A stretch of 64,000 nt of DNA from Phycisphaera sp. GTDB lineage: Bacteria; Planctomycetota; Phycisphaerae; Phycisphaerales; Zrk34. The stretch covers positions 1 through 64,000 of the forward strand of contig WGMA01000043.1 in the NCBI GenBank assembly GCA_016125285.1, in the 5' to 3' direction. How positions within the stretch are numbered: position 1 is the first letter of the stretch; each line of letters opens with the position of its first letter. Below the pieces are notes generated by a model. It searched no databases and was not told the origin of the DNA. It saw only the letters and a list, made by a program, of their open reading frames with translations. Positions 1 to 64,000 of this stretch are shown here, piece by piece. A program made the position numbers and the translations under genes.

Positions 1-83
1 AACGCACGCCACTGCTCGGCATCAAGCCGACGACGCGACGCAACAGGCACATCCTTCAACGATTCGGTGGATTGATCATTCAT
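1..83 (-). CDS. 5' end of a minus-strand ORF, possibly IS66-type accessory protein TnpA (partial)
   Basis: An ATG at 83 opens a frame running off the left edge, giving MNDQSTESLKD followed by an arginine cluster and LDAEQWRA. The basic start followed by a D/E-Q-W-R-A helix resembles the beginning of IS66-family accessory proteins (TnpA), which continue into a helix-turn-helix. Only 27 residues are visible, so the family is a guess. It is divergent from the gene at 216 and shares a 132-bp intergenic region with it. Confidence 0.3.
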   Translation of the reverse strand, partial: MNDQSTESLKDVPVASRRRLDAEQWRA

Positions 84-215
84 CCGCACAGCATCGGCCG
101 ATCAGCCCGAGAATGGAAGACGTGCTTGGTGGAACGGATACACTCATGGAAGCACTTGGCGATTAGACTAGCCATCTGATCGCGACGCTTTAATCCCTAC
201 TGCGAGAGTAAGACA

Positions 216-1175
216 ATGCTATTAAGAGATGAGCAACTGGTCGCACTTGTCACAGGTCCGGATCAGATGGTTACCGGCTTTCCGGCTGATGTACAAAGTC
301 ATCTTGAGCACGATGCATATAGTGCATTTTCGCCAGTTCAACCGTCGTCAGTCGATTTGCACGTAGGAAAGATTATTATTCCCGGAACCAACCAAGACGA
401 CGCGCCCGATCGTGATTGCTTCCGACTACCTCCCGGGCACGCAATCATTATTGTTACTCACGAAATGTTATCGATGCCGGCGAGTGTCGGAGCGGCCGCG
501 TTCTCACTCGCAGGCCGTCGTCAGCCTAACGTCCTAATGTTGAATCCAGGACACATTGATCCCGGCTACAGAGGCAATCTGTGGTTCTCGTTTATCAATG
601 TTGGCCATGAAGACTACGAATTCCGCAAAGGGATGCGGGTCGCGACAACGCTTTTCTGGAAGCTAGATGGTGATGCTACGGCACCATTCTTTCGGCGATA
701 TGGCGACGGCGACTACTCAAAGGCCCCACCTGCCGTCGTTCAAGGGCTCTCCGCTGATACTTTGATGGTGGATGACAGGGCTCGCCAAGTTGCGGCCGGA
801 GTAATTGAAGAGTCCAAGAAGGAGTTCGAAGAGATTCGTAGCGGCATGGAAAAACTTCGGAATTGGACAGCGCTCTTGGGAACGATCTTGCCGGTTCTTG
901 TGGTCGCAATCATCGGATGGGCAGATGGCAGCTTTGGAAAGACGGCGGCGCTTCAAGAAGACCTAACAACCACACAGATCAAACTCAGTCAGACTTCCGG
1001 CTACGTAGAGCAACTTAAGGATCTTTCCACAGATGTCGAGTCACTACGGACCAATGTTGCCTCCCTGAATGGGCTGTTGGTCTCTCAACGTCAATCGGAA
1101 CTTCTTAACGAACTGAAGAACAAGCTTGACCAGCTTGAAGGACGACTGGCAGAGCTCGAAAGATTAAACAGGTGA
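216..1175 (+). CDS. dUTPase/dCTP deaminase-fold protein with membrane helix and coiled coil
   Basis: Residues about 40-150 match the trimeric dUTPase/dCTP deaminase fold: PSSVDLH (43-49), AFSLAGRR (95-102) and HIDPGYRG (113-120) followed by F-I-N and a KGMR turn. Asp115 and Tyr118 match dUTPase motif 3. The position of the deaminase general base (E. coli Dcd Glu138) is Ser125, so dCTP deamination looks unlikely, whereas dUTP hydrolysis or nucleotide binding is possible. A hydrophobic helix lies at about 219-236, and the rest (about 245-319) is a heptad-rich coiled coil. A GAGAGTAAG ribosome site precedes the ATG. The next gene starts 15 bp downstream, so the two probably form an operon. Housekeeping dUTPases lack a membrane anchor, which suggests a defence or signalling role (inference). 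Confidence 0.7.
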   Translation: MLLRDEQLVALVTGPDQMVTGFPADVQSHLEHDAYSAFSPVQPSSVDLHVGKIIIPGTNQDDAPDRDCFRLPPGHAIIIVTHEMLSMPASVGAAAFSLAGRRQPNVLMLNPGHIDPGYRGNLWFSFINVGHEDYEFRKGMRVATTLFWKLDGDATAPFFRRYGDGDYSKAPPAVVQGLSADTLMVDDRARQVAAGVIEESKKEFEEIRSGMEKLRNWTALLGTILPVLVVAIIGWADGSFGKTAALQEDLTTTQIKLSQTSGYVEQLKDLSTDVESLRTNVASLNGLLVSQRQSELLNELKNKLDQLEGRLAELERLNR

Positions 1176-1190
1176 GCCGGGGAATACACC

Positions 1191-3176
1191 ATGCCCAGCG
1201 AACGATCTCGTTACGCACAGTTCTTATTCACTCATCTCACCGGCAACGGCCACGCAGCATGGCGTGACTGCTGGCTATCCGTGGTTACAGACATACTAGC
1301 TAAATACGCATATGGCACACTTGATTTCAGAATGGGTCGAGCGGACAGCAGTCAGTTCAATCGACTGGATGATCCTATCAGTCGATCTCGGATTGTGCCG
1401 ATAGATGAAGAAGCCATTGACGCCTGCTATCAAGAGCTACGGCAGCACCGGAGAAGCATCAATGAACTGCTTGAAGCGCAGGGAGCAGGATGGCATGGAC
1501 AAGGAACTGGTCAATTCAAACGGCTACTGATTGACGAGGGTGTAATAGAAGATCTGATTCGTACGGCGAACAGCACCGCAGTCATTACCACGACTAACCT
1601 TGTCTTAGTGTGGCGCCGTGTGGCACATCGTATTGCCACAGAGGTTCACTCAACGGAGTCATCTGCACAACCCGATTCGGACTGGCTCGTCCAGAATAAG
1701 CTGTTGATGGCTGAGTTCTTCTTCTGCACAGAACTAGACAGCGGTCGATTAGTAAGCGACCGCCTGAACAGAGCATCAGAATCCATTCATGGACCAAGGG
1801 GCGGCTTGATCCGGATGCTTAGCCTTGTCTCCGAGGAGGGCGTGCGTGACAGGCATGTGGAACAGTGGGGTGGGGCATGGCGCGTTCCTGCCGTAGCTGT
1901 TCCGAACGACCTCTTTTTGGATGCAGTTCATCAGGAGGCGGCCGACCTACCACAGGGGGAGGGCCTGATGCATCGCATCTTGGACAAGGACGGCCCCGTC
2001 GGTCTACCAGTCGGCAACAACCTTGGTGTAACAGTGGAGCATGTCAAACAAGGACGAAAGCTGATGTATCGGCAGTACGAGAGCTGCGTACTCACATACA
2101 TGACTCTTGGCGCGATTGAACGATTGCTCCGCGCTGCTGCCCAACAACAAGGCATTCAGCACACGACACCCGATAGACCTATACCGGTCTTGCAATGGCT
2201 CAATCAGCTTGGACTTACATCGCATGATGAGGTGCAATACCTGTGGGACGCTGAGCAATCGAACTTTCGCAATCAAGCAATGCACGGCAGCCTGCTAGAC
2301 GTGGAGTCAAAACGCCAAGAAGTCTCCCTACAGCAAAGGATCGAAGCTATTCCCGAGAGTGGCCGCCCCCTCGGCACCGATCCATATGTACCGGAACACA
2401 TAGCGGCTCGATGCCTAGATTGCCTGTCACAACTTGCGCAGGAACTGCAGACTCGCCACATATCTGCTGTAGATTTTTCTTGGCAATCACAGCAGTGGCT
2501 GACTCCAGATGAGATTGACTTCGGCAGTCATCTGCACTGCGACTTCCTCGATGGCTATGCGCTGGCCGAGGCCTGGCGTAGCCATATCGCCGCCTTTGTA
2601 CGAACATGCATGCCGTGTATGTCGATCTTTACACAAACAGGCGTTTACGGATGGGTGCGGGGTTACGATCAGCGCGACTCGTTCTTGCTCTTTATGGTCT
2701 GGGGGATAGTGTTTGAAGCTCTATACCGCTCGACAGCTCAGCTCTGTGGCATTCCTGTACTCCAGCGTTCTAGATACCAAGGCACCTATCGCCGCTTCCA
2801 GTATTGCATGTTAGACGAGACCGAGGCAGGCTTGGCTCGCCCCGAGGTCATGGACCGCCTCCTTGAGCACATCGAATCCAATGATCGCGATAATGCCCGC
2901 ACCACTCTGTCACTGGCGATAAAAGCACGAAACGCCATGTGCCATGGCTCCGTCCCTCAGTTCAACGAGCACCTCCATCTTGCGGTAGGCCATCTCTATC
3001 TTAAGTCCGTCCAGACATTGATGACTGCCGCATTACACCACATGACATCAGTAGGCGCATACTACTACTTCGAGAAGTACGAACATGATGACCACGTTAA
3101 GGATTGGATAAAGGCGGAGGGCGACGCTCTCCAGCTATTCTCACGTCACAACTCTCAGGCATTAGCGATTCGGTAA
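1191..3176 (+). CDS. Large protein with two HEPN-type RNxxxH motifs
   Basis: This 661-residue protein is not one I recognise as a whole. Two copies of the HEPN ribonuclease signature R-(N/D/H)-x3-H are visible: R360-N-Q-A-M-H365 and R580-N-A-M-C-H585. Each is followed by Gly and lies in a helical context (FRNQAMHGS and KARNAMCHGS). The spacing of about 220 residues suggests two HEPN domains in one chain, each preceded by about 300 residues of helical sequence with no clear family. HEPN proteins are metal-independent RNases used as toxins and abortive-infection effectors. Pairing with a nucleotide-binding, membrane-anchored partner 15 bp upstream fits a sensor and effector pair. No signal peptide or membrane helix is obvious. 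The gene converges on the operon ending at 3231. Confidence 0.65.
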   Translation: MPSERSRYAQFLFTHLTGNGHAAWRDCWLSVVTDILAKYAYGTLDFRMGRADSSQFNRLDDPISRSRIVPIDEEAIDACYQELRQHRRSINELLEAQGAGWHGQGTGQFKRLLIDEGVIEDLIRTANSTAVITTTNLVLVWRRVAHRIATEVHSTESSAQPDSDWLVQNKLLMAEFFFCTELDSGRLVSDRLNRASESIHGPRGGLIRMLSLVSEEGVRDRHVEQWGGAWRVPAVAVPNDLFLDAVHQEAADLPQGEGLMHRILDKDGPVGLPVGNNLGVTVEHVKQGRKLMYRQYESCVLTYMTLGAIERLLRAAAQQQGIQHTTPDRPIPVLQWLNQLGLTSHDEVQYLWDAEQSNFRNQAMHGSLLDVESKRQEVSLQQRIEAIPESGRPLGTDPYVPEHIAARCLDCLSQLAQELQTRHISAVDFSWQSQQWLTPDEIDFGSHLHCDFLDGYALAEAWRSHIAAFVRTCMPCMSIFTQTGVYGWVRGYDQRDSFLLFMVWGIVFEALYRSTAQLCGIPVLQRSRYQGTYRRFQYCMLDETEAGLARPEVMDRLLEHIESNDRDNARTTLSLAIKARNAMCHGSVPQFNEHLHLAVGHLYLKSVQTLMTAALHHMTSVGAYYYFEKYEHDDHVKDWIKAEGDALQLFSRHNSQALAIR

Positions 3177-3230
3177 TTGCACCCGTACCCTTCGCTTGCT
3201 GTCTCTGATTTGGACCATTGGAGTCCATCG

Positions 3231-3626
3231 CTATACACTGGCTGGCCCTATCCTACTCAGCAGAGCGTCGACATCCGCCAGTACAGTTACACGCGGGTGC
3301 CAATGGAAAATATTCTCCCGTCTTCCCACCACATAAACGGAACGGTTCAACGCTAGAGCAATGCCTGCTTCGACGTGTTTTCCACCGGGAACTGTGCGCC
3401 CTTCTTCTTCCGAAATCAGAACAAGACCATCCGTGGCATTTCTGACATCCTCCTCATCCATAATCGCTAACTGGGTCCGCTCCTCATCTGTATAAGCAGA
3501 TAGGCCACGGTGAAACTTGGTATCTTCATCAATCCAGCGCGCCGTAACCTCGTGCCCCGCCTCCATGAGCGTCGCCTTGAGATCCTTTGCCAGTTCACGA
3601 GAATGTGACGCAACAAACAGTTTCAT
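3231..3626 (-). CDS. Nucleoside 2-deoxyribosyltransferase-like protein
   Basis: The 131-residue product starts MKLFVASHS and ends with the pattern GGKHVEAGIALALNRSVYVVG (81-101), followed by an FHWHP segment. This resembles nucleoside 2-deoxyribosyltransferase-like folds, where a Glu in a GxxxExG element is the nucleophile (here Glu86). Related domains cleave or transfer bases on nucleosides or nucleotides, and some sit in defence systems. The ATG at 3626 is preferred over an upstream in-frame codon because an AGAGGCGG ribosome site precedes it and it clears the upstream gene by 29 bp. It is the last gene of the phosphorothioation-like operon. The substrate is unknown. Confidence 0.6.
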   Translation of the reverse strand: MKLFVASHSRELAKDLKATLMEAGHEVTARWIDEDTKFHRGLSAYTDEERTQLAIMDEEDVRNATDGLVLISEEEGRTVPGGKHVEAGIALALNRSVYVVGRRENIFHWHPRVTVLADVDALLSRIGPASV

Positions 3627-3655
3627 CGCACACCGCCTCTGGTAGCACAGCCAGT

Positions 3656-4468
3656 TTAGATGTGGCAGAATGAACAAGGCATCATTTGGTCGTCGTCTTC
3701 GTCAATCTGCCCAAGAATGTGAAGTAGATTCTTCTTTGGCGAGCCAGACTTAGCCGCGTTCAACACCGCGTCGTGTTTGGCTTGAATCTCTGCTCGCCTA
3801 GCGGGTTGTTCCAGTTCCGCAAGCGATTCCCGCTCACTCCATGTGTATCGCTCACCTGTTTCCGAATCGAATTTCTCGTACTTCTTAGACTCTTCGAAGA
3901 GCTCGGGATGGTTCTCTTTGAGTCCGAGCCACTCATGCTTGCGCTGATAGAAACAAAAATAGCAGCCGGACCGGGTACGCCAGTTGTAGTACTCGGGAAA
4001 GCCAACGCCGCTCTCTTCTAGGATGCGCTGTATGTCTTCGTAGACCAGGCCATCCTCGATGAACGGATAGACCGGCGTGATATTCTTCTTTGTCGGCTTG
4101 TACCCACCACGATCTTCATCGGCGCGGAGTCCGACATACATAAATACCTCGTCGTCACCGATGTACTTCTCGAACGGCTTGATTTTGAGAACCTTGGTAC
4201 ACCAGCGCATCCGCGATGAGGGTAGGTAACCGCCATAGACCTTGAGATAGTGATCAAAGCCCCGGTCCGCCTTGAGGCGTGTGATTTCTTTGCCGAGAAA
4301 AGCTTCGAGCTTGTCGAGATACTCGTAGGTTTCTTCAAGTTCCTTGTCGGTATCGGAGAAGACGTATTCGATATTGGGAATGCGGTCACGCAGGTAGATG
4401 GCAAGCGCAGTGCTATCTTTGCCCCCGGAGAGCGAAACGATGTGGCGAGGCTCGTTCTTGCTTGCCAT
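3656..4468 (-). CDS. sspD: SspD/DndC-like PAPS reductase-family sulfurtransferase
   Basis: The PP-loop SGGKDS (residues 14-19) marks an ATP-pyrophosphatase of the PAPS reductase/DndC family. Cysteines at 90, 169 and 172 (CYFC) and a terminal CSFC (265-268) could bind an iron-sulfur cluster or carry sulfur. In phosphorothioation systems this subunit adenylates the DNA backbone or transfers sulfur to it. Its place directly after a DUF4007 protein and a large P-loop ATPase matches the sspB-sspC-sspD order. It starts 23 bp after the upstream gene ends. No cysteine desulfurase (SspA) is visible, so sulfur may come from a housekeeping IscS/SufS. A non-DNA thiolation role cannot be excluded from this gene alone. 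Confidence 0.78.
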   Translation of the reverse strand: MASKNEPRHIVSLSGGKDSTALAIYLRDRIPNIEYVFSDTDKELEETYEYLDKLEAFLGKEITRLKADRGFDHYLKVYGGYLPSSRMRWCTKVLKIKPFEKYIGDDEVFMYVGLRADEDRGGYKPTKKNITPVYPFIEDGLVYEDIQRILEESGVGFPEYYNWRTRSGCYFCFYQRKHEWLGLKENHPELFEESKKYEKFDSETGERYTWSERESLAELEQPARRAEIQAKHDAVLNAAKSGSPKKNLLHILGQIDEDDDQMMPCSFCHI

Positions 4469-4491
4469 GGCGACCTCCGTGTTTGGCCCGG

Positions 4492-7400
4492 CTAGCGATC
4501 CTCGGACATCAGACGTTGAGACAGGCGGGCTAGCGCTGCGAGGATTATATCACGATCTCGCTTGCTCTTCGGCTTCTTGATCTGTTCGCCGATCAACTTT
4601 TCAAGTCGCTCGACGTCTGCGAGGGCCTTCTTTGGGAGTTCGACAACGGTCTCTTGCTCGGGAGCATCGGCCGCGGTGACGCCCAACCGCAGGGCCAGCC
4701 CGGTGGTCTTCTTGCCCTTCGTTCCTGCCGCATGTGCAAGGGTCAGGACGTGGCCAAAGAGACGGGCAACCTGAGTCAGGCTGATCTCAAACTTGGCGCG
4801 GTCGGTATCGCGCCACCGTTCGGGGAGCTTCTCGGCCAAGAGGGCTGCGACGGTGGCAACCCAGTCGCGGTCGTCGAGGTCTGCCTCACAAACACGGCTC
4901 ACAAAATTGCTGAGGTCGCGGTCGGCTACCCAAGGCGCGACGATCTCGGCTCGGTCGGCTAGTTCTGTGCGAACTTGTGAGACCCCACCACTTATACCGA
5001 ATGCCGCCCCGATCGCCTCGGCAAGTTGCTCCAAGAGTAGATCGTAGGACCTCTGGAGTTCCATGATCGCCTCGCGAAGCGCATCGAGGAACTCCTTGAC
5101 TTGGCGTTGAGCCGGCTTGGAGTCGGGTTGAAACGACTTTACGCCGCAGGCCTTCGGCAACTCTTCGAACAGTAGGACATCCGGCTCCTTGGCTCCTTCG
5201 ATCGCCTGGCGGATCGCCTGTGCGTGCTTGCCAACTTGATCTGTGTGCTGAGCGTAATTGGGAAGCTCGCGGTAGAACCGGAGAATCGGTCGGACTACGT
5301 CTAACACATCGCGGCGTCCAATATCGTCGAACACCTTGTCGCTGCCGAGCATCGATGCCAACTGCTGAAAAACCTTGGCGCGAAGCCCTGTGACTCTCCA
5401 CCGCCGGACAGTGAAGGTCTCGGGTGCTTTCAACAGTCGTTCAACCACAGCCCCGCTCAATTCAGGGACGAAGCCACCCTCCTCATAGAGGGCCACATCC
5501 GACTCATGCGCAATCAGTGCCGCCCAAACCAGAATGGGGACCGGCCCGTCGCGAAGCCCGATCGGGGGCATACTTAAGCGATCATAGATGTCACTAAGAC
5601 GCAGCGGTGTCTTCTCGCTCTCAGCGAATGCGTGCTCAATCACCTGCCACGCATTCCCAAGGTGGAGCGGATCGGACTTCGGCGGCGATCGAAAGCACCA
5701 CTCGCCGCTGATTCTCCGATGAATCCGGCCTTCTTTGAGCATCGAAAGGTAGACACTCATTTCGGGTGGGTAGCCACTGATCCCAACTGTCTCTTCATTC
5801 GACGCCGTAACCATCTGTTCCATCAAGTTGCGGCGGGCGGCCGCCGCAGACGAGGACAATTGCTTGCGATTGATGAGTTCATTACGAACAGTCGGACATT
5901 GTGGGAAGTTCTTATCACACATCTTCGAGAGATGTTCCCGCAGCGACCGCCTGTTGCTCAACTCCAGCGGTTGCCCCTCGTAGAACCATCGACACAACGG
6001 AGCGCCTGATGCCCCGAAGATCTCGTCGATGTGCTCATCCAACTGGTGCAAGACGTCAGCAATACGCGCGCGGAGTTCACGTCGTGCGACTCGGTCGCCT
6101 TCAAGCTCGTCGGTATTTTTCACGACCCAATGCAGTGCGGCGAGCTCAACAACGACATTCCGCAGCGACTGCACCTCCACGGGTATGCCGATCAGCACAT
6201 CGGAACGTCCCTTAGCCTTCGCCGATTGAGCGAGCGCTTCTGCGTGAGTCGTCTCCTCCGCGTTCTCAGGAAGCACAATCAGAATCGAGCCGTCGCTGCT
6301 CTCGGCAACCACTTGCAGCCGCCCTTCAGCCGACTCCACGCTTTGGTACTCGCAAGACAGATAGCGGAGTGTGCCCGTCTCGAAGGCGTGCCTCTGGGCA
6401 ATCAATGCCCGCGGCGTATGATGCTGTGCGAGCAGTTGAGCGACTGACGCCGTACCCTCCAGGCGATCTCGTCCGGATCGAATTCGTTCATCGACGTCAA
6501 CGTCGCTGCCCTCCCAGATCGCAAAGCTGTTGTTGAAGCGTCGATGCACGATGATCGACTGCTTGCGGAGCACCTCGATCGCCGCTCCTATACGTGAACG
6601 AGACAACGAAGGCGCTGCGGCCACCTCAATGAACGGCTCGGTAGCTGAGACGCCTCGCCACTCATCGAGGACATTCAGTAGACCAATGATCTTCAGGACG
6701 CGAAGCACATCGGCGTCGGCCTTCGATAGGCGATCGATCGCCGTTGCAATCTCTGCCCACCTTTTCCCCTTGGAGCCAACCATCAGCCCGTCACCGATCG
6801 AACTAACCAGATAGTCGTAGAATCGGTCGAGTGTGTAGAAATCGTCCGCGTGATCGCTGGAGACGAACTCTCGCAAGCTATTCGGCTCATTGGATATGAG
6901 GAACGAAAACACCGATCGCTCATTCTGAGCCAGCCTCCTAAACAGGTGGCCGAGCACCGTCGTCACCAATGGGTGCAGCGGGAGGCTGTCGTTGATGACG
7001 GCCTGAAACTCCGACTTTGTGATACCAGCCGGGGCGACGCCCGCGCTCCAAACGTTGTTGGTCAGCTTCGAAAGAGTTTTACTGTTGCGTGAGGACGCAT
7101 CGTGCGCGCCGGTATCGCCAGACGTGGCCCGACCTACCAACCGAAACATATCGTCGGCAGACTCTTCGAAAGCTACATCTTCGAAGCGACCCTGCACCTT
7201 CTCCCATTCGGCACGATCTGTGGTTGAGAGCCTTGCAGCGTATCCCGCGAAATCCTGGTGCAGGATCGTTAGAAACAGGAAGTCATAAGGAGCACGCACT
7301 GCGTACTCGGCAATCTGCTGCAACACATATACGTCAGATCGCGCCGGGTGCTCACCCGCGTACTCCAATAACTTACCGAGTTCGTCCACGATCAGGACTA

Positions 7401-7980
7401 AGCCGGATGCGTCGCCCCCGTTGCTCGATAGTACCTGATAGGCGCTATCGATTAGGGTAAGCAGATCGCCATCGCTCATTGGCGCATCAATCGCGGCATC
7501 AATCTTTTTCCGCAGAGCTGCCGCACCGCGTCTGCGAACGCCAGCAAGCGCGCAATGCAGACCCCGTAAAATTGCGAGACTAATCGGCTCCCGAGTTCCC
7601 GTCACGACTACCGGGATCAATCCAGGCTTGTTGAGCTTAGCTTTCGCGAGGCGATCAAAGAGCTGCGGCGATCCCTCCTTCAACAGCTTTCTGGCCCGCT
7701 GTTGCCCTGGATGCGCTGAGGCAGCCAACAGCTGCGAGGCGAAGACCGCAAAACTGGACTTGCCTGTTCCGTAAGGTCCAGTAATCGTCCAAGCATTGCC
7801 ATGTGGCTTACCATTCTCCGTTGGCAGGACTCGACTGAGAACTCGCGATGCGCCAGAAGTAAGGACGTATCCTCCGAGCGCCTCCGCATCACGGAAGTCC
7901 ATCTCAAGGTGCGCGGACCTTAGAAACCTCGCGGCTGTGGGCATATCTTGTTTACGCTTCGTATTCACAGCCGTTCTCAT
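4492..7980 (-). CDS. sspC: SspC-like large P-loop ATPase
   Basis: This 1162-residue protein has a Walker A GPYGTGKSS (68-76) and a Walker B GLVLIVDE (193-200) near the N-terminus, then a long helical region with no recognised catalytic motif. The start ATG overlaps the stop of the DUF4007 gene by 4 bp (ATGA), so the two are translationally coupled. The order DUF4007, large ATPase, PAPS-reductase-like matches sspBCD of the SspABCD phosphorothioation system, in which SspC is the ATPase needed for modification. Large ATPases of similar design also occur in BREX and Dnd-type systems, so the name depends on its neighbours. A downstream in-frame Met (residue 13) is an alternative start. Confidence 0.72.
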   Translation of the reverse strand: MRTAVNTKRKQDMPTAARFLRSAHLEMDFRDAEALGGYVLTSGASRVLSRVLPTENGKPHGNAWTITGPYGTGKSSFAVFASQLLAASAHPGQQRARKLLKEGSPQLFDRLAKAKLNKPGLIPVVVTGTREPISLAILRGLHCALAGVRRRGAAALRKKIDAAIDAPMSDGDLLTLIDSAYQVLSSNGGDASGLVLIVDELGKLLEYAGEHPARSDVYVLQQIAEYAVRAPYDFLFLTILHQDFAGYAARLSTTDRAEWEKVQGRFEDVAFEESADDMFRLVGRATSGDTGAHDASSRNSKTLSKLTNNVWSAGVAPAGITKSEFQAVINDSLPLHPLVTTVLGHLFRRLAQNERSVFSFLISNEPNSLREFVSSDHADDFYTLDRFYDYLVSSIGDGLMVGSKGKRWAEIATAIDRLSKADADVLRVLKIIGLLNVLDEWRGVSATEPFIEVAAAPSLSRSRIGAAIEVLRKQSIIVHRRFNNSFAIWEGSDVDVDERIRSGRDRLEGTASVAQLLAQHHTPRALIAQRHAFETGTLRYLSCEYQSVESAEGRLQVVAESSDGSILIVLPENAEETTHAEALAQSAKAKGRSDVLIGIPVEVQSLRNVVVELAALHWVVKNTDELEGDRVARRELRARIADVLHQLDEHIDEIFGASGAPLCRWFYEGQPLELSNRRSLREHLSKMCDKNFPQCPTVRNELINRKQLSSSAAAARRNLMEQMVTASNEETVGISGYPPEMSVYLSMLKEGRIHRRISGEWCFRSPPKSDPLHLGNAWQVIEHAFAESEKTPLRLSDIYDRLSMPPIGLRDGPVPILVWAALIAHESDVALYEEGGFVPELSGAVVERLLKAPETFTVRRWRVTGLRAKVFQQLASMLGSDKVFDDIGRRDVLDVVRPILRFYRELPNYAQHTDQVGKHAQAIRQAIEGAKEPDVLLFEELPKACGVKSFQPDSKPAQRQVKEFLDALREAIMELQRSYDLLLEQLAEAIGAAFGISGGVSQVRTELADRAEIVAPWVADRDLSNFVSRVCEADLDDRDWVATVAALLAEKLPERWRDTDRAKFEISLTQVARLFGHVLTLAHAAGTKGKKTTGLALRLGVTAADAPEQETVVELPKKALADVERLEKLIGEQIKKPKSKRDRDIILAALARLSQRLMSEDR

Positions 7981-8918
7981 TTCGATGAAGTCGCCGAGAA
8001 GCTCTTGATAACCTCAATGGGTGAAATCTGCTCTCGTCGGTAGAGTTGACGCAGGCCCGCCGTTGAATCGAACGCGATTGCGCCCTGCGTCGCAGACTCG
8101 ATGGCGTCTAGGTATTCGCTAATGGCCGTTTCGCCCAGCTTGAAGACTCGACCCGGTGAACCCGCTTGGTAAGTGATATGCTCGAACGCAAGTGTGTCGC
8201 GGTGTGGCGCCACGCGATCCCAGAAATCGACCAATGCGTAAGCCACGACATGCATTGGTAAAGTTCTGTGCGTTCCACGATTGAAGGCGTAGACTCCCGA
8301 AGCGTCAACTTCGCCGATTAGCCCGAGCTCGGCTAATGGAGAGTCGAGTGTTTCTTCGATCACCTGTCTCGGTGACGAGGTAATCCGGCCAGGAACGTAT
8401 GTCCTTATGAAGCAATCGACATCGCGCTTCAATGTATTGGGTGAAGGTCGTTTCCAGCCCCCACGCCCAACTAGGTCATCTATGCCCGCGAGCAGAGTTG
8501 TCTTGGTGAATTCGAGGTCTTGTAATTCGTTGAAAGCCCAATACCACGTTGTTGGCCCGTTGGGTCGCGACGCCAAGTGCCAATGCAGAAGCCATAGTGA
8601 CCCTAGGTCTTCTAAGAAAGGGTCGAGCCCCTGGTCGCCGAGTAACAGCTTGCCGAATTCCGTGCACTCTAGCGAGCTGCGGCGAGCGCTACCCTCGGCC
8701 GCTTGTACGGCGCCGGTCACCAGCGCCCAGTGACGGATCGAGCGAACCATGTTCTTACCGACGCCGAGTTCAACCATCGCATCACTACGAGCAAAGGCGT
8801 CGGAGTCTGCGGCCACGGCTTGAATGGCCTTTGTCAGCCACCCATACCGCAGCGTGAAGCTCTCGTGGCCAGAGAACGTCGGGGAGGCTATGTGGTCAGG
8901 GGCTATCGGCATCAGCAT
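7977..8918 (-). CDS. sspB: SspB-like DUF4007 protein (candidate DNA nickase of phosphorothioation)
   Basis: The N-terminal FSGHESFTLRYGWLTKAI and the following LGVGKNMVRSIRHWA are the DUF4007 signature. In SspABCD systems the DUF4007 protein SspB nicks the target site so that sulfur can be incorporated into one strand. The protein is 313 residues. Its start overlaps the end of the upstream nuclease gene by 23 bp (17 bp if Met3 at 8912 is used), and its stop overlaps the ATPase start by 4 bp. This gene is the strongest identifier of the module. Family recognition is from memory of the DUF4007 motif rather than a search. Confidence 0.78.
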   Translation of the reverse strand: MLMPIAPDHIASPTFSGHESFTLRYGWLTKAIQAVAADSDAFARSDAMVELGVGKNMVRSIRHWALVTGAVQAAEGSARRSSLECTEFGKLLLGDQGLDPFLEDLGSLWLLHWHLASRPNGPTTWYWAFNELQDLEFTKTTLLAGIDDLVGRGGWKRPSPNTLKRDVDCFIRTYVPGRITSSPRQVIEETLDSPLAELGLIGEVDASGVYAFNRGTHRTLPMHVVAYALVDFWDRVAPHRDTLAFEHITYQAGSPGRVFKLGETAISEYLDAIESATQGAIAFDSTAGLRQLYRREQISPIEVIKSFSATSSK

Positions 8919-9717
8919 ACGTTATCCTCGCTTGGCGGGACGTTCCAACCGGGTGTCGTTCGCCGCTACCGCTGCGCGGCGCTCCAGCAATCTTGACCTG
9001 GAGATAGGCGACGACACCGCGGACGACACCCCGCTCGACAGATGTGAAACGATCGTGCTCCGTGGCGAGTATTAGAGCGAGTTGTCGCCAAGTCTGTACC
9101 CCAAGGAATGTTGTGTGTGGGACTTCGGGCGGCGACTGAGTTGCGGGCAGATTCTCCTCTAGGACGCTGCGATTCTTGTACCGCTCGACCAGCGCATCTG
9201 ATCCGTCGAGAATCAACGCCAGCCACACCGGACTGCGTCGCGGCAGCTCGAAGAGCCTATTTGGACGGATTCGCCCAGTCTCGGCCAACAGCGTACGCAC
9301 GCCCCGCAGCACTTGGTCGTTGTCGTCGCTCTGATTCGTGCCGGCAGCCATCGGCGACAGCCACTTTGCTTCGATCCACACCGTCGTCGGCGGGTTCTCC
9401 CACTCGATCACCACGTCCGGCTCGGTCCGCCCCTCGCGGAAGTCTAGGAGTTCCGGCGGGAATCGCGCCTGCCGCTCCCACAGCCGCAGGCTGAAATCTT
9501 TGAACCACACCTGTCGGAACCGATCGGTGCCGAGTGCCGTGTTCAGCATGTCATTGAGCCACAGGTGCGGACGGACATGACGGAGCATGCCGAAGACGTT
9601 GCCCGTGACTACATCTTCGCTGGTAGGCCGCACGATCAGCGGGCACTGTATCTCTCCTGCCTTTGAGTGTCGGCAGACCTTCCCGCCTTTACCGTTGAGT
9701 TCGACTTCGATGCTCAT
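8896..9717 (-). CDS. PD-(D/E)XK nuclease upstream of sspB
   Basis: The motif TEPDVVIEWE...TVWIEAKW supplies Asp101 and Glu116-Ala-Lys118, a clear PD-(D/E)XK nuclease core. An N-terminal SEDVVTGNVFGML segment is shared with the nuclease at 20238-21236, so the two are probably paralogues. The ATG at 9717 overlaps the stop of the preceding RecB-like gene (ATGA), and the 3' end overlaps the sspB start. The reading frame extends upstream, but that part lies inside the preceding gene and is not protein-like. It could be the DNA-cleaving arm of the phosphorothioation module or a recombination nuclease of the mobile element. Confidence 0.7.
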   Translation of the reverse strand: MSIEVELNGKGGKVCRHSKAGEIQCPLIVRPTSEDVVTGNVFGMLRHVRPHLWLNDMLNTALGTDRFRQVWFKDFSLRLWERQARFPPELLDFREGRTEPDVVIEWENPPTTVWIEAKWLSPMAAGTNQSDDNDQVLRGVRTLLAETGRIRPNRLFELPRRSPVWLALILDGSDALVERYKNRSVLEENLPATQSPPEVPHTTFLGVQTWRQLALILATEHDRFTSVERGVVRGVVAYLQVKIAGAPRSGSGERHPVGTSRQARITYADADSP

Positions 9718-10586
9718 CGTATTTGGTCCGCTGTGTGGTGCCAGGCATCGCACCGCCGCCGGTGCTGACACACGGTGCAGTTCATCGGGGATGGGGACGG
9801 ATAGATCACGCCGGACTTCATGGATTCGAATACCCGGCGGACGACCAGCGTGGTCCGTTTGATCTGGTCCTGCGTAAGCGTAACCGGCATGGCTTTGATC
9901 TTTGGCTCTTTGGTTTTGGTCAGCACGACGAACCGGAGCCTCACCGTCGCGTTCAGTTCTTCCGCGATCGCCTTCGTGCCCAAGGCGTAGAGCACGAGCT
10001 GGCTGGCGTACTCGTCGGCGGTGTCCTGTGACCACATCGAGCGTGCGGTCTTGTAGTCCGTGACGATCAGTTCATCACCCACGTGCTCGATCAGGTCCAC
10101 CCTGCCCGATAGGTGTGGCACGTCATCGGTGAGTTTCACACCTCGGAAGGTTTCCTCGATGCCGATGATTTCACCTTCGGGTGTAGCGAACGGGCTTTGC
10201 AGGAACCGCTCAACCATTCTCTGTGCGGTCTCGGCCAACGTGTCGGCATTCTGACCCCGTGGGTAACGGACTAGAGTGTCCCCTATCTCCTTGTCCCACC
10301 GCTGCCGATAGGTCGCCATCATCTCATCGATCGTTGGGCGGCGGTCGGCTTCGAGCATTGCGTGCAGGTGGTGTTCGATCGCAGCGTGCACGCACGTGCC
10401 CATGATCATCGCTGACGCCACGACCTCCGGTTCGGCTCGCTGCACGTATGCGAAATACCACTTCAGCGGGCAGTCTCGGTAGGTCTTGACCTCGGAGTGC
10501 GTCAGGTACGGTCGTCCCGTCAGTGCCCGGGCGATGTCGTTGGGGTGTGGTCTGGTCCGTCGTGGTGTGTCGGCTCCGCTGATCAT
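9714..10586 (-). CDS. Cas4/RecB-like PD-(D/E)XK exonuclease with probable Fe-S cluster
   Basis: The 290-residue protein contains GTCVH (63-67), GRVDLIE (Asp164) and IVTDYKT (Asp177-Tyr-Lys179), the motifs of the RecB/Cas4/AddB nuclease family (PDDEXK_1). Cys39 plus a C-terminal C270-x2-C273-x5-C279 gives the one-plus-three cysteine pattern that binds a 4Fe-4S cluster in AddB and Cas4. Its start overlaps the upstream stop and its stop overlaps the next start, both as ATGA. Such single-domain exonucleases accompany annealing proteins in phage and element recombination modules. Confidence 0.78.
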   Translation of the reverse strand: MISGADTPRRTRPHPNDIARALTGRPYLTHSEVKTYRDCPLKWYFAYVQRAEPEVVASAMIMGTCVHAAIEHHLHAMLEADRRPTIDEMMATYRQRWDKEIGDTLVRYPRGQNADTLAETAQRMVERFLQSPFATPEGEIIGIEETFRGVKLTDDVPHLSGRVDLIEHVGDELIVTDYKTARSMWSQDTADEYASQLVLYALGTKAIAEELNATVRLRFVVLTKTKEPKIKAMPVTLTQDQIKRTTLVVRRVFESMKSGVIYPSPSPMNCTVCQHRRRCDAWHHTADQIR

Positions 10587-11083
10587 CGCCGGGCACCTTC
10601 CGTACCTGCGGCCTCGAACTCCTGCTTGAACGCGTCGATGAGCTGGGACGCCTGCTTGACCGACAGGTCCTTGACCGGCACGCCGTGGTCGGAGTTGGCC
10701 CACTCATCGGCGTCCTGACCGAGTCGGCGAGCCATGTTCGTGATCGCTCGCTCCTGAGCCGAAGTGATCGGGCGGTGTCCGTTGCGACCATTTCCGTTGC
10801 CGTTGGAACTGCCGCTGCGTGAGTGGCGGCGGGATCGCCCTCCGTGGCCGTTCCCGTTGTCACGGGTCGGCGTCGTGCCCTCACCGCCGTCGCTGTTCTT
10901 GCGGACCTGCTCATCCAGCAGGTCATCGACCATCTGGAACAGGTCGTTGACGTTGCCTGCCAGTGCGTCGGGGTCAGTGAGAACCTCGTTGGAGAGCTCG
11001 GCGTCGATGCTGACGCTGTAGCCCGTGGAGTTGTAGTCCTGGCTGACCTTTCGGGAGCCACCGACGTTGACTTTGACTGCCAT
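10583..11083 (-). CDS. Small protein, possibly ssDNA annealing or binding, with Gly/Asn/Arg-rich linker
   Basis: The 166-residue product begins MAVKVNVGGSRKVSQDYNSTGYSVSID, then has an acidic segment, a Gly/Asn/Arg/Ser/His-rich linker (about residues 60-100) and a C-terminal helical domain ITSAQERAITNMARRLG...LSVKQASQLIDAF. That C-terminal pattern is common at the end of mobile-element ssDNA-binding or annealing proteins. An AGGAGG ribosome site lies 6 bp before the ATG at 11083, the strongest in the operon, which suggests this is its first gene. The function is inferred mainly from position next to the Cas4/RecB-like exonuclease. Confidence 0.6.
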   Translation of the reverse strand: MAVKVNVGGSRKVSQDYNSTGYSVSIDAELSNEVLTDPDALAGNVNDLFQMVDDLLDEQVRKNSDGGEGTTPTRDNGNGHGGRSRRHSRSGSSNGNGNGRNGHRPITSAQERAITNMARRLGQDADEWANSDHGVPVKDLSVKQASQLIDAFKQEFEAAGTEGARR

Positions 11084-11152
11084 GAAAAACCTCCTGCTGA
11101 TGTTGGTCAGCAGAAGGTACGCCACGGATACAACCGCGTTCTGTCACAGCTT

Positions 11153-11647
11153 TCACACGGGCGTTGCCTGCGAATCCTCTGGCACCGGCTCCAAGGACTC
11201 CTCTCCGGGAATGCTTCGAGTGTTGGAGTTGCTGACGAACGGCCTCAACTTGTTGGGGTTGAGCCCTCGCCTGAGCAGCTCCACCAGAACTCCCTGGCAT
11301 AGGGCTTGGCCAGCGATCTCGTGGATGAGCATTTCGAGTTCTGCTTCATCTGATGCACCCCGACTATTCAAGAGATCGTAAAACCGGTCGATCATCCGAC
11401 GATCGTCGAGGCCAAGTATCAACCTGACGCTGAGCCCCAGTGTCCAACCATCCTGTTTCTGCAGGTACTGGACGGCATCCATGCACCACGCGTGCTCGCC
11501 AACACAGAACTCCTGTCGCCAGTCGAACTCGTCGTGCCCGCCATCCTCGATGCCCCGCAACAGGGCGTTCGTGTGATCGGTGATGACACGCTCGTACAGG
11601 TCCTTTTCTGACTGGATATCTTCAAGCTGCTGTATTTCCATCTTCAT
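11153..11647 (-). CDS. Uncharacterised acidic protein, paralogue of the 12277-12795 product
   Basis: I do not recognise this 164-residue acidic protein. It shares an organisation with the product at 12277-12795: an E/DFDW segment near residue 40, a central helical part, then LIHEIxxxxL...RGLNP near the C-terminus, ending with an Ile-Pro rich tail. Its start overlaps the preceding stop as ATGA, so it is coupled to it. It lies 69 bp upstream of the strong ribosome site of the nuclease operon. Confidence 0.6.
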   Translation of the reverse strand: MKMEIQQLEDIQSEKDLYERVITDHTNALLRGIEDGGHDEFDWRQEFCVGEHAWCMDAVQYLQKQDGWTLGLSVRLILGLDDRRMIDRFYDLLNSRGASDEAELEMLIHEIAGQALCQGVLVELLRRGLNPNKLRPFVSNSNTRSIPGEESLEPVPEDSQATPV

Positions 11648-12120
11648 TCGATCGCTCCTTGCGTGGAATTCACTGCGGCCATCTCGCTGAACAGGTTGCG
11701 AACCATCTCGACATCAAAGAGTGGCGAAGGCAAGAGCTTCTTTTCCTTCAGCATCTGAAAGAGATCGGCCATGAATGCGAGTCTTGCGAGTTCGGACACA
11801 CCGTCGCCTGCGTAGCGGCCACACTCGTCCCAGTAAGCAAACGAGTCGGTCTCGTCGGTGAGGAACTCGAGCCACTTCTCATCGTTGATGACAAACGAAT
11901 TGGGCGACCAGGCCAGGTACAGGAATTCATCATCGCAGAGATCAGTAAGACCCCACGCCCACGTGAGCACGCGTCGGATCGAGGCGAGATCTATGAGTCC
12001 TTCCTGTCGGATGATTCTGCCAACTCGAATCGCCAGCATTTCCAGCTCCTTCCGGAAATAGGTACTGAGCAATTTGTTGATCTGCTGAGTCAACGCGTTC
12101 TCTCTTGTTTCGGTGTCCAT
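11644..12120 (-). CDS. Uncharacterised 158-residue protein
   Basis: The protein starts MDTETRENALTQQINKLLSTYFRKELEML and is helical and acidic throughout, with no recognised motif. The ATG at 12120 is chosen because a GGAGAACACC ribosome site precedes it. Earlier in-frame codons lack one. It is coupled by a 4-bp overlap to the downstream paralogue-pair member. Confidence 0.55.
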   Translation of the reverse strand: MDTETRENALTQQINKLLSTYFRKELEMLAIRVGRIIRQEGLIDLASIRRVLTWAWGLTDLCDDEFLYLAWSPNSFVINDEKWLEFLTDETDSFAYWDECGRYAGDGVSELARLAFMADLFQMLKEKKLLPSPLFDVEMVRNLFSEMAAVNSTQGAIE

Positions 12121-12217
12121 CGGTGTTCTCCATCTGGGGATCATCATCACCGATCACGGCGATCGGCTTGGTAATCCGTACTCACGTGTTCTTTCAGACA
12201 CACTCGGTTGCGCGCCG

Positions 12218-12256
12218 AAACGAAAACCGGGCCGCACCCGCAGGTACGACCCGGTT
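12218..12256 (-). terminator. Rho-independent terminator after the 12277-12795 gene
   Basis: Arms AACCGGGCCG (12225-12234) and CGACCCGGTT (12247-12256) pair over 10 bp with one G-U. Reading on the minus strand, the hairpin is followed by TTCGTTTCGG. It lies between the 12277 stop and the next gene start at 12120. Confidence 0.6.
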
Positions 12257-12276
12257 CCCAGATGAATTCATATTGT

Positions 12277-12795
12277 TTATGAGGCGACCTTGGCCTGCGG
12301 TACCGGGGACGAATTGAAGTAGGACTGCCATCGTGACTGCTCCAAGTGGTCACGCCGTTCAATCATTGGGATGGTGCCGGATGCGCAGTCCTGAGCGATG
12401 GCTTCGAATGCCACTGGATCGAAACCGCGCGTCAACATCTCGATCTCGATCTCATGGAGCAAGAGGGCAAAGCCTGCGTCGAGAAGATTGTCGCAATGTT
12501 CCTCCAGGCAGGTGGTTCTGATGATACCGGAGAGGCTACGCCTCACTACCGCATCCGCTGCATCGCCATGAAAGCCGGTCAGCACTCGCACGGCGTCGGA
12601 TGCCGTCATGTTCTCTCTGATATGGATGAGTGGGCTAAACGGGTCCCGGCCCGCAAAAGTTTCCAACCAGTCGAATCCCGACAAGGCACCTTCGATGGCT
12701 TGTTCAATAAGTCGATCAACTTCTGTCGTGACAATGTGTTTCAGGAACTGCTGGTCTGACACTATGCTTAGGACTTCTAAATCGTGAGTCTTCAT
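12277..12795 (-). CDS. Uncharacterised protein, paralogue of the 11153-11647 product
   Basis: The 172-residue product has GFDWLETFAG, a helical middle and LLHEIEIEMLTRGFDPVAFEAI, matching the layout of the 164-residue protein at 11153-11647 (FDW, then HEI, then RGxxP). No signal peptide or membrane helix is visible. A terminator-like hairpin follows it, so it may be its own transcription unit. Confidence 0.55.
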   Translation of the reverse strand: MKTHDLEVLSIVSDQQFLKHIVTTEVDRLIEQAIEGALSGFDWLETFAGRDPFSPLIHIRENMTASDAVRVLTGFHGDAADAVVRRSLSGIIRTTCLEEHCDNLLDAGFALLLHEIEIEMLTRGFDPVAFEAIAQDCASGTIPMIERRDHLEQSRWQSYFNSSPVPQAKVAS

Positions 12796-12924
12796 CTGAA
12801 GGCTCCTAATCTGGGGGTTACTTTGGAACCGGCCACCTTGACCGACTCTCAGCTACACCCGCTACTCACGCCTTCTCTGGGACTCTCTCGATTTCAAAAG
12901 ATTTCATCGCCCCGTATGGAGCAA

Positions 12925-13533
12925 TCAGCGTTCTCCGGCCAGCAGCCTGTTCAGATAGGTGGACGCCCCCAGCAAGTCCGTCGTAAGACGTGGTCCGGTG
13001 ACCAGGTGCTTGTGCACCGAGTCCGCAAGGTGCACAGCCCTCTCTACAGAACCCTGGGATTCACACTGCTGATTCACCTTCTGATACAGGCGCTCGACCA
13101 GCAGGTGCTCGGCGATGGCGGCGACCCCCACGCAGCGGGTGAAGTCGCCTTTCCAGTAGAACCGGCGCTCCCCGCCACCGTCCTTCTTAGGACGCAGGAG
13201 TGCGATCACCCACGGACCGGCGTAGCGGTGTAACTGCGCAACGATCTGGGCCTCGGTCGCCCATTCCAACAACGCTGGATTGACCTTGACCTTGCCCTGG
13301 CCCTCACGCTTCTGCCCGCATTTCAGGTCCGCGGACTCATCCGCTTTGCCGATCCGTGACGTTAGGGCATGCCGCATCGCGGTCGTCAGCCCCAGCGTCA
13401 GTTCACACGGCACGTGCGGTTTGACCTGGTAGGACACACTGCGGTCCCGGTGCTGTCGCACGAACACGCCCGCTGCATTGCGGCCGAACAGCTCGTCTAC
13501 GAGTTGATTCACTCGCTTGCTCTGGGCGGGCAT
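12925..13533 (-). CDS. Uncharacterised basic protein of the mobile element
   Basis: From the ATG at 13533 the 202-residue product reads MPAQSKRVNQLVDELFGRNAAGVFV and contains HVPCELTLGLTTAMRHALTSRIG and a lysine-rich KKDGGGERRFYWKGDF loop. I do not recognise the family. The frame stays open for about 430 bases further upstream, but that part overlaps the next gene and is low in protein character. Its first 25 bases overlap the 3' end of that gene. Confidence 0.55.
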   Translation of the reverse strand: MPAQSKRVNQLVDELFGRNAAGVFVRQHRDRSVSYQVKPHVPCELTLGLTTAMRHALTSRIGKADESADLKCGQKREGQGKVKVNPALLEWATEAQIVAQLHRYAGPWVIALLRPKKDGGGERRFYWKGDFTRCVGVAAIAEHLLVERLYQKVNQQCESQGSVERAVHLADSVHKHLVTGPRLTTDLLGASTYLNRLLAGER

Positions 13534-13889
13534 GGCGTGTTGCTCCTGGACCGTTGTGGATGTTGGGACTGTGCCGGTGGCTGACCATCCTTCCATGCGT
13601 AGGCCCGGTACCGGTGACTGCGGATGTACGTCGAGTACACCGCGATCAGGAACTTCAGGCCGTCGCGTGGGAAATAGGTCCGCCCTGGCTGTGGCATCGT
13701 GTCGGGCAGGCCCCAGTCTTGGGCAAGGGCCGTTGCCTCGGGCAGTGTCGTGTAGGACTGCAACGCACCTTTGTGCTTGTGCATGAACACCGTGCACCCC
13801 GGCCCGCTGCAGGTGGCCTCGCCATTGGCATAGGCCACCGTGAATGTTCCCACCGGTCTGCCATCGTTTACCAGTTCGACAATGAACAC
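13509..13889 (-). CDS. Uncharacterised 126-residue protein with Cys pair
   Basis: A GTG at 13889 is preferred because AAGGAG lies 7 bases upstream. The protein then starts (M)FIVELVNDGRPVGTFTVAYANGEATCSGPGCTVFMHKHKG. The CSGPGC pair may bind zinc or form a disulfide. The C-terminus is rich in Gln, Pro and Ser. It overlaps the downstream gene by 25 bp. The 712-bp non-coding region just upstream probably carries its promoter. Confidence 0.5.
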   Translation of the reverse strand: MFIVELVNDGRPVGTFTVAYANGEATCSGPGCTVFMHKHKGALQSYTTLPEATALAQDWGLPDTMPQPGRTYFPRDGLKFLIAVYSTYIRSHRYRAYAWKDGQPPAQSQHPQRSRSNTPCPPRASE

Positions 13890-14601
13890 TCGGCAACTCC
13901 TTTGCACATCGGCCTGTGCCGACTGCTGTAGGTACGCTTCGTGTTGTTGTCGATTCGGTCATCATCTCTTTCGTCTCTTGTCGATCTCCAAGTTGTCTGG
14001 TGTTTCGGTCTGGTGTCCTGATAGAACAGGGTCAGCAGCCATAGGAAGCATTCATGTTGATCAAAAGGCCAAAAATCCAGTAACACTCTTTGGTCTGGTA
14101 GGAGTCATTCTCGTTCAATCGTGTCGTTGGCAAGTATCGGTTTGTCATCAGGTGGTGCGTTCGTGTTCGCTGTTGATGATTCGTGCGAAAGACTTCATGG
14201 TCCAATCGGTCAGTCAGTGATCTATTTGTCAGGTGTTGATAGGGATGATCTTGTTCACTGGAATTAGTCGTTCGTGTTCGTTCTTCGAGGTGGGTCAGGT
14301 AGGTTCCAACCCTGGCAATGGTTTATGTGTTCGTGTTCGGTAGGTTTGTTGTTTTAGGCACCCACAGGGAGGGAGTCATCCTCAACCCCAGGCAGGTCGC
14401 TTCGCGATCCTGTTGCCCTAGATGATTGTTCGTTGATGTCGGTGTTCGTGAAGGTCATGTTGATGTAGTTGCTGGCACTAGTGGATTGAATATGGGTAAT
14501 GATGCGTTGGTTTTGGTTGCAACGATGTGGCCTGGGGCCTCCCGCCGCGCGATGGTCAGGCTGCTACCTCTGATCCAAAGGGTCGCACGGTGGGCGTATG
14601 G
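13890..14601. other. 712-bp non-coding region with short repeats
   Basis: No convincing gene is present on either strand and the GC content is lower than in the flanks. The stretch holds three exact copies of an 11-mer (listed separately), several further GTTCG words, and an imperfect hairpin around 14391-14420 built on TCGC/GCGA. It sits directly upstream of the leftward gene starting at 13889, so it is a candidate regulatory region or replication/transfer origin. Confidence 0.5.
14159..14339 (+). repeat. Three direct copies of GTTCGTGTTCG (iteron-like)
   Basis: Exact copies lie at 14159-14169, 14270-14280 and 14329-14339, spaced 111 and 59 bases start to start. Partial words (GTTCG, GTGTTCGTG) recur to about 14450. 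The copies are in one orientation in non-coding DNA. Such direct repeats can be replication iterons or operator sites. Confidence 0.55.
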
Positions 14602-15207
14602 TTACATGGGGCACCTCCCTCTATGACGAGTGCGGTGAACTTTGCCACCATGGAACAGGCCCCGCACGTGGATGCGGTGTTGCTCGAAGAGGACGACCAT
14701 GCTGTTGGCCTGTCTAGTCAAGCCTGCTAGGAACGACGGCGTCATTGGGCGGTTCAGGACTCGAGCGTCCGGATCCTCGGCGTGTCGATGTCCTAGTTCC
14801 TCTTTACCCCAGTCCAGCACCACCGGCGTGGGGGACAACAGGAATATGAATTGTGGGCCGTCGTAACGCATGTCGGTCTCCGCGACCGGCCGGCCCCGCA
14901 ACACCATTCGCAGCAGGTGACCGTTACGTCTGCGAGCCCCCAGATCCTCCAGCATGATGTCCGTTGAATCCAGGTGTTCCGGAAATTCACTCGGATAGGA
15001 GTGGTGCAGAAAGCTGCCGAGCACGTTGTCCAGGCGGTGATCTCTTCTTGGCGGGATCGTCAGGACAAGCTGGTCTTCCGGTACGACGTATGTCGTGGTC
15101 GCTGAGCAGAGGTTGGCTTTGGCCTTCGCATTCTCGCGCGCACGACGGCGTGACTCTGCCGGGTGAAGCAGTGGCCAACCGAATGGCGTTGTCGCTGTGT
15201 TGTTCAT
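14602..15207 (-). CDS. Uncharacterised 201-residue protein
   Basis: The product starts MNNTATTPFGWPLLHPAESRRRARENAKAKANLC and has a long middle with PRRDHRLDNVLGSFLHHSYPSEFPEHLDSTD, a pattern I do not recognise. It ends in a basic tail. The ATG at 15207 lies 12 bases after the stop of the upstream gene, so the two are probably co-transcribed. A TTG four codons earlier is an alternative start. No membrane helix or signal peptide is visible. Confidence 0.5.
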   Translation of the reverse strand: MNNTATTPFGWPLLHPAESRRRARENAKAKANLCSATTTYVVPEDQLVLTIPPRRDHRLDNVLGSFLHHSYPSEFPEHLDSTDIMLEDLGARRRNGHLLRMVLRGRPVAETDMRYDGPQFIFLLSPTPVVLDWGKEELGHRHAEDPDARVLNRPMTPSFLAGLTRQANSMVVLFEQHRIHVRGLFHGGKVHRTRHRGRCPM

Positions 15208-15219
15208 GGCTGCACCCAA

Positions 15220-15564
15220 CTACTCACCCTCTACCCCGCAATCCCTCAGATCGGCGCAATCTCGATCGTCATGATGCTGCTTGAACAACTCTTCAGCCAG
15301 ACGCCGTGAAGCTATCTGACGCAAGGTCTCTACTATTTCCAAAGCACTTGTACAATCAGGTCCATATCTGCACATCAACACGACCTGGTCTAACTTTGCG
15401 CGCCGAAGTGATTCGGACTGCTTTACCCACTCTTCAAGCCACTCGCGTTCTGACAGGATTCTGTGGTATTCGCTGACGGAATGCTTCTCTGCTAATTCTT
15501 CGAATAGGTGAAACGCCATTCTTGTCGAGAGCCGACGATGCCTTGCGGCGGATTTGGATAGCAC
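15220..15564 (-). CDS. Small uncharacterised helical protein
   Basis: The 114-residue product starts at a GTG (15564) preceded by AAAGGAG at suitable spacing. It is helical and charged (LSKSAARHRRLSTRMAFHLFEELAEKHSVSEYHRIL...) and ends in an Asp/Cys-rich tail HHDDRDCADLRDCGVEGE. No family is recognised. Confidence 0.5.
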   Translation of the reverse strand: MLSKSAARHRRLSTRMAFHLFEELAEKHSVSEYHRILSEREWLEEWVKQSESLRRAKLDQVVLMCRYGPDCTSALEIVETLRQIASRRLAEELFKQHHDDRDCADLRDCGVEGE

Positions 15565-15651
15565 GATTGATCTCCTTTGATGGTGTTAATGGCAATGTTT
15601 CCACGCTCACCAAATCCATTAAATCACGATCTGCGAGTGGCGGAGACCTGC

Positions 15652-15870
15652 CTATCCTTGTGTCGCCCGGGCCTGCCGGTTTGTCTCGACCACTTCGTCT
15701 AAATGTTTCATGCGGTCGGGTTGGTCGGCTCGGACTGGCTGGGATTGCTCGATCAGCCAGGTGAGGTAATCGCGTACAGGTACTCCGTCGGTGCCGGACA
15801 TAGCGGAGTTGACTCGGAGTATCCGCCACACCTCAGGTCTGACGTTTACGGATTTGTGTACAAGTTTCAT
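15652..15870 (-). CDS. Small ribbon-helix-helix-like DNA-binding protein
   Basis: From the ATG at 15870 the 72-residue protein reads MKLVHKSVNVRPEVWRILRVNSAMSG and then PVRDYLTWLIEQSQP. A short beta strand (KSVNVRP) followed by two helices is the pattern of ribbon-helix-helix regulators such as antitoxins and plasmid partition or transfer regulators. GGAG precedes the ATG by 7 bases. The target is unknown. Confidence 0.5.
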   Translation of the reverse strand: MKLVHKSVNVRPEVWRILRVNSAMSGTDGVPVRDYLTWLIEQSQPVRADQPDRMKHLDEVVETNRQARATQG

Positions 15871-15950
15871 GATCTGCTCCATTGGATAACAAAGCGGTTT
15901 GAGCAACCGCTTGAGTAAATCATTATTGAGAGCTGGTTCGTAAGGCGTGC

Positions 15951-16055
15951 TTACACCCCAAGGAACTTGCGAACTGGTCGCCAGTAGGTCTCGTCGTCCG
16001 ACTCCCACTTCAGCGGGTCATGATAGAAGATCGCTTTACTCGTCTGGCGGGGCAT
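15951..16055 (-). CDS. Possible 34-residue ORF overlapping the secreted-protein gene
   Basis: An ATG at 16055 opens MPRQTSKAIFYHDPLKWESD and ends ...WRPVRKFLGV. The composition is protein-like, an AAGAG stands before the start, and it overlaps the previous gene by 20 bp. It could equally be the C-terminal tail of that gene left by a frameshift. Neither is proven. Confidence 0.22.
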   Translation of the reverse strand: MPRQTSKAIFYHDPLKWESDDETYWRPVRKFLGV

Positions 16056-17421
16056 CGGAACTCTTGTGTGCCTGCACATAAGCAGCGCGGCCAGTGTACG
16101 GTGACGCAGCAATCCCATCGACGCTATAACCCCATGGCTCCCAAAAACCATCGACGTATGCCACCAACACATATCCGCTGTTCTCACGTAGCAGACCAAC
16201 CTGGGTAGTGAACGTGAACACGTAGGACACCTGCGCCCCCCTTGCTCCTGGTCGGCGTGGTGGTCCACTTTCTGGCAACGGCGCACCCGGCGCGACGATT
16301 CCAACACCATGTTGGGCGGTAGCCCATTGGCCAGAAGTCAACGTCCACCGTGCCTTTTCTCCCTCAATCTGACCAACGCCCGTCCTGATTGCCATCTTGA
16401 TAATCCCCCTAGCCATCAGATCCTTCACGCACAGGTCCGCCGCCTTCTCCGGCGTGTCATAGCGCTTGGCCCAATCTGTAAGGCGACGTTTCTCCGTAGC
16501 GGCTCGTTGCGCTTTGCCAGCGGCAGCAAGCGCTTCCGCCTTCTGGATGGCGTCCAAAACAGCGTCACCAGCATCGCCACCATTCTTTATGGCAAGCGCC
16601 TGCTTGTTCTTGACGGCAATCAAGTCTCGGACCTCATTGATTTGCTTCTGCAGCGCAAGATATTCGGGATTAGGCTCAGGGTCGCGTTTCCTAAACAGAT
16701 CCCCGACTGTCTGGCCCGGCCGAACTCGATGCAATTCTGTCTTTGGCGGCGTATTCGCAAGTGTTTTCTGAAGATCGGTGAGGGCTTTCCGGTGAGCAGC
16801 GATCTCCATCTGCAGCCGAGAAACGACAACTTCTGATTCGGATCGTTCGGCGTTCACCGCAGGATTCATCAGGTTGGCGATCTCCTTTTGCTTCGCTGTA
16901 ATCGCATCGCGGGTCTTCTGAATCTTCTCCTTGAAGATAGGGATTTGAGGATTTGGCTCATCGACAGCCACGGAATTGAGCGGCTGCACTCTTGAACCAC
17001 CGCTGATCCCAGTTCGATAGACCTTACGCACGGTTTCTGGAGCAGACCGCAGTCGTTTTGAGTATTCTGCCAGTTCCTTACGCAGCGACAGAATATCCTT
17101 ATTCAACCCGTTGACTTGAGCTTTCGTTTCAGCATCCACGGCTTGTTCACCGGTGGTTGCGGGCTGGTTCGCAGGCTTCGGGGGATCGAAGAATCCCTCC
17201 GGGAGTTCATCTTCGACAACGGATGCGATGTCTTGCCGTGACAGACGAAGTGTTGCTCTGATGCCTGCTACCATCGCATCCAGTACAACCATATCATCTT
17301 TCTGCGCGACGATCTTGCCGATAAACTCTCGGCCATCTTTCATATTGACCACGTCCGCTGTGGCCGTTCCAGCCACCAGCGCGAGGACAAGTCCTGTCAA
17401 CGGTGCGATCGCTTTCAGCAT
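16036..17421 (-). CDS. Secreted coiled-coil protein of unknown function
   Basis: The ATG at 17421 gives a signal peptide MLKAIAPLTGLVLALVAGTATA, then DVVNMKDGREFIGKIVAQKDDMVVLDAM, the beta-rich pattern (xVxLKDGxxxxGxIxxxx) typical of planctomycete secreted proteins. Residues of about 100-240 are lysine/glutamate-rich helices, probably coiled coil. The C-terminal part has aromatic and Gly-rich strands ending SSDAPPDE. It should be periplasmic or surface-exposed. It is part of a leftward run with a small ORF and a GYF-domain membrane protein. Confidence 0.65.
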   Translation of the reverse strand: MLKAIAPLTGLVLALVAGTATADVVNMKDGREFIGKIVAQKDDMVVLDAMVAGIRATLRLSRQDIASVVEDELPEGFFDPPKPANQPATTGEQAVDAETKAQVNGLNKDILSLRKELAEYSKRLRSAPETVRKVYRTGISGGSRVQPLNSVAVDEPNPQIPIFKEKIQKTRDAITAKQKEIANLMNPAVNAERSESEVVVSRLQMEIAAHRKALTDLQKTLANTPPKTELHRVRPGQTVGDLFRKRDPEPNPEYLALQKQINEVRDLIAVKNKQALAIKNGGDAGDAVLDAIQKAEALAAAGKAQRAATEKRRLTDWAKRYDTPEKAADLCVKDLMARGIIKMAIRTGVGQIEGEKARWTLTSGQWATAQHGVGIVAPGAPLPESGPPRRPGARGAQVSYVFTFTTQVGLLRENSGYVLVAYVDGFWEPWGYSVDGIAASPYTGRAAYVQAHKSSDAPPDE

Positions 17422-17452
17422 GGCACAATCCCTATATATGTGGTGCATCAAT

Positions 17453-17584
17453 CTACGAATCTAAGCCAGACATTTGTTTCGGGTCCGCAGTCGCAAAGTT
17501 GCCGTGTATTGCATCGACCGACTTAGCCTGTTCCACGAAAATCAACCCGGCATAGGTGGTGGTGTGGTTCTTATCCTCTGACAT
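17453..17584 (-). CDS. Small 43-residue protein
   Basis: An ATG at 17584 with GGGAG about 7 bases upstream starts MSEDKNHTTTYAGLIFVEQA, and the frame ends ...PKQMSGLDS before a TAG at 17453. It lies 15 bp downstream of the GYF-domain gene and 31 bp before the next gene, filling an otherwise empty gap in a tight gene run. No family is recognised. Confidence 0.45.
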   Translation of the reverse strand: MSEDKNHTTTYAGLIFVEQAKSVDAIHGNFATADPKQMSGLDS

Positions 17585-17599
17585 AGCGGGTCTCCCATC

Positions 17600-19102
17600 T
17601 CACCAACGGGTCAGGCCAAAGTCGTAGCTTTTCTCGAAGGTTTCATCAGCGAGTAGTTCGATCTTCATCGTGGTGACCTTGTGCAGGATTGTGCTCGGAT
17701 CGTCAAAATACCGCTCCAGAGACTTCATCTGAAGCTTATTCTGTACGCTATCTTCCCTGGTGTTATTTGAAACGATGACGGCTGTATACTTCCCTGGCTT
17801 GACCCGGTTGAACGTCGCCTTCCCATCCCCGCCAGCGATTTCAATGTAGGCTCCCTTATTTTCAAGCGCTTTTCGACGGCCCTCCAATACGATCTTCGCG
17901 AACCCCGGAGCCAGACAATCCGGTAGCTTGCCTTGCAACCCTTCCGGGACCAGAACAACAACGGCATCAGCATCTGCCTTGTTGCCAACAAAGTCGTTAT
18001 ATTTCCAGGTAACGGTTATGATTACCTTGCCTGGCTTGTTCTTCATGGCCTCGATTTCCGCTCGAAGCTTGGCGAGTTCAGCCTGCTCTCGTGAAATCCA
18101 TTTGCCGTCAATCTTGATAAGGCCCTTGGCTTCATTCTCGGCATCGATGCGCCTTTGCTCAGCTACGCGCGCCTGCTCCACCTCGTGGGCTCGCTGTTCA
18201 TCAAGTCGTACCTGCGCCGTCCGCTTCACCTCTGTTACCCGTCCAATCGCTGCGGTAAACTCGGTGTTATCGGTTCGGTTACTCTGGATGAAATCCAATG
18301 TCTTATCAGCTTGCAGTGTGGCCTGAGCAAACGCTCCGTTCTGGGCCAAGGCAACGATCTGGTCCTCCAGAATTCTTAGCTTGGCCAAGTTGTCTGCTTC
18401 GCGACGACGGGCTTCTTCCAGTCGCCGCTGTTCCAGCAGTTGCTCCCGGACAGGTTCCGCCACACTCTTCGCTTTGGCAACAGCATCAACCAACCGAGAG
18501 TCGCCGAGTTGTCGGTCGCCAACTAGGGCGAGCATCGCCTCGCAATTGGCGACACCCTTTTCGTTGTTTCCGGCGTGGATAAGTAAAATCGTCTGCTTGC
18601 TCAATTGATGTATCTCTGCACTGTGATCCCGCTCCCACGTATCACGCACAGCCAGCCAGACACCGAGTGTCACAACCACAGCTAGGATCACGGTGACGCT
18701 ACCGATGTAAACCGACATTGGAATCTTTCGGAAGAACACCCCGGCACCCGCCGTAGACTCAGGCGGCACCAAGGTTGCTTTGCCACACGCCGGACACGCG
18801 TCCTGCCTTCCTGCGAATGAGGCGGCGGACTCAAGAAACGTGCCACAGTGATCGCAGTAATACTTGATCACCCCGCGTTGAAGTGGCGGTGACGCCTTCT
18901 GCTGCAACGCCGGGCTGTCAGCGGGCACAGCATTTCGGCCTGCTGTAGACAGAGCCGCAGCAGGCGATACCCACCCCGTCATGCCGTCTGGTTGAACCTG
19001 ATCAAGATCACCAAGTTCGCCCTTGTCGACAAGGTCTGTGATCATTTCGACTGAAACAGGGCCATAGACCTGACCATCTTTGATGTAGTGCCAACCAGAC
19101 AT
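17600..19102 (-). CDS. GYF_2-domain, zinc-ribbon, single-pass membrane protein
   Basis: The N-terminus WHYIKDGQVYGPVS...GDLDQVQPDGMTGWVSP matches the GYF_2 domain. A zinc ribbon YYCDHCG...CPACG follows (about 80-112), then a membrane helix (VYIGSVTVILAVVVTLGVWLAV). Residues of about 160-350 are a Glu/Arg/Ala coiled coil, and the C-terminal part is beta-rich (KVIITVTWKYNDFVG). The ATG at 19102 has GGAG at good spacing, whereas the ATG four codons earlier lacks one. GYF_2 plus zinc-ribbon proteins of this layout are common in Planctomycetes. The role is unknown. Confidence 0.7.
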   Translation of the reverse strand: MSGWHYIKDGQVYGPVSVEMITDLVDKGELGDLDQVQPDGMTGWVSPAAALSTAGRNAVPADSPALQQKASPPLQRGVIKYYCDHCGTFLESAASFAGRQDACPACGKATLVPPESTAGAGVFFRKIPMSVYIGSVTVILAVVVTLGVWLAVRDTWERDHSAEIHQLSKQTILLIHAGNNEKGVANCEAMLALVGDRQLGDSRLVDAVAKAKSVAEPVREQLLEQRRLEEARRREADNLAKLRILEDQIVALAQNGAFAQATLQADKTLDFIQSNRTDNTEFTAAIGRVTEVKRTAQVRLDEQRAHEVEQARVAEQRRIDAENEAKGLIKIDGKWISREQAELAKLRAEIEAMKNKPGKVIITVTWKYNDFVGNKADADAVVVLVPEGLQGKLPDCLAPGFAKIVLEGRRKALENKGAYIEIAGGDGKATFNRVKPGKYTAVIVSNNTREDSVQNKLQMKSLERYFDDPSTILHKVTTMKIELLADETFEKSYDFGLTRW

Positions 19103-19145
19103 GAGTTTCTCCATCCAAGCGAGTCGTTACACCTCGGTTCGAATA

Positions 19146-20156
19146 TCAATCTGACAAAGACATGCTCTCTCGCTGAGTCCCATCCATCGCGTAGACACCG
19201 ACAATGGCCTCGGCGAGACCACGGATTTCCTGTGCGAGTTCTTTTGGCTTGAGCACCCGGGCGTGCGGACCCCACTGCATCATCCAGTTCTTGATCTCAT
19301 CTAATCCACTGACCGTGGATCGGAAGATCAGGGCTCCGTCGTCTCGCCACTCCAGACGTTGTGTGTGGTGCCAACTCGTCTCGGCGACCAGTTCGGCGAT
19401 CTCCGGATCGAACTCGATCTCGACGTGATAATCGCGCTCACCGCGATACACGGTCCATGCGTTGCCGAGCATTTCACGCAGGGAGAACTCGGGCTCGATG
19501 TCGATCGGTTGATCGGTCAACTCGATCTTTTTGAACCGGGCGACTCGGTAGAGCTTTGTCTTATCGTCTTCGACATCGTGGGCGGCGAGATACCAAGCCT
19601 GTCCACAGAGGAACACACGACACGGTTGCAGATTCACCTCGACGGTGCGTTTTTCGTGGGGCGAGTAATAGGTGCCATTGATCTGCCTGCGGGTCAGCAG
19701 AGCATTCTGCAGCACGATCATGACCTTGCGTGCGTGACCGTGTTCGGCCATCCCCACGTTGAGGATCTCAAACAACTCACCGGCTGCACGTATCAGGTCC
19801 TGCTGCTTGGGCGGCAGCGTACCCAGCAGTTTGTCACGTACTTCACAGACCTGATCGAGCAACGGGATGCAGCGACCTTCCGCGACCCGGGTCATCACCG
19901 CCAGGTCCAGGCACTCCTGATCGGTTAAGCCCACGGGCGGGAAGAACCACTCTGGCCGGATGCGATAACCGCCACCCTCACCGAAGTCGGGGTCGAAGAA
20001 ATACGGCACACCGGCCAGTTCGAGTACGGCCAGGTCACGGTAGATGTTGCGGCGGGATGTGCCGAAATGTTCTGCCAGGTTGCGGGCGTTCCACGACCCC
20101 GGCCCGCGGAGCAGGCTGATGACCTGAATCAGTCTATTGAGTCTCTTGCCTCGCAC
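19146..20156 (-). CDS. WYL-domain transcriptional regulator
   Basis: Residues 1-60 form a DeoR/YafY-type helix-turn-helix (LAEHFGTSRRNIYRDLAVLE), followed by a WYL domain with Trp188-Tyr189-Leu190 and a C-terminal WCX-like part (EIEFDPEIAELVAE, RSTVSGLDEIKNWMMQWG). WYL regulators bind nucleic acid or nucleotide ligands and often control defence genes in islands. Translation starts at a GTG (20156) without a strong ribosome site. An inverted repeat just upstream (20165-20189) could be its autoregulatory operator. Confidence 0.85.
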   Translation of the reverse strand: MRGKRLNRLIQVISLLRGPGSWNARNLAEHFGTSRRNIYRDLAVLELAGVPYFFDPDFGEGGGYRIRPEWFFPPVGLTDQECLDLAVMTRVAEGRCIPLLDQVCEVRDKLLGTLPPKQQDLIRAAGELFEILNVGMAEHGHARKVMIVLQNALLTRRQINGTYYSPHEKRTVEVNLQPCRVFLCGQAWYLAAHDVEDDKTKLYRVARFKKIELTDQPIDIEPEFSLREMLGNAWTVYRGERDYHVEIEFDPEIAELVAETSWHHTQRLEWRDDGALIFRSTVSGLDEIKNWMMQWGPHARVLKPKELAQEIRGLAEAIVGVYAMDGTQRESMSLSD

Positions 20157-20164
20157 GGCGACCG

Positions 20165-20189
20165 GTACCCCACTAGGGAACCGGGGTAC
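20165..20189. promoter_or_regulatory. Inverted repeat upstream of the WYL regulator (candidate operator)
   Basis: Perfect 7-bp arms GTACCCC (20165-20171) and GGGGTAC (20183-20189) are separated by 11 bases. The repeat ends 8 bp before the GTG start of the WYL gene in transcription order. A further ACCCCC block lies at about 20199-20205. Confidence 0.4.
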
Positions 20190-20237
20190 TGTGCGGGCTA
20201 CCCCCTGACACTAAAGTGGTCACAGGGCACGAGATTT

Positions 20238-21236
20238 TCATGACTGCTGATGCAGGCCAAAGGCCCGGTGGAGCTTCGCGGTCTTGTTCCTCATGTAGCG
20301 GCAGAGCGCGGCGAGCGACTCGTGCCCGCGCGCCCGGTCGTGGATCGCTTCCCAGGTAATCTGCGTGAATCGGTCGGCGTGGCTAGGCGTGAGCAGGCAA
20401 CTGAATGCCTCAGCTGCGTCACGTTCCGTTGCCCTTCGGACCAGATTCGCGTGATACGCTCGCGTCGTGCGGGCATCCTGCTGCGCCATCCACTCGGCGA
20501 AGACCGTGTTTCGCCAGAGCTGATAATGGATGCGGTCGCACGCACGCGCGGTATCACGGCACAGAAGCCTCAACCCATCATCCCAGTAGATGTCCAGCAG
20601 TTCGTCGAACGTCAGGTCATGCGGGGACCTGCGATTGCCCGCTTGGTAGAACGTGTTGCCGCTGGTGAATTTCGCCTCGATGTGGATCAGGTACTCACCG
20701 GGCAGGTGCAGCGAGATGTCCGGTTCCGTGAGCGGCCGGTCCACCGGTAGATTGGACTCAAACCGACGGCGCGCCCGCTCCAGCAACTCCCACGGTCCCA
20801 GTGAATCATCGCTGACCCGCAGCCCCCACAGGTAGAGCACCGGCTCGGCGTCAACGTGTGACCCGGTGATCATGGTCGCGATGTCTTTGAGGTGTCGTGC
20901 ATTCATGAGCGACCGCAGCACGTTCCACGTCAACATGTCCTCGGAGTTCTCCATGCCGAAGCGGTTGGAGCCGACCTTCTCCGAGTGGCCCACCACTCGA
21001 TCCGCGAACAGTTTGCGATCCACGATGCAGTTGCGGGCCTGATCGGCGTAGCGGTAGGTGCCCGACCGGTGGACGTAGATGCCGTGCTGCGGGCACGACT
21101 CGCCGCCGCCGCGTCGCGATGGGGCCTCGACCCAGCACCGACAACTGCGGACCACGCACCGGACCTTGCCGTTGTCCGGATGGGTTACGAGTCGCGGCTC
21201 GACGTCATCGACACCATAGGGCAGTGGGTCATCCAT
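20238..21236 (-). CDS. PD-(D/E)XK nuclease with N-terminal cysteine cluster
   Basis: TEPDISLHLPGEYLIHIEAKF gives Asp173 and Glu187-Ala-Lys189, a PD-(D/E)XK active site. The N-terminal SEDMLTWNVLRSLMNA matches the SEDVVTGNVFGML of the nuclease at 8896-9717, so the two belong to one family. The N-terminus adds Cys27, Cys32, Cys34 and Cys48, a possible zinc site. The ATG at 21236 lies 7 bp after a small ORF. It may be a recombination or restriction nuclease of the element. Confidence 0.7.
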   Translation of the reverse strand: MDDPLPYGVDDVEPRLVTHPDNGKVRCVVRSCRCWVEAPSRRGGGESCPQHGIYVHRSGTYRYADQARNCIVDRKLFADRVVGHSEKVGSNRFGMENSEDMLTWNVLRSLMNARHLKDIATMITGSHVDAEPVLYLWGLRVSDDSLGPWELLERARRRFESNLPVDRPLTEPDISLHLPGEYLIHIEAKFTSGNTFYQAGNRRSPHDLTFDELLDIYWDDGLRLLCRDTARACDRIHYQLWRNTVFAEWMAQQDARTTRAYHANLVRRATERDAAEAFSCLLTPSHADRFTQITWEAIHDRARGHESLAALCRYMRNKTAKLHRAFGLHQQS

Positions 21237-21243
21237 GACTGAC

Positions 21244-21408
21244 CTATACCCCCCGCTCGGTCCTCTGATCTGCGACAGCCGGGCACACCGGCAGGAAGAG
21301 TTTGTGCACGCGGGCCTCGAGCGATTCGGTCATGTCGTCCAAGGGGCTCCTTCCGGTCTTCGGCCTGCGGTCACCCGTGAAATAGATGTTGACGAGATGG
21401 GCAGTCAT
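21244..21408 (-). CDS. Small 54-residue ORF between SprT-like and nuclease genes
   Basis: An ATG at 21408 starts MTAHLVNIYFTGDRRPKTGR, and the frame ends 7 bp before the nuclease start. It fills the gap between two genes in a close-packed run. The ribosome site is weak and there is no family match, so it may be non-coding spacer. Confidence 0.35.
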   Translation of the reverse strand: MTAHLVNIYFTGDRRPKTGRSPLDDMTESLEARVHKLFLPVCPAVADQRTERGV

Positions 21409-21421
21409 GCCGACCCGGCCA

Positions 21422-21934
21422 TCAGGGGCCCGCGTCTGGCCGATCCAGTATTTTGAGCGTGCCCTTGGACTCCGGGCCGCAGTGTCGACAGTAGGAACGA
21501 GCGAGCGCCTCGGGTCGGATGCGTCGATGTCGTCGAGCCAGTTCCTTTTCGCAGCAACCGCACAACAACACGTATCGCCCCTTGACCACCGTGATGTGTT
21601 CACCGGCCAGACGCTGTGGCTTGGCTCCGATCCTCCGACATACGGCCTTCCACACGCTGTTGTGACCATTCTTGAGCCCCGCGATCGCATGGGCGATCTC
21701 GTGCAGGATCGTGTCTCGCACCTCATGGTCATTGTTCAGGGCAACCAGGTAGCGGCTGAGTTTGATCGTCTTGATCTCGACGTACTTTCCCGTCGAGGGA
21801 TCACGTCTGCGACGTATCTGACACCGGCCGAGTTGCCGCTTGCCGTTGGACCACGCGAAGCGCCAGCCGTCGGCGATCAGTCCGTGCTCGGTCATCAGGT
21901 CGATAGCGAGTTGTTCGGCTTGTTCGTGTGTCAT
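21422..21934 (-). CDS. SprT-like zinc metalloprotease-fold protein
   Basis: The zinc motif HEIAHAI (His78, Glu79, His82) sits in a SprT-like context (IKLSRYLVALNNDHEVRDTILHEIAHAIAG), followed by a C-terminal zinc ribbon (CGCC...YCRHCG). The family includes SPRTN-type DNA-protein crosslink proteases and many mobile-element versions. The ATG at 21934 follows the DUF932 stop by 9 bp, suggesting one operon. Confidence 0.8.
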   Translation of the reverse strand: MTHEQAEQLAIDLMTEHGLIADGWRFAWSNGKRQLGRCQIRRRRDPSTGKYVEIKTIKLSRYLVALNNDHEVRDTILHEIAHAIAGLKNGHNSVWKAVCRRIGAKPQRLAGEHITVVKGRYVLLCGCCEKELARRHRRIRPEALARSYCRHCGPESKGTLKILDRPDAGP

Positions 21935-21943
21935 GGTTCGGAT

Positions 21944-22906
21944 TCAGTTCAAGGATGATTTGAGCATCTGCTCGGCGACGGAATAGGCCCGTTGCTTGAG
22001 ACTCGCGCCGGACCCGAACAGCGCCGAGTTTACCGGGTCCACGCTGCGACGACCGTTGTGATCAATCAGTTCCGTGACGCTGTTGACCGCTCCCCACAGC
22101 GACCCGCGTGCGAACCGCGATCCGATACCGCCTTCATAGAGTTCGGTCAGACGCTGAAGTTTGCGGGCGTGGTTCTGCCGCTGCTTGTCGTCGTACGGCA
22201 TCGGCAATACGCGATCATAGAACTCGGTCAGTTGACGGGCATTGATCACCCGGCGCGCCATTGCACGCATCGCCTCGGCGGTCCGGTCATACGCACGGCT
22301 GAGTTTCGCGATCACCGCGCCGGCCTCGTTCATCTTCGACTGTACGTCCCTGCCGTGCCGGATGGAAAACCCTCGTCCGCGCCGCGTGGCCACAGCGAGT
22401 TGATTGAGGCACACCACGCGAATCGGGCTCAGCAGCACACGCAGCGCCGTCGATCCGTTGTGCGAGTTGACCATCAGCAGCGTCCGCTGCACGGTGTCGC
22501 CGGGAACAACCTCGATGGGTTCGGGCAGGTCGGCGATCAGGTACACACGCTGTCCGCCGGTGACCATCCCCCCGCGGCGATAGGTCGCTCCAGCGGTGCG
22601 GACCAGTTCGTGGAAGAAGGCGACCGCCACGGCGTTGTCCACCGGTTTGTAGCTGTCGCCGACGATCCCGAGCACGCCGGCCTGATCGAATCGCTTGTCC
22701 TGCCGGACCACGGCAAAGCGTTTGGGAACGGCGATGCAGTTTTCATCATCGGTCCGCAGCGGGACTTTCGCCACAGTCCAGTTCAATCCCGCCGCGTCTA
22801 TCACGTCATCGGGGGTCTCGGCCTCGTCCAGCGTGACACCCGACCGTTGCCAGGCGACAGGTTCCTGCGGCGTGAGTGTGACGGGTTGTTCAAGTAGTCC
22901 GATCAT
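21944..22906 (-). CDS. DUF932 phage/plasmid-like protein
   Basis: The product from the ATG at 22906 (320 residues, GGAG upstream) has the layout of the DUF932/TIGR03299 phage-plasmid family: ...LNWTVAKVPL, FAVVRQDK, LGIVGDSYKPVDNAVAVAFF, RTLLMVNSHNGSTALRVLLSPIRVVCLNQL. The biochemical role is unknown, but the family marks mobile elements. It heads the run DUF932, SprT-like, small ORF, nuclease. Confidence 0.82.
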   Translation of the reverse strand: MIGLLEQPVTLTPQEPVAWQRSGVTLDEAETPDDVIDAAGLNWTVAKVPLRTDDENCIAVPKRFAVVRQDKRFDQAGVLGIVGDSYKPVDNAVAVAFFHELVRTAGATYRRGGMVTGGQRVYLIADLPEPIEVVPGDTVQRTLLMVNSHNGSTALRVLLSPIRVVCLNQLAVATRRGRGFSIRHGRDVQSKMNEAGAVIAKLSRAYDRTAEAMRAMARRVINARQLTEFYDRVLPMPYDDKQRQNHARKLQRLTELYEGGIGSRFARGSLWGAVNSVTELIDHNGRRSVDPVNSALFGSGASLKQRAYSVAEQMLKSSLN

Positions 22907-23004
22907 GGCGTGGCTCCGTTCGTGAGTGATCTCCGCTGGTAACCCGTACACCGCACGGCCTGCGGTGTTCTCGCTTACACGACATACCGCATTCAAACCA
23001 TCTG

Positions 23005-23058
23005 CGAAAAACCGCCCGCCCGGGCTTCGGGGACTTGCGTCGATGCCCGAACGGACGG
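23005..23058 (-). terminator. Rho-independent terminator downstream of the small HTH gene
   Basis: Arms CCGCCCGCCCGGGC (23012-23025) and GCCCGAACGGACGG (23045-23058) pair over 14 bp with three G-U pairs. On the minus strand the stem is followed by TTTTTCG. It ends the unit whose last gene stops at 23066. Confidence 0.65.
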
Positions 23059-23065
23059 CATGTTG

Positions 23066-23284
23066 TTACTCGCTGAGGCGCATCTCGCGCGAACGCTCGA
23101 AGGCAATCACGTCCTCGCGGTGGTAACGCACGCCGCCGTTTCGGCCGTGACCGAGGAACAGCGTCCGGAACCGTTCACGACGGGCAATCCGGCTGACCGT
23201 CGATCGAGCGCATGACCAGCGCGCCGCCAGAATCTTTGGTGAAACATAGAGTGCTTCGTCGTTTATGTCGGCGTTCTGTCTCAT
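23066..23284 (-). CDS. Small excisionase-like helix-turn-helix protein
   Basis: From the ATG at 23284 the 72-residue protein contains YVSPKILAARWSCARSTVSRIARR then GGVRYHREDVIAFE, the pattern of MerR/excisionase-type winged helices (wing followed by RYHREDVIAFE). It may regulate element excision or transcription. The frame extends upstream into the next gene, but that part is not conserved-looking. Confidence 0.6.
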   Translation of the reverse strand: MRQNADINDEALYVSPKILAARWSCARSTVSRIARRERFRTLFLGHGRNGGVRYHREDVIAFERSREMRLSE

Positions 23285-23342
23285 GACCCATGTACGCCAA
23301 GGCGCCCGTCCGGCTTGAACACTGCACATCATTGTCGCATTC

Positions 23343-23879
23343 TCACCCACCGTCTCGATAGGAAACGCGCCGGGCAAATTGCGGGTTGTGGTGCATGACC
23401 CACGAGGCTGGCCGGATGGCGTCGGTCTTCAACTCGAACGGCTGAGCCCAACGGCTCCATCGCCGCGAAGTTGCTGAAGCGTTTTTCTCTGCGAACTCAC
23501 GCAGTGCAGGCGTCCGCCGATACACGTCGAAGAGCGGGGCGGGATCTACTGCTGGTTCACACACCGCCACCGCCTCGCGCAATTCAACAGGCGCGCCAGC
23601 ATCGACTGCTAACTCCAGCATCAGCCCCATCGTGGGGCGGTGATCAGTATCGAGCTCCTCACGAATCAGTCGATGCAATCTGAGAATATCGATCAGTGCC
23701 CCGTAACGGCTAAGCCAGGTAACGGCCATGATAAGCAGCCGTGCATTACCCGGTGCGTGTCGTACGGTATCCAACAGCAGCAACTCGAGGTCGGGACTAT
23801 GGGGAGCCGGTTCAACGTTGAACATCACCCCCACTCGCACCCAGTCTGCTATCAGGTTGCTCTCTTGTCGATCACCCAT
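23343..23879 (-). CDS. Uncharacterised 178-residue protein
   Basis: The ATG at 23879 starts MGDRQESNLIADWVRVGVMF, and the protein is helical and Leu-rich in the middle (LLLLDTVRHAPGNARLLIMAVTWLSRYG) with a basic C-terminus. No motif is recognised. It sits 58 bp upstream of the HTH gene, and the two may be an operon closed by the terminator at 23005-23058. Confidence 0.5.
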   Translation of the reverse strand: MGDRQESNLIADWVRVGVMFNVEPAPHSPDLELLLLDTVRHAPGNARLLIMAVTWLSRYGALIDILRLHRLIREELDTDHRPTMGLMLELAVDAGAPVELREAVAVCEPAVDPAPLFDVYRRTPALREFAEKNASATSRRWSRWAQPFELKTDAIRPASWVMHHNPQFARRVSYRDGG

Positions 23880-24058
23880 CGTCAGTGGTTATCGGCGCCT
23901 CGAAGGCAATTGGATAAAGACATACCCAAATCATCACGAGTGGGTGTTCTTCTATCCGGGTCTCGTAGCCCCAACCGACAAGTCATCATCAGAGCACACA
24001 CCAGCCCGAACAGGACACCCGATCATTGAAGCGGCGGATCGAGGCCAGTTGATGTGAC

Positions 24059-24526
24059 CTAAGCCGTCTCGGCTTCGTAAACAATCGTCGCGCTATCACG
24101 AAGGGCTATCGCCCACTCTTCCATCCGAGCCTCTTTGTCCGGATCACGCCGATCCAAGCTATTCAGTTCGGGGATGAGCGAGTGGCCGAGGTCATCCGCC
24201 AGAGGGTCGGTCTTGACGGTGAGTTGAAGCTCCACGACATCGCTGACACCAAACTCGGCGAGGTGAGCCTTCTTTCCGTTATGCGGCATCGTTGCGGCGT
24301 GGTCGACGGTGGTCAGATCCGCACGGCTCACAGATAGGCCAGTCATGTCGCCGGGCTTGTCTTCGGACACCCAAGGCCGGGGCATAAACGCACGCTGCGG
24401 TATAGGTTTCGTGCCCTTTCTCGGGTTATACCACTCCGACGGGACACGACGATACAATCGTTCGTCGTCACCTACTGGCGGAACGGACGCCGGGATTGTG
24501 CTGTTGCTACCTGTGCCTTCCGCCAT
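24059..24526 (-). CDS. Third gene of the TIGR04255 module, unknown function
   Basis: The 155-residue product starts at an ATG (24526) with AAGGATGAG upstream. Its core LYRRVPSEWYNPRKGTKPIPQRAF...MTGLSVSRADL is a distinctive pattern (Arg-rich entry, Trp-Tyr, Pro-rich, then a Ser-Val-Ser-Arg strand) that I cannot assign. It follows the middle gene by 6 bp. Confidence 0.55.
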   Translation of the reverse strand: MAEGTGSNSTIPASVPPVGDDERLYRRVPSEWYNPRKGTKPIPQRAFMPRPWVSEDKPGDMTGLSVSRADLTTVDHAATMPHNGKKAHLAEFGVSDVVELQLTVKTDPLADDLGHSLIPELNSLDRRDPDKEARMEEWAIALRDSATIVYEAETA

Positions 24527-24532
24527 CAAGAC

Positions 24533-25006
24533 TCATCCTTGAAGTTCCAACTGGCGGCTTTCCGGATTCCGTCTTAGCACAAGCTTAGCCTGCACGCGCC
24601 CCTGCTTGAACAGGGTGTATCGAGCGACACCGCGACCGACGAAATCAATGATGACCGTTTCTTGACCGTCGTTCCACTCCATCGCGACGCGACCGCTTCC
24701 GGAGGGAATGATGCTGTCGGGCGCAACATCGCCATCTTCAAACCGGCTTTGATCGAACGCGTAGTCGATCGCGGTATCGAGGATCGCGGCGTCCGGCCGA
24801 TCCTCCGGATCGAATTGGTCAGGCGAAGACTTCCAACCGAGCAGCACGTCAACGGCCTGCTGCCAGTCGTTGGCTTTCTGCTGGCAGATGATCGTGTCCT
24901 GACGAACCGACGATGCCAATGCATCGGCAGGTGTTCCAGCCGTATCGCCTGATTCAAACACCTTGTCCCGCAAAATACCCGTGTTGCTGTCTTGAACTGT
25001 GCTCAT
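24533..25006 (-). CDS. Middle gene of the TIGR04255 module, unknown function
   Basis: The 157-residue acidic protein starts MSTVQDSNTGILRDKVFESG and ends in strands VIIDFVGRGVARYTLFKQGR. Its start overlaps the stop of the TIGR04255 gene by 4 bp (ATGA). No family is recognised. Confidence 0.55.
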   Translation of the reverse strand: MSTVQDSNTGILRDKVFESGDTAGTPADALASSVRQDTIICQQKANDWQQAVDVLLGWKSSPDQFDPEDRPDAAILDTAIDYAFDQSRFEDGDVAPDSIIPSGSGRVAMEWNDGQETVIIDFVGRGVARYTLFKQGRVQAKLVLRRNPESRQLELQG

Positions 25007-25824
25007 TGCTCACGCTCCCATCTCTCGTGTGCTTCTGGTCCAGTGATTTCGGCGAACGTATGAACAATCGCACGGTGTCCCAGTTCCAAGCCCTCGAACA
25101 GACTGTCGACGTTCTCCGGATCAACGGGACCGCGCGCCGTCAACTGAAGGCCGAGCATCTCAGGAGTGTCCTCCTCGGCGCTCGTGAAGCCGTGAAACAT
25201 CTCTACATGAAGTCTACCGGCCTCTTCGGGAAGAACAAAGCGCATGTGCCCGCCAACCGACTCCTGAACGCCGCTTGAAACCCTGGTGCCCGTACCGACA
25301 AGGCCGGGCAACAGATTCGGCCAGTCGGCTGGCCCGCTCCAATCGCGTTCTCGAAGTAGGTGATTTACGTAGGCCACCTCCCATTGGTTCGGCTCAACCG
25401 CCCCCAATCCTTGAGCGGACAGGAATGATGCGAACTCGTCAAACGCTTCTTTGAACAGCGGATACACCTTGTGCCAACGGGGATATTCGCCATCCGTAGC
25501 GCGACGCCAGTTGAAGGCGAGCCGACCGTTCTGAACCTGAACCATTGTCTGATCGTCTTCGGAGATCATCTGAAGTCGCGCCACCGTATCAGCGGGACCT
25601 ATTCGAAACTTTGGCAGCCGAGGTTTCCGCCGCACATCCTTACCGAATCGCTCGAACTGCGGCTGAATTGGACCTGCGTCTACGGACTTGGGATAAGACT
25701 GACGCAACTGATCCCAGAAAAGCCCCAAATGGGCGTTGGAGAAGCCCCTCAGCGGCTCAAATTGAACGCTGACAGCAGCTTCAACGAGCGGTGGGTTCTT
25801 GAATGATGGCAGGTCTTTAGACAT
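25003..25824 (-). CDS. TIGR04255 family protein
   Basis: The N-terminus FKNPPLVEAAVSVQFEPL followed by LGLFWDQLRQSYP is the signature of the sporadically distributed TIGR04255 family (here 273 residues). Members are patchy across bacteria and often sit in genomic islands with small partner genes. No enzymatic motif is known. It leads a three-gene unit with coupled translation. Confidence 0.72.
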   Translation of the reverse strand: MSKDLPSFKNPPLVEAAVSVQFEPLRGFSNAHLGLFWDQLRQSYPKSVDAGPIQPQFERFGKDVRRKPRLPKFRIGPADTVARLQMISEDDQTMVQVQNGRLAFNWRRATDGEYPRWHKVYPLFKEAFDEFASFLSAQGLGAVEPNQWEVAYVNHLLRERDWSGPADWPNLLPGLVGTGTRVSSGVQESVGGHMRFVLPEEAGRLHVEMFHGFTSAEEDTPEMLGLQLTARGPVDPENVDSLFEGLELGHRAIVHTFAEITGPEAHERWEREQ

Positions 25825-25907
25825 AGCCGTGCGGTTTCAGTACTCGATACGTCAATATGGTAACGCCTAGGCTTCCGCGGTACCAATCGTTCCTCCTACG
25901 AGCAAGT

Positions 25908-26804
25908 TCAATATACCCTCGGTGCATCGGGGTCATCGTCATCGATCAGCGATTCATGGTCACGATCGGACGGATCATCGTTGCGAGCGGCCGTCGCCGG
26001 GTAGACCTCACGCACGGTGCCCATCGTGATCTTCGTGCCCATGGCGCTGAGCGTGTCGAGCACGTTAAGGCACACACGCGGACCGCGGTGTGTGGTGGCG
26101 ATCCAGTGATACACGCGATCGTCAACGACGAGCTGTTCCATCGCCGAGATTCGACGGAGCCAAGCGACCAGTTCGTTCACTGAGGGAGGCGTGAACTCGA
26201 AGCTGACCATCCTCGTCCGCAGCGGATCGACGCCGTCGTTACCAACTCGCGCCGTGAGTTTGTGTGGTTCCGTTGTCGTGATGATGTAGCGAGCCCGGGT
26301 GCTGTGTTCGGCGCTCAGCAGCGACGCGCGAACGGACAGCGGAAGTCGGTGTGCTTCGTCGATCACGATCAGCCAAGGCCAGTTCGGATCGCCCCACCAG
26401 TTGCTTTTTTCAGTCATCTCTCTGGCTTGGTGCAGCGCGCGTTCTGCCGCGTCGGCGCTGGTCAACTCGTTCGCCTGCACGAACAACCCCGCAGCGCGGA
26501 ACCACATCTCATCGGCACCCTCGAAAACCTTGCAGCACCCCACGCACTGCCCGCACGGCGCGTGGGTCTGCGGATCCCATTGTTCGCACGAGGTAGCTGC
26601 CGCAAGGATGGTCGCCATGGTGGTCTTGCCCGTCCCCGCTGGCCCCTGGAACTCCGCGATCTGCGGTAGCCGATTAGCTGCCATCATCTTCGACAACAGC
26701 TTCAGCGTCCGGTTATCCGGCCAGCCGCACATGTCCTCCAGACGGCGAGGCCGGTGCCGTACGGTCAACGGGCGCGTGTCAATCGGTTCGTTGTGGTCAG
26801 TCAT
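25908..26804 (-). CDS. DnaX-like AAA+ clamp-loader-type ATPase
   Basis: Walker A GPAGTGKTT (54-62), a zinc-type CGQCVGCC (Cys84, 87, 90 with Cys73 nearby) and Walker B WLIVIDEAH (144-152) follow the DnaX tau/gamma layout, with RHRPRRLEDMCG at the N-terminus. At 298 residues it lacks the C-terminal domains of housekeeping DnaX. LRTRMVSFEF occupies the place of the usual sensor-1/SRC segment. Its start overlaps the upstream stop (ATGA). It may be an element-borne clamp loader or a replication/defence ATPase. Confidence 0.72.
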   Translation of the reverse strand: MTDHNEPIDTRPLTVRHRPRRLEDMCGWPDNRTLKLLSKMMAANRLPQIAEFQGPAGTGKTTMATILAAATSCEQWDPQTHAPCGQCVGCCKVFEGADEMWFRAAGLFVQANELTSADAAERALHQAREMTEKSNWWGDPNWPWLIVIDEAHRLPLSVRASLLSAEHSTRARYIITTTEPHKLTARVGNDGVDPLRTRMVSFEFTPPSVNELVAWLRRISAMEQLVVDDRVYHWIATTHRGPRVCLNVLDTLSAMGTKITMGTVREVYPATAARNDDPSDRDHESLIDDDDPDAPRVY

Positions 26805-28222
26805 GATTGAGTCCTTGAGTTTGAGGTTTGATCAGGGGTCGTATTACTCGCCAACGATCCCGAAACGACCTGAAAGTTCTCGTGATCCGCGCTGGCGTCC
26901 CGGCTAGTCGGGGAATCTGGCGTTGATTGATCCTGCTCGAAAGCTCCCGAATCCACTTGAACCTTCTCGGCGCTGGTCAGGTCCTTGAGAAGATCGGCCA
27001 GCAGCGCCCGCTTGTACGACAGGCCGTCGCCAGTCAGCCGAAAGATGTGCGCTTGGGCGCTGATCTGAGGATCCAGTTCGCCCGGCGCAGCCGAGAGCAT
27101 CGCAAAGGGACGCCCATCCGAATCCGGCATGCCCCGGAAACAATCGAGCATGCCAGCATCAACCAGTTCACGCATGTAGGCGTAGACCGTTGACTCGCAT
27201 ACCGTTCGCCTTTTCCTGATGAGGTTCCAGACGTCATCGCGCGTAAACAGCACATCGATCGGCTTGGAGGATTCTTCATCCCGCTCCTTGCCTTGAAGGT
27301 GGCCCTTCTCAGCCTTCATGCGCCGGTCTACGACCAGTTGCAGGAACCGCAGGAACTCCGCAGCCTTGCCCCCAATCCGGACGCGATCGTCATCAACGCC
27401 AGCCTCTTCCAGCAGTCGAACGACAAAGTTGAGGTCTTCGTACCGGGCCTCGATCGTCACGTCGTCATCGACAGGCTTGTGCCGCAGCAGCGCCACGACA
27501 CGGGCCAACGACAGGAACGCCACCACGCGGGTCGCATCGCCGGTGCACCCGACACGCTCGATCATGTCGTCGGGGTCTTCGAAGATGACTGGCGTGTCCC
27601 ACCTCAGGGTGACGAGCCGCGTCATCAGATTGCTGTTGTCCTCCTCGGCGTGACCCGTTGCGGTGGTACCGGCGAATCGCGCTAGACGCCGACGGGCGTG
27701 GAACTTCATCGCCTTGTCGTGCTCATTGAGGCGCACGGTCAGCAGCGCCTCAGCAAGCCGGGGTTCCGTGATGTCGTCAGCGCCGATCGCAATGATGGAG
27801 ACCGGCCGGTCAAACGAGATGACCCGGTCCTTGGGGTCCTCGGCCGAAGGATTGACCAGGCGGTGGACTGGCAGCCCGAGGATCAGCCGGCTGAGGGTGC
27901 GGCGGGTGGCCACGTCGTCCGATGCGCCGTCGTAGATGATCGTGCGGACATCTGTCGGTCCCAGTTCTGCCAACTTCGCCTCACTCGCGCCGGTCAGGTA
28001 CATCGCGGTCTTGGTGCCGAGCAGTTGTAGGATCGTGGTTGCGATCGCCGCATGCCAAGGCGCGTCGCCGACCGTGCGGGCTGAGACGGGTGTGTTGGTC
28101 CTACCTGACAGCGCGGCGAGAACCAGCACGAGACCGCGCTGTGCGTCGGGGCCGAATGAGGCGTCGCACCATGTCGTGATCTGGGTCAGTAAGTCGGTCT
28201 TCGTTGGAGTTGAGCTATTCAT
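26801..28222 (-). CDS. Helicase/primase-related element protein with degenerate ATP site
   Basis: The N-terminal half resembles mobile-element helicase-like proteins (YLTGASEAKL, RTIIYDGAS, RTLSRLILGLPVHRL, FDRPVSIIAIG), but the expected Walker A place reads VGDAPWHAAIATTILQLLG with no Lys-Ser/Thr. The C-terminal third holds a winged-helix-like FTRDDVWNLIRKRRTVCESTVYAYMRELVDAGML. It is coupled by ATGA to the DnaX-like gene, so the two probably act together. Confidence 0.55.
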   Translation of the reverse strand: MNSSTPTKTDLLTQITTWCDASFGPDAQRGLVLVLAALSGRTNTPVSARTVGDAPWHAAIATTILQLLGTKTAMYLTGASEAKLAELGPTDVRTIIYDGASDDVATRRTLSRLILGLPVHRLVNPSAEDPKDRVISFDRPVSIIAIGADDITEPRLAEALLTVRLNEHDKAMKFHARRRLARFAGTTATGHAEEDNSNLMTRLVTLRWDTPVIFEDPDDMIERVGCTGDATRVVAFLSLARVVALLRHKPVDDDVTIEARYEDLNFVVRLLEEAGVDDDRVRIGGKAAEFLRFLQLVVDRRMKAEKGHLQGKERDEESSKPIDVLFTRDDVWNLIRKRRTVCESTVYAYMRELVDAGMLDCFRGMPDSDGRPFAMLSAAPGELDPQISAQAHIFRLTGDGLSYKRALLADLLKDLTSAEKVQVDSGAFEQDQSTPDSPTSRDASADHENFQVVSGSLASNTTPDQTSNSRTQS

Positions 28223-28407
28223 TAGATTCTCCTGACGATGTCGTCCCTCCCGGGTCTTGACACAACGCGATGATCACCGCACGCTGTTGTTGCGACAGCT
28301 CTGGCCACGCTTCGATGACCTCGATCAGTGACGGCAGGGTTTCGGGTGGCCATATGAGTGGCCACTGCTGAAGAATTGCAGCAATTCCGCGGGATACCTG
28401 CGACTTC
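28215..28407 (-). pseudogene. Truncated minus-strand reading frame at the element end
   Basis: The frame encodes ...GIAAILQQWPLIWPPETLPSL followed by IEVIEAWPELSQQQRAVIIALCQ and is protein-like, but it has no plausible start before running into the tRNA-like segment. It ends 8 bp inside the next gene. It looks like the C-terminal end of an element gene cut at the attachment site. It contains a 7-bp inverted repeat GTGGCCA/TGGCCAC (28346-28365). Confidence 0.35.
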
Positions 28408-28435
28408 TGTGCGGGTTCAAATCCCGTTGGGGATA
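28397..28435 (+). tRNA. 3' tRNA-like fragment (probable attachment site)
   Basis: A T-arm is clear: stem GCGGG (28411-28415), loop TTCAAAT, stem CCCGT, with the B-box word GGTTCAAATCC, followed by TGGGGAT and A as a possible acceptor strand. The matching 5' half is absent: no ATCCCC acceptor, D-arm or anticodon arm fits upstream. A tRNA 3' fragment followed by a terminator is what integration into a tRNA 3' end leaves at the distal border. The isotype cannot be told. Confidence 0.5.
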
Positions 28436-28447
28436 TTCTTGACGCAC

Positions 28448-28482
28448 AAGCCCGCGGGTTTTCGCCCGTGGGCTTTTCGTTT
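28448..28482 (+). terminator. Strong hairpin terminator after the tRNA-like fragment
   Basis: Arms AAGCCCGCGGG (28448-28458) and CCCGTGGGCTT (28465-28475) pair over 11 bp with one G-U, followed by TTCGTTT. It belongs to the same CCCACGGG-type hairpin family seen elsewhere in this chromosome. Confidence 0.7.
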
Positions 28483-28519
28483 GGCTCTGCGTTTTGAGCG
28501 CCGGATCCACACGCGTTAC

Positions 28520-29599
28520 TCACGCCGCGGCGCCGGCGGGCAGGCGGAGCGTGAAGGTCGACCCGGCGTCGGGCTGACTGTCGACCTCGATGTCGCCGCC
28601 CATCAGGCGCGTCATGCGGCGGCTGAGCGACAGGCCCAGGCCCGTGCCGCTGAAACGACGCGTCGTCGAGCTGTCGGCCACGCTGAACGGCTCGAACAGG
28701 TTCGCCCTGTCCTGCTCGCTCATGCCGATGCCCGTGTCGGTGATGCGGAACTCGATCGTGTCGCCCTCCGCGTACGACACGCGGCGGACGCTGAGCGTGA
28801 CGCTCCCATCGGTCGTGAACTTGCACGCGTTGGTCAGCAGGCTGTGGATGATCTGCAGCGTCCTGGTCCGGTCGGCGTGCATCGTGCCGATGTCGTCGGG
28901 GCAGTCGCACGTCAGCGTGCCGCCCGACCGGCTCGCCGTGGCGCGGGCGCCCCGCTCGGCGTCGCGCACGAGCGTGGCGATGTCGAACGTCTCGGGCTGC
29001 AGCTCCACACGCCCCGCGTCGATCCGCGCCATGTCCAGCACCTTGTTGATCAGGTCCAGCAGGTGCTTGCCGGAGTCGTAGATCCGCTGCGCATCCTTCA
29101 CCAGGTCCGGCTGGCTGATGTCCTCGGCGTGCTCCTTGATCATCTCCGCGTAGTTGATCGTCGCGTTCAGCGGCGTGCGCAGCTCGTGACCCATGTTCGC
29201 CAGGAACACGCTCTTCGCGCTGCTCGCGGCCTCGGCGGCGTCGCGCGCGACCATCAGCTCCGCCTCCGTGCGCTGACGCTGCTGCACCTCCACCTGAAGG
29301 TCGCGGATCGTCATCAGCCCCGTGCGGACTACGATGTACACGAACAGCGCCCCGAAAAAGAACACCACGCCGGTCAGCAGCGCCAGCCAGTCCGAATGCC
29401 CCAGCAGCACCAGCGCCACCGCGCCGAGGTAGCCGAGCAGGAAGAACATCATCAGCACGTGCAGCACACCCCAGTGCCGGCCGTACTGCCGGTCGCCCAC
29501 CTCGCGGCGCAGACGCAGCGTGCTGATCACGGCCAGGAGCATCACGGCCGCCCCGCCGATGATCAACGCCGCCGTCAGTGCGATCTGCCATCCCGGCAT
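28520..29599 (-). CDS. Membrane-bound sensor histidine kinase
   Basis: The 359-residue protein has three to four N-terminal membrane helices (about residues 5-27, 45-65, 68-92), a short coiled linker, a HisKA box HELRTPLN with phospho-acceptor His138, and an ATPase domain with N-box NACKFT, G1 DTGIGM and G2 GTGLGLS. No extracellular sensor domain or receiver is present, so the signal is probably sensed within the membrane or by a partner. No response regulator is adjacent. Confidence 0.9.
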   Translation of the reverse strand: MPGWQIALTAALIIGGAAVMLLAVISTLRLRREVGDRQYGRHWGVLHVLMMFFLLGYLGAVALVLLGHSDWLALLTGVVFFFGALFVYIVVRTGLMTIRDLQVEVQQRQRTEAELMVARDAAEAASSAKSVFLANMGHELRTPLNATINYAEMIKEHAEDISQPDLVKDAQRIYDSGKHLLDLINKVLDMARIDAGRVELQPETFDIATLVRDAERGARATASRSGGTLTCDCPDDIGTMHADRTRTLQIIHSLLTNACKFTTDGSVTLSVRRVSYAEGDTIEFRITDTGIGMSEQDRANLFEPFSVADSSTTRRFSGTGLGLSLSRRMTRLMGGDIEVDSQPDAGSTFTLRLPAGAAA

Positions 29600-29733
29600 C
29601 GGTGAATCCTTGCGCGTATGAACCTGTACGGGTTTATCCGCTCGGCGTGTCCGCTTTGCAAGCGAATTCCGCGCTGGCGGACGACGCGGACCGACCTTGG
29701 CGGTGGCTATCGCGAGTGGTTAATCTGTGACGC

Positions 29734-31272
29734 ATGGACGCCTCGGAACGCCAGCGACTGATCGACCTCGACCGGGCCCACGTGTGGCACCCGTTCACGC
29801 CGATGCAGCAGTGGCGCGAGCACGACCCGCTGATCATCGAGTCGGCCGAGGGCGACCACCTCATCGACGCCGACGGCAACCGCTACATCGACGGCGTGTC
29901 GTCGCTGTGGTGCAACGTGCACGGCCACCGCGTGCCGGAGATCGACGCCGCGATCCGCACGCAGCTCGACAAGGTCGCGCATACCACGATGCTCGGTCTG
30001 TGCAACGTCCCGGCGACGGAACTCGCGGCGAAGCTGGCGAAGCTCGCGCCCGGCGCCCTTAATAAGGTGTTCTACTCCGACGCCGGGGCGACCGCGACGG
30101 AGGTCGCGTTCAAGATGGCCGTCGGCTACTGGCATCACACCGGCCAGCCGCAGCGGCACGTGTTCCTGGCGATGAGCGGCGCGTATCACGGCGACACGGT
30201 CGGGGCGATGTCGATCGGGTACAGCGACGTGTTCCACAAGCCGTTCAAGCCGCTGACGTTTCGCACGGAGTTCTTCGCGGCGCCCGACACGTATCACCGT
30301 CCGACCGACGGGCCCGACTCGTCCGGCGACGTGCCCGACGCCGCGGACCTCGCGCTCGACGCGCTGCTCGACGGCGTGGGCATGCAGGACGGCACGCCGG
30401 GCGCCACCGGCGAGGGCGGCAAGCGCGTCGCGCCGCGGGCGTGGTCGCTCGAAGACAGCGGCCGCTGCGCCGACGCGGTGCACCGCTCGCTGCTCGACCT
30501 CGACCGTCAGCTCGAGGCGTTGGGCGACACGATCGCGGCGATCGTCGTCGAGCCGCTGGTGCAGGGCGCGGCGGGGATGATCATGCAGCCGGAGGGCTAC
30601 CTGGCGATGGTCGCCGACAAGGCGCGCGATCACGGCACGCTGCTGATCGCCGACGAGGTCGCGGTGGGGTTCGGGCGCACCGGCTCGATGTTTGCGTGCA
30701 CGCAGGAAGGCGTGAAGCCCGACATCATGTGCCTCGGCAAGGGGCTGACCGGCGGATACCTGCCGCTGGCCGCGACGTTGTGCACCGATCGGATCGAGGC
30801 CGCGTTCTGCGGCGAGCTCGCCGAGCACCGCACGCTGTATCACGGCCACACGTACACGGGCAACCCCCTCGCCGCCGCCGCCGCGCTGGCGTCGCTCGAG
30901 CTGTTCGACCGCAACAACCTGCTCAAGCAGGTCAACCACAAGGCCGCGATGCTCGCCGAGCGGCTCAACACGCTGCGCGACCGCGCGAAGTTCCCGCACG
31001 TCGGCGACGTCCGCCAGCGTGGGCTGATGGTCGGCATCGAGCTGACGCAGGGAACAGGAGACAGGGGACAGGAGACAGGGAACAGCGCCACCGGCTTCGA
31101 CCCCTCCCGCCGCCTCGGTTACGAGGTGTGCGACGCGTGCCGCGCACACGGCGTGATCATCCGCCCGCTCGGCAACGTCGTGGTCCTGATGCCGCCACTG
31201 GCGATCGCCGAGGACACGCTGATGCAGCTCGCCGACGTCGTCATTGAACAGATCGCCGCGCTGACGCCGTGA
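29734..31272 (+). CDS. bioA: Adenosylmethionine-8-amino-7-oxononanoate aminotransferase
   Basis: The start [51 protein letters not shown] (PLP lysine Lys336) and [12 protein letters not shown] identify a class-III aminotransferase of the BioA type, which makes 7,8-diaminopelargonate in biotin synthesis. At 512 residues it is longer than the usual 430 because of an acidic insertion (about 190-245) and a short repeat-derived insertion (about 439-451). No other bio gene is adjacent. Confidence 0.9.
31050..31085 (+). repeat. GGGAACAGG/AGACAGG-type simple repeat inside bioA
   Basis: Tandem variants of GGAACAGGAGACAG occupy 36 bases and are read in frame as [10 protein letters not shown], a stretch absent from typical BioA proteins. 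Confidence 0.6.
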
Positions 31273-31392
31273 TCCGCCGCCGATCTTCGCGACGGAATCT
31301 AGATATTGGATCGACGCATCGAGCCGGTGTCATTTGGTATCGCGCGTCGTCTCGCTGCGCTCGCAGCGCAGGCTTGGGTGACAAGACGATTT

Positions 31393-31438
31393 GGAAAAAG
31401 AACCGCCGCGAGGCGTAGGGGCAGTCGCACCGCGGCGG
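31393..31438 (-). terminator. Terminator downstream of the 31502-32020 gene
   Basis: CCGCCGCG (31403-31410) and CGCGGCGG (31431-31438) form an 8-bp perfect stem. On the minus strand it is followed by TTCTTTTT. Confidence 0.6.
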
Positions 31439-31501
31439 CAAGTGTGGTGATAAATGGGGCCGCCGATCGGATGATGCGACGGCCCGGTCGGGGTGGTTGA
31501 G

Positions 31502-32020
31502 TTACTTCTTCTCGGCGTCGAGGTTCTCGATCTTGGTGATCTGCACGCCGAACATGCCTTCGCGGTCGTAGGTCGTGCCGGTCACGCGGACGTTCATGCC
31601 TAGCCACTCGCGGGCCTGGCCGTACGCGGTGGACTGCGCTTCGACATCGGGGTCGAAGATGATCAGGTAGACCGGCCGGCCGGGCAGGAGCTTGCTGAAC
31701 GTGCCCTTCTCGTGGACCCACAGGCCGATGGGGACTTCCTTGGCGAGCGTGCCGAAGACACGTTCGGCGAGGGGCTTGTCCTTGCCTTCGGAGTAGGCCG
31801 GGGTCGGGCCGCGCGTCAGGAACAGCTGGAGGTTGACGATCTCGCCTTCCAGCGTGACCTGCTTGTGCAGCACGTCCTTCTTCGCCTGTTCTTTCTGGGC
31901 CTTCGCGTTGTCCGCCTTCTTCGCGTCGTCGGCGGCGATGCTCGTCGGAGGCGTCAGCGCCCCCGCAAACAGCATCATCGTTAGCGCCAGAACGGTCATG
32001 ATGGCAGTCTTGCGATACAT
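31502..32020 (-). CDS. Secreted OB-fold-like protein A (172 residues)
   Basis: An ATG at 32020 preceded by AAGGAGAG gives a signal peptide (MYRKTAIMTVLALTMMLFAGAL), a Lys/Ala linker and a beta-rich domain VTLEGEIVNLQLFL...PIGLWVHEKG...VYLIIFDPDVEAQSTAYGQAREWLGMNVRVTG...REGMFGVQITKI. The strand pattern suggests an OB-like fold. The protein at 34178-34696 has exactly the same length and the same motifs, so the two are paralogues. Confidence 0.7.
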   Translation of the reverse strand: MYRKTAIMTVLALTMMLFAGALTPPTSIAADDAKKADNAKAQKEQAKKDVLHKQVTLEGEIVNLQLFLTRGPTPAYSEGKDKPLAERVFGTLAKEVPIGLWVHEKGTFSKLLPGRPVYLIIFDPDVEAQSTAYGQAREWLGMNVRVTGTTYDREGMFGVQITKIENLDAEKK

Positions 32021-32396
32021 CTCTTCTCTCCTTCTCAAACACAACGGATGTTCACACGCCACGGCGGTGACGTGTACGGTTCCGCTCGGTCGTCCAACAC
32101 GGGCGACGTGACGAGCGCGTGGGGCCTGGCGGACCCGTGAGCGACCTCCCTTCGACAAGGTCGACGCCGGCTTCGGCGCCGCGGGGTTCGCCTTCCACAT
32201 AGACACATTCGTAGGCCCCGAATCGCGAGCCGTGAATCAAGCCCCCCACGAATGTGGCGTAGGCAGCGACCCGGTCGCGATGTGGGGCAAAGGCGCGCAG
32301 CGGGCGGAACGAAATAGCGTTAAGTTAGTTATCAATATGCGTTTACGCGACATGATCCCCGAGGTGTTGGCACTCCGCTCGTCGTGGTGGTGCGTA
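32021..32396. other. 376-bp intergenic region
   Basis: No convincing gene is seen. The left part is the promoter region of the 31502-32020 gene. A 9-bp inverted repeat, CACATTCGT (32204-32212) and ACGAATGTG (32248-32256), is the only clear structure. The stretch near 32320-32345 is locally AT-rich. Confidence 0.4.
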
Positions 32397-33983
32397 TTAC
32401 CGATCCACGCGGACCCACAGGTCGAGGTGATGTTCGTCCGGCTTCGGGAACTCCGCGCGGTCGGGCAGGACGGTGGAGAGTTGGCGCCAGTCGCCGGGGG
32501 CGTTCGGGCGCTCGCGCAGGCCGTAGCCGAGCATGCCGAGCCATCGGGTGCGGCCGTCGGAGACGTTGTGATACACGGCCTTGACGAAGTAGTCGTGCAT
32601 CGGGTGCGCCGCGTCGAGGGGGTTGTCGAAGGGTCGCGTGCTGACCAGACGGTAGGGATCGGTGGTGACGATGCGCTGGCCGGTCTCGGTCGACTCGAGC
32701 AGGAACAGCGGCTGACTGTTTGGCACGGGACGGGCGTAGAGGCGGAACGTCGGCGCCTTGTCATCGGGCGTGGCGGTGACGAGCGGCGTGGACGCGGGGT
32801 CGAAGGTGATCGGGCCGTAGTCGACGTGATCGACGAGCTCGTTGCAGCGCGCGACGGCGCGGTCGAAGCGGTCGACGACGAAGAAGGCGCGGAAGAAGTA
32901 GGTGGCACCGGGTCGGATGGCGCAGCCGGGGATGGCCTCGACGACGTCGTAGTTGCGGTGCTCGTTGGGCCGCTTGCCGAGCGCGTAGGTGTTGGGATGC
33001 GCGCGGTAGTCGCGGTAGATGGACCGGCGTGTCTGGAACGATTCGCTGGCGTGTCGGTCGCGGCCGATGACGAGCCCGAGCGACGGGCTGGCCGGGTCGT
33101 CGCGCGACTGCGTACGCATGATCCAGCCGCCGAGCTGGTCGTAGTGTCGCGTGCCTTCGTTGGCGTGCGACCGCGTGTCGGTCACGTCGACGGGCCCGCC
33201 GTCGGGCGAACTCCAGTAGCAGTACGGCAGGCTGGTCCAGCGCGTGCCGCCCCACGGGGCGTTGAGGAAGTCGAAGACGATGTCGGGGTCGGTCGCGAAG
33301 TTGTGCACGACCCACGTGAGCTCGACGACGCCCGCGCCCGCGTCACGGACCTGTGTGTAGTAGAGCAGCGGCGCGCGGTGGACGCTCGGCGACGCGGCGA
33401 TCAGGCCCCAGTTGAGCGTGCGGTAGGTGCGCTGATCGGGCGATGCCTCGTTCGCCAGCAGCGGGCAGTACATCGGCTTCGCGGAGCCTTCGACGTAGAC
33501 GCCCGAGTTGTGGATGAAGAACGGCGTGCCGGGCATGCCGTCCTTCGGCTGGTTGTTGTACTTCGAGCACACGGCCACGAACTGCCACACCTCATCGTTC
33601 CACGGCGACGACGTCTTGCCGCCGTCGCGCCACGACGGCGGCACGCTTTCGCCGAACGCGCCGCGCAGCGAGTAGATCTGCCCGCCGCGCCCCACACGCA
33701 GCCGGAACGACCGCGACGCGTCCTGCTCGTGCGCCAGCTCCTGCTGAAACACCGTCGACTCGTCGAGCCCCTTGAGCCAGAGGCTGCCGGACGGCGTGTA
33801 CTGCCCGGTGAGTCGCGACGCGCCGCGGTCGGCGTCGTCGACATGAAACGTCGCGGGCGGGAACACGTCGAGCGCGGGGTTGGAGACCTCGTCACCGGCG
33901 CGGACGACCGACGTGGTCGCGCCGAGTGACACGGTCAGACCGACAGCGATCACGTTCACCACGGCGCGTGAAATCAACGGCAT
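32397..33983 (-). CDS. Secreted protein of unknown function (528 residues)
   Basis: The start MPLISRAVVNVIAVGLTVSL and the cut after VVRA form a signal peptide. The mature protein is aromatic- and Trp-rich (FNAPWGGTRWTSLPYCYW, TRWLGMLGYGLRERP) with no recognised hydrolase motif, and may be carbohydrate-related. A GTG directly before the ATG is an alternative start, with GAGG upstream. It lies between two paralogous secreted proteins on the same strand. Confidence 0.6.
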   Translation of the reverse strand: MPLISRAVVNVIAVGLTVSLGATTSVVRAGDEVSNPALDVFPPATFHVDDADRGASRLTGQYTPSGSLWLKGLDESTVFQQELAHEQDASRSFRLRVGRGGQIYSLRGAFGESVPPSWRDGGKTSSPWNDEVWQFVAVCSKYNNQPKDGMPGTPFFIHNSGVYVEGSAKPMYCPLLANEASPDQRTYRTLNWGLIAASPSVHRAPLLYYTQVRDAGAGVVELTWVVHNFATDPDIVFDFLNAPWGGTRWTSLPYCYWSSPDGGPVDVTDTRSHANEGTRHYDQLGGWIMRTQSRDDPASPSLGLVIGRDRHASESFQTRRSIYRDYRAHPNTYALGKRPNEHRNYDVVEAIPGCAIRPGATYFFRAFFVVDRFDRAVARCNELVDHVDYGPITFDPASTPLVTATPDDKAPTFRLYARPVPNSQPLFLLESTETGQRIVTTDPYRLVSTRPFDNPLDAAHPMHDYFVKAVYHNVSDGRTRWLGMLGYGLRERPNAPGDWRQLSTVLPDRAEFPKPDEHHLDLWVRVDR

Positions 33984-34096
33984 CACGAATTACCTCACAT
34001 CGGTCAGAGCGGCTGGACACGTCGGCTCGGGCCGTACGCGGCGTGGGTTGGACATTGTATGGCGCGTCGCGGGGTCGGGTCGCGGCGCGCAGCACC

Positions 34097-34120
34097 GCCC
34101 ACGGGCAGCTGCCCGTGGGC
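34097..34120. repeat. Perfect 24-bp palindrome of the CCCACGGG family
   Basis: Half-site GCCCACGGGCAG is followed directly by its exact reverse complement. It lies upstream of the 32397-33983 gene and downstream of the 34178 gene on the minus strand. The same core is found at 28448, 34918, 54379 and 55923. Confidence 0.7.
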
Positions 34121-34177
34121 GTGGGTTGGGGTGAGTGCGTGCGTGTTGCGCGCGACGCGGAAAACGCGACGCGAGCG

Positions 34178-34696
34178 TCACTCGGCGTCGCGTGTGAGCG
34201 GCTCGAGGTGCGTGATCAGCAGGCCACGCATGCCGTCGCGGTCGAAGGTCTTGCCGGCGACCTTAACGTACATGCCCAGGTACGAACGGGCCTGGAGATA
34301 GGCGTCAACCTCGTCGGTGGCGTCGGGGTCAAAGACAATGACGTAAGCGCTACCCGCGGGAGCGATCCCGGCTGCGGAGGACGTGTAGTGCTTGTCGACC
34401 ACCAGGCCGATCGGCACGTTGGGATCGAGCGAGCCGATGATACGTTGCTCGATCGGCCGGGCGAGGTCCAGCGTGTAGACCAGCGTCGGCTGGTTGCGGA
34501 GGAACAGGCTCAGGTCGACGACGCGACCCTCGAGCTGGGCGTCGTGCCCCGCTTCAAGGATCGGCCCGAGCTCGAACGTCGGCGGGTCGAGGCTGCGCGT
34601 CGTGCTGGCGGTTACGCCTTTCGGCGCGCTGAGCAGACCGACCGCGGCGAGCAGGCCGATCGCGAGTACGGCGGCGATGATGGTGCGGCGTTTCAT
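34178..34696 (-). CDS. Secreted OB-fold-like protein B (172 residues)
   Basis: From the ATG at 34696 (GGGAG upstream) the signal peptide is MKRRTIIAAVLAIGLLAAVG. The domain LEGRVVDLSLFL...PIGLVVDKHY...AYVIVFDPDATDEVDAYLQARSYLGMYVKVAG...RDGMRGLLITHLEPL aligns along its length with the protein at 31502-32020. The gene is followed by the CCCACGGG palindrome. Confidence 0.7.
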   Translation of the reverse strand: MKRRTIIAAVLAIGLLAAVGLLSAPKGVTASTTRSLDPPTFELGPILEAGHDAQLEGRVVDLSLFLRNQPTLVYTLDLARPIEQRIIGSLDPNVPIGLVVDKHYTSSAAGIAPAGSAYVIVFDPDATDEVDAYLQARSYLGMYVKVAGKTFDRDGMRGLLITHLEPLTRDAE

Positions 34697-34985
34697 TTTG
34701 ACTTCTCCCTTCCCCGTCAGGCGGAATGTTGCGTGAAAAGGTATGTCTTCTCTCAATCATTGGTAGGTCCGACGCGGCGCGGGGCCCATCAACGCGGTGC
34801 GGATCACGGCGTGGGTATTGGTCCGGGGCGAGCGTGGGCACGCGGATGATTGGCGCTTTCGGTTGGGAGCGGATCGAGGGTGTGAGTAGGATGGGGGTGT
34901 TGTGGAAGTGGCGTGCACCCACGGGGCGGAACCCGTGGGCTTTGGGGCAGCGCGGAGTGGGGCGCGAAGGATCGGAGGCGTAGAC
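34697..34985. other. 289-bp divergent intergenic region
   Basis: This region separates the minus-strand secreted protein from the plus-strand exporter genes and should hold both promoters. It contains the palindromic repeat at 34918-34939 and no other clear feature. Confidence 0.4.
34918..34939. repeat. CCCACGGG...CCCGTGGG hairpin repeat
   Basis: Eight-base arms CCCACGGG and CCCGTGGG enclose GCGGAA. The 22-mer differs by one base from the copy at 54379-54400. Confidence 0.7.
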
Positions 34986-36113
34986 GTGGGCGTGCGCATC
35001 ATCGGACTAATCGTGGTCGTGGCCGTGCTGGGCGCGGCGTTGTATTCGAGCCAGCTGACGACCGAGCCGCTGAAGGTGTCGGGGTTCGTCGAGGCGCACG
35101 AGGTGCGCGTGGGGTCGCGCGTGGGCGGGCGTGTGGAGTCGGTGAAGGTCAAGGAAGGCGCGACGGTGGCGGCGAGTGACGTGCTGGTGACGCTGGAGGC
35201 GTACGACCTGAAGGAGCGTCGCGCGGCGGCGGCGGCGGAGCTGGACCAGCGGAAGTCGGCGCTGGCGAAGCTGGAGGCGGGGCATCGCGCGGAGGACATC
35301 GAGCAGGCGCGTGCGGCGCGGGATCGGCTGGCGGCGTTGGTGTCGAAGCTGAAGGCCGGGCCGCGCGCGCAGGAGATCAACGCGGCGCAGTCGCAGGTGG
35401 AGGCGGCGGACGCGCGGCTGGAGTTCGCGAACCTCACGCTCAAGCGTGCGCAGACGCTGATGGAGAAGCGCGCCGTCAACCAGGAAGACCTGGACCGCGC
35501 GGTGGCGTCGGTGAAGATCGAGACGGCGACGCTGAACGCGCGGCGGCAGGAGCTGGAGCTGTTGCAGGCGGGCACGCGCGGCGAGGAGATCGCCGAGGCC
35601 GAGGCGCAGCTGGCGGGCGCGGACGCGGCGCTCAGCGAACTGGTCAACGGGTTTCGCAAGGAAGACATCGACGAGGCGCGCGCGGCGGTGGCGGCGGCGG
35701 ACGCGGCGCTGGCGGCGATCGATCGGCAGATGCAGGAGCTGACGGTGCGCGCGCCGACGGCGGGCGTCGTCGAGGCGGTGGACCTGGAGCCGGGCGACCT
35801 GATCGGCCCGAACCAGCCCGCGCTGTCGATGCTCGACGTGCAGGAGCTGTGGGTGCGGGCGTACGTGCCGGAGAATCGCCTCAACCTGAAGGTCGGCCAG
35901 ACGGTGTCGGTGACGGTCGACAGCTACCCGGGTCGTCGGTTCAAGGCACACGTGAGTTACGTGGCGACACAGGCGGAGTTCACGCCGCGTAACGTGCAGA
36001 CGCCGGAGGAGCGGTCGAAACAGGTGTTCCGCATCAAGGCGACGCTGGACGAGGGCGGCGACGTGCTGCGTCCCGGCATGGCGGCGGACGTGTGGCTGGA
36101 GGCGGCGGAGTGA
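34986..36113 (+). CDS. HlyD-family membrane fusion protein
   Basis: A GTG at 34986 with GGAGG 7 bases upstream gives an N-terminal membrane anchor (VGVRIIGLIVVVAVLGAALY), a biotinyl-lipoyl-like half (VSGFVEAHEVRVGSRVGGRV), a long alpha-hairpin rich in Ala/Glu, and a second half RAPTAGVVEAVDLEPGD followed by a beta-barrel (VGQTVSVTVDSYPGRRFKAHV). This is the YbhG/EmrA-like adaptor of an efflux or export pump. It overlaps the next gene by 4 bp (GTGA). Confidence 0.87.
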   Translation: MGVRIIGLIVVVAVLGAALYSSQLTTEPLKVSGFVEAHEVRVGSRVGGRVESVKVKEGATVAASDVLVTLEAYDLKERRAAAAAELDQRKSALAKLEAGHRAEDIEQARAARDRLAALVSKLKAGPRAQEINAAQSQVEAADARLEFANLTLKRAQTLMEKRAVNQEDLDRAVASVKIETATLNARRQELELLQAGTRGEEIAEAEAQLAGADAALSELVNGFRKEDIDEARAAVAAADAALAAIDRQMQELTVRAPTAGVVEAVDLEPGDLIGPNQPALSMLDVQELWVRAYVPENRLNLKVGQTVSVTVDSYPGRRFKAHVSYVATQAEFTPRNVQTPEERSKQVFRIKATLDEGGDVLRPGMAADVWLEAAE

Positions 36114-38386
36114 GCGACGCATCGCACGATGACGATCGCGGTGAAGATGCGGGCGACGACGGCGGCGTGGCGCGCGGCGATGACACTGCGCCGTGCGACG
36201 ACTGCGTGATCGACGTGCGTCACCTCACGCGGAAGTTCGGCGATGTCACGGCGGTGGGCGACGTGACGTTCCAGGTGAAGCGTGGGTCGATCTTCGGGCT
36301 GCTCGGGCCGAACGGGTCGGGCAAGTCGACGATCATCCGCATGCTGTGCGGCGTGCTGGAGCCGAGCGCGGGCAGCGCGACCGTGCTCGGCCACGACGCC
36401 GAGCGCGAGTCGGAACTGATCAAGCGGCGCATCGGCTACATGTCGCAGAGCTTCAGCCTCTACGCCGACCTGACCGTGCGCGAAAACCTCGATTTTTACG
36501 GACGGATCTACGGGCTGTCGCCGCAGCGATTGAAGGAACGGTCGGAGGCCGTGATCGCGCTGACGTCGATCGAGCCCTACGTCGACCAGCTCGCGGGCAC
36601 GCTGTCGGGCGGATGGAAACAGCGGCTGGCGCTGGCGTGTGCGCTGATCCACGAACCGGCGGTGGTGTTCCTCGACGAGCCGACGGCGGGCATCGACCCG
36701 GTGGCGCGGCGACAGCTGTGGGACCTGCTGTTCGAGCTGTCGGGCCAGGGCGTGACGCTGTTCGTCACCACGCACTACATGGACGAGGCCGAGCGCTGCA
36801 CGGACGTGGCGTACATCTACCTGTCGAAGCTGCTGGTCAAGGGCACGCCGGACGATCTGAAGGCGCTGCCGAGCGTGACGCCGGAGGGCACGCAGCGTTA
36901 CGAGCTGGACGTGCCGGAACCGGCGCGACACCTCACGAAGCTGCGCGAAGCGGAGGGCGTGCGCGACGCGACGCTGTTCGGGCAGTCGATCCATCTGCTG
37001 GCCGACGAGGGCGCCGGCGTGTCGTCGCTGCTCGGGCCGCTGGGCGTGTCGGAGCAGGACGTGGAGATGCGTCAGATCACGCCGACGCTGGAGGACGTGT
37101 TCGTGACACTGACGCGCGCCGCGGAGAAGGAGCGTGCGGCGGGCGGTGAGATCACCACGCACGTGGACGCGAGCGCGGGCGACGCCCATGACGCGCCCAC
37201 GCCGCGCGCCAAACCCGCCAAACGTCGCAAGGCCGCGACGATGGCCGGGTTCCTCGCCGTGTTTATCAAGGAGTTCTTCCACCTGCGTCGCCAGCCCACG
37301 ACGCTCGTGTTCATGCTCGTGATCCCCGTCCTGCAGATGCTGATCTTCGGCTACGCGATCGATACGCAGATTGAGGACATCCCGCTCGTCGTCTACGACC
37401 TCGACGGCCGCGCGTCCGGACGCGAGCTGACCGAGGCGTTCGAGAACACCGGCACGTTCGAGGTGATCGAACGTGTGACCGACGACGAATCCTTCCGACG
37501 CGCCATCACCAGCGGACGCGCCAAGGCCGGGCTCGTCATCCCGCCCGACTACACCGACCGCCTGACGCGCGGCCAGCAGGTCCAGGTCCAGGTGCTCATC
37601 GACGGCAGCGACTCGCAGGTCGCCACCACCGCGCTCAACGCCGCGAGCCTGCTCGGCGTCGACCGATCCATCCGCATCGCACGCAACACCGCCGAGGCCC
37701 TGCAGACCGGCCCGGCGCGCGACACCACCGGGCACGTCGCCCTGCCCATCGAGGTCCGACCGCGACTGCTCTACAACCCCGACCTCGAGTCCGCACACTT
37801 CTTCGTGCCCGGCCTCGTCGGCATCATCCTCCAGCTCGTCACGCTCTTCCTCACCACCTTCGCCATCGTCCGCGAACGCGAACAGGGCACGCTCGAACAG
37901 CTCTTCGTCACGCCCGTCGGACGCACCGGCCTCATGCTCGGCAAGCTGCTGCCCTATGCCGTGTGCGGCTTCGTCGAGATGCTCATCGTCCTCACCGTCA
38001 TGGTCTTCCTCTTCCGCGTGCCCATCCGCGGCGACCTCACGCTGCTGCTCGCCCTGTCCCTGCTGTTCCTCGTCTGCGCGCTCGGCCTCGGCCTGCTCAT
38101 CTCCACCATCGCACGCACCCAGGTCGCCGCGATCCAGATGGCCTTCATGATCATGCTGCCGTCCGTGCTGCTCTCCGGCTTCATGTTCCCCCGCAGCGAG
38201 ATGCCCACGCCGATCTACCTCGCGACCTTCGCCATCCCCGTGACCTACTTCCTCGAAATGCTCCGCGGCGTCGTGCTACGCGGCGCCGACCTGATCGACC
38301 TCATGCCCCACGTCATCGGCCTGACCGCCTGCTGCGTCGTCGTCCTCGGCCTGAGCATCGGTCGCTTCCGCAAGCAGCTGGGGTGA
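36110..38386 (+). CDS. ABC exporter: ATPase fused to ABC-2 permease
   Basis: The first half is an ATPase with Walker A GPNGSGKST (66-74), signature LSGGWKQRLAL and Walker B AVVFLDEPTAGIDP. The second half (from about residue 385) is an ABC-2 type permease with a large periplasmic loop and five or six membrane helices, ending MLRGVVLRGADLIDLMPHV. Fusion in one chain resembles RbbA/YbhFSR-type drug exporters. The GTG at 36110 is favoured because it overlaps the HlyD stop and has GGAGG upstream. No separate second permease is present. Confidence 0.87.
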   Translation: MSDASHDDDRGEDAGDDGGVARGDDTAPCDDCVIDVRHLTRKFGDVTAVGDVTFQVKRGSIFGLLGPNGSGKSTIIRMLCGVLEPSAGSATVLGHDAERESELIKRRIGYMSQSFSLYADLTVRENLDFYGRIYGLSPQRLKERSEAVIALTSIEPYVDQLAGTLSGGWKQRLALACALIHEPAVVFLDEPTAGIDPVARRQLWDLLFELSGQGVTLFVTTHYMDEAERCTDVAYIYLSKLLVKGTPDDLKALPSVTPEGTQRYELDVPEPARHLTKLREAEGVRDATLFGQSIHLLADEGAGVSSLLGPLGVSEQDVEMRQITPTLEDVFVTLTRAAEKERAAGGEITTHVDASAGDAHDAPTPRAKPAKRRKAATMAGFLAVFIKEFFHLRRQPTTLVFMLVIPVLQMLIFGYAIDTQIEDIPLVVYDLDGRASGRELTEAFENTGTFEVIERVTDDESFRRAITSGRAKAGLVIPPDYTDRLTRGQQVQVQVLIDGSDSQVATTALNAASLLGVDRSIRIARNTAEALQTGPARDTTGHVALPIEVRPRLLYNPDLESAHFFVPGLVGIILQLVTLFLTTFAIVREREQGTLEQLFVTPVGRTGLMLGKLLPYAVCGFVEMLIVLTVMVFLFRVPIRGDLTLLLALSLLFLVCALGLGLLISTIARTQVAAIQMAFMIMLPSVLLSGFMFPRSEMPTPIYLATFAIPVTYFLEMLRGVVLRGADLIDLMPHVIGLTACCVVVLGLSIGRFRKQLG

Positions 38387-38414
38387 GGCACGCGTACGAC
38401 TTCGTAACCCCTCG

Positions 38415-38538
38415 CCCCCAGGTGGGGGAGAGGTTGGGTGAGGGGGTCGATTCATCGAACACGGCATTTCGTGCGGGAAACACGCCACGTATTCGACGGC
38501 TTCACCCTCACCCCTGCCCTCTCCCTCAATGGAGAGGG
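38415..38538. repeat. CCCTCACC/CTCTCCC-type intergenic hairpins
   Basis: CCCCCA/TGGGGG (38415-38428) and CCCTCTCC/GGAGAGGG (38517-38524 and 38531-38538) are short stems separated by about 90 bases of non-coding DNA. They close the transporter unit and face the gene ending at 38549, so they may be terminators. Confidence 0.5.
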
Positions 38539-38548
38539 TGTATCATCC

Positions 38549-39625
38549 CTACTCGCCGAGCACCCTCGCCACCTCCGCCGCGTCCGTCAGCCCGCGCTCC
38601 ACCGCGGTCGCCGCCGCGTCGCGCAGCGTCACGTACCCCGCCCGTCCCGTCAGCAGCTTCGACATCGTGCTCGCGTCCGCGCGATCGAGCACGGCGCGAC
38701 GCAACGCGTCGTCCATCTCCGCGTACTCCGCGATCGGTACACGACCGGAAAAGGTGTCAGACACCTTTTTTCGCAGCAGCCGCTGCGCCACCACCGCGTG
38801 CACCGCGCTGCTCAGCTGATAAGGCTCGATCCCCATCTCCAGCAATCGCGCCAGCGCCGTCGCGGGTGAACCGGCGTGCAGCGTCGCGATCAGACGATGC
38901 CCCGACAGCGCCGCGCCGATCGCCGCCGTCGCCGTCGCCGCGTCACGCACCTCGCCCAGCATCAGCACCTGTGGGTCCTGCCGCAGGATCGACCGCAGCG
39001 CCCGCTCGTACGTCAGCTCGCCGTGCGGCGTCACCTCGATCTGCGTCACCCCCGCGATGTCCCGCTCCACCGGGTCCTCCAACGCAATCACGCTCACGCC
39101 CGGCTGCGTCGACACGATGTGCTCCAGCAACGCATAAATCGTCGTCGTCTTGCCCGACCCCGCCGGGCCCGTCAGCAGCAGCATCCCCGTGTCCGCCCTC
39201 GCGAAGCGACGCAGCCCGTCGACCACCGCGTCCGGCAGGCCCAGCGCGTCCAGCTCGCGCGGCTGCGTCAGCTCCGCGGGCAAACGCACCACCGCCCGCA
39301 GCCCGTGCGTCGTCGGCATCACCGACACGCGCATCTCGATCGCCCGCCCCGCCGTCGGCGACATCACACTCAACCGCCCCTCCTGCGGGATGTCCGGCCG
39401 ATACGTCAGCAGCTTGCCCATCACCATTAACCGCGCCACCACCGCCCGCCCCGTCTGCCCATCCAACCGCTGCGCCGTGTCGAGCACCCCGTCGACCCGC
39501 ACACGCACCGCGTACCCCTCGGCTTCCGGGTCCACATGCACATCCGACGCGCTGCGCGCCACCGCGTCGTCGAGCAGGCGGTCGACGATCGGTCGGGCGT
39601 CGATGGATTCGGGGCGTTCGTGCAT
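38549..39625 (-). CDS. GspE/PilB/PilT-family secretion ATPase lacking the zinc motif
   Basis: ASDVHVDPEAEGYAVRVRVDG, Walker A GPAGSGKTT, Asp box LEDPVE, LRSILRQDPQVLMLGEVRD and HAGSPATALARLLEMG mark a type II secretion/type IV pilus ATPase. After VVAQRLLR, family members normally have LCPxCR...CxxCxGTGYxGR. Here that part is only KKVSDTFSGRVPIAE, encoded by a palindromic repeat, so no cysteine remains. The N-terminal N1 domain is also missing. It may be a specialised or decaying paralogue. Confidence 0.82.
   Translation of the reverse strand: MHERPESIDARPIVDRLLDDAVARSASDVHVDPEAEGYAVRVRVDGVLDTAQRLDGQTGRAVVARLMVMGKLLTYRPDIPQEGRLSVMSPTAGRAIEMRVSVMPTTHGLRAVVRLPAELTQPRELDALGLPDAVVDGLRRFARADTGMLLLTGPAGSGKTTTIYALLEHIVSTQPGVSVIALEDPVERDIAGVTQIEVTPHGELTYERALRSILRQDPQVLMLGEVRDAATATAAIGAALSGHRLIATLHAGSPATALARLLEMGIEPYQLSSAVHAVVAQRLLRKKVSDTFSGRVPIAEYAEMDDALRRAVLDRADASTMSKLLTGRAGYVTLRDAAATAVERGLTDAAEVARVLGE
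38749..38771. repeat. AAAAGGTGTC-A-GACACCTTTT palindrome inside the GspE-like gene
   Basis: Ten-base arms AAAAGGTGTC (38749-38758) and GACACCTTTT (38760-38769) flank one base, with TT following. It is read in frame as KKVSDTF at the place of the missing zinc motif. Confidence 0.75.
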
Positions 39626-39707
39626 GACCACAGTGTACCGCCGCAGCGTGCCTCTATGCGCGTTTCACCCAGGGCACCGCGTGTGACGTCCGTTATGATG
39701 TGCCGTG

Positions 39708-40964
39708 ATGACCGTCACCAGCGACACATTGGCGTACGTAACCGCCGACGAGCCCGGGATCGGCGGGCGGATCAAGGCGCGCACGGAGGACTTTGTCGTC
39801 GAGGAGGTGCCGCTGTTCACGCCGGGCGGTGAGGGCGGCAACGGCGGTGATTACCTTTACCTGCAGGTGCAGAAGCGCAAGCGGCTGACGTCGGACGTGG
39901 TGCGTTTTTTCGCCGAGCACTTCGGCGTCGAGCGGGAGGCGATCGGGTTCGCGGGGCTCAAGGACAAGCACGCGGTGGTGCGGCAGTGGTTCAGCGTCGC
40001 GGGCGCGACGGAGGACCGCGCGGTGGAGTTCGCCGACGGGCACGTGGGCATCGTCGACATGTGCCGCGGGCCGGTGGCGCTGACGCCGGGCGACCTGGCG
40101 GGGAATCGCTTTGAGATCAAGGTGCGCGACGTGGCGGGTACGGAAGTCGTCCGCGCCAAGCGGATCGTCGATCACCTCGCCAGGCACGGCGCGGCGAACT
40201 TTCTCGGCGATCAGCGGTTCGGCTACCGGCTCAACAACCACGAGCAGGGCAGACGGCTGATCACCGGCGACCTGCAGGGCTTTCTCGACGTGATGCTCGG
40301 CGAGCCGCGCGACGACGACAACGAACACAACCGCGCAGCGCGGTCGGCGTACGAAGCGGGCGATTACGCGGCGGCGCTGGAGGCCTGGCCAACGGTGCAT
40401 CGGTTCGAGCGGCAGGCGATCGGGCCGCTGTCACGCGGGGCGAGCGCGGCGGAGGCGGTGTCGAGCATCGACCTGCTGCAGCGGCGCATGCTGGTCACGG
40501 CGTGGCAGAGCGCGATCTTCAACCGCGTGCTCGACGCACGCGTGCGCGCCGGGCGGCTGCACGTGATGGAACTCGGCGACCTGGCGTTCAAGCACACGAC
40601 GCGCGGCGTGTTCCAGGTGCGCGACCTCGCCGCCGAGCAGCCCCGCTGCGACGCCTTCGAGATCAGCGCGACCGGCCCGATGTGGGGCCCCGACATGCGG
40701 CGCGCCTCCGGCGATGTCGACACGCGCGAGCTCGATGCGCTGGCCGAGTCCGGCGTGAGCCTCGAGCGCGTGATGGAGCTGGCGGGCGACGACTACGAGC
40801 CGCGCAGCTCGCGGCGGGCGATGCGGATGCAGGTGTACGACCCGCTGGTCACCGGCGGCGCCGACGAGTTCGGGCCGTTCGTCAAGGTCGAGTTCGGCCT
40901 GCCGCGAGGGTGCTTCGCGACGACCGTGATGCGTGAGGTGATGAAGAGCGGGGTTGGGGGCTAG
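39708..40964 (+). CDS. truD: tRNA pseudouridine synthase D
   Basis: RTEDFVVEEVPLF, the active-site segment GFAGLKDKHAVVRQWFSV (catalytic Asp86), NYFGDQRFG-like NFLGDQRFGYR and the insertion domain identify TruD, which modifies U13 in tRNA. The 418-residue length fits. The ATG at 39708 directly follows an in-frame GTG, and no strong ribosome site distinguishes them. Confidence 0.9.
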   Translation: MTVTSDTLAYVTADEPGIGGRIKARTEDFVVEEVPLFTPGGEGGNGGDYLYLQVQKRKRLTSDVVRFFAEHFGVEREAIGFAGLKDKHAVVRQWFSVAGATEDRAVEFADGHVGIVDMCRGPVALTPGDLAGNRFEIKVRDVAGTEVVRAKRIVDHLARHGAANFLGDQRFGYRLNNHEQGRRLITGDLQGFLDVMLGEPRDDDNEHNRAARSAYEAGDYAAALEAWPTVHRFERQAIGPLSRGASAAEAVSSIDLLQRRMLVTAWQSAIFNRVLDARVRAGRLHVMELGDLAFKHTTRGVFQVRDLAAEQPRCDAFEISATGPMWGPDMRRASGDVDTRELDALAESGVSLERVMELAGDDYEPRSSRRAMRMQVYDPLVTGGADEFGPFVKVEFGLPRGCFATTVMREVMKSGVGG

Positions 40965-41055
40965 GGCTTGGGGGTTGGCGGTTAAACCCTTCTGATCGCG
41001 CCCGTACGCTGCTACGATGGGCTTTCACACACGCGCACCTTCAACCGAGGCACGG

Positions 41056-42849
41056 ATGCCGAGCACCACGTCAACAACCACACCGACACGCGGACACTTC
41101 AAGCGGTGGCGCGTTGCGCCGCACGTCGACGACGCCGTTGGCGTGAGCAAGGCGCTGAAGCTCGACCCGCTCATCGGGCAGCTGCTGTGGCGGCGCGGTA
41201 TCGTTGACGCGGGCGCGGCCCGGTCGTTCATCGATCCCAAGCTCACCGACCTGCACGATCCCGCGACGCTGCCCGGGTGTGTCGCCGCCGCCGAACGCCT
41301 CGTCGCCGCCGTGCGCGACAAGCAGCCGATCGTCATCTACGGCGACTACGACGTCGACGGCGTCACCGCGACCGCGATTCTCTTCCACACGCTCAAGGCC
41401 GCGGACCCCGACGCCGACGTGCGCCGCTACGTGCCGCACCGCGTCGACGAGGGCTACGGCCTCAACGCCGAGGCGATCGCCACCATCGCGAGCCAGGGCG
41501 CGAAGGTCGTCGTGTCCGTCGACTGCGGCATCACCGCCATCGAGCCCGCCGCGGTCGCGCGCGAGCACGGCGTCGACCTGATCATTACCGATCACCACGA
41601 GATGCGCACCGACGGCGTGCTGCCCGACGCGCACACGCTCGTCCACCCGCGACTCCCCGCCGACCACCGCAACGCCACCGGCGTCGAGTATCCGTTCGGC
41701 GACATCTGCGGCGCGGGCGTCGCGTACAAGCTCGCGTGGCAGATCGCCCGCGTGTGGTGCGGCTCCGAGCGCGTCACCGGCGTGTTCAAGGGACTGCTGG
41801 TCGACCTGCTGTCGCTCGCGGCGCTCGGCACCATCGCCGACATCGTGCCGCTCGTCGACGAGAACCGCACGATCGCGTCGTACGGCTTGCGTCGCATCAA
41901 GCACACGCCGTTCGTCGGCCTCAATGCGCTGATCGACACGTCGCGACTGCGCGACGAGAAGGTCGACGCATATCACGTCGGCTTCGTGCTCGGCCCGCGC
42001 CTCAACGCGTGCGGCCGCATGGGCCACGCGCGCGAGGCGATCAAGCTGCTGACCGACGCGAACCACGCCGAGTCGCGCCAACTCGCCGAGATGCTCGACA
42101 AGGAAAACACGCACCGCCGCGACACCGAGCGGGCGATCTTCGAGCAGGCGAAGCAGATGGTGATCGACGCCGGGTACGACCACGACGACGTCCGCTGCAT
42201 CGTGCTCGGGCACCCGGACTGGCACGTCGGCGTCGTCGGCATCGTCTGCTCGCGGCTCGTCGAGGCGTTCGGCCGCCCCACCATTCTCGTCAACACGTCG
42301 AACGGTCAGGCGGGCGGCTCGGCGCGGTCGATCGACGGCTACAACCTGCACGAAGCGATCGACGCGTGCAGCGCACACCTCGACAGCTTCGGCGGACACG
42401 CCATGGCCGCGGGACTCAAGCTGCCCACGGCGAACCTCGACGCGTTCCGCGACGCGATGATCAAGCACGCCAGGGCGCACCTGAGTGTCGACGACCTGAC
42501 GCCCGTGCTGGAGATCGACGCGACCGTCACGCTCAACGACCTCCGCCCCACCGCCGTCGAACAGATCGAGAAGCTCGCGCCGTTCGGTCGATCGAACCCC
42601 ACGCCGGTGGTGCTGATCGAGGGCGCGCACGTCGCGCAGCCCCCGCAGACGATGGGCCGCGAGGCGCGCCACCTGGCGCTGTTCGTCGAACAGGACGGCG
42701 TGGTGGTCCGCTGCATCGGCTGGAACATGGGCCGCCTGCAGCCGAAACTCCCCGCCGGGACGGTGCTCGACCTCGCCGCCGAACCGAAGATCAACCGCTG
42801 GAACGGCCGAACGAACACGGAACTGGTCATTCAGGATTTGAAGTGGTGA
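41056..42849 (+). CDS. recJ: Single-stranded-DNA-specific exonuclease RecJ
   Basis: DHH-family motifs YGDYDVDG (95-102), SVDCGI, ITDHHE, IADIVPL, GPRLNACGRMG and the DHHA1 region SFGGHAMAAGLKLP are all present. RecJ degrades 5' ssDNA ends in recombination and repair. The ATG at 41056 is preferred (GAGG 6 bases upstream) over one at 41017. It overlaps the next gene. Confidence 0.92.
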   Translation: MPSTTSTTTPTRGHFKRWRVAPHVDDAVGVSKALKLDPLIGQLLWRRGIVDAGAARSFIDPKLTDLHDPATLPGCVAAAERLVAAVRDKQPIVIYGDYDVDGVTATAILFHTLKAADPDADVRRYVPHRVDEGYGLNAEAIATIASQGAKVVVSVDCGITAIEPAAVAREHGVDLIITDHHEMRTDGVLPDAHTLVHPRLPADHRNATGVEYPFGDICGAGVAYKLAWQIARVWCGSERVTGVFKGLLVDLLSLAALGTIADIVPLVDENRTIASYGLRRIKHTPFVGLNALIDTSRLRDEKVDAYHVGFVLGPRLNACGRMGHAREAIKLLTDANHAESRQLAEMLDKENTHRRDTERAIFEQAKQMVIDAGYDHDDVRCIVLGHPDWHVGVVGIVCSRLVEAFGRPTILVNTSNGQAGGSARSIDGYNLHEAIDACSAHLDSFGGHAMAAGLKLPTANLDAFRDAMIKHARAHLSVDDLTPVLEIDATVTLNDLRPTAVEQIEKLAPFGRSNPTPVVLIEGAHVAQPPQTMGREARHLALFVEQDGVVVRCIGWNMGRLQPKLPAGTVLDLAAEPKINRWNGRTNTELVIQDLKW

Positions 42850-43394
42850 TCACCCACAACGGGGGCGATACGATCAACGTTACCGCATCGACACCATGGC
42901 GATCGCGTGTATTAACTCGACGTGTACTCGTGACGTCAAGCGTGTTGCTATTCGCCGCCAGCCTTACGCAGGACGGGTTCTTGATCAGCGGAGAGAACCC
43001 GCGAGCGTGGGCATCGTGTTTCGGCCTGCTGTTTTTTGGTTGGATAGGCGTGCTGCAAGGCGTGTTCGCATGGCTGGCGAATCCGCTCTTGATCAGCAGT
43101 TGGCTCTTGCTGAAGGCACGGCGGACACGGTCAATCATGTGTGCGCTAGCTGCCTTGATGTTTGCACTGAGTTTCCTGCTGTATAAGGAAATCGTCACAG
43201 ACGAGGCCGGCGGCGTGTCATCCATTACGCGTTACTCGGCTGGATACTGGCTTTGGGTAGCCAGCATCGCGATCGCAGTGCTTGGCGCAATCGTGTGGAA
43301 GCCAAGAGATGGTGACGCGGTTCAATCAGAACCTGCTGAGGCGGGCTCGCGTGACGAAATCCGCGCACAAAAAAACGGCGGGGTGTCTCACTGA
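42846..43394 (+). CDS. Small polytopic membrane protein
   Basis: A GTG at 42846 overlaps the recJ stop (GTGA) with AGGA upstream. The 182-residue product has about four hydrophobic segments (LVTSSVLLFAASL, CFGLLFFGWIGVLQGVFAWL, IMCALAALMFALSFLLY, YWLWVASIAIAVLGAIV) and a polar C-terminus. No family is recognised. Base composition is less GC-rich than in recJ. Confidence 0.6.
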   Translation: MITHNGGDTINVTASTPWRSRVLTRRVLVTSSVLLFAASLTQDGFLISGENPRAWASCFGLLFFGWIGVLQGVFAWLANPLLISSWLLLKARRTRSIMCALAALMFALSFLLYKEIVTDEAGGVSSITRYSAGYWLWVASIAIAVLGAIVWKPRDGDAVQSEPAEAGSRDEIRAQKNGGVSH

Positions 43395-43406
43395 CCAGCC
43401 CGCCGT
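43369..43406 (-). terminator. Minus-strand terminator, copy 1
   Basis: ACGGCGGG (43375-43382) pairs with CCCGCCGT (43399-43406), followed on the minus strand by T7. It overlaps the end of the plus-strand membrane protein gene. Confidence 0.65.
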
Positions 43407-43701
43407 CGTTCCGGGGTCACTACTTATGCCTTAAGTATCGGCGCGCGGGCCGGGCTTCTCTATGGGGCGCTTTCCCCAAATCTCAAACAGGTCCGTCTTC
43501 CACACCTTGGCGCGGCGCGGTCGGCGCATAAAAAAACGGCGGAGTGCCAAAAAGGCCAATCCGCCGTCGTTCCGGGGTCAATGTTGATGAACTCATTATC
43601 GACCGATCGTGTGAATCGATCTATGGGGTAATTACCCCGATTCTGGCGGCCGTCGCAGGTGTTGATGTGCCAACGAGATGCGCGGAGTGACTGAACCCCA
43701 T
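43395..43701. repeat. Two diverged tandem copies of a GGGG-N6-CCCC/terminator unit
   Basis: Each copy reads, on the minus strand: GGGG-N6-CCCCATAGA (43625-43638; 43464-43477), 55-60 bases, then GACCCCGGAACGACGGCGG leading into a T7 terminator (43530-43567; 43369-43406). The region holds no convincing gene. The glpK stop lies just upstream on the minus strand. Confidence 0.6.
43530..43567 (-). terminator. Minus-strand terminator, copy 2 (glpK side)
   Basis: ACGGCGGA (43536-43543) pairs with TCCGCCGT (43560-43567), followed by T7 on the minus strand. It lies 135 bp after the glpK stop. Confidence 0.7.
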
Positions 43702-45219
43702 TCACTCAACCCAGTCGAGGCTGCGCTGCACAGCCTTGCGCCATCCCGCGCAGAGGGATTCGCGTGTCGACGCGTCGATCGCCGGTCGCCACGTCTGCTG
43801 CGCCCGCCACGTGGCGCGCAGCTCGTCGAGGCCCGCGAAGTAGCCGACCGCGAGCCCCGCCGCGAACGCCGCGCCGAGGGCCGTCGTCTCGCTGATCACC
43901 GGCCGCGTCACCGGCACGCCGAGCACGTCCGACTGGAACTGCATGAGCAGTTCGTTGACGACCATGCCGCCGTCAACCTTGAGCTCGGTGAGCTCGACGC
44001 CGGAGTCGGCGCGCATCGCGTCGATGACCTCGCGTGTCTGATACGCGGTGGCCTCGAGCGCGGCCCGGGCGATGTGTGCCTTGTTGACCGCCCGGGTCAG
44101 GCCGACGATCACGCCGCGCGCATCGCTGCGCCAGTGCGGCGCGAACAGCCCGCTGAACGCCGGGACGAAGTACACGCCCGCCGCGTCATCGACCCGCTTC
44201 GCCAGCGCCTCGATCTCGCCCGACGTCGCGATCAGCCCGAGGTTGTCCCGCAGCCACTGCACCAGCGCGCCCGCGATCGCGATCGACCCTTCCAGCGCGT
44301 ACACCGGCGGGGCGTCGCCGAAGCGGTACGCCACCGTCGTCAGCAGACCGTGCTCGGACACGTTGGGCTGCTCGCCGGTGTTGAGCAGCATGAAGCAGCC
44401 GGTGCCGTAGGTGTTCTTCGCCTCGCCGGGCTCGAAGCAGCACTGGCCGATGAGCGCCGCCTGCTGGTCCCCCACCGCCGCGGCGATCGGGATGACCGCG
44501 CCGAACGGGCCGTCGGCGCGGGTCACGCCGTACGCCCCCGCCGACGAACTCGGCACGATCGTCGGCAGCATCGTCACCGGCACGCCCATCGTCGCCGCGA
44601 TCTCCGCGTCCCACCGCAGCGTGCGCAGGTCCATCAGCATCGTCCGCGACGCGTTGGTCACGTCGGTCACGTGTCGCCCGCCGTCCACGCCGCCCGTCAG
44701 GTTCCACACGAGCCACGCGTCGATCGTGCCCGCGATCACGTCGCCGTTCTCCGCGCGCGCCCGCGCGCCGTCCACGTTCTCCAGCACCCACGCGATCTTC
44801 GGCCCCGAAAAATACGTCGCCAGCGGCAGCCCCGTCGCCGCGCGGAAGCGATCGATGCCCGCGTCGCCTTCCGCCGCGAGCCGATCACACATCGCCTTCG
44901 TCCGCGTGTCCTGCCAGACGATCGCGTTGCACACCGGCTCGCCCGTGCGTCGGTCCCACACAACCGTCGTCTCGCGCTGATTCGTGATGCCCACCGCCGC
45001 GATGTCGCCGCCGGTCACGCCCGCCGCGCTCATCGCCTCGGCGACCACCCATTGCGTGCGCTGCCAGATCGCGCTGGCGTCGTGCTCCACCCAGCCCGGC
45101 TTCGGATAGATCTGCTCGTGCTCCGCCTGCCCGACGCCCAGCACGTTCGCCGCGGCGTCGAACAGCATGCAGCGTGTCGACGTCGTCCCCTGATCGATCG
45201 CGGCGATGCACTTGGACAT
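43702..45219 (-). CDS. glpK: Glycerol kinase
   Basis: [18 protein letters not shown]-like [53 protein letters not shown] and [10 protein letters not shown] are FGGY-kinase motifs specific to GlpK. The enzyme phosphorylates glycerol to glycerol-3-phosphate. The 505-residue length is standard. No facilitator or dehydrogenase gene is adjacent. Confidence 0.95.
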
Positions 45220-45272
45220 GCCAACAGATTAACACGTCCCGTTTATCCGATGAATCGACAACGTTGAGGAAA

Positions 45273-45725
45273 TCATGAACCGCACAGCAACCGACGGATC
45301 GCACGCTGCCGGTATCCGAAGATCCGGCTGAGCTGCAGCCGCACCATCGGCCAGGCGATCTGCCCGATCGGGAACAGCGGCAGCGCGTAGTCGACGTCGT
45401 CGATCATGCGCGTGCCGCCATCGATCGCCTCGAAGAAATGTCGGTGCGCCCACACGCGGTAAGGCCCGCGCACCGCTTCGTCGACGAACATCCGCGGCGG
45501 GTCCCACGCGCTGATGTGCGTCCGCCACGTCATCGGCACGCCCCACAGCTTCAGCCGGTAGTCGATCAACGTGCCCTGGCCGATGTCGATCGGCGTCGGG
45601 GTCACGATGCGGAAGCCCAGCTCGGGCGGCGTGATCCGCTCGAGGTTCTCGGCGTCGGCGAAGAACGCGAACACGCGCTCGATGTCGAGCGGCAGGTCCA
45701 TCTCGTAGTGCAGGTTGTGCAGCAT
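45273..45725 (-). CDS. SRPBCC-family protein
   Basis: The 150-residue product starts [38 protein letters not shown], the START/polyketide-cyclase-like SRPBCC pattern, with [19 protein letters not shown] and [14 protein letters not shown]. The fold binds hydrophobic ligands, and close relatives are annotated as cell-division-inhibitor-like. The ATG at 45725 has GGAG upstream. The open frame extends further but is low in protein character. Confidence 0.8.
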
Positions 45726-45858
45726 CCACGTCGCTCCGTGACGGCGCGACCCCCAATACGCGTGATTCGATGCCCGTGGGCGCGTCGACGTCACGCGATT
45801 CTTTGCCCGTCGCGCACGGCGCGGTATCCTCCGTGTAAGGGTTCGCGGGAGACTGCTG

Positions 45859-46980
45859 ATGTGTTTCAACTTACGCAGCCGAAGCGTCGCCAGACGCCTG
45901 TTGTCTATCGCCGTGTGCGCCACCGTGATCGCGCTGTTCGCGTCGATCGGCGCGGCGCAGACGCCCGACGCACCGGCGGCGCCCGCGAAGCCGCGCCCGA
46001 GGCTGCGCGTCGTCACCAAGGTCACACCGCCGTTCGCGATGCGCGACGCCGACGGCAACTGGTCCGGCATCAGCATCGAGCTGTGGCGTCGTCTGGCCGA
46101 TGAGGTCGGCGTCGACTACGACATCAAGGAGATGACGCTCGACCAGATGCTCGACGCGGTGGCGACCGGCAAGGCCGACGTCGCGATCTCCGCGATCAGC
46201 GTCACCATGGAGCGCGAGGAGCGCCTCGACTTCACGCACTCGTATTTCACCACCGGGCTGGGCGTCGCCGTGCCGCGCGCCGGGCAGGCGGGCTTCTGGC
46301 GGACGCTGCAACGCGTGTTCTCGGCGCGCTTCTTCGCCGTCGCCGCGCTGCTCGTCGTCGTGACGATCGCCTGCGGCGTCGTGTTCTGGCTGCTCGAGCG
46401 CCGCGCGAAGACCGGCCCGTTCGCCGAGCGCAAGTCCGGCATCCGCGACGGCATCTGGTGGGCCGTGGTGATCCTGCTCGGCAACAAGGGCGTCAATCCC
46501 AACACGTCCGCCGCCCGCGCCCTCGCCGCGACGGGCATGTTCGCCAGCCTCCTGGCGCTGTCGACCCTCACCGGCGCGATCGCCTCCGTGCTGACCGTCG
46601 GCCAGCTCGACACGCCGATCCAGCACCCCGACGACCTCCGCCGCGTCAGCGTCGTGACCCTCGCCGACAGCACCAGCGCCAAGTATCTCCGCGACAAACA
46701 CATCCGCCACCGGACCGTCGGCTCGATCGACGAGGCCTTCGCCGCGCTCGCCGACGGCTCGGCCGAGGCGGTCGTCTACGACGCGCCGATCCTCAAGTAC
46801 ACCGTCAACCAGTCGCACAGCGACCGCGTGGTCGTCCTGCCGTGGACCTTCCAGCAGCAGGAATACGCCGTCGCCCTCGCCACCGACAGCCCGTGGCGCG
46901 AACCGATGAACCGCGTCCTGCTCGAACTCCGCAACGACGACGCCTGGCGCGACATCCGCTTCCGGTATCTCGGTGAGTAA
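45859..46980 (+). CDS. Ionotropic glutamate receptor-like protein with atypical pore
   Basis: A signal peptide is followed by a type-3 solute-binding lobe ([55 protein letters not shown]), two membrane helices with a pore-loop-like [17 protein letters not shown] between them, and the second binding lobe. Prokaryotic glutamate-receptor channels have TVGYGD in that loop. Here the segment is [10 protein letters not shown], so potassium selectivity is doubtful. Confidence 0.78.
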
Positions 46981-46988
46981 CGCGATCC

Positions 46989-48053
46989 TTACCGCAGCTC
47001 CAGCCCGCGTTCGAAGAAGTCGTACTTCATCGCCTGCTTCGCCATCCACAATGTTTTTTCCGCCACGGCGTTGGCGCGCTTCGTGCCTTCGCGCAGGGCG
47101 TCGACCACGTCGGCGTCGGTGATCTTCTCGCGACGCTCGCGGATGGGGTCGAGCAGCGTGTTGATCGCTTCGGCGGCTTCCTTCTTGAGGTGGCCGTCGC
47201 CGAGTTCCGACTTGCTGTAGGCGTCGACGAGTTCATCGACGCGCGACTGGTCCGTGTGGAAGCTGCGGAGGTACTCGATGACGGTGTTGTTCTCCATCAC
47301 CGGCGGGTCTTCCATCGTGCCGCGGCCGGTGAAGATCTTGTTGCACTTCTTCTGCACTTCTTTCGGCGTGTCGGACAGCAGGATCGCGTTGCCCAGCGAC
47401 TTGGACATCTTGTTGACGCCGTCGATGCCGGTGAGGCGGGCGACGCGGCCGGTCTTCGCGGCGGGGATCGGGAACACGCCGCCCTCTTTGACGTAGTCCG
47501 CGTCGTCGGTCTGACCGGACACGCCGCAGTACAGCTGGTCGAACCGGCGGGCGATCTCGCGCGTCATCTCGATGTGTGGCACCTGGTCCTCGCCGACCGG
47601 CACGACGTCCGGGCGGAACGCGAGGATGTCGGCGATCTGGCCGACCGGGTACATCAGGAAGCCGAACGAGTAGTTGTCGCCGAGGTTCTTGACGCGGATC
47701 TCGTCCTTGACGGTCGGGTTCTTCATGAGTCGGCCGTAGCCGAGGATCATCGCGAAGTACCACGTCAGCTCGGCGATGGCGGGCACCTCCGACTGGAGGA
47801 ACAGCGCCGAGCGATTGGGGTCGATGCCGCACGCCATCCAGTCGCGGACGATCTCGATGGTGTCCTCACGGATCCCGGCGACCTCTTCGCTGCGTGTCGT
47901 CAGGGCGTGGACGTTGGCGATGAGGAAGTAGCAGTCGTAGTCGTCCTGCATCGCCAGGCGGTTCTCGATGGACCCGGCGTAGTGTCCGAGGTGCAGGCGG
48001 CCGGTCGGGGTGTCGCCGGTGAGCAGACGCGGTTTTTCGTTCGATGCGGTCAT
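46989..48053 (-). CDS. trpS: Tryptophanyl-tRNA synthetase
   Basis: TGDTPTGRLHLGHYAGSI (HIGH-type motif), GEDQVPHIEMTREIARRF and NKMSKSLGN (KMSKS) identify a class I tryptophanyl-tRNA synthetase. The ATG at 48053 gives 354 residues, normal for the family. An upstream frame extension is not conserved-looking. Confidence 0.92.
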   Translation of the reverse strand: MTASNEKPRLLTGDTPTGRLHLGHYAGSIENRLAMQDDYDCYFLIANVHALTTRSEEVAGIREDTIEIVRDWMACGIDPNRSALFLQSEVPAIAELTWYFAMILGYGRLMKNPTVKDEIRVKNLGDNYSFGFLMYPVGQIADILAFRPDVVPVGEDQVPHIEMTREIARRFDQLYCGVSGQTDDADYVKEGGVFPIPAAKTGRVARLTGIDGVNKMSKSLGNAILLSDTPKEVQKKCNKIFTGRGTMEDPPVMENNTVIEYLRSFHTDQSRVDELVDAYSKSELGDGHLKKEAAEAINTLLDPIRERREKITDADVVDALREGTKRANAVAEKTLWMAKQAMKYDFFERGLELR

Positions 48054-48236
48054 GACGGCATGTTTTAGCGGGGTTCGAGCGGGGTCGCAAAGCCGCAAGC
48101 GGAGCGGTCGAGCGGCGGCGGCGGTGAAAAACGTGCAAGACTGTCACAAAGTCGGCGGTGGAAGCATACGTATTTGGGTACAACACCCCGTCAACAGGCG
48201 TGCAAGCGTGGACGTATAAAAAGCGTTCAAACTATT

Positions 48237-48250
48237 GGGGATATTTCCCC
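48237..48250. promoter_or_regulatory. GGGG-N6-CCCC dyad upstream of the 5-formyl-THF cyclo-ligase gene
   Basis: GGGG (48237-48240), ATATTT, CCCC (48247-48250) lies 63 bp before the ATG at 48313, in an AT-rich stretch. It has the same form as the two dyads at 43464-43477 and 43625-43638. Confidence 0.35.
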
Positions 48251-48312
48251 GCGTTGGTCGACAGTTACAAGGTACTATCGACTCAGCGTCACACTCGTGG
48301 TGGAGCGGCATC

Positions 48313-48903
48313 ATGGTCGGGGCTCCTGAAAAGAAAAACCTGCGTGCGCAGCTGCGGGCGAAGCTGATGGAGCTTGAGCCGGCGGAGCTGCACGCCAAGT
48401 CGGTCGCGGCGGCGGAGCGTCTGGCGGCGACGCCGGAGTTCCAGCGGGCCGAGTCGGTGATGATCTTCCTGCCGCTGAAGTACGAGATCGACGCCCGGCC
48501 GATCGCGCTGCGGGCGTGGCAGCGGATGAAGACGGTGACGGTGCCGCTGGTCAGCTACGAGCAGAAGCACATGATCCCGGTGGTGCTGCGAAGCCTGGAC
48601 GAGCCGATGAACGTCGACCGCTACGGCGTGTCGACGCCGGGCACGGGCAAGCCGATCCCGCCGCAGGACATCGACATGGTGATCGTGCCGGGGCTGGGCT
48701 TCGACGTCGAGGGCCGACGCATCGGGCGCGGCGGCGGGTTCTACGACCGCTTCCTGGCGCACCCGAGTTTCACGGGCATCACCTGCGGGTTGGCGCTCGA
48801 CGAGCAGATCGTCGACGAAGTGCCGACCGCGTGTCACGACGTGTCGCTGGACCTGCTGGTGACCGACCGGCGTGAACTGCGTTTCGATCGCATCCGGGCG
48901 TAA
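48313..48903 (+). CDS. 5-formyltetrahydrofolate cyclo-ligase family protein
   Basis: The 196-residue product starts with KKNLRAQLRAKLMEL and contains VMIFLPLKYEIDARP, and the C-terminal VPGLGFDVEGRRIGRGGGFYDRFL motif of the family (phosphate/ATP-binding GxGxGxYDRxL). It converts 5-formyl-THF to 5,10-methenyl-THF. The ATG at 48313 has GGAG at good spacing. The upstream region (48054-48312) was examined for a 6S-like RNA, but none could be supported. Confidence 0.87.
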   Translation: MVGAPEKKNLRAQLRAKLMELEPAELHAKSVAAAERLAATPEFQRAESVMIFLPLKYEIDARPIALRAWQRMKTVTVPLVSYEQKHMIPVVLRSLDEPMNVDRYGVSTPGTGKPIPPQDIDMVIVPGLGFDVEGRRIGRGGGFYDRFLAHPSFTGITCGLALDEQIVDEVPTACHDVSLDLLVTDRRELRFDRIRA

Positions 48904-49086
48904 GCGGTCGCGCGGCGAGCAACGCGTGACCTTCCTGTCGAAAAAACCGTTCAGTATTGGTTTTAAGGCGTGAAATCGCTGCGCGTTCGGGGTAATATGT
49001 AGCTCTACATTCAGGCATTGCGCGGGCCGACGGAGCGACGCCCGCGTCAGCACCCATGGCGTTAGGCCGGGAAGGACGGATCCGAA

Positions 49087-50385
49087 ATGGTGCTCTCCAG
49101 TCAAGCGGGCCGCGAAGGCAGCAATCGTGTATCGGGCATGTCGTGGAAACAGCGCCAGGCGCGGCGGATGCGTCGTGTGATCGGCGTGGTGTTGCTGATC
49201 GTCGCGGCGCTGGTGGCGTGGTCGTGGAACGGCGAGGACGAGAAGGCGACGGACGCGACGACGAACGGCGAGGCGATGGTCGACAGCGGCGCGGTGCCGA
49301 CCGACGCGCTGGCCGCGACGACGCCCGAGCCGAGCCGGGTGCCCGAAGCCCTGCGTGACCACAACGGCCAGCCGATGGAGACGCCCGCGGCGATCCTCGC
49401 CCGCGCCACCGCCGAGCGCAACGCCGCCGCACCCAACGCCGCGACGTCCTCGCCCGTGACGACGACGCCCGCCCCCACCGCCCCGACGCCCTCCGACGCC
49501 GTGGCCCAGCAGCCGATCGTCAATCCCAACCACCCCGCCATCGACAAGTCCGGCGACGACACGCGCACCACCGCCCTGCTCGCCGCGACCAGCCCCGCAC
49601 GCGCCGCCCCGCAGCCCACCGCCGCGACCAACACCGGCGGCGGCTCGCTGCTCAATCACGCCCGCCAGCTCGCCCAGCAGGGCCAGCTCGTCGAGGCGCG
49701 CGACATCCTCAACAAGGCCCTCAACGGACCGATCACGCCCGGCGAGGCCAGCGCCATCCGCGCCGACATGCAGGCCCTCAACGAGGAACTCGTCTTCAGC
49801 CCGAAGATCGTCCCCAACGACCCTTACGCCGAGGCGTACGTCGTCAAGCCCGGCGAGCTGGTGTCCAAGATCGCCGCTCGCTACGACGTGCCCTGGCAGT
49901 TCATCTGCTACATCAACGGCAACCTCGACCCGCGTCGGCTCCGCGCCGGGGCGCGGCTCAAGGTCGTCAAGGGACCGTTCCACGCCGTGGTCGACAAGTC
50001 CGACTTCCGCCTCGACATCTACCTCGGCGACATGTACTGCCGCAGCTTCAACGTCGGCCTCGGCGAGCACGGCTCCACGCCGCTGGGCACCTTCCAGGTC
50101 AAGCAGCACTCCAAGCTCGAGCACCCCGTGTGGGTCAACCCCCGCACCGGTGAGAAGTTCGCCGCGAACGACCCCCAGAACCCGCTCGGCGGATACTGGA
50201 TCGGCCTCGAGGGCACCGACGAGAACACGCGCGACCTCGCGGGCTACGGCATCCACGGCACCATCCACCCCGAGTCGATCGGGCACGAGGCGTCCATGGG
50301 GTGCGTCCGCCTGATCCCCGACCAGGTCAAGATCGTCTACCTCATGCTGCTCGAGGAGAAATCCAAAGTCGCGATTGTTCAGTGA
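49087..50385 (+). CDS. LysM-containing L,D-transpeptidase
   Basis: An N-terminal membrane segment (MRRVIGVVLLIVAALVAWSW) is followed by a long Thr/Ala/Pro-rich low-complexity linker (about 50-195), a helical segment, a LysM-like YVVKPGELVSKIAARYDVPWQFICYINGN and a YkuD domain ending HGTIHPESIGHEASMGCVRL with catalytic Cys in SMGC. The enzyme probably crosslinks or anchors to peptidoglycan in the periplasm, consistent with a planctomycete cell wall. Confidence 0.87.
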   Translation: MVLSSQAGREGSNRVSGMSWKQRQARRMRRVIGVVLLIVAALVAWSWNGEDEKATDATTNGEAMVDSGAVPTDALAATTPEPSRVPEALRDHNGQPMETPAAILARATAERNAAAPNAATSSPVTTTPAPTAPTPSDAVAQQPIVNPNHPAIDKSGDDTRTTALLAATSPARAAPQPTAATNTGGGSLLNHARQLAQQGQLVEARDILNKALNGPITPGEASAIRADMQALNEELVFSPKIVPNDPYAEAYVVKPGELVSKIAARYDVPWQFICYINGNLDPRRLRAGARLKVVKGPFHAVVDKSDFRLDIYLGDMYCRSFNVGLGEHGSTPLGTFQVKQHSKLEHPVWVNPRTGEKFAANDPQNPLGGYWIGLEGTDENTRDLAGYGIHGTIHPESIGHEASMGCVRLIPDQVKIVYLMLLEEKSKVAIVQ

Positions 50386-50458
50386 CCGATACATGCTCTC
50401 CCGATTCGATCATTGCCCCGCCGTGGACAACTCCGATGTCCGCAGCGGACGAATCATC

Positions 50459-50496
50459 AAGGACTTGCGGCCCAACGGTCGTAAGTCCTTATTTTT
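50459..50496 (+). terminator. Rho-independent terminator after the L,D-transpeptidase gene
   Basis: AAGGACTTGCGGCC (50459-50472) pairs with GGTCGTAAGTCCTT (50477-50490) over 14 bp with two G-U pairs, followed by ATTTTTT. Confidence 0.8.
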
Positions 50497-50536
50497 TGCG
50501 CCGCCCCTCCGCGCTGCGCTACGTTCGTCTGCATCA

Positions 50537-50549
50537 GGGGGGGGGGGGG
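50537..50549 (+). repeat. Homopolymeric G13 tract
   Basis: Thirteen consecutive Gs in non-coding DNA, about 400 bp upstream of the next start. Such tracts are prone to slippage. Confidence 0.8.
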
Positions 50550-50955
50550 TACCGATTGTGGATTACGGATTGTGGATTTCGGATTTGGCGCGCGGGGAGC
50601 GCGCACGGAGGGGTGTCCGTGTTGACGTGACGGTGGCGCATACCGACGTTTAGTTGGCATCGTTCTCCCCCTTTGTCGCAGCGCGTCGGCGCCGCTGACG
50701 TTGTCGCCGCGGCGCGGATGGTGCGCCGGTCCATTATATCGGGGATCCGAAAAGATATCAACAAATACCAAACATTTGTTACGTTAAACGTGATGTCACA
50801 ACGAGTTTGATGATCTGAGAAGCGACCGCCGCCGCTGGGTGTTCTGCGGGATCATGGGGTCCGTTTGCGGCGGTCGCGTGAACCGGCCGGGGCTGTGTCG
50901 CGTCTGGTTGCGGGGTATGCTGTTTGATGACGCCAACGATCGGGAGGTCGATGAC

Positions 50956-51909
50956 ATGACAGGGCACGCATGGCACGCACGTGGGGTCGGTCTGGGGTTG
51001 ATGGTGGTGGCGATGAGCGCGGCGGTGGCGCTGGGGGCGGACGATCTGAAGCCGGTCACGGCCCAGGTCGCCGTGGCTCAGATCACGCGCGAGGCGATGC
51101 CGAGTTGGAAGAAGGACGGCACGCTGCCGCGGCAGATGTGCGACTTCGCGGTCGACAAGGGCTGGAAGACCGACCGCGACGGGCTGGTCGTCGTGCTGGG
51201 CCGCAAGCTCAACAACGACGCGGCGTTTGAGGCTTACGTGAAGTGGCAGTTGCTGAGCTTCTTTCCGGACTTCTCTGACCTGACCGCCGCGCAGCTCGAT
51301 CAGCTGATCAAGGGCATGGCGCCGATGCAGCCGTACCCCAACAGCGTGTCGCTGGTCACGGACCCCGGCTCGTCGCAGCCGGGCAACCTGATCAACAACC
51401 TCAGCGGCTCGGTCGGCGGGCAGCGGCTCGGCGTCGACCGGCGGCCGAAGGAGACGACGAATAAGCCGCTGTCGAACGCGGAGATCGTCGCCGCGACCAA
51501 CGAACGCCTCACCCAGCAGCACGCGTTCGCCAAGGCGTCGAACGTCATCGTGACCCGCTACCGCGAGACGCTCACCGAGCGGCTGCCCGAGACCGGCCCG
51601 GCCCGGCTGACGGCGATGATCGAGGACCTGCGCACGCGTGTCGAAGCGGGCGACCCGTCCCACGTGGACCTCGCCAAGGCGCTGCTCGCCGCGAGCGAGA
51701 AGGCGAAGGCCGACAAGACGCTCACCGCCGAGCAGCGCAAGCAGCTGTCCGACGCCGTGGCCGTCGCCGCGGGTCGCAAGTGGCCGATCATCAAGTCCGT
51801 GAAGCTCGGCGGCGGCGGCAACATCACGTACGACGCCGACTACGCGGTGGTCGACCCGAACATCGCGGTGCAGATCCGCAAGAACCTGCTGACGACGCCG
51901 AAGCCGTAA
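50956..51909 (+). CDS. Secreted protein of unknown function (317 residues)
   Basis: The ATG at 50956 (GGGAGG upstream) gives a signal peptide ending VALGA. The mature protein contains ITREAMPSWKKDGTLPRQMCDFA, an extended Ser/Gly/Asn-rich middle, and helices near the C-terminus. No family is recognised. It begins a plus-strand run of small envelope-type genes. Confidence 0.6.
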   Translation: MTGHAWHARGVGLGLMVVAMSAAVALGADDLKPVTAQVAVAQITREAMPSWKKDGTLPRQMCDFAVDKGWKTDRDGLVVVLGRKLNNDAAFEAYVKWQLLSFFPDFSDLTAAQLDQLIKGMAPMQPYPNSVSLVTDPGSSQPGNLINNLSGSVGGQRLGVDRRPKETTNKPLSNAEIVAATNERLTQQHAFAKASNVIVTRYRETLTERLPETGPARLTAMIEDLRTRVEAGDPSHVDLAKALLAASEKAKADKTLTAEQRKQLSDAVAVAAGRKWPIIKSVKLGGGGNITYDADYAVVDPNIAVQIRKNLLTTPKP

Positions 51910-52027
51910 GTGCGCGGGGTGAATTTCGCTGGGGCGGCGACGGTACGACTGGTACAATCGTTCACGCATACTCGTCCGGGTGAAGTTGGGCCCTGCCTGT
52001 ATGGGAAAGGCCAAGGCGGCTGGCCCG

Positions 52028-52594
52028 ATGACGATCCGCAACACACTCCTGTTGGTGTCGATCCTCGCGGCGCTGCCGTGGGGCTGTAGCCGTGACCCGG
52101 CCGCGGCGCCGACGACGGGCGGCGGCGACGCTGCAGGATCGAACGGGTGGCGCGCCGACATGAACGCGCCGAAGTCCGGGTCGGAGCAGTTGGCGAACGA
52201 CCCGCGGCTCAAGCGGGTGCACAAGGGATTCAGGAACGTCACGACGGGCATGTCGCGCGCGGAGATCGACGCCGCGGCGGGCGAGCCCGGGCGGCCGGTG
52301 GACGGCGTGTTCGACCTGCGTATCGGCGATGGCGACGCGGGCGTGACAATCGAGGGCGGCAAGGTCGTCGGGAAATGGGCGTCGAGCGCCGACGGCGCGT
52401 GGGTGAAGGCGGTCGAGATGGGGATGACCGAGGCCGAAGCGCGAAAGGCGATGGGCGCGGCGCCAGTCGCGACGTGCCCGGTGTACGAGTGGGGCGAGCA
52501 CAACACGCCGTTCCGCGTGTCGTTCTACGAGGACAACGCGTTTCACGTGACGCAGCCGAGCCTGGAGCCAGGTCTGTTCGACGGGCTGAAATGA
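52028..52594 (+). CDS. Lipoprotein with two BamE/SmpA-like repeats
   Basis: From the ATG at 52028 the signal MTIRNTLLLVSILAALPWGC ends in a lipobox LPWGC. Two segments, GMSRAEIDAAAGEPG and GMTEAEARKAMGAAP, share the GMs/t-EAE-xA-xG-xP pattern of SmpA/OmlA/BamE folds. It is probably an outer-membrane or periplasmic lipoprotein. It is the second gene in the 50956-53631 run. Confidence 0.68.
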   Translation: MTIRNTLLLVSILAALPWGCSRDPAAAPTTGGGDAAGSNGWRADMNAPKSGSEQLANDPRLKRVHKGFRNVTTGMSRAEIDAAAGEPGRPVDGVFDLRIGDGDAGVTIEGGKVVGKWASSADGAWVKAVEMGMTEAEARKAMGAAPVATCPVYEWGEHNTPFRVSFYEDNAFHVTQPSLEPGLFDGLK

Positions 52595-52631
52595 CGACCG
52601 CGGCCCACCGCGGTTGTCGAGGAAACTCAGC

Positions 52632-53084
52632 ATGAAGGTGATGGCGTGGATTCTGGGCGTCTTGCAGGTCGCGGCCGCGGCGGGCGTGGCGTTGCTCGCG
52701 ATGCAATTCGGCAAGGACCCGGCGGTGCTGGGCCTGGCGGCGAACCTCGGGTGGACGGCGGCGCTGGTCGGGCTGGCCGGGATCGGCACGATCGGTTCGT
52801 CGGTGACCGCGTCGCGGACGTTCTGCACGCTGACGCTGGTCCTGACGCTGCTGTCGCCGCTCGCCCTGATCGGCATCGGGTTTCAGAGCGTGATGCTCGC
52901 GATGCAGGACTCGGCGTCGAGCGGCGAGTGGGCGGGACTCGGCGCCGTAGTGGCGGCGGTGTTTCTCATCGGGCTCGCGGTGATCGGCCTCGTGTCCGTG
53001 AGCTCGGCGGTAGTCGTCGGGATGCTGCGCACGCGGCTGGTGATGAACGCAAACCTCGATACGGACGATCACGATGATGGATGA
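52632..53084 (+). CDS. Small membrane protein (150 residues)
   Basis: The ATG at 52632 (GAGGAAACTC upstream) starts MKVMAWILGVLQVAAAAGV. Four hydrophobic segments are visible, ending in a short polar tail. No family is recognised. It overlaps the next gene by 11 bp, so the two are coupled. Confidence 0.6.
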   Translation: MKVMAWILGVLQVAAAAGVALLAMQFGKDPAVLGLAANLGWTAALVGLAGIGTIGSSVTASRTFCTLTLVLTLLSPLALIGIGFQSVMLAMQDSASSGEWAGLGAVVAAVFLIGLAVIGLVSVSSAVVVGMLRTRLVMNANLDTDDHDDG

Positions 53085-53631
53085 CGATATCGAGACCCCC
53101 GGCGCCGCCGACCGAACCGCGCGACGCGACGCGAACCTCGCCGTGGCGTTGCTCGGCGTGACGCCGCTTGGGCTGTTGCTTGCCGAGGCGATCGTTGGCG
53201 CGATCATCTTCGGCATCGGCATGATCTTCATCGTGACGATCCTGCTGTCGTTCGTCGGGTTCCTGCTGTGGTACCTGGGCCTGTGGATCGCGATCTCAAT
53301 GAGCATGGTCGGCGTCGGCATCGCGTTGATGACGCTGTTCGCGGGGCGGCGGTACACGACGGGCAAGTTGCTCGGCGTGACGTGCCTGGCGATCCACGTC
53401 GCAGTGATCATCGCGGCGGGCGTGACGCTCCAACGCCTGCACGACAGACCGAAGAGCATCTGGGATCAGGGCCAGCCTTCCGGTACGGTCGACACCGCGA
53501 CGGCCCCCTCATCGACCGCGCCCACGCCAACGGTGATCGGTGAGACCGTCGAGACGACCGTGCCCGGCGAAGCCCCGAAGTCGGACGCCGAATCCATTCC
53601 CGACAAACCGCCGCTGCCACCCGAGAACTAG
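53074..53631 (+). CDS. Small membrane protein with Pro/Thr-rich tail (185 residues)
   Basis: After a polar start (MMDDDIETPGAADRTARRDAN), three to four hydrophobic helices follow (LLLAEAIVGAIIFGIGMIFI; LLSFVGFLLWYLGLWIAISM; VTCLAIHVAVIIAAGV), then a Thr/Pro/Asp-rich tail. Two adjacent ATG codons at 53074 and 53077 are possible starts. It overlaps the upstream gene. The function is unknown. Confidence 0.6.
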   Translation: MMDDDIETPGAADRTARRDANLAVALLGVTPLGLLLAEAIVGAIIFGIGMIFIVTILLSFVGFLLWYLGLWIAISMSMVGVGIALMTLFAGRRYTTGKLLGVTCLAIHVAVIIAAGVTLQRLHDRPKSIWDQGQPSGTVDTATAPSSTAPTPTVIGETVETTVPGEAPKSDAESIPDKPPLPPEN

Positions 53632-53679
53632 CGGCATACCATGTGACGACCTGAACCTGACCTCCTCGAGGAGACCGGC

Positions 53680-54363
53680 ATGACTCGACGAACGTTGTGG
53701 ATCGCGTGTGTGGCTCTGGCGGTGTCGTGCGTGGGCGCGATGACATGCAGCGCGGCGGACAAGGCGGCCGGGGGCGACCTGCCGAAGGTGTTGATCATCG
53801 GCGACTCGATCTCGATCGGGTACACGCCGCACGTCACGAAGATGCTCGACGGCAAGGCGACGGTCGTGCACAACAAGGGCAACGCGCAGCACACGAAGAC
53901 GGGGCTGGCGAAGATCGACTCGTGGATCGGCGACACGAAGTGGGACGTGATTCACTTCAACTGGGGGCTGTGGGACCTGTGCTACCGCAACCCGGCGTCG
54001 AAGACGCAGGGCAACCGCGACAAAGTCAACGGGACGATCACCACGCCGCTGGAGGAGTACGAGAAGAACCTCGACGAGCTGGTCACGCGTCTGGAGAAGA
54101 CGGGCGCGAAGCTGATCTGGGGCAGCACGACGGTGGTGCCGGAGGACGAGGCCGGTCGCGTGGTCGGCGACGACCTGCAGTACAACGCCGCGGCGGCGCG
54201 CGTGATGAAGAAGCACGGCGTGCCGACCGACGACCTCAACGCCCTGACGCGCACGTTCGACAAAGACACGTTCCTCGCGCCCGGCAACGTGCACTACAAG
54301 ACCGAGGGGTACGAGAAGCTGGCGAAGCAGGTGACCGAGCACATCGAGGCGGCGTTGAAGTGA
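53680..54363 (+). CDS. Secreted SGNH/GDSL-type hydrolase
   Basis: A signal peptide is followed by LPKVLIIGDSISIGYTPHV (GDS block I with catalytic Ser), HFNWGLWDLCYRN and a C-terminal GNVHYKTEGY with the Asp/His region typical of SGNH esterases. Secreted SGNH hydrolases are expanded in Planctomycetes for polysaccharide deacetylation. GAGGAG precedes the start. The substrate is unknown. Confidence 0.8.
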   Translation: MTRRTLWIACVALAVSCVGAMTCSAADKAAGGDLPKVLIIGDSISIGYTPHVTKMLDGKATVVHNKGNAQHTKTGLAKIDSWIGDTKWDVIHFNWGLWDLCYRNPASKTQGNRDKVNGTITTPLEEYEKNLDELVTRLEKTGAKLIWGSTTVVPEDEAGRVVGDDLQYNAAAARVMKKHGVPTDDLNALTRTFDKDTFLAPGNVHYKTEGYEKLAKQVTEHIEAALK

Positions 54364-54378
54364 GAACGTCGCGAGGAA

Positions 54379-54400
54379 CCCACGGGACGGAACCCGTGGG
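54379..54400. repeat. CCCACGGG...CCCGTGGG hairpin repeat
   Basis: Arms CCCACGGG and CCCGTGGG enclose ACGGAA. The 22-mer is one base different from 34918-34939. It lies between convergent genes ending at 54363 and 54419. Confidence 0.75.
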
Positions 54401-54418
54401 CTTGGGTGGTTCGAAGGA

Positions 54419-55870
54419 TCACTTCGCGTCGAGTTCCTTGAGCATCTCGAGCAGGTCGTTGGTGATCAGCACCGACGCGTCTTTCTGCACGTAGTTGGTG
54501 CCGAGCCATGTTTCGTAGCCGCCGAGCTCGTGCTGATTGGGCGGCGGCAGGTAGCCGTGCCGTCCGTTGGCCAGGCCGATGACCATGGTGCGCGGGAACG
54601 GGCTGCGCTTCTTGATGTCGAGGCCGATCTCCACGAGGACTTCGAAGGGGATGCCGACGACGGCGAGGTCGCCGATGCGGATGGCCTGCAGCTTGATCGT
54701 CAGCGTGTCGGGGCGCTCGGCGGCGTTGAGCGTGCGGCGGGCGTAGTGGTCGGCGAGGCGCGGCATGTCCTTCAACGCGTCGGGGTTCTTCTTGAGCGTG
54801 TCGAGCACGTCGCGGGCGTGGGCGAGCTGTTCCGGCGTCGGCTTGCGGTACTTGAGCGTCAGCTCGCGCTCGACCATGTCGAGCTTCACGTCGTTGCGGT
54901 GCGCGTCGATCTTCTTGTAAGCGAACCACGCGGTGTCCGCGGCCTTGCCCGCGACGATGCGGATCTGTTCGTAGGGCTCGCGCGGCGGACGCGTGACGAG
55001 GAACGGGATGTTGTTGATGTCGCCCGATGCGCCGTTCGACATCATCGCGACGAACCCGTCGGGCGCGTGCAGCCGCGACGGCATGAGCCGCGCGAACTCG
55101 CCGAAGTAGTCCGCCGAGACCGTCTGTGCCGGCACGCCGCCGACGTAGTGCAGCGCGTAGTTGGCGAACAGGCACAGCGGCTTGCGCTTCGCGTCGACCA
55201 CGGAGATGATCATCAGGTCGGGATCGGTCGGCCCGGCGGGGTGGTCGAGCACCTCGGCGCTGGTGCCAGGGTTCATCTTCACCTGGTCCATCTCGCCGAA
55301 CGGATTGAGCGGCATCTTGCCCGGCTTGAGGAACCACCGGCGGTTGAACACCTCCTCCGGCAGCGGGTGCGACGCGTCGCCGATCGACGCCGGTCGAAGC
55401 GCGGCGTGGGCGTTGATGATCGCGTCGGCGATGCCCTGCACGATCACCTTGTGGTACGCGACCTCCGGCTCGGGCCCTTCCGTGCGGCCCGACGGCGGGG
55501 CGCTGTGCGTGTGTGTCGAGCTCACGAGCATGCGCTCGACCGGGATGCCCGTCTGCTTCGACGCGATCGCCTTCGACTCGTCGAGCACCTCGGGCCCCGC
55601 GCCGAGCGTGTCGACGACGCACATGGCGATCGTCATGTCGCCCTGGCTGAGCACGAGGGCGCGGGCGTGGAGCTTGTCGTGCGCCGACGTGGTGGGCCGG
55701 GCGTTGAAGCCGCCCGGCGTGTTGAGCGGGAAGAGCGTGGGCGTGATGTCGACGTTGGCGGCGCCGGCGCGGAGGCCGGGCTTCGGCGCGGCGGCGTCCG
55801 CGGCGTGGAGCGTGAGGGGCGACAGGATGAAAACGACAACGACGAGCAGCGCGGCGGAGGTGGTTTTCAT
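54419..55870 (-). CDS. Secreted neutral/alkaline ceramidase-like protein
   Basis: A signal peptide is followed by LRAGAANVDITPTLFPLNTPGGFNARP, MLVSSTHTHSAPPSG and VAMMSNGASGDINNIPF, matching the neutral/alkaline non-lysosomal ceramidase N-terminal domain (zinc histidines in THTHS). Planctomycete members often act on unknown amides rather than ceramides. The 483-residue length fits a domain-only version. It is followed by the CCCACGGG repeat. Confidence 0.82.
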   Translation of the reverse strand: MKTTSAALLVVVVFILSPLTLHAADAAAPKPGLRAGAANVDITPTLFPLNTPGGFNARPTTSAHDKLHARALVLSQGDMTIAMCVVDTLGAGPEVLDESKAIASKQTGIPVERMLVSSTHTHSAPPSGRTEGPEPEVAYHKVIVQGIADAIINAHAALRPASIGDASHPLPEEVFNRRWFLKPGKMPLNPFGEMDQVKMNPGTSAEVLDHPAGPTDPDLMIISVVDAKRKPLCLFANYALHYVGGVPAQTVSADYFGEFARLMPSRLHAPDGFVAMMSNGASGDINNIPFLVTRPPREPYEQIRIVAGKAADTAWFAYKKIDAHRNDVKLDMVERELTLKYRKPTPEQLAHARDVLDTLKKNPDALKDMPRLADHYARRTLNAAERPDTLTIKLQAIRIGDLAVVGIPFEVLVEIGLDIKKRSPFPRTMVIGLANGRHGYLPPPNQHELGGYETWLGTNYVQKDASVLITNDLLEMLKELDAK

Positions 55871-55922
55871 GCCGCATTATTGCCCGACGGGGCGCGTCGA
55901 GCCAGCAAAGGCGCGCGCAAAA

Positions 55923-55947
55923 GGCCCACGGGCGACGCCCGCGGGCC
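55923..55947 (-). terminator. CCCACGGG-family hairpin, probable terminator for the 55996 gene
   Basis: GGCCCACGGGC and GCCCGCGGGCC form an 11-bp stem with one G-U. On the minus strand it is followed by TTTTGCG, and it lies 49 bp after the stop of the 55996-56337 gene. Confidence 0.6.
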
Positions 55948-55995
55948 TCAGGGTGTTGGGCAGCCGCGCCCGGTAACGCGCGGCTTACGCGTTAA

Positions 55996-56337
55996 TCAGG
56001 CGTGAAACTTCTTCGCGGCGCGGCGGACCGCGGCGTCAAACGCGTGCCACGACTCCTCGCAGCCGTCCTTGAACTCGTGCCAGGCGTCGCCCGACGCCGA
56101 CCCGACCTTCATGATCCAGTCGTTGAGCTCGGAGAACGTTCGCTCGGCGTCCTTGAGCTCGCGCGCGGCCTCGATGCGTGCGTCGGCCTTGGCGCCGTCG
56201 TAGCGCGCCTTGAGCGCGTCCAGCGTGGCCTTCACCTCGGCGCGTTTGGCCTTCATCTTGGCGACGTACGCGTCACGCAATCGCGTGTCCTGCTTCGTCG
56301 CGGTGTCGTATTCGGTGGTGTGTGTCTGGGTAGACAT
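55996..56337 (-). CDS. Small coiled-coil protein (113 residues)
   Basis: The product MSTQTHTTEYDTATKQDTRL... is almost entirely helical with Lys/Glu/Ala heptads and two Trp-rich turns (DAWHEFKDGCEESWHAFDAA). GAGAATGC stands before the start. It resembles small stress-associated coiled-coil proteins, but no family is assigned. Confidence 0.6.
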   Translation of the reverse strand: MSTQTHTTEYDTATKQDTRLRDAYVAKMKAKRAEVKATLDALKARYDGAKADARIEAARELKDAERTFSELNDWIMKVGSASGDAWHEFKDGCEESWHAFDAAVRRAAKKFHA

Positions 56338-56559
56338 TGCATTCTCCTTTGCGGTTCAAACGGACAGTCGAGCGCGTCCTTCACGTCGGGGTGCGCTCAG
56401 TTCATTCATAGCGGCGCCGCTTCGCGGGCTCTCTGCGGGATCGGCAGAAGGTGTCGCGGGAATAACGACGAGTCCCGCGTGGTGCGATCCCCCATGCGAC
56501 GCGGCGCGGACCCCGGCCCGGCGTGCGCCCGCACGCGTGGGAGCGCGTACCATGGAGGC

Positions 56560-57750
56560 ATGGACAGACGCACGTTCTGCATCGGGGCGTCGGGCGTCGT
56601 GGCGGGCGCGGCGGGGTTGACGCGCGCTGTCGCGGCCGACGCGAAGGCCCGCCGCGTGGCGGTCATCGGACACACGGGGCGCGGCAACTACGGGCACGGG
56701 CTCGACACGGTCTGGCAGAAGATCGACGGCGCGCAGATCGTCGCGGTTGCCGACGCGAACGCCGACGGGCTGGCGAAGGAGCAGGCGAAGCTGAAGGTCG
56801 ACGGCGGCTACACGGACTACCGCAAGATGCTGGCGGAGGTGAAGCCGGAGTTCGTGTCGGTGTGCCCGCGGCACGCGGACCAGCATCACGCGATGGCGCT
56901 GGCGTCGATCGAAGCGGGCGTGCGCGGCGTGTACGTCGAGAAGCCGCTGTGCCGCACGCCGGGCGAGGCCGACGCACTCGTCGCCGCGTGCGACAGGCGC
57001 GGCGCGAGGCTCGCGGTGGCGCACCGCAACCGGTACCACCCGGCGCTGCAGGTGATCGACAGGCTCATCGCCGACGGCGGCATCGGCAAGCTGCTGGAGA
57101 TCCGCGGGCGCGGCAAGGGCGACCGGCGCGGCGGCGCGGAGGACCTGTGGGTGCTCGGGTCGCACGTGCTGAACCTCACGGCGTATTTCGGTGGCGACCC
57201 GCGGACGTGCTCGGCGGTGATGCGCGCGAAGGGGCGGCCGGTGACGAAGGCGGACGTGATCGACGGCGCCGAGGGGCTTGGTCCGCTGGCGGGTGACGAG
57301 CTGCACGCGCGGTACGAGATGTCGAGCGGCGTGATCGCGTACTTCGATTCGATCGCCAACGACGGCACGCACAACGCGGGGTTCGGCCTGCAGCTCGTCG
57401 GCAGCGAGGGCGTGGTCAACATCCAGTGCGACCTGGACCCGGTGGCGCACCTGTGGCGGGGCAACCCGTTCCAGCCGAGCACCGAGCCGCGCGCGTGGAC
57501 GCCGATCACGTCGGCGGGCGTCGGCGCGGCGGAGAACCAGCCGGAGCTGATCGCGGCGGTGCAGCATCACGAGGCGGCGGTGCGCGACCTGATCGACGCG
57601 GTGGACCACGACCGCGCCCCGATCTGCGACATCGGCGCGGGGCGGACGACTGTCGAGATGGTGTGCGCGGTGTTCGAGTCGCACCGGCAGGGCGGCGCGG
57701 CGGTGGCGTTCCCGCTGACCGAGCGCGACAACGCGCTGCGGAAGCTGTAG
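56560..57750 (+). CDS. Gfo/Idh/MocA-family oxidoreductase with Tat signal
   Basis: The N-terminus MDRRTFCIGASGVVAGAAGL has a twin-arginine motif (RRTF). The Rossmann start RRVAVIGHTGRGNYGHG and the EKPLCRTPGEADALVAACD motif identify the Gfo/Idh/MocA family, which acts on sugars or inositol with NAD(P). The 396-residue length and Tat signal are typical of planctomycete secreted members. The substrate is not predictable. Confidence 0.85.
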   Translation: MDRRTFCIGASGVVAGAAGLTRAVAADAKARRVAVIGHTGRGNYGHGLDTVWQKIDGAQIVAVADANADGLAKEQAKLKVDGGYTDYRKMLAEVKPEFVSVCPRHADQHHAMALASIEAGVRGVYVEKPLCRTPGEADALVAACDRRGARLAVAHRNRYHPALQVIDRLIADGGIGKLLEIRGRGKGDRRGGAEDLWVLGSHVLNLTAYFGGDPRTCSAVMRAKGRPVTKADVIDGAEGLGPLAGDELHARYEMSSGVIAYFDSIANDGTHNAGFGLQLVGSEGVVNIQCDLDPVAHLWRGNPFQPSTEPRAWTPITSAGVGAAENQPELIAAVQHHEAAVRDLIDAVDHDRAPICDIGAGRTTVEMVCAVFESHRQGGAAVAFPLTERDNALRKL

Positions 57751-57898
57751 CGACGGCCGCGACAAACCACGGACACATCAGCGGTTGCGGCGTCGACGGC
57801 GGCGGCGGCGGATTTTTCGCCGATCCGGGCTCGCGCGGGTTAAGATCGAAGGGGGTTGTGGAAATACCTTGCGGGGGAATTCCGCATCCGAGGATCGC

Positions 57899-58432
57899 AT
57901 GTCGCAGCCGCAGCACTACACACCCGAGTTCATCAAGGCGCTGGCGCAGGCCCAGCCGCAGGTCTACGCGTTCGTGATGACGCTGGTGGGTCAGCCGGAC
58001 GTGGCGCAGGACGTGCTGCAGGAGACGAACACGGTGCTGCTGGAGAAGGCGGCCGAGTACGACACGTCGCGTGACTTCGTGTCGTGGGCGTGCGGGATCG
58101 CGCGGTACAAGGCGTTGTCGCACTTCCGCGACCGCAAGCGTGACCGTCACGTGTTCGGCGAGGCGGCGATGGCGCGTCTGGCCGAGGCGGCTGGCCGACG
58201 CGCGGCGCAGGTCGCCGACCGCGAGCTGGCGCTGCGTCGTTGCATCGACAAGCTGTCGGACGAGCAGCAGCAGCTGGTGGTGATGCGTTACGGGCCGGAC
58301 GGCTCGGTGACGCGCATCGCCGCGCAGGTCGGTCGGTCGGCCAACGCGGTGTCGGTGTCGCTGTCGAAGATCCGCAAGATGCTGGCCGAGTGCGTGCGTC
58401 AGCAGGTGGCTCCGGGCGGAGGTGTGGCGTGA
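57899..58432 (+). CDS. ECF RNA polymerase sigma factor (cassette 1)
   Basis: Sigma region 2 (YAFVMTLVGQPDVAQDVLQETNTVLLEKAAEYDTSRDFVSWACGIARYKALSHFRDRKRDR) and region 4 (RRCIDKLSDEQQQLVVMRYGPDGSVTRIAAQVGRSANAVSVSLSKIRKML) are complete. The form is that of the Rhodopirellula/Verrucomicrobium ECF family. It overlaps the FecR-like gene by 4 bp (GTGA), a typical sigma and regulator pair. Confidence 0.92.
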   Translation: MSQPQHYTPEFIKALAQAQPQVYAFVMTLVGQPDVAQDVLQETNTVLLEKAAEYDTSRDFVSWACGIARYKALSHFRDRKRDRHVFGEAAMARLAEAAGRRAAQVADRELALRRCIDKLSDEQQQLVVMRYGPDGSVTRIAAQVGRSANAVSVSLSKIRKMLAECVRQQVAPGGGVA

Positions 58433-59814
58433 GCGTGACGCAGCGCGAGATCGACGCCTTCCAGGCCCTGGTCGAGAAGTGGCTCGACGAGCGGGCGACC
58501 GCGGAGGAGTTCGCGCAGATCGAGCGGGCGATCGTCGAGCACGACGAGCTGCTGGAGGTCTACTGCGACCTGGTCGGCGTCGACGCGACGCTGAGCTGGC
58601 AGCACCGCTGGCTGCCGAAGCCCGCGCCCGCGGACGACGGTGTGCTGGCGACCATGGGCGAAGACCTACAAACCGAACGTGCCCGCGGCGGCCGCGCGCG
58701 TGTCGCACTCTATCGATACGCCGCGGCCGCCGTACTTTTGTTGATCGCCGGTCTGGCGGTGACGCTGTGGCAGCGCGGCGGCGCGTCGCAAGGCCCCGGC
58801 GCGCCGCAGCCGAACGGCTCGCCGGAGTTCGCCACGGTCACCGACACGCGCGGCGCGGTGTGGGAAGCCGACGCCGAGCCGCTCGGGCTGGGCGCCACGC
58901 TGGAGACCGGTCGTCTGCAACTTCGTGCCGGTGTCGCGGAGCTGCTGACGCGGTCGACCGCGACGGTGTCGGTGCTGGGTCCCGCGGACGTGCAGATGCT
59001 CGGGCCGAACCGGTGCCGACTCAACAGCGGTCGGCTCGTGGCGACCGTGCCGGAGATGGCCCACGGATTTACCGTCGAAACGCCCGCCGGGACGGTCGTG
59101 GACCTCGGCACGTCGTTCGGCGTGACGGTCGACCGGCTCGGCTACACCACGGTGACCGTGCTGCAGGGCAGCGTCGAGGTGCGGCTCGCGGACGACGACA
59201 GCGCCCCGGTACGGCTTGTCGCCGGTGAAGCGGCGCGGCTGGCGCTGCGTGAGCGCCGCGTGCTGCCCGCGACGTTTGCCGCCACCGAGTACGCCGACGT
59301 GTGGACGCCGCACGACGCGCTGTTCGGCACGGGCGTCGGTCTGCAGCCCGGCGCGGCCGATCCGCACTGGCGTGTGACCGCTCGCTCGGACGACGCGTCG
59401 TTCAGGGCGCGGCCCGCGACGGCCGAGAGCCCGATCATCAACGTTCCCGAGACGGACACGTCGCGTTGGATCTCGTTCGACGCCCGTGGGGTCGTCGCGG
59501 TGGGCGTCGAGGTCACGTTCGCCACGACCTTCGACGTCGCCGCGGGTGACACACGCCAGCGCATCGGCATGCGGTACGTGGTCGACAACCAGCTCGTGGC
59601 GGTGCGACTGAACGGCGAGACCGTGCCGCTGACGCCGAAGCAGATGCAGGACAGCACCGCGACGGGCACGCTGCAGCGGCTCAACGAGTTGCTGGTGATC
59701 GATCGGGAACTCGCCGTCGGCGCCAACACGCTCGAGGTCGTCGTCCGCAACACCGGCGGCCCGCAACCGACACCGGTCGGGCTCCGCGCCGAGTTCATCC
59801 GCATGCAGCCATGA
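58429..59814 (+). CDS. FecR-like membrane protein (cassette 1)
   Basis: The GTG start overlaps the sigma stop with GGAGG upstream. An N-terminal helical domain resembling zinc-less anti-sigma domains is followed by a membrane helix (YRYAAAAVLLLIAGLAVTLW) and a periplasmic FecR domain (HGFTVETPAGTVVDLGTSFGVTVDRLGYTTVTVLQGSVEV). The C-terminal half is an extra beta-rich domain. It probably senses an envelope signal and controls the sigma factor. Confidence 0.85.
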   Translation: MSVTQREIDAFQALVEKWLDERATAEEFAQIERAIVEHDELLEVYCDLVGVDATLSWQHRWLPKPAPADDGVLATMGEDLQTERARGGRARVALYRYAAAAVLLLIAGLAVTLWQRGGASQGPGAPQPNGSPEFATVTDTRGAVWEADAEPLGLGATLETGRLQLRAGVAELLTRSTATVSVLGPADVQMLGPNRCRLNSGRLVATVPEMAHGFTVETPAGTVVDLGTSFGVTVDRLGYTTVTVLQGSVEVRLADDDSAPVRLVAGEAARLALRERRVLPATFAATEYADVWTPHDALFGTGVGLQPGAADPHWRVTARSDDASFRARPATAESPIINVPETDTSRWISFDARGVVAVGVEVTFATTFDVAAGDTRQRIGMRYVVDNQLVAVRLNGETVPLTPKQMQDSTATGTLQRLNELLVIDRELAVGANTLEVVVRNTGGPQPTPVGLRAEFIRMQP

Positions 59815-59843
59815 CACCATCCACGCCTCAACGAGATCACACG

Positions 59844-60662
59844 ATGAAACGTTCCGAACCGGGTGCCGCGAGTCAACGAGGATTCACGATCGTCGAGCTG
59901 CTGGTGGTGGTCTCGATCATCATTCTCCTGCTGTCGATCCTGCTGCCGTCGATGCGTGAGGCGCGCGAGGCGGCGCGCATCGCCAAGTGCACGTCGCAGC
60001 TGCATCAGATGGGCGTGGCGCTGCTGGACTACGCCGCGGACCAGCAGATGCAGCTTCCGCCGGGCAACGCCACGAGCTGGCGCGGCTACGGCATCGACGC
60101 GACGTGGACCAGCGCCGGCGGCGTGTGGCCGATGTATCAGAGCCAGGGCAAGGGGCAGCCGATGGGGCTGGCGTTCCTCGTGATGAACGACTACATCACC
60201 GACGCGCGGCTGATGTACTGCCCGAGCTGGAAGCACCCGTACCACCAGTACGACACGGTCGACGTCGCCGGGCTCGACGGCGCAGGCGGACCCAACATGT
60301 ACGGCGGCTGGCCCGCGCCGGGGCACGCCGGGCCGACCCGCTTCCGCGGCATCTCCTACATCTATCGCTCAACGTTCGGGTGCAACACCGCCGACGTCGG
60401 GCTCGGCATCCCCGGCGGCATGCCGCCCAACCTCCGCACGGGCAACGGCAGCGTCTCCATCGTCTCCGATCACTGGACGCGCCGGTACGACGACTGGTCC
60501 CTCTACGGCCACAAGGCGGGCTACCCGACGCTGCGGCTCGACGGCGGCGCGGTGATGACCCAGGACTACGACAACAAATTCATGGTCGAGAACAACGTCT
60601 ACTGGGCGCACGGCCGGTGGGGATTCCAGGAAAACATCTGGCAGACCTTCTTCGACAAATGA
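59844..60662 (+). CDS. Type II pseudopilin-like protein (cassette 1)
   Basis: The prepilin leader [20 protein letters not shown] gives cleavage at Gly-Phe and an N-terminal membrane helix. The globular part has [23 protein letters not shown] and [11 protein letters not shown], shared with the next gene. This is the planctomycete DUF1559-like family. It lies 29 bp after the FecR-like gene. Confidence 0.82.
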
Positions 60663-60733
60663 TAAAATACCGGCGTCTCGCCCCACCTCTTTCATGTCTT
60701 TCCGGGCGAGCGCCGACAGCCGAGGAGAAACAC

Positions 60734-61507
60734 GTGACACCGCGACACTTCCTTGTCCGCACGCATCGTCGAGGCTTTACGCTCATCGAACTGCTCGTCG
60801 TCGTCGCGATCATCGCGCTGCTGATCGCGATCCTGCTGCCGTCGCTGACCAAGGCGAAGGAGAGCGCCCGTCGCGCGGTCTGCGGCGCCAACCAGCATCA
60901 GATCGGCATCGCGCTGACGATGTACGTCAACGACGAGGGCGGCAAGTACCCGCCCGGCAACGCGACCATCACGCCCGGCTGGGGCATCGACTCGACCTAC
61001 GGCGTGCCGCAGAAAAAGCCGATGGGCCTCGGCCATCTCGTGCCCAAGTACATGCCGACCGCCGAGGCGCTGTACTGCCCGTCGTGGAAGCACCCGTGGA
61101 ATCAGTACGACGAGGTCGACACCGAGGGGGCGGACCCGTGGTTCGGCCCGAGCGCGATGGGCGGCTGGCCCGCGCCGGGACACGCCGGGCCCAAGTCGCA
61201 TCGCGGCATCGCGTTCCACTACCGCAGCAGCTTCGGCAACGCCTTCAACCAGCCGCCCAACCACAACATGCCCGTCAGCCGGGTCATCCTCGCCGACCAC
61301 TGGGTCCGCCGCGAGGTGCTCTACGGCGTGTACTACGGACACGTCGACGGCTACAGCGCGATGTCGATCGACGGCTCCGTCCGCTGGGTCGGCATCCCCG
61401 CCGAGGAGATGGAATCGCTCATGCCGGCCAGCGCGGGGATCAACAACGGCAAGTGGGCGCTGCAGGAAACGCTCGTGTGGCGGCCATACTTCGACCAGCT
61501 GCGCTGA
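60734..61507 (+). CDS. Type II pseudopilin-like protein (cassette 1, second copy)
   Basis: A GTG at 60734 preceded by GAGGAG starts the protein. The leader [20 protein letters not shown] is canonical. [23 protein letters not shown] and ADHWVRRE mirror the previous gene, so the two are tandem paralogues. It is followed by a terminator. Confidence 0.85.
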
Positions 61508-61532
61508 CGCGCCCAAACCCATCGCGTGACTC

Positions 61533-61562
61533 AAGCCGTGAGCCCGCCTCGCGGCTTTTTTT
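61533..61562 (+). terminator. Terminator after pseudopilin cassette 1
   Basis: AAGCCGTGAG (61533-61542) pairs with CTCGCGGCTT (61548-61557) over 10 bp with one G-U, followed by a T tract. Confidence 0.78.
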
Positions 61563-61678
61563 CTGCGCGGACCCTCCAATCCCGCCGCGGCGCGACGTAT
61601 GCAGGTAGACCGCGGGACGCCAGACCCACATCACGCGGGGGTGATACGATCTAAGGCGTCCCCGCACAGGAGCTTGCA

Positions 61679-62212
61679 TTGGACCGGCCACGTCACGACC
61701 GCATCGAGGAGTTCATCCCGCTGTTCACAGGCCACGAGGCTCGCGTGCACGCGTACATCCTGGCGTTGCTGCCGAACTGGGCCGACGCCGAGGAGGTGCT
61801 GCAGGAGACGAACGCGGTGCTGTGGCGGAAGTTCGACGAGTTCGAGTCGGGCGGCAACTACTTCGCGTGGGCGTGTCGGATCGCGCGGTACGAGGTGATG
61901 AACTTCCGCCGCAAACGTCAGCGTGAGCCGCTGCGGTTCAGCAACGAGTTCGTCGACGCGGTGGCCGACGAGGCGGTGGAGATGGCCGCGGAGATGGACG
62001 CGCAGCAGAAGGCGTTGTCCGGCTGCATCGACAAGCTCGCCGAGCGCGACCGCGACCTCGTGCGACGTCGCTACACGGAGGGCGCGACGACGAAGGCGGT
62101 CGCCGCGCAGGTCGGTCGATCCGCCGAGGGCGTCTACAAGGCGATGGCGCGCATCCGCGCCGCGCTGCTCAGGTGCGTCGAGCACAGCCTCGCGGAAGGA
62201 GGCCCGGCGTGA
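61679..62212 (+). CDS. ECF RNA polymerase sigma factor (cassette 2), TTG start
   Basis: The protein is 177 residues, like the first sigma factor, with matching region 2 (LPNWADAEEVLQETNAVLWRKFDEF...YFAWACRIARYEVMNFRRKRQRE) and region 4 (CIDKLAERDRDLVRRRYTEGATTKAVAAQVGRSAEGVYKAMARIRAALL). The start is a TTG at 61679 with AGGAG 7 bases upstream. No ATG or GTG fits better. It overlaps the FecR-like gene (GTGA). Confidence 0.9.
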   Translation: MDRPRHDRIEEFIPLFTGHEARVHAYILALLPNWADAEEVLQETNAVLWRKFDEFESGGNYFAWACRIARYEVMNFRRKRQREPLRFSNEFVDAVADEAVEMAAEMDAQQKALSGCIDKLAERDRDLVRRRYTEGATTKAVAAQVGRSAEGVYKAMARIRAALLRCVEHSLAEGGPA

Positions 62213-63669
62213 CCGACCGCCCGGCGCCTCACGACGAACTCGACGCCCTGCTCGAAGCGCTCGTCGAAGAGCGACTCAGCGACGACGACGCGGCGCGGCT
62301 CGAGGCGCTGGTCCGCGACGACCGCGCGGCGCGGCGCCGCTACGTCCGCTTCATCCACCTCCACGCCACGCTCTCGCGCCAGCACCGCTCGGTGCAGCTG
62401 TTGCCGCGCGACGTGGCGGACGTGGAGCCGATCGATCACACCACGGCCGAGACCTACGACTTTCAAACCCAGCGTGCCCTCGGCGGCCGTCCGCGTAAGA
62501 ATGTGCTCCACTACGCGGCGGCCGCCGCTATTTTATTCGCCGCGGCGCTGGGCGGGTTCTGGTGGCAGAGCTCGCGCCCGGGCAACGACACGCCGAGCGA
62601 GTGGGCGGACGCGCAAGACGCGTCGGTCACCCTCATCGACACCGGCCGGGCGGAGTGGGACGCCGCGTCACCGGCGCACGGCGTGGGCATCGGCGAGGTG
62701 CAGGCGAACGGTCCGCTCGTGCTCAACTCCGGCTCGGCGGAGGTGCTGCTCGACAGCGGCGTGGTGGTCACGCTGATCGGAGCCACAGCGTTTGAGGTCA
62801 CGGGCGCCAATCGGGCGGAGCTGACCTACGGAGCGGTCGTCGCGCACGTGCCGCCCGGAGCGCACGGCTTCGAGATCGTCACGCCGCGCATGTCCGTCGT
62901 CGACCTCGGTACGCGCTTCGGCGTGTACGCCGACCGCATGGGCCTCTCGGAGGCGCACGTGTTCGAGGGCCACATCGAGGTCCGCGACCGCACGACCGAC
63001 GACGCCACGCCGCGGAGCCTGACCGCCGGGCAGGCGGTGCGACGCGAACCGGCCTCGCGTCAGCTGATCGACATCGCCGTCAGCCGCGAGCACTTCGAAC
63101 CGGCCCCCGACAACGCGCCCGAGGTCGCCGGCCAATGGCGCTCGCTCGCGCCGGGCGTCGAGGGACGCGGCCAGGTGGACTGGCTCGCGAAGGCGCCCGC
63201 GTCGATGCGGCCGCACGACACGGAGGGCAAGCGGGCGATGCTGATGCGGGAGCGGTCCGGCGTCACGCTCAGCGAGCCGCTCGACGTCGACATCGACCGG
63301 CCGGGCGATCACGTCAACACCAGGCGGATCGTCACGGCGTTCCGCCCGACCGCGGCCGTCGACTCGTACCTGCTGCACTTCGACCCGATCGGCGAGACGC
63401 AGGGCAACGCCAACCAGAAGCGCGCCACGCTGATGGTGCGGTTCGACCGCCCCATCCTCGCGCTGATCACCGCCGAGAAGACCCTCGAACACAGCGACGC
63501 GATCCTCGGGCTCGCCGGGGTGAAATACAACAGCGTCACCGAGCGCAAGCGGCTGATGGAAGACGGCGACTTCATCCGCCTCAGCGACGACCGCCGCACC
63601 CTGACGGTCTGCATGACCACGGGCGTCAGCATCGACCAGATGCGCATCATCGTCGAAGCGGCGCGCTGA
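62209..63669 (+). CDS. FecR-like membrane protein (cassette 2)
   Basis: A GTG start with GGAGG upstream overlaps the sigma stop. The N-terminal helical domain is similar to that of cassette 1, followed by a membrane helix (YAAAAAILFAAALGGFWW) and a FecR domain (HGFEIVTPRMSVVDLGTRFGVYADRMGLSEAHVFEGHIEV). The C-terminal part differs from cassette 1. The same sigma-regulator logic applies. Confidence 0.83.
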   Translation: MTDRPAPHDELDALLEALVEERLSDDDAARLEALVRDDRAARRRYVRFIHLHATLSRQHRSVQLLPRDVADVEPIDHTTAETYDFQTQRALGGRPRKNVLHYAAAAAILFAAALGGFWWQSSRPGNDTPSEWADAQDASVTLIDTGRAEWDAASPAHGVGIGEVQANGPLVLNSGSAEVLLDSGVVVTLIGATAFEVTGANRAELTYGAVVAHVPPGAHGFEIVTPRMSVVDLGTRFGVYADRMGLSEAHVFEGHIEVRDRTTDDATPRSLTAGQAVRREPASRQLIDIAVSREHFEPAPDNAPEVAGQWRSLAPGVEGRGQVDWLAKAPASMRPHDTEGKRAMLMRERSGVTLSEPLDVDIDRPGDHVNTRRIVTAFRPTAAVDSYLLHFDPIGETQGNANQKRATLMVRFDRPILALITAEKTLEHSDAILGLAGVKYNSVTERKRLMEDGDFIRLSDDRRTLTVCMTTGVSIDQMRIIVEAAR

Positions 63670-63702
63670 GCGAAACCGACCCACGAGCTTAGGGAACCCA
63701 AC

Positions 63703-64000
63703 ATGACCGCGACACAGAGTCTCCGTACACGTCGGGCGTTCACCATTGTCGAGCTGCTGGTGGTGATGGCGATCATCGTGCTGCTGGTGGCGATGGTGCT
63801 GCCGTCGCTTCAGAAGGCGAAGGTCTCGGCGAAGCGCGCCCGCGAGGCGAGCGACAACCGCGGCACCGTCACGGCGATCCTCTATTACGCGTCGGACTAC
63901 GCCCGCGAGTTGCCGCGCGGCACCGACAGCACGGGCGGCAACTGGACGTGGACGCTGGTCAAGCCGTGGAAGGCGCTGCGGGACGACTACGGCATGCTGC
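63703..64000 (+). CDS. Type II pseudopilin-like protein (cassette 2), cut by window end
   Basis: The leader [23 protein letters not shown] follows a short basic start (MTATQSLRTR). AGGGAACC stands before the ATG. The frame is open to the window end after 99 residues. Leader residue Gly before Phe is replaced by Ala here (RAFT), which may affect cleavage. Confidence 0.8.
   Translation, partial: MTATQSLRTRRAFTIVELLVVMAIIVLLVAMVLPSLQKAKVSAKRAREASDNRGTVTAILYYASDYARELPRGTDSTGGNWTWTLVKPWKALRDDYGML

Follow-up and report, generated by a model that had tools for sequence, protein, structure and literature searches.

How did a perfect palindrome come to lie in frame within the gene of a secretion-type ATPase, and did it cost the enzyme a zinc motif? 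The question is raised by a stretch of 64,000 nucleotides from Phycisphaera sp. (assembly GCA_016125285.1, contig WGMA01000043.1, positions 1 to 64,000), here called the window. A sequence-only reading of the window had proposed that a mobile palindrome was inserted into a GspE-like gene and replaced its tetracysteine zinc loop while keeping the frame. The features concerned are as follows.

38549..39631, minus strand: T2SSE/GspE-type ATPase gene, 360 amino acids from the GTG at 39631; an ATG lies at 39625
38749..38769, no strand assigned: 21-bp palindrome AAAAGGTGTC-A-GACACCTTTT, probably a stray member of a palindrome family associated with RAYT genes
38747..38770, minus strand: codons for the linker KKVSDTFS, eight residues long (288-295 in the 360-residue ORF), at a predicted beta-hairpin tip

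The palindrome and its host gene

The palindrome itself was confirmed. It occupies 38749-38769, has perfect 10-bp arms around a 1-nt centre (21 bp in total) and is read in frame within the ATPase ORF as KKVSDTF, as had been claimed. Since 21 bp is a multiple of three and the frame contains no stop codon, the protein stays open. The GC content of the palindrome is 38%, versus 70% for the host gene, and shuffles of the window gave no match to the 21-mer.

The ORF contains a T2SSE ATPase domain, with a nearly whole-length match to PF00437 in Pfam (residues 14-356 of 360, E 9.7e-81). Its top NCBIfam matches are GspE, PilB and PilT, none of which reaches its cut-off (for TIGR02533, 305.8 bits, the cut-off being 630.25). 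A PDB search gave EpsE and PilB as the nearest solved relatives. In the alignment with EpsE (4kss), chain residue 301 is followed by residue 340, and the EpsE/GspE structures thus have about 38 extra residues, zinc loop included, at the position where the palindrome lies in the window gene. There is no cysteine in the whole window protein; the tetracysteine zinc loop of GspE is thus absent. Judging from its sequence, the window ATPase is a short form without this loop. It resembles the GspE/PilB/PilT ATPases (T2SSE, PF00437) over nearly its full length and differs from them in being short, in lacking the tetracysteine loop and in scoring under every NCBIfam subfamily cut-off.

Is the palindrome a repeat of its own genome? 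A count over the 6.09 Mb gave the window copy as the sole one, and no further copy was found even at three mismatches; there is no repeat family of this sequence in the host. With respect to the criteria for REPs, the window palindrome fits in size (short, about 20-40 bp) and fails in copy number (REPs have many copies) and in location (REPs are extragenic). Neither a GTAG/GTGG nor a CGTC tag is present at the foot of the stem; the window copy is flanked by CCGG and TTCG, one on each side.

A palindrome family linked to RAYT genes

I scanned 392 Planctomycetota genomes for the palindrome. The sequence AAAAGGTGTCNGACACCTTTT, with at most one mismatch, was found at 21 sites in 12 genomes, and the reversed palindrome, an equally palindromic control, at none in the same genomes. 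The 15-bp core gave 20 sites versus 7 for its control in Planctomycetota, a weaker test than the 21-bp one because short patterns arise by chance. Among GTDB species genomes, at least 119 stretches contain the 19-bp core; among the matches listed are Planctomycetota, Bacteroidota, Bacillota, Proteobacteria, Actinomycetota and candidate phyla. Some of the other genomes hold several copies each, and the copy number is patchy among related genomes. The core GGTGTCNGACACC is constant across phyla, and the outer arms differ by lineage. This core has no stop codon in two of the three frames, whatever the centre base. A search of IMG/VR with the 15-bp core gave at least 120 stretches and was set aside, since a pattern of 14 specified bases should turn up at random in so large a collection. 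In the open-licence literature, searches for an earlier mention of the palindrome or of KKVSDTF returned only unrelated papers; an earlier report elsewhere is possible.

The neighbourhood of the palindrome was surveyed in the 119 listed GTDB loci (0.82 Mb, 153 palindrome sites). They contain eight RAYT-like ORFs, or 9.7 per Mb. Of these, seven are situated 106 bp or less from a palindrome copy (P about 2e-4 under random placement within the loci). Two palindrome copies lie on either side of the RAYT in L082, one copy on either side in L096, a Stieleria locus, and a variant palindrome pair on either side in L156. A Y1_Tnp match above the cut-off is present in seven of the eight ORFs, the exception being that of L154. 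The four RAYT ORFs tested against NF047646 (REP_Tyr_transpos) all match it with E values from 1e-15 to 1e-19, below its cut-off. When the C-terminal HTH/DnaA_C-like extension of TIRYT was sought with Pfam in the palindrome-linked RAYTs, only Y1_Tnp came above threshold. From the adjacency in these other genomes, the palindrome family is linked to RAYT genes, and the window palindrome is probably a stray member of it.

The constant core with lineage-variable outer arms might also be expected of a regulatory or terminator-like site kept for a DNA-binding protein, next to which the RAYT genes lie incidentally. However, the RAYT linkage far exceeds random placement, coding frames hold several of the copies, in some cases within variable linkers, and the patchy copy number also speaks against such a site. 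I consider this explanation unlikely.

Does the host genome encode a mobiliser? There are four Y1_Tnp matches in it. One of them, L168, is RAYT-like and cut by a contig end (G000:C70), and it was the best phmmer query for all palindrome-linked RAYTs. A RAYT-like gene, of the kind that the sequence-only reading had suggested looking for, is present, but the palindrome upstream of it is AAAAGGGGTCGGGAGTCATTTT and not that of the window. No cognate RAYT flanked by the window palindrome was found in the host genome, L168 being seen on its upstream flank only. Given the single copy and the different palindrome of L168, the mobiliser would be missing from the host genome, lost from it or left out of the assembly.

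The linker in orthologues and the route into the gene

To what was the palindrome added, or what did it replace? The window ATPase was aligned with 17 orthologues (53-67% identity), all belonging to its own order. The linker between QRLLR and GR varies from 8 to 16 residues among them. In the three nearest orthologues, L003, L309 and L004 (67, 64 and 63% identity), it consists of exactly 8 residues (RRDGAGYR, RRRKSGYA and RRQNDEYR, respectively), the same length as KKVSDTFS in the window protein, and the palindrome was not found in their linker DNA. None of the 17 has the tetracysteine motif. A CxxC of any kind is absent from 16 of them, and the only one, CLKC in L309, lies outside the loop. 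For an empty-site comparison, no species above 70% identity to the window ATPase was found.

These alignments suggest that the linker was already short before the palindrome came to occupy it, and that its length stayed the same. Since the length equals that of the closest orthologues, codons would have been replaced rather than added. A plain insertion of seven codons would imply an earlier linker of one residue, shorter than in any orthologue; the old codons would therefore have disappeared, either in the same event or subsequently. In the structure model (m74b43fea3765, mean pLDDT 87.6), strands are assigned to residues 268-281 and 284-296 in 351-residue numbering, and the palindrome-encoded residues are predicted to form the tip of this beta-hairpin. 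A change at such a tip is predicted to be well tolerated.

The most likely explanation is that the palindrome is a stray copy of the RAYT-flanking family, put into the ATPase gene by single-strand transposition and replacing linker codons. In other genomes, the family flanks genes of RAYT-type (Y1/HUH, IS200-like) transposases. One of these may have catalysed the single-strand transposition that left a copy in the ATPase gene, and that RAYT would now be absent or unassembled. The landing site would have been a hypervariable surface linker at the hairpin tip, 8-16 residues long in the orthologue group and occupied by the zinc subdomain in GspE. The old linker codons may have been exchanged, not extended, at the event or afterwards, and the change is probably nearly neutral for the enzyme. 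Several observations speak against this explanation. A plain 21-bp insertion would lengthen the linker, which is not longer; the genome holds a single copy; the palindrome of L168 differs; and coding sequence can approach the motif, as in L318-L320 (see below).

The perfect arms, the 1-nt centre, the single genome copy and the unchanged length could also result from template switching at a quasi-palindrome during replication, which would have completed the hairpin locally without a transposase. Such an event accounts for the palindromicity but not for the match of the sequence to a family that occurs in many phyla, and it is decidedly unlikely here. It is very improbable that point mutations made the linker drift by chance to a perfect copy of the family. 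The linker is hypervariable, KK and F are conservative with respect to the RR and Y of orthologues, and near-matches may occur in possibly native coding sequence (L318-L320). However, a match at 20 of 20 positions is expected about 6e-6 times in 6.1 Mb of genome (taking all 4^20 sequences as equally likely), the difference in GC content marks a composition foreign to the gene, and the DNA of the orthologues shows no approach to the palindrome. Finally, the original proposal that the palindrome was inserted into a GspE with a zinc loop and deleted the loop is hardly credible: the site does correspond to the zinc loop of EpsE/GspE and the linker residues are occupied without a change of frame, but all 17 orthologues lack the tetracysteine motif and the nearest three have an equally short linker without the palindrome, which is what the sequence-only reading itself had named as a refutation, so the zinc-loop account fails. 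What survives of the idea of a mobile palindrome rewriting a protein is the RAYT linkage of the family in other genomes and the in-frame recoding of the linker.

Comparable copies in other genes and known systems

Do palindromes of this family enter other genes? The comparable cases are of uneven strength and were drawn from loci chosen for holding the palindrome; they therefore show the existence of in-frame copies, not their frequency. In L330 (G325:C1:4215442-4217355), about 33 additional residues lie in frame within a linker and hold two copies of AAAAGGGGTCAGACACCTTT(T/A); seven homologues lack them. The PabB-like genes of L342 and L343, from two species of one genus, have AAAAGGGGTCAGACACCTTTT at the same place, with the first base lost in L343; AAAGGGGTCAGACACCTTTT is common to both and lies in a variable linker. 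TrpF of L125 has an 8-residue insertion relative to its PDB homologues. The epimerase of L134 matches one distant homologue with no difference in length, and the NAD synthetase of L106 has a copy between two domains. In UvrA of L118, an in-frame copy lies just beyond the conserved end, where an insertion is indistinguishable from a variable tail. L066 gave no match in the PDB alignment.

In a siroheme-synthase-like gene of three species (L318, L319 and L320), AAAAGGTGTC(A/T)GACACC encodes KVSDT. The sequence may be native to the gene, or else the trace of an old insertion. L174/L318 was dropped as evidence for an intragenic copy, since homologues have KVSDT-like residues at the same length.

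Together with L330, L342/L343 and L125, the window gene provides comparative cases of how palindromes enter genes, by insertion or by replacement. It is tempting to go further and propose that the RAYT-linked family with the core GGTGTCNGACACC repeatedly swaps surface-linker codons in unrelated proteins across phyla without changing their length, acting as a sequence-conversion element and not by simple insertion; I regard this proposal as doubtful.

It is known that intragenic REPs with GTAG and CGTC repeats lie inside ORFs and add or alter residues in unrelated proteins (Di Nocera et al. 2013; PMC3733652). It was proposed that proteins tolerate them where they fall in loops or flexible linkers, and uvrA is a recurrent host (PMC3733652). 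The present palindromes resemble them as short palindromes within ORFs, including the UvrA copy of L118. The window copy differs in having no GTAG/CGTC tag, in being single in its genome and in leaving the linker length unchanged. As in the RAYT/TnpA_REP systems (PMC2817692, PMC6006769), the window palindrome elsewhere flanks RAYT-like Y1_Tnp genes, sometimes paired on both sides; it differs from them in that no cognate RAYT was found in its own genome and the RAYT matches are below the NF047646 cut-off.

The TIRYT group (RAYT subclass 2.1) has flanking inverted repeats with the motif GGGGWSAS (PMC3733652). Variant copies of the present family, AAAAGGGGTCAGACACC, contain GGGGTCAG, which fits this motif, a resemblance and not proof of membership; the window copy itself contains GGTGTCAG, which departs from GGGGWSAS at one base. 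Rickettsia palindromic elements (RPEs, as cited in PMC3733652) are likewise palindromic repeats in frame within genes. They differ in sequence and lineage and occur repeatedly within a host genome; RPE-1 is also longer. Beyond the known intragenic REPs, the present analysis adds an untagged family with the core GGTGTCNGACACC, the linkage of this family to RAYT genes and the comparative evidence of an unchanged linker length. An in-frame protein change can thereby be tied to a specific transposase-linked palindrome family without a GTAG or CGTC tag.

Other repeats were noticed in the window. Just 3′ of the ATPase stop codon, at 38517-38538, lies a CCCTCTCC-N-GGAGAGGG palindrome, which has 94 sites genome-wide (G000) versus none for the reversed control and is therefore an abundant dispersed palindrome of its own genome. 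A sequence that looks related to it is present at 38409-38433. A 29-nt, palindrome-like repeat, ACCCACGGG-N-CCCGTGGGCTT, occurs at 34917-34945 and 54378-54406 with 93% identity. Downstream of a glycerol-kinase-like gene, two 92-nt copies (43349-43440 and 43510-43601) are 73% alike and share the pattern AAAAAAACGGCGG...CCGCCGTCGTTCCGGGGTCA.
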